Source: Trametopsis cervina
Lineage: Eukaryota > Basidiomycota > Agaricomycetes > Polyporales > Irpicaceae
Direction of reading: 5' to 3'
NCBI GenBank assembly: GCA_022385755.1
Contig: MU278380.1
Span: 130,035-140,989 of the forward strand
DNA: 10,955 bases
Made by a program: the position numbers and the translations under genes. A model generated the notes under the pieces. That model worked only from the letters and a program-made list of their open reading frames with translations, was not told the origin of the DNA and did no database searches. Below are positions 1 through 10,955 of this stretch, piece after piece. How positions within the stretch are numbered: the first letter of the stretch is position 1; each line of letters starts with the position of its first letter.

Positions 1-401
1 GCGGCAATGGTCGTGGATGGACGATCACGTGGGAAGCGATGGAGAAGAGCGAGTGCCGTGCGAGTGCTCGCAGCCGATGTGGGTGAACCACAAGCATGCA
101 ACACCCAAAATCTCGTTTGATCGACAAAGTCGACGCCACCGCGTGCGGCACCTCTCACCGCCAATTGCCTGCATTTCGCCCTGCCCCGGCTCTCTCGTCT
201 CTGCTTCTTTGCACGCCTGCTGGCGCGTCTCGCGTTCGTTTTTCCCCCGCACTGATTTCCCTCGCGCACTCGTTTTGCGCTCTGTTGTCGCCAGTCCCTC
301 GCGCTCTGACTCCCTCGAGCCCTTGCGCTCTGCCACGGTCACCCGCGCCCTCTCGGCTTTCGTTCCCGCGCTGTAACTCGTACATGGCTCGTTAATGGGA
401 A
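1..401. other. Left flank without a supported gene; pyrimidine-rich tract
   Basis: No gene is supported here. Bases 170-360 are strongly C+T rich on the + strand, with repeated ccctcg/ctctg words. This opens frames in several phases on both strands, none with domain-like composition. CT-rich stretches upstream of a start site are common in fungal promoters, so this may be upstream control sequence for the + strand transcript proposed below. That role is inference. Confidence 0.4.
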
Positions 402-403
402 TG

Positions 404-410
404 TATATAT
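404..410 (+). promoter_or_regulatory. TATA-like element
   Basis: The word tatatat is an isolated AT-rich island in an otherwise GC-rich flank. It lies about 50 bp before a good orphan splice donor (aag|gtacgt, donor at 461) and downstream of a CT-rich tract. This arrangement would fit a core promoter reading rightwards into the array. The evidence is positional only, and such a short word can occur by chance. Confidence 0.22.
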
Positions 411-460
411 TGTGTCTGGGATCTGTCGCGTGCGCGTCGTGGATTTGTGTCTACTACAAG

Positions 461-466
461 GTACGT
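461..466 (+). other. Orphan splice donor (gtacgt)
   Basis: The sequence aag|gtacgt matches the fungal donor consensus very well. Branch-like ctgat follows at 486-490. No convincing acceptor is near: candidates are the gag ending at 573 or the cag ending near 634, both inside the minisatellite. The first intron of a + strand transcript may start here, but its end cannot be fixed. Confidence 0.25.
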
Positions 467-519
467 GCCCCCGCCTTTCTCACCTGCTGATTTTGTCGAC
501 TACCTCCCTTCAACATCAC

Positions 520-706
520 CCTGCCCTCGTCGACTCATCCCTCAACATCGCCCTCTCGAACCTCTACTTTGAGTACACGACGCAACACGCCCCCTCAACC
601 TCAACCTCAAATACACGACGCCGTCATACCCTCAGCCTACCTCGAATACACGCCCTCAACCTCAACACCGAATACACGACGCGGTCATACCCTCAACCTC
701 GAACAT
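520..706. repeat. Degenerate minisatellite (tacacgacgc / ccctcaac words)
   Basis: Copies of a tacacgac word begin at about 574, 612, 647 and 673. They are separated by variants of gtcataccctcaacctcgaa, giving an irregular period of about 26-38 bp. The period is not constant, so overlapping frames here are not evidence of coding. It directly abuts the first 200-bp module at 701. Confidence 0.6.
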
Positions 707-714
707 TGCGGAGG

Positions 715-788
715 GTATGTTGGATGCGATCGCGCGTTCAACGCTTATCGTGAACCGCGCCCGATCGAATACTAATGTTATATACTAG
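715..788 (+). other. Candidate spliceosomal intron 1 (74 bp)
   Basis: Donor gtatgt at 715-720, perfect branch word tactaat at 770-776, acceptor tag at 786-788. The branch-to-acceptor spacing of about 13 nt is typical of fungal introns. It sits in the first 200-bp module. Splicing itself is not shown by the sequence. Confidence 0.6.
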
Positions 789-804
789 GTGCTGTAACTA
801 CCCT

Positions 805-852
805 ACTCCCTCTCCCTCGCCCTCTCCCTCGCCCTCTCCCTCGCCCTCGCTC
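805..852. repeat. 12-bp minisatellite (tccctcgccctc)
   Basis: About three and a half near-perfect copies of a 12-bp pyrimidine word lie just after the first candidate intron. It is absent at the matching place in the later modules, so it is a local expansion. All C+T on one strand. Confidence 0.85.
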
Positions 853-952
853 GTCGACACAAACGTCACGCGCAGTGTTCTAGCGCGGTCTCAAACCGTC
901 GCGAACATTGCAGATTGAACGCTGCATCGCGCACCGCGCTCGACGCTTCACG

Positions 953-1017
953 GTGAGTCCCCCGACGCAATCAAAATACATTTTATTCGGCTATACTGAC
1001 GTTCTACTACTCTATAG
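953..1017 (+). other. Candidate spliceosomal intron 2 (65 bp)
   Basis: Donor gtgagt at 953-958, branch word tactgac at 994-1000, acceptor tag at 1015-1017. The interior is AT-rich against GC-rich flanks, as expected of an intron. It is paralogous to the segment at 1170-1233. Confidence 0.65.
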
Positions 1018-1169
1018 ATGTAGTGCGCACACGACAACATCGACCCGCCGCGCAAACTGACACATCCCCCGCGCCCAATCTCACAGACCCGACACAAACA
1101 GCGCAGGACACTGCGCATTGAATGCTGAATAGCATACCGCGCTCGACATACCGCGCTCAACTCTTCACG

Positions 1170-1233
1170 GTAAGTCCTCCGACGCAATCAAATATATTTT
1201 ATTCAGCTATACTGATGTTCTACTAATCTATAG
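1170..1233 (+). other. Candidate spliceosomal intron 3 (64 bp)
   Basis: Donor gtaagt at 1170-1175, branch options tactgat at 1210-1216 and tactaat at 1221-1227, acceptor tag at 1231-1233. It aligns almost end to end with 953-1017. The donor change from gtgagt to gtaagt and the branch change from tactgac to tactgat both keep the splice consensus. Confidence 0.65.
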
Positions 1234-1355
1234 ATGTCGTGCGGCATCGCCGCTATCGGGCGCACACAACAACATCGACCCGCCGCGCATGCCGACACAT
1301 CCCCCCGCGCCCAACTTCACAGCACAGACACAAACCGTGCAGGACATTGCGGAGT

Positions 1356-1378
1356 GAATGCTGGATAAGCCAGCATTC
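1356..1378 (+). repeat. Perfect 9-bp stem hairpin, 5-nt loop
   Basis: gaatgctgg and ccagcattc form a perfect inverted repeat around the loop ataag. It marks the start of unit 1. A copy with one G.T wobble lies at 4259-4281, a decayed version near 1119-1133, and unit 3 has lost it. No known RNA hairpin family is recognised. Confidence 0.85.
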
Positions 1379-1461
1379 TATCGCGCATGTCCCGCTATGC
1401 ACGCGCTGTAGCCGACACCACCGCCCACCTCATCGGCTCGGTAACCGCCCCTACATGTCAA

Positions 1462-1531
1462 GTACAACGTCTTTTTATCCCTCCTTCACCCCTACTAATC
1501 AATTAAAGTTCACGTCCCCTTGCACGCACAG
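1462..1531 (+). other. Candidate intron, class A, unit 1 (70 bp)
   Basis: The donor is weak (gtacaa) where unit 2 has gtaaga. Branch word tactaat at 1493-1499 is perfect and the acceptor cag ends at 1531. Length equals that of the unit 2 copy (70 bp). The donor may have decayed. Confidence 0.45.
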
Positions 1532-2118
1532 TAGCCCTCAAGATCAAATTCAATTCAAACTACCGACATCAATACAAGCGTGCGAATGGCGCGTCAACGG
1601 CGACGACGGCGGGCCGTGCGGAGACGACCCCGCATCACCATTCTCAACACAGCCATCACGCCGCCTTCCCCGCCTTCCCCACATCCCCGCAACAACGGCG
1701 ACGACGCCCTCCTCCGACGTCTCACGCACGGTCTGTCCTACTCACGACGACGACGACGGCGCCGACGCCGACGTGCCGCTGCCGTCCCTCGACCATCTGC
1801 GACGGCGCACACACCACGCGCGCAAACGACACACGCGTCGGTTGACACTCGACGCCGCCGACGTCTGTGAGCAAACGACGACGACGCTTAGCAAGCGGCG
1901 ACGACGACAGACGGACGGATGGACTCACGCGGGGAGGGCTGCGTCAGACGTCTGCGCGCCGTGCGGGACTGCGAGCAAGACACATGGGGCGGCGAGGATG
2001 ACGACGACAGCACGAGGAGCAGGAGCAGGAGCGGGGGAGACGACGACGACGGCGACGAGGGCGAAATGGAGAGGGGAACAGCAGAAGAAGGGAGGGAGGG
2101 AACGATGAGGAGGTGAGG
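1532..2118. other. cga/gac-rich stretch between introns A and B, unit 1
   Basis: This 587-bp stretch is rich in cga/gac triplets, with pure runs near 1743-1757 and 2038-2056. Long frames are open across it in several phases, encoding Arg-, Asp-, Thr- or Ser-rich low-complexity strings. Aligned stretches in units 2 and 3 are open in different frames and differ by indels that are not multiples of three. I see no supported gene. Confidence 0.55.
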
Positions 2119-2256
2119 GTGAGTGTCCCATCCATTCTCCTCCCCTCGCTCATCTTTATACCTCCTCGCACACCTTCCATCACCTAACTCTCACCCTCCC
2201 AAGCGAGATCCTAACGCCCCATCTCCCTCCCTCCTTCCTTCCCCCTTCTCTCGAAG
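2119..2256 (+). other. Candidate intron, class B, unit 1 (138 bp)
   Basis: Donor gtgagt at 2119-2124 (an overlapping gtgagg at 2113 is possible), branch ctaac at 2211-2215, a long pyrimidine tract, and an aag acceptor ending at 2256. Copies in units 2 (121 bp) and 3 (138 bp) have better acceptors (ttcag, ctag). Confidence 0.5.
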
Positions 2257-2288
2257 ACCCAGACCCAGACGCGCGCTCCGACCCCCGT

Positions 2289-2323
2289 CATCAATCGTCA
2301 GCCGCGTCGACATCAATCGTCAT
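2289..2323 (+). repeat. Core motif pair catcaatcgtca, unit 1
   Basis: Two copies of catcaatcgtca (2289 and 2311) lie about 22 bp apart, followed by ccggcagcacac. The same pair with the same follow-on occurs at 5215/5235 and 7929/7949. It sits about 33-36 bp after the acceptor of the class B intron in every unit. Confidence 0.85.
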
Positions 2324-2741
2324 CCGGCAGCACACACACACATGCGCGCGCGCGGTCGGTGGGTGGTATGACGACCGATTGGGTGCGGTGTATTTGGATT
2401 TGGATTGCCGGGGATGGATTACGAGACGAGACGAGGGCGGGATGGTTGGGTGCGAGGGGATGAAGGGGACATGACGGGCGAGTGGGGATTTGGGTGTGCG
2501 TGCGCACAGACGAAAGACGGACGGAGCGGAGCGCGATCTGTGTCTGTAGACCGCAGGAGGTGCACGCCGCGCCGTGCACTCAGGAAACGACGACGCACCG
2601 CGCCGCGTGAATCAGACAGAACGCATGCACGCCGACGTCGACGTCGAACGCAACTCGCTCGAGTGCTCAGGCCATCGGGATCGCAGCAACAGCAACCAGA
2701 CGACGCTCCCCTCCATCCGCCTGCCTCTCCCCTCTCCGCCT

Positions 2742-2773
2742 ACCTCACCTCACCTCACCTCACCTCACCTCAC
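2742..2773. repeat. Pentanucleotide microsatellite (acctc)n
   Basis: About six perfect tandem copies of acctc. The aligned place in unit 2 (near 5670-5690) has only scattered tcacctc words, so this is a recent local expansion in unit 1. Confidence 0.9.
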
Positions 2774-2852
2774 ACCGCAAACTCGACTCGACGGCACACA
2801 AACAGATTCACTCACGCACCCTGACGGCGTTCCGACCCCCTGCGCTCCGCCT

Positions 2853-3422
2853 CATCAATCGTCAGTCGGCAGTCGTTGCGAGGGAACGAGGCGAGGGGCG
2901 TCGCTTGCGTGGTGTGGTGTGGTGTGTAGATGCTGACAGGCGGGTTGTGTTGGCAGGGTCAGGGTCGGATTGGCGGAAGAGGGCAGCGCGGAGAAGGGCA
3001 GTGCGTCCTCGCCTGGGCAAGCCTGGGGACGGCGAGGGCGGGAAATGGTCAATTGCGGCGGCCGTCGACTTACGCGGAGAACTCGATGGAGGACGAGACG
3101 GACGGACGGACCGCGGCGTCGGTCTTTGCGCACAGTCTGCGCTGCTGCAGACGGGCAGCGCGCACTCAGGAAACGACGGCATCCCATTACGCAACGACAC
3201 AGCCGCCCCCAGCGCACCCAGCACTCGACTCGGCTCGTCGCAGCGTCACGACGGAGTCGAGAACGCTTGGGAAGTCGACATCTGACGGATCGACTCCAGC
3301 TCTCGACGCGGAGTTGAAGACCGGGGGGTTTCAAACGGTCAAACCCCAGGCCTCAAGCCTCGCTCAGTACACCGCGGGCAAGTCAAATGACAGCAATAGA
3401 CGGCGCGGAGCCGACGTCCCTC
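2853..3422. other. Monomer with core motif, branch-like site and exon-like part, unit 1
   Basis: Core motif catcaatcgtcag at 2853 is followed by a tg-rich tract, ctgac at about 2935, acceptor-like ttggcag near 2957, then ggtcgga, gagggcagcgcg and gcgcactcaggaaacgacg. The matching places in units 2, 3 and 4 are at 5766, 8464 and 9534. Only unit 3 has an unambiguous donor (gtaagt at 8480). Frames open on both strands here are low-complexity and not shared between units. Confidence 0.5.
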
Positions 3423-3474
3423 GTGAGTACTCGCCCTTATTCCAACGCGTCGGACACGGCTGAACGACTCCTAG
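3423..3474 (+). other. Candidate intron, class C, unit 1 (52 bp)
   Basis: Donor gtgagt at 3423-3428, branch ctgaac at 3460-3465, acceptor tag at 3472-3474. The flanking words gacgtc and accgcgtgc are kept in other copies (6362-6416; 8827-8880 and 9861-9955 in part). The intron interior is clearly more diverged than the splice signals. Confidence 0.6.
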
Positions 3475-3574
3475 ACCGCGTGCCGACCATCCTCATCAAT
3501 CGTCAGACTACCGTCAATCGTCAACCGCTAACCCCGTCGCTCGGCAGCGAGTTCTCAGACTCAGGCACGCAAAG

Positions 3575-3628
3575 GTGCGTGCGTATCGCGTTCATTGATC
3601 GTAGTGACGACTGACGATTTGCGCACAG
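3575..3628 (+). other. Candidate intron, class D, unit 1 (54 bp)
   Basis: Donor gtgcgt at 3575-3580, branch ctgac at 3611-3615, acceptor cag at 3626-3628. It aligns with 9011-9064 (also 54 bp) and 10063-10123. In unit 2 only the donor side survives, because a deletion removed the rest. Confidence 0.6.
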
Positions 3629-4258
3629 TTGCGCTGTTGTGGTAGATCCCCGGAGGATGACGCTTCGAGGGCAGCACGCGCCTGGGGATGCTTGTGCGCA
3701 ACGGCGGGGAACGAGTCGTTGCGGCATCCGTCGACGACTCACGCGGACTGCGTTGTCGTTTGCACGCAGCGACCCTTGGGCGAGATGGAAAGGATGGGCT
3801 GCGCCGTCGGTCCTTGCACTCGGTCTGCGCGGCAGGAAATGAGTGGCACGCACTCAGTGCAGCCAGACGGCGGCATCGCATAGTCACACACCCAAACCCC
3901 AGGCCGCCGCGGTGAATCAGGCTGCACGGATTCAGCTCGACCAGTTGACGGGACGAGACGAGTGCCCAGGGAATCAGCGGCGAGTCAACGCTTGGTGCTG
4001 TCTGCCTGACGCACCAGGGCCGCACACGCACGCTTGCCCTGACGCACCGCGTCTCGCCTGTGTCAACTCATACCGCGGACTTGGCGATTGAACGGCATGC
4101 GCACTCACACACCCTCACGGCATCCCAATCGACCACGGCACCTACCTCCACGCCTCCGCATCAATCGCCAGTCCGACATCAATCGTCAAGTCTATCGCTC
4201 GGGTATGGTCGCGTGCGATAACACGGCGCAACACAGAACGCGCAGAGGGTTGCGAATT

Positions 4259-4281
4259 GAATGCTGGATAAGCCGGCATTC
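4259..4281 (+). repeat. Hairpin, unit 2 copy
   Basis: gaatgctgg and ccggcattc pair with one G.T wobble around the loop ataag. It differs by one base from the perfect copy at 1356-1378. It is bracketed by direct cgcgca words at 4239-4244 and 4285-4290, which explain its loss in unit 3. Confidence 0.8.
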
Positions 4282-4364
4282 TATCGCGCAAGTCTCGTGG
4301 ATCCCCCGCTGTAGCCGACACTGCCACCCGCTTCATTGACTCGGAAACCGCGCTTTCACATCGG

Positions 4365-4434
4365 GTAAGACGTCTCTGTGTTTCCCTTTCAACAGTACTA
4401 ATAAAATAAGGTTCTCACCCCCTTGCGCGTGCAG
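4365..4434 (+). other. Candidate intron, class A, unit 2 (70 bp)
   Basis: Donor gtaaga at 4365-4370, perfect branch word tactaat at 4396-4402, acceptor tgcag ending at 4434. The acceptor is followed at once by gtacgc, a donor-like word. This is the best-preserved class A copy. Confidence 0.65.
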
Positions 4435-4763
4435 GTACGCTCAAGATACAATTAGATTACAATCGTAAATACACATGCGCAAACAGAACGCGCAGAAGCG
4501 ACCCAGCAGCATCACCCTCAACACGGCCGCCGTCAGGTCACCTTCCCCGCATTCCCCACATCTCCGTGCCGACGGCAATATCCTCCTCTGACGTCGCATG
4601 CACTGTCCGTCCTCGGGACGACAATGACGGCGCCGACAACGACTCGCCGACCCTCTCGACGCGCAAGCACCATCCGCGACGGCGCACCCGCCACGCGCAT
4701 CAAACGACACACGCTGCGCGCGCAGCGTATGCGTCTCAGACCACGACGGCGACGAGCAAGCGG

Positions 4764-4803
4764 CGGCGGTGGTCAGCAAACGACGGCGGTGGTCAACAAA
4801 CGA
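4764..4803. repeat. 20-bp tandem duplication
   Basis: cggcggtggtcagcaaacga is followed directly by the same word with one base changed (tcaaca for tcagca). It is found only in unit 2. Confidence 0.85.
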
Positions 4804-4960
4804 CGACGGCGGCGTGGAGCGACAGACGGGACGACTCACGCGGGGAGCAACGCGTCAGACGGACGTGTGCCGTGCGGGACCGTGGGCAAGACACGAGGCG
4901 ACGACGACGGCAGAACGAGGAGAGGGGGAGGGGGGAGACAACGACGGCGAGGAAGAGGTG

Positions 4961-5038
4961 AAGGAGGGGAGAGTGTACACGATAGCAGAGGGGGAGAAGA
5001 AGGAGGGGAGAGTGTACACGATAGCAGAGGGGGAGAAG
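4961..5038. repeat. Perfect 39-bp tandem duplication, unit 2
   Basis: The word aaggaggggagagtgtacac and what follows repeats exactly with a period of 39 bp (4961 and 5000). It is absent from the matching places in unit 1 (about 2065-2110) and unit 3 (about 7700-7755). Identity of the two copies implies a recent event. 39 is a multiple of three, so a frame passing through is kept, but no frame here is shared with other units. Confidence 0.95.
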
Positions 5039-5059
5039 AAGCGAGCCAGCGATGAGGAG

Positions 5060-5180
5060 GTGAGTACCATGTCCCTTCTCGTCCCACTCACCCCCCTCTG
5101 TATCGTCTTCCCCTTCGCCCTCACGCACCACAACCGAGATACTGACGTCCCCTCTCTCTCCCCTTTCTTCTTTTCTTCAG
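5060..5180 (+). other. Candidate intron, class B, unit 2 (121 bp)
   Basis: Donor gtgagt at 5060-5065, branch word tactgac at 5140-5146, a strong polypyrimidine tract, and acceptor ttcttcag ending at 5180. The acceptor is directly followed by gtacgc. This is the textbook-quality intron of the window and fixes the + strand as the sense strand of the array. Confidence 0.7.
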
Positions 5181-5214
5181 GTACGCGCTCCTGCCGACCT
5201 TCGCGTGCTCCCCT

Positions 5215-5247
5215 CATCAATCGTCAGACGTCGTCATCAATCGTCAT
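5215..5247 (+). repeat. Core motif pair catcaatcgtca, unit 2
   Basis: Copies at 5215 and 5235, then ccggcagcacacgcgcgc. Matches 2289/2311 and 7929/7949. About 50 bp further on, ggtatgacgaccgac and gattgccgggg are also shared with unit 1. Confidence 0.85.
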
Positions 5248-6183
5248 CCGGCAGCACACGCGCGCGCACTTAGATGCAGGTACGCGCGGTGGTATGACGA
5301 CCGACATCGACTGGGTTAGCTGGATTGCCGGGGAATGACGAGAGTGGGATACGTGATTGGGATACGCAAGGGGATGGCGGGAACGTGGCAGGCGGCGAGC
5401 AGGCGAGTGGAAGCCTGGGCGTGGAACGGACGACGCGGGCGCACGAGACACGCACAGAACGCGGTCTGCAGGCAACAGGAAGTGCGCAGCGCGCACTCAC
5501 GAGACGGCGGCGTCGCACAACGACGCCCCGCATGGATCAGACTGCACACCGACGTCGGACGCAGCTAAGCCCGTCAACGAGCCCAGTGTTCAACTCATCG
5601 ACATCGCAGCGATGAGTCGACGCTCCCTTCCATCCGCCCGACGCCTGACGCACACACGCCCGACTCTCCGCCTGCATCACCTCACCCCACAACCGCAGAC
5701 TGTACGGCATGCAAACTCACTCACTCACCCACCCTGACGGCGTTCCGATCCTCTGCGCTCCGACTCATCAATCGTCAGTCGGCAGTCGTCGCGAGGGAAC
5801 GAGGCGAAGGGCGTCGCTTGTGTGTGGTGTGGCGTGTGGTGTGGTGTGTAGAGGCTGACGGGCTGTGTTGGCAGGGTCGGATTCGCGGAGGAGGGCAGCG
5901 CGCCCTCGCTGATGCATGCCCGGGGATGGTGACGGCGCGAACAAGTGGTTGCGGCGGCCATCGACTCGCGTGGACTTGCGCAGACAGAACGAGGGAGGGC
6001 GAGACGGATGAGACGGACGGACTGTGTCGGTCGGTCGGTATGTGCTGCCGCAGACGGTACGAGGCGAGCACGACTCGTTCAGGAAACGGCGTCGCACAAC
6101 GACGCGCGAAAAATCCGACTCACAATGCGCGCCACACTCACCTCAGCCGGTGGACAGAGTGTCGGCGTTGCATGTACAGATCA

Positions 6184-6239
6184 GTGAGTCGACGTCTGAA
6201 TTGTATTCTGACGGATTCCCTCTCAACCACTTGCCTCAG
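6184..6239 (+). other. Candidate intron in unit 2 only (56 bp)
   Basis: Donor gtgagt at 6184-6189, branch word ttctgac at 6206-6212, acceptor cctcag ending at 6239. The related gtgagtcgg at 9861 in unit 4 begins a similar segment. Unit 1 has gaagtcgac in place of the donor, so it lacks one. Confidence 0.5.
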
Positions 6240-6361
6240 TTCACGACGCGGACTTGCCGGCAACAGGGTTCTCGAACGGACAAACCCCAGGCCTCAAGCC
6301 TCGCTCGCCATACCGCGGACATGTCGGACGACGGCAATCGATGGCGTGGAGCCGACGTCTT

Positions 6362-6416
6362 GTGAGTACACACCACGCTGTTCCAACGCGTCGGGACACT
6401 GCTGAATGATCCATAG
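6362..6416 (+). other. Candidate intron, class C, unit 2 (55 bp)
   Basis: Donor gtgagt at 6362-6367, branch gctgaat at 6401-6407, acceptor tag at 6414-6416. Flanks gacgtc and accgcgtgccgacc match unit 1. Confidence 0.6.
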
Positions 6417-7761
6417 ACCGCGTGCCGACCCTCCTCATCAATCGTCAGCCCGCCGTCAATCGTCAACCGCCAACCGCCAACCGCGTCGCTCGGCAGCGAG
6501 TTCTCAGACCCAGGGACGCAAGGGTGAGTGCGTATTACGTTGTCGTTTGTGCGCAAACGACCCTTTGACGAGAAGGGAAGGATAGGCCGCGTCGGTCAGT
6601 CTTTGCACGCGGTCTGTGCGGCAAGAGAAGAGTAACACGTACTCAGAGCAGCCAGACAGCAGCATCGCATAGTCAGGCAGTCAGGCAGCCGATGTGAACC
6701 AGGCTGCACGGACTCAGCTCGGTCGGTTGACGGGACGAGACGAATGCTCAAGGCACAGGCGCAGCGGTGAGCCGACGCTTAACCCCGTCTGCCTGACGCA
6801 CCACGGACACGGACGCACCTGCCCTGACGCACCGCCTCTCGCCTGTGTCAACTCACACCGCGGACTTGACGACAGCATGCGCACTCATTCGCCTACTCAC
6901 GGCATTCCTATCGACCGCGGCACCTACCTCTACGCCTCCTCATCAATTGGCAACCTGTCGTCACTTGTCAAGTCTATCACTTGGGTATGGTCGCGTGCGA
7001 TAACACGAAGCAACGCAGAACGCGCAAGTCTCGTCGATCACCCACTGCAGCCGACACTGCCACCCGCCTTATTGACTCGGAAACCGTGCCTTCACATCGG
7101 GTAAGATGTCTGTCTCTGTATTTCACCTTCAACTGTACTAATTAAATAAGATTCTCACCCCCTTGCGCGCGCCGTTACCGTCAAGATTAAACTGAATGCA
7201 AATCTTCCGATTCCGATGTAAATACAAATGCGCACAAGGCACGACAACGACGACGGGCCATGCGGAGACGACCCCGCATCATCACTCTCAACACGGCGGT
7301 GACGTCGCGTTCCCCGCATTTCCCACATCTCCGCGTCAACAGCAATACCTTCCTTTGACGTCGCATGCACGGTCTGTTCTCAGCACAACAATGACGGCGC
7401 CGAGGACGACTCGCCGTCTCTCTCGACGCGCAAGCACCATCCGCGACGGCGCACCCGCCACGCGCACAAACGACACAACGCGGCGCGCGCAGCATATGCG
7501 TCTCAGACAACGACGGCGACCAGAAAACGCCGGCAGTGGTCAGCAAACGCGGCGTGCAGCGACAGACGAAATGACTCACGCGGGGAGTGCTGTGTCAGAC
7601 AGACGTGTGCCGTGAGGGACTGCGAGCAAGACTCACGAGGTGGCGACGACGGCAGGATGAGGAGCGGGGACAGGGGAGATAACGACGACGAGGGACATAT
7701 GGGGAAGGGGAGATCATGCACGACAGCAGAACGAGGGAAGGAGGACGAGATCAGGCAGCAA

Positions 7762-7899
7762 GTGAGTGTCCTATCCATTCTCGTTCCCCCCGCCCGCCTT
7801 TGTGCATCGCCCCCTTCCTCACCCTCACATTTCCCAAGCGAGATCCTGACGTCCCCTTCCTCCTTCTCCTTCGCTCCCTCCTTCCCTCTTCCCTTCTAG
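7762..7899 (+). other. Candidate intron, class B, unit 3 (138 bp)
   Basis: Donor gtgagt at 7762-7767, branch cctgac at 7845-7850, a pyrimidine-rich stretch, and acceptor tctag ending at 7899. Same length as the unit 1 copy. Confidence 0.6.
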
Positions 7900-7928
7900 A
7901 TGCGCGTTCCGACCGCCGCGTGCCCCCT

Positions 7929-7961
7929 CATCAATCGTCAGCCGTCGTCATCAATCGTCGT
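7929..7961 (+). repeat. Core motif pair, unit 3
   Basis: catcaatcgtcag at 7929 and catcaatcgtcg at 7949, then ccggcagcgcacgcgcgcg. Same spacing as in unit 2. Confidence 0.85.
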
Positions 7962-8479
7962 CCGGCAGCGCACGCGCGCGCGTTCTCAGACGCAGGTACG
8001 CGCGGTGGTATGATGATCGACGCCGACTGGGTGAGCTGAATTGCCGGGGGATGACGAGGGAATGGCGAGAAGATGACAGGCGGAGAGTGGGCGAGTGGGA
8101 GCTTGGGCATGGGATGGACGACCCGTGCACACGATACACGGACGGAACGCGGTCTGTAGACAACAGAAGATGCGCGGCGCGCACTCAGGAGACGGCGGAG
8201 TCGCACAACGACACACCGCATGAATCAAGCTTTACGCCGACGTCAGGCGCAACTAAGCCCGTCGACGAGCCAAGTGCTCAACTCATCGACACCGCAGCGA
8301 CGAGTCGACGCACCCAGGACACACACACACGCCTGCCCTGACGGATCGCGTGCCTCAAGTCACACCACAGCCTTGACGGACGACTGAACGGCAGGCTCTC
8401 TCACTCACACTCACGGCATTCCGATCGACCGTGTCACCCTGCCTCCGCGCTCCGCCTCTGCCTCAACAGTCGTCAGCCG

Positions 8480-8540
8480 GTAAGTCCGTCACGAGGGTCG
8501 TCGCTTGGGTGCGGTGGGGACTGACAATTTACGCTGCTAG
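8480..8540 (+). other. Candidate intron in monomer 2 of unit 3 (61 bp)
   Basis: Donor gtaagt at 8480-8485, branch gactgac ending at 8525, acceptor gctag ending at 8540. Aligned places in units 1 and 2 keep ctgac and ggcag but have no consensus donor. Unit 4 has lost the branch word (ctgcc). Confidence 0.55.
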
Positions 8541-8826
8541 GGTGGGTCGTATTCGCGGAGGAGGGCGGCACGCGCTGACTGATGCACGCATGGGGATGGC
8601 TACGGCGATGAACAAGGGCCGTCGTCGACTCTCGCGGACTTGCGCAGAAGACCATTGGGAGGATGAGGTGAGATAGACAGGCCGCGTCGACTGCCGTTGC
8701 GAGCAGCTTGCGCTGCTCCAGATGGCGAGAGGCGAGCACCATGCGCCCAGGAAACGGCGTCGCTCAATGGCCTCTCTCGCCGCAAGTCAGAGGACGGCAT
8801 CCAACCGCGCGGACTCGACGTCTCTC

Positions 8827-8880
8827 GTGAGTGTACATGGCGTTATCTAAATGCGTCGGGCACGACTGAATGATCTACAG
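8827..8880 (+). other. Candidate intron, class C, unit 3 (54 bp)
   Basis: Donor gtgagt at 8827-8832, branch gactgaat around 8865-8872, acceptor tctacag ending at 8880. The acceptor changed from tag to cag, and both fit the consensus. Confidence 0.6.
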
Positions 8881-8910
8881 ACCATCTCCCCCATCAATCG
8901 TCGTTCAGCC

Positions 8911-8965
8911 GTCAATCGTCAACCGTCAACCGTCAACCGTCAACCGTCAACCGACAACCGTCAAG
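8911..8965. repeat. 7-bp microsatellite (gtcaacc)n
   Basis: gtcaatc, then five perfect gtcaacc units, one gacaacc, and a partial copy. The same site has far fewer copies in unit 1 (3509), unit 2 (about 6450) and unit 4 (about 10002). The unit word resembles the tail of the core motif, so expansion probably began inside it. Confidence 0.9.
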
Positions 8966-9010
8966 CCCCTCGCTTGGCAGCAAGTTCAGGCTCAGGGACG
9001 CGACGCGAAG

Positions 9011-9064
9011 GTGCGTGTACATTGCGTTGATTCGGCGTGGTAGCGACTGACGATTCACGTGCAG
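9011..9064 (+). other. Candidate intron, class D, unit 3 (54 bp)
   Basis: Donor gtgcgt at 9011-9016, branch ctgac at 9047-9051, acceptor gtgcag ending at 9064. It is followed directly by gtgcgctgttgtggtagat, shared with unit 1. Same length as 3575-3628. Confidence 0.6.
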
Positions 9065-9860
9065 GTGCGCTGTTGTGGTAGATTCCCGAAGAATGGTGTT
9101 AGCAGAGCAGCGCGCACCCTCGTCAATGCACGCCTGGGGATTCTTGTGCGACGGCTGGGAACGAGTAGTAGCGGCATTCCCTTGACGGCTCGCACAGACT
9201 CCGTCGTCATTTGCGTGCAACAACCTTTGGCGAGTGGAGACCGATGGACTGTGTCAGTCGGTCCTTGCACGCGGTCTGCACAGCAGGGGAAGAGTGGCAA
9301 GCACTCAGGGTAGCGAGACGGGCTGAGCTCGATCGGTCGACGGGACGTCGGCGTAGCAGCGGTGAGTCGACGCTAGATTCCGTCTGCCTGACGCTCTCCA
9401 GGGCCACACCAGCCACGCCTGCCCTGACGCACCGCCTCTTCACTTGCATCACATCACAACGCGACGGTGCACTCATCCACTCTCACGGCATTCCGATTCC
9501 GTTCGCCGTTGCGCCGACTGCCACGCTTCCCCTCATCAATCGTCATTCGGCAAATCCGTCGCAAGGGAGCGGGGTGCGTCGTTTAGGTGTTTGGTGGAGG
9601 CTGCCGGATTGTGGTGCTAGGGTCGGATTCCCGGAAGAGGGCAGCGCGCCCTCAGCGAGGGCGAGGGGGAGAGACGGGTGGTTGTGGCATATGTTGACTT
9701 GCATGGACTTCCCAGTCGTCTGTGCGCGGACGACCTCAGGAGGGATGAATGGACCGCGTTGCGCAGTCGGTTCTTGCGCACGGTGCAGACGATAGCGAGC
9801 GCGCACTGAAAGTACAGTACCCAGGCAATGTTGTCGCATTGCGACGTCTGAGAACGACAA

Positions 9861-9955
9861 GTGAGTCGGCACTCCAGCTCTGTCAGTCTGACGGTGTCCG
9901 AGAACACACACCCCTACGTCAGTGTACGCGTCGGGCATAGCTGAACACTTCACAG
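9861..9955 (+). other. Candidate intron, class C, unit 4 (95 bp or shorter)
   Basis: Donor gtgagt at 9861-9866, branch gctgaac near 9940-9945, acceptor cacag ending at 9955. The donor that aligns with other class C copies is gtcagt at 9918-9923, giving 38 bp, probably too short. Use of the upstream donor would merge two intron positions into one. Confidence 0.4.
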
Positions 9956-10062
9956 ACCGCGTGCTGATCGCGCCCTACCCCTCCACATCAATCGTCAGCC
10001 CGCCGTCAATCATCAACCGCCAAGTGTGTCGCTCAGCAGCAAGCCCAGCCCAGGGACGCGAG

Positions 10063-10123
10063 GTGCGTGCATATCGCACTGATTGGGTATGCTGTTGACT
10101 GACGGTCTGCGTTGCTGTGGTAG
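10063..10123 (+). other. Candidate intron, class D, unit 4 (61 bp)
   Basis: Donor gtgcgt at 10063-10068 and branch actgac at 10098-10103. The acceptor used in units 1 and 3 is missing. The next candidate is gtggtag ending at 10123, a word present downstream of the acceptor in units 1 and 3 too. Confidence 0.45.
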
Positions 10124-10260
10124 ATTGCTAGAGCATGACGTTGCGAGGGCAGCATGCCCTCAGTGAAGCACATCCGGGCAAGGCTATGCGTGACAGCTAT
10201 GGCGGGGAACGGGTGGTTTAGACGGCATGGAGGGGTATCTGATGACGAGATCGAGCAGTG

Positions 10261-10439
10261 GCGGGAAGTAGATTTTGATGTCTGTATCTCAGATTCAATG
10301 GCAAAGTGAGGGAGTGCACGGATAGACACACAAGTGAACTGACAGTCAAAGCATGTTATATTGCAGGCAGTAAGTAGTGTACATTATAGGTAGATACATA
10401 TATTACTTCATAGCTACGGGACACTTATGTCTTCACTGC
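10261..10439. other. Unique spacer, no gene seen
   Basis: The sequence becomes AT-richer than the array, and no array word is recognisable. Both strands contain many stops. I see no RNA gene. Confidence 0.5.
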
Positions 10440-10442
10440 AGC

Positions 10443-10558
10443 GGGACTCTTACTTACTCCCTTGAATCACGCCCAGGGGACTGTTACTTATGCACTCAAA
10501 CTATGTCTCTTACTTACTCTCTTAGACCATGTCTCTTACTTATTCTCTTAAACCATGC
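10443..10558. repeat. 26-bp minisatellite (cttactta-type)
   Basis: Two clear copies of ccatgtctcttacttactct plus cttaga lie at 10501-10526 and 10527-10552, with a partial third from 10553. More diverged copies with cttacttac or gttactta lie at about 10447 and 10482. It begins just past the stop codon of the - strand gene, so it would fall in that gene's 3' untranslated or downstream region. Confidence 0.75.
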
Positions 10559-10559
10559 C

Positions 10560-10955
10560 TTACCCACGAATTCCATCGTCACAAATCTGTGTGCTGTCAA
10601 TCGTCAGCACATCTCGCCCCACCCTGCGAAGCGAGCATCAATATCAGTTAGCTGCACGCGCACGCGCACCCGCGCCCGCGCCAAACAAACAAACAGAACT
10701 CGGAAACAGAACAAACACGCACCATAGCAACATCTCCGTCGTCCACTCCATAGACACACTCTGCGACGACGACGTGCGCTCGTGAGGAGCAGAATGGAGG
10801 TGGCTGCGAATCGTGCGTGCAGAGGTCCCAGGCTCAAAGTCGCATTCGCCCTCTTCCGCCGCACAAGAGAAGAGCGAGAACAAGAATGAGTCAGCTTCGA
10901 TGTTGATTCGGACAGGCGTGCGCGAAGCACAGACAAGGTGTGGAAACGAGTACGC
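10560..10955 (-). CDS. 3' end of an unrecognised protein gene, two exons, 5' end outside the window
   Basis: On the - strand a frame is open from the window edge. Joining 10955-10723 to 10623-10560 across an intron gives 98 residues and a TAA stop at 10562-10560. The first exon ends with two bases (TG) of a codon completed by the first G of the second exon, making Trp, so the frame runs cleanly through the junction. The protein end has mixed composition, unlike the array frames: it includes RINIEADSFLFSLFSCAAEE, a Ser-rich part, MEWTTEMLLW and DVLTIDSTQICDDGIRG. No domain is recognised and no membrane segment is clear; the FLFSLFSC stretch is short. The frame near the window edge could instead lie partly in another intron. 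The gene is convergent with the array. The intron model and frame are seen; the gene call is inference. Confidence 0.5.
10624..10722 (-). other. Intron in the - strand gene (99 bp)
   Basis: Read on the - strand: donor gtgcgt (10722-10717), overlapping branch options ctaac and actgat, acceptor ttcgcag ending at 10624. Unspliced, the frame reads on into GT-rich and GC-alternating sequence and stops at about 10644. Spliced, it continues 21 more residues. The interior holds a gcgcac/gcgccc tract and a caaa run (+ strand). Confidence 0.55.

What the first reader, a model, noticed from the sequence alone, without database searches (positions are those of the whole stretch)
701..10260. Nested repeat array that keeps splice signals but no reading frame
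Seventeen + strand segments with donor, branch and acceptor signals fall into about seven unrelated classes, and several classes recur at matching places in two to four units. Four carry or include tactaat and others tactgac. The piece between class C and class D introns measures 100, 107, 130 and 107 nt, so no frame can be conserved. This suggests spliced noncoding RNAs made from a repeat array, a combination I cannot match to a known family. Caution: copies of one class are not independent, and donor-branch-acceptor trios arise by chance in GC-rich DNA.
Basis: partly seen in the sequence, partly recalled or inferred. Interest (0 to 1): 0.75.

Follow-up and report, generated by a model that had tools for sequence, protein, structure and literature searches.

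The report
Decaying spliced noncoding repeat-gene array
In a wood-decay fungus, a repeated stretch of DNA looks like an old gene made of many small introns and exons that codes for no protein; a second, very different copy elsewhere in the same genome shows the same kind of intron signals on the same strand, so it was probably once, and perhaps still is, spliced into a noncoding RNA, but nobody has yet shown that it is transcribed.

Summary
The window (probably Trametopsis cervina, Polyporales) has three and a half units of a 2.5-2.9 kb repeat, built of ~600 bp subunits, all on one strand, 66-71% identical. With a splice model trained on 18 introns of other genes of the genome, the + strand holds 15 non-overlapping introns at score >=14 (shuffle mean 3.6; 0 of 60 reach it); the - strand is at chance from 16 up. 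New: a second, diverged array on scaffold C24, collinear at its 5' and 3' ends with a different middle repeat, shows the same sense-strand excess (0 of 60); pieces lie on C40, C42 and C47. Donors are kept between copies more often than in a neutral simulation (32 of 47 against 14; 0 of 100); acceptors hardly (30 against 25; 7 of 100). Several copies have lost a donor or acceptor: it is decaying. No coding signal: no phase bias, indels not in threes, no Pfam match in six frames. Best reading: a small lineage-specific family of spliced noncoding transcription units, amplified in tandem and partly dead. A dead protein gene cannot be excluded; both loci end in a shared SDDEIEQW stretch. No RNA data were available.

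The parts
1..95 (.). Y: edge of a repeat Z; identical to the first 95 bases after the downstream gap
403..462 (+). TATA-like stretch and possible first exon ending AAG|GTACGT (start of the transcription unit, inferred)
   Evidence: read directly; transcription not tested
715..788 (+). candidate intron class A (GTATGT..TACTAAT..TAG)
   Evidence: score 14.0
953..1017 (+). candidate intron class B, copy 1
   Evidence: score 20.3
1170..1233 (+). candidate intron class B, copy 2
   Evidence: score 20.8
1356..1378 (+). exonic hairpin GAATGCTGG-ATAAG-CCAGCATTC; present in 4 of the 7 aligned exon copies (U1, U2, C24, second C47 copy)
   Evidence: fold z -5.55
1318..4230 (+). repeat unit U1
4231..7020 (+). 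repeat unit U2
7021..9471 (+). repeat unit U3 (lacks the hairpin exon)
9472..10260 (+). partial repeat unit U4
1462..1531 (+). class C in U1 (weak donor GTACAA; TACTAAT; CAG)
4365..4434 (+). class C in U2
7101..7174 (+). class C in U3, acceptor lost (CCG)
2119..2256 (+). class D in U1 (GTGAGT kept in U1, U2, U3 and C24)
5060..5180 (+). class D in U2
7762..7899 (+). class D in U3
3423..3474 (+). class E in U1
6362..6416 (+). class E in U2
8827..8880 (+). class E in U3
9900..9955 (+). class E in U4, donor lost (GAGAAC), acceptor kept
3575..3628 (+). class F in U1; its branch region CTGACGATT is the reverse complement of nine of the twelve motif bases
9011..9064 (+). class F in U3
10063..10123 (+). 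class F in U4 (nearest TAG after a deletion; the scan chose an end at 10133)
6524..6535 (+). class F donor in U2, rest of the intron deleted
8480..8540 (+). candidate intron class G in U3; no GT at the matching place in U1, U2, U4
9362..9412 (+). candidate intron class H in U3 (GCGAGT in U1, GTGAGC in U2)
2290..10607 (+). 14 copies of motif ATCAATCGTCAG (<=1 mismatch), starting at 2290, 2312, 2854, 3495, 4160, 4178, 5216, 5236, 5767, 6437, 7930, 9535, 9987, 10596; none on the - strand, none inside the 17 introns
10227..10261 (+). 3' remnant; 10238-10261 reads SDDEIEQW, shared with the end of the C24 array
10462..10640 (+). 3' tail with weak collinear similarity to C24, 26-bp repeats (10484-10557) and a last motif copy
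10731..10862 (.). 132 bp 100% identical (reverse) to part of C25:4746-4877
10861..10955 (.). X: edge of repeat Z; identical to the 95 bases before the upstream gap

Best explanation
The window holds one member of a small family of multi-exon, non-protein-coding transcription units of Trametopsis cervina. A unit with short host-type introns was amplified in tandem (subunit ~600 bp, then 2.5-2.9 kb units) and the locus was duplicated (C24); the two copies later amplified different middle parts. Shown: direct repeats, sense-strand intron excess at two loci, donor retention above neutral, no coding signal found, a strand-specific exon motif and a 5' hairpin. Inferred: transcription by RNA polymerase II from about 400-460 rightwards, splicing of the intact introns, and an RNA that displays up to 14 copies of AUCAAUCGUCAG, best read as a many-site binding platform. 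Several units have lost signals, so the locus is at most partly active and is decaying.
For: Sense-strand intron excess in the window and on C24: 0 of 60 shuffles each at every threshold from 12 to 19. Introns predicted in one copy and looked up in the others: donor kept in 32 of 47 pairs against a neutral mean of 14.1 (0 of 100), both ends 18 against 7.8 (0 of 100) (threshold 14). On introns picked by hand in classes B-F, donor letters agree in 178 of 210 pairwise cells, acceptor letters in 66 of 105, interiors in 1247 of 2261, exon flanks in 852 of 1750 (my sums; picking favours donors). GTGAGT of class D and TACTAAY of class C are kept between window and C24, where the surroundings are ~60% alike. 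Codon phase: 1 of 67 blocks at p<0.05; gaps of up to 30 in threes 16 of 55, 6 of 39, 14 of 54. No Pfam match at E<=0.1 in the six frames. Motif 14 forward, 0 reverse; hairpin z -5.55.
Against: No RNA data. Acceptors: 30 of 47 against a neutral mean of 25.0, reached by 7 of 100 simulations (16 of 100 at threshold 13), and 9 of 14 on the antisense control, the same rate. Donors against antisense: 34 of 50 to 14 of 37 at threshold 12 (p 0.009), but 32 of 47 to 6 of 14 at threshold 14 (p 0.12); copies are not independent. A plain hexamer test shows little: GTRNGT fully kept in 14 of 41 pairs, reverse-complement control 21 of 101, base identity 0.73 against 0.71. Antisense of C24 is reached by only 3, 5, 6 and 3 of 60 shuffles at 12, 14, 15 and 16, so some excess there is not strand-bound. 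Three class C-F copies in the window and one on C40 have lost an end. The spliced model has a 268-aa ORF, reached by 5 of 100 mononucleotide shuffles (model ran 5 nt past the last acceptor); the fifth-longest open stretch of the + strand is reached by 4 of 100. No single fold of the exon-F region beats its shuffles clearly (z +0.60 to -1.24).
Confidence: 0.5

Rival explanations
1. A dead protein gene: a multi-exon coding gene was duplicated in tandem and lost its frame long ago; its introns are fossils whose signals are not yet worn away.
For: Window 10238-10261 and the end of the C24 open frame both read SDDEIEQW with one synonymous change in 24 bases; the C24 frame is a recorded protein (P0080). 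Several splice signals are broken; acceptors are not kept above neutral.
Against: Donors kept above neutral; no phase bias; no Pfam match in six frames; the 142-aa C24 frame finds only its own record (1 hit at E<=10 among 16 candidates) and the 289-aa window frame none at E<=1 (4879 candidates); these searches need shared five-residue words.
Confidence: 0.3
2. A mobile or gene-fragment-gathering element: the array is the body of a transposon or of duplicated junk that picks up gene pieces.
For: A piece of an S4-domain gene, with its intron, lies in the C24 array (78% match; S4 E 4.9e-9 on the C29 gene; E 0.042, under cut-off, in the C24 frame); bestrophin-like pieces adjoin the C47 module; 132 bp identical to C25 and a repeat Z adjoin the window; the C42 piece adjoins a long open frame that I recall as transposase-like (no Pfam match over cut-off).
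Against: Array or pieces at five places only (lower bounds); no Pfam match in the window; intron classes B, C and D recur in loci with different neighbours, so they belong to the array and not to the captured pieces. Common ends were not tested, since gaps lie beside several copies.
Confidence: 0.15
3. Chance donor-branch-acceptor trios multiplied by duplication.
For: Copies of one class are not independent; at low score the antisense strand has as many trios, and antisense is above most shuffles at >=15 in the window and at 12-16 on C24.
Against: Scores of 17 and more: 6 sense and 0 antisense in the window, 6 and 1 on C24, whose middle repeats differ.
Confidence: 0.05

Closest known systems
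SNORD116 host gene (116HG) and similar tandem-unit noncoding host genes of mammals
   Same: Tandem units with exons and introns, spliced noncoding exons (start of the abstract of PMC3792690; the rest recalled)
   Different: Introns here are 51-138 nt, and nothing reaches an Rfam gathering score (weak archaeal C/D box hits lie on the - strand)
Repeat-bearing regulatory lncRNAs such as Xist and roX (recalled)
   Same: A short motif many times in a noncoding RNA; roX also has complementary copies
   Different: Function unknown here; the complementary copies lie in candidate introns, and their pairing is not conserved as a fold
Long intergenic noncoding RNAs of Ganoderma lucidum (PMC4059649; abstract start and found passages seen)
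   Same: Same order of fungi
   Different: The words tandem and repeat do not occur in its main text
Tandemly duplicated pseudogenes
   Same: Divergent direct copies, broken signals
   Different: Donors kept above a neutral simulation, no coding trace but the SDDEIEQW end

Membership tests
Spliced long noncoding RNA gene | Transcribed and spliced | not testable with these tools
   No RNA data held
Spliced long noncoding RNA gene | Host-type introns above chance, on one strand | tested here: met
   0 of 60 shuffles at two loci; antisense at chance only from 16 (window) or 17 (C24) upwards
Spliced long noncoding RNA gene | No conserved coding frame | tested here: met
   exception: 8-residue 3' remnant
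Spliced long noncoding RNA gene | Splice signals under constraint | tested here: inconclusive
   donors yes, acceptors not clearly; weak
snoRNA host gene | Known snoRNA in introns | tested here: not met
   11 matches at E<=5, none at its gathering score
Protein-coding gene or recent pseudogene | Phase bias, indels in threes, domain or homologue | tested here: not met
Transposable element | Several copies and a transposase or reverse transcriptase | tested here: not met
   few, diverged copies, no Pfam match in the window; a non-autonomous element would also look so
Transposable element | Common termini and target-site duplications | not tested
   gaps lie beside the window, C24 and C40 copies

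The most novel reading that the evidence does not exclude
A fungal, lineage-specific family of spliced noncoding RNAs whose exons carry a many-copy motif (AUCAAUCGUCAG) of which nine of twelve bases (eleven on C24) are the reverse complement of the branch region of its own downstream F introns, so that the RNA could mask its own or its siblings' branch points and so set how much of the array is spliced.
Probability: 0.1. Interest if true: 0.75.

Novelty: new variant of a known kind. Interest (0 to 1): 0.45.

Why it matters
Noncoding genes have few marks by which to find them in DNA alone. Two diverged arrays that share splice signals and little else would be a test case for recognising spliced noncoding genes in fungi without RNA data, and for how such genes amplify and die. 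If the exon motif really mirrors its own branch sites, it would be a simple, testable self-regulating splicing system.

Tried and rejected
Conserved exon-intron pairing: consensus fold -4.8 kcal/mol with 15 pairs, none of them between motif and F branch; single folds z +0.60 to -1.24; the motif-branch helix is seen in the folds of U1 and C24 only, though two of the five stretches folded were cut before or inside the branch region. Not supported as conserved structure. Rfam: nothing at gathering score. Subterminal transposase motif: the motif is one-strand (14 forward, 0 reverse). Z as long terminal repeats: Z's left copy begins at what reads as an intron acceptor of a GH18-like gene (Pfam match under cut-off) and the inside has no Pfam match; not pursued further. 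Bestrophin family PF01062: rang nowhere, controls included, so uninformative; the C37 gene matches Bestrophin_2 PF25539. Protein relatives: neighbour P450 for kinship (79 hits), C24 frame (itself only), window frame (none at E<=1). Hairpin-exon pattern in viral contigs: none. Papers: six searches; no title or abstract start in these listings describes such an array; I opened passages of one paper only (PMC4059649).
Full report
What the window is. It lies at G000:C33:130035-140989 of an unnamed 29.4 Mb assembly in 59 contigs. A frame of the related array on C24 is 100% identical, over 87% of its length, to a recorded protein of Trametopsis cervina, so the source is that fungus or one very near it. 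The window stands between runs of 1635 and 1660 N, and its two 95-base ends recur across the opposite gaps: most simply, one collapsed repeat Z lies on both sides, about 1.8 kb long if the gap sizes are right.

The array. Unit matches are all direct: U1, U2, U3 and a partial U4, 66-71% identical. Each unit repeats a subunit marked by CTCATCAATCGTCAG: with up to one mismatch the whole genome has 15 places, 9 of them in the window, all on the + strand, one on C40, two on C24 and three scattered. The shorter ATCAATCGTCAG with up to one mismatch has 14 forward and 0 reverse copies in the window, 0 in 26.5 kb of flanks, and in ten shuffles 0 forward and one reverse in total.

Introns. A scoring model from 18 introns of other genes of the genome (lengths 47-75) finds an excess of strong introns on the sense strand of the window and of C24 (60 shuffles each). 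The antisense strands are at chance only for the best scores: in the window at 15, 2 of 60 shuffles reach the antisense count; on C24 3, 5, 6 and 3 of 60 at 12, 14, 15 and 16. The gene-bearing stretch L053 gives a similar yield on its gene strand (6 at >=17), but ten of the 18 training introns come from it.

Constraint. Introns predicted in one copy, without picking by eye, were looked up at the matching place in the others (threshold 14): donors 32 of 47, acceptors 30 of 47, both 18 of 47; neutral simulation 14.1, 25.0, 7.8; antisense 6, 9, 4 of 14. So donors are kept, acceptors are not clearly kept. The simulation takes one divergence rate per pair of copies. A plain hexamer count gives a weaker picture. 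Copies share history, so the counts overstate the number of independent events.

The paralogue. A search with the C47 piece led to C24. Read in sense, C24 has the hairpin exon, intron C (GTAAGTACAACTGAC..TACTAAC..CACAG), a CGACG-rich exon, intron D with GTGAGT, a CATCAATCGTCAG exon and an F-like intron, in the order of the window. Then follows a different repeat of its own (65-72% identical copies) with strong introns, then an open frame ending SDDEIEQWSEGGAE, then a tail weakly collinear with the window's. C42 holds a piece of the C24-type middle and none of the window's at E<=0.01, C40 a piece with introns E and F, C47 the 5' module.

Not coding. Phase test: 1 of 67 blocks below 0.05; gap lengths not in threes. 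The longest open stretch is ordinary on both strands (33 and 92 of 100 shuffles reach it), the fifth-longest on the + strand is long (4 of 100). No Pfam match in six frames. The exception is the SDDEIEQW end, which may be a true coding trace.

How it may work. Shown: signals, their sense-strand excess, donor retention, motif and hairpin (4 of 7 exon copies). Inferred: transcription from the TATA-like stretch at 403-409, splicing, and an RNA with many motif copies. Eight copies lie 21-56 nt downstream of a class D or E acceptor (2290, 2312, 3495, 5216, 5236, 6437, 7930, 9987; the last behind the E copy without a donor); the other six lie 123-598 nt from a listed acceptor. CTGACGATT, the reverse complement of nine motif bases, forms the branch region of intron F at 3611 and 9047 and recurs on C40 and C24; U4 differs (CTGACGGTC). 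Pairing is possible but not conserved as a fold.

Verdict. It is best called a family of decaying spliced noncoding transcription units, with a dead protein gene as the main rival. RNA reads would settle it.

Noticed in passing
window 1-95 and 10861-10955; L006:8271-8365; L007:1661-1755: Both 95-base window ends recur across the opposite assembly gaps, pointing to a collapsed direct repeat Z on both sides; its left copy starts at what reads as an intron acceptor of a GH18-like gene.
   Followed up: partly
window 10731-10862: 132 bp 100% identical (reverse) to a piece of an open coding-like stretch on C25:4746-4877.
   Followed up: partly
L051:2540-2940 (- strand): Piece of an S4-domain gene (relative on C29, L058) with its intron lies inside the C24 array.
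   Followed up: partly
L009:5282-6130: The 5' module of the array sits between pieces resembling the bestrophin gene of C37 (L053); the pieces themselves give no Pfam match.
   Followed up: partly
L051:1488-1913 (- strand): 142-aa open frame at the end of the C24 array, recorded in T. cervina, with no other hit in the protein collection.
   Followed up: yes
window 4960-5041: Perfect 39-bp tandem duplication, 2.1 copies, in an array that is otherwise about 30% diverged.
   Followed up: no
L009:4896-5117; C42:88714-88922: The same dispersed repeat lies 5' of the array pieces on C47 and C42.
   Followed up: no
window 2275-2328 and 5198-5252 (- strand): Weak Rfam matches to archaeal C/D box RNAs at matching places of U1 and U2, far under the gathering score; the - strand of the motif reads CTGA..TGATGA.
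   Followed up: partly
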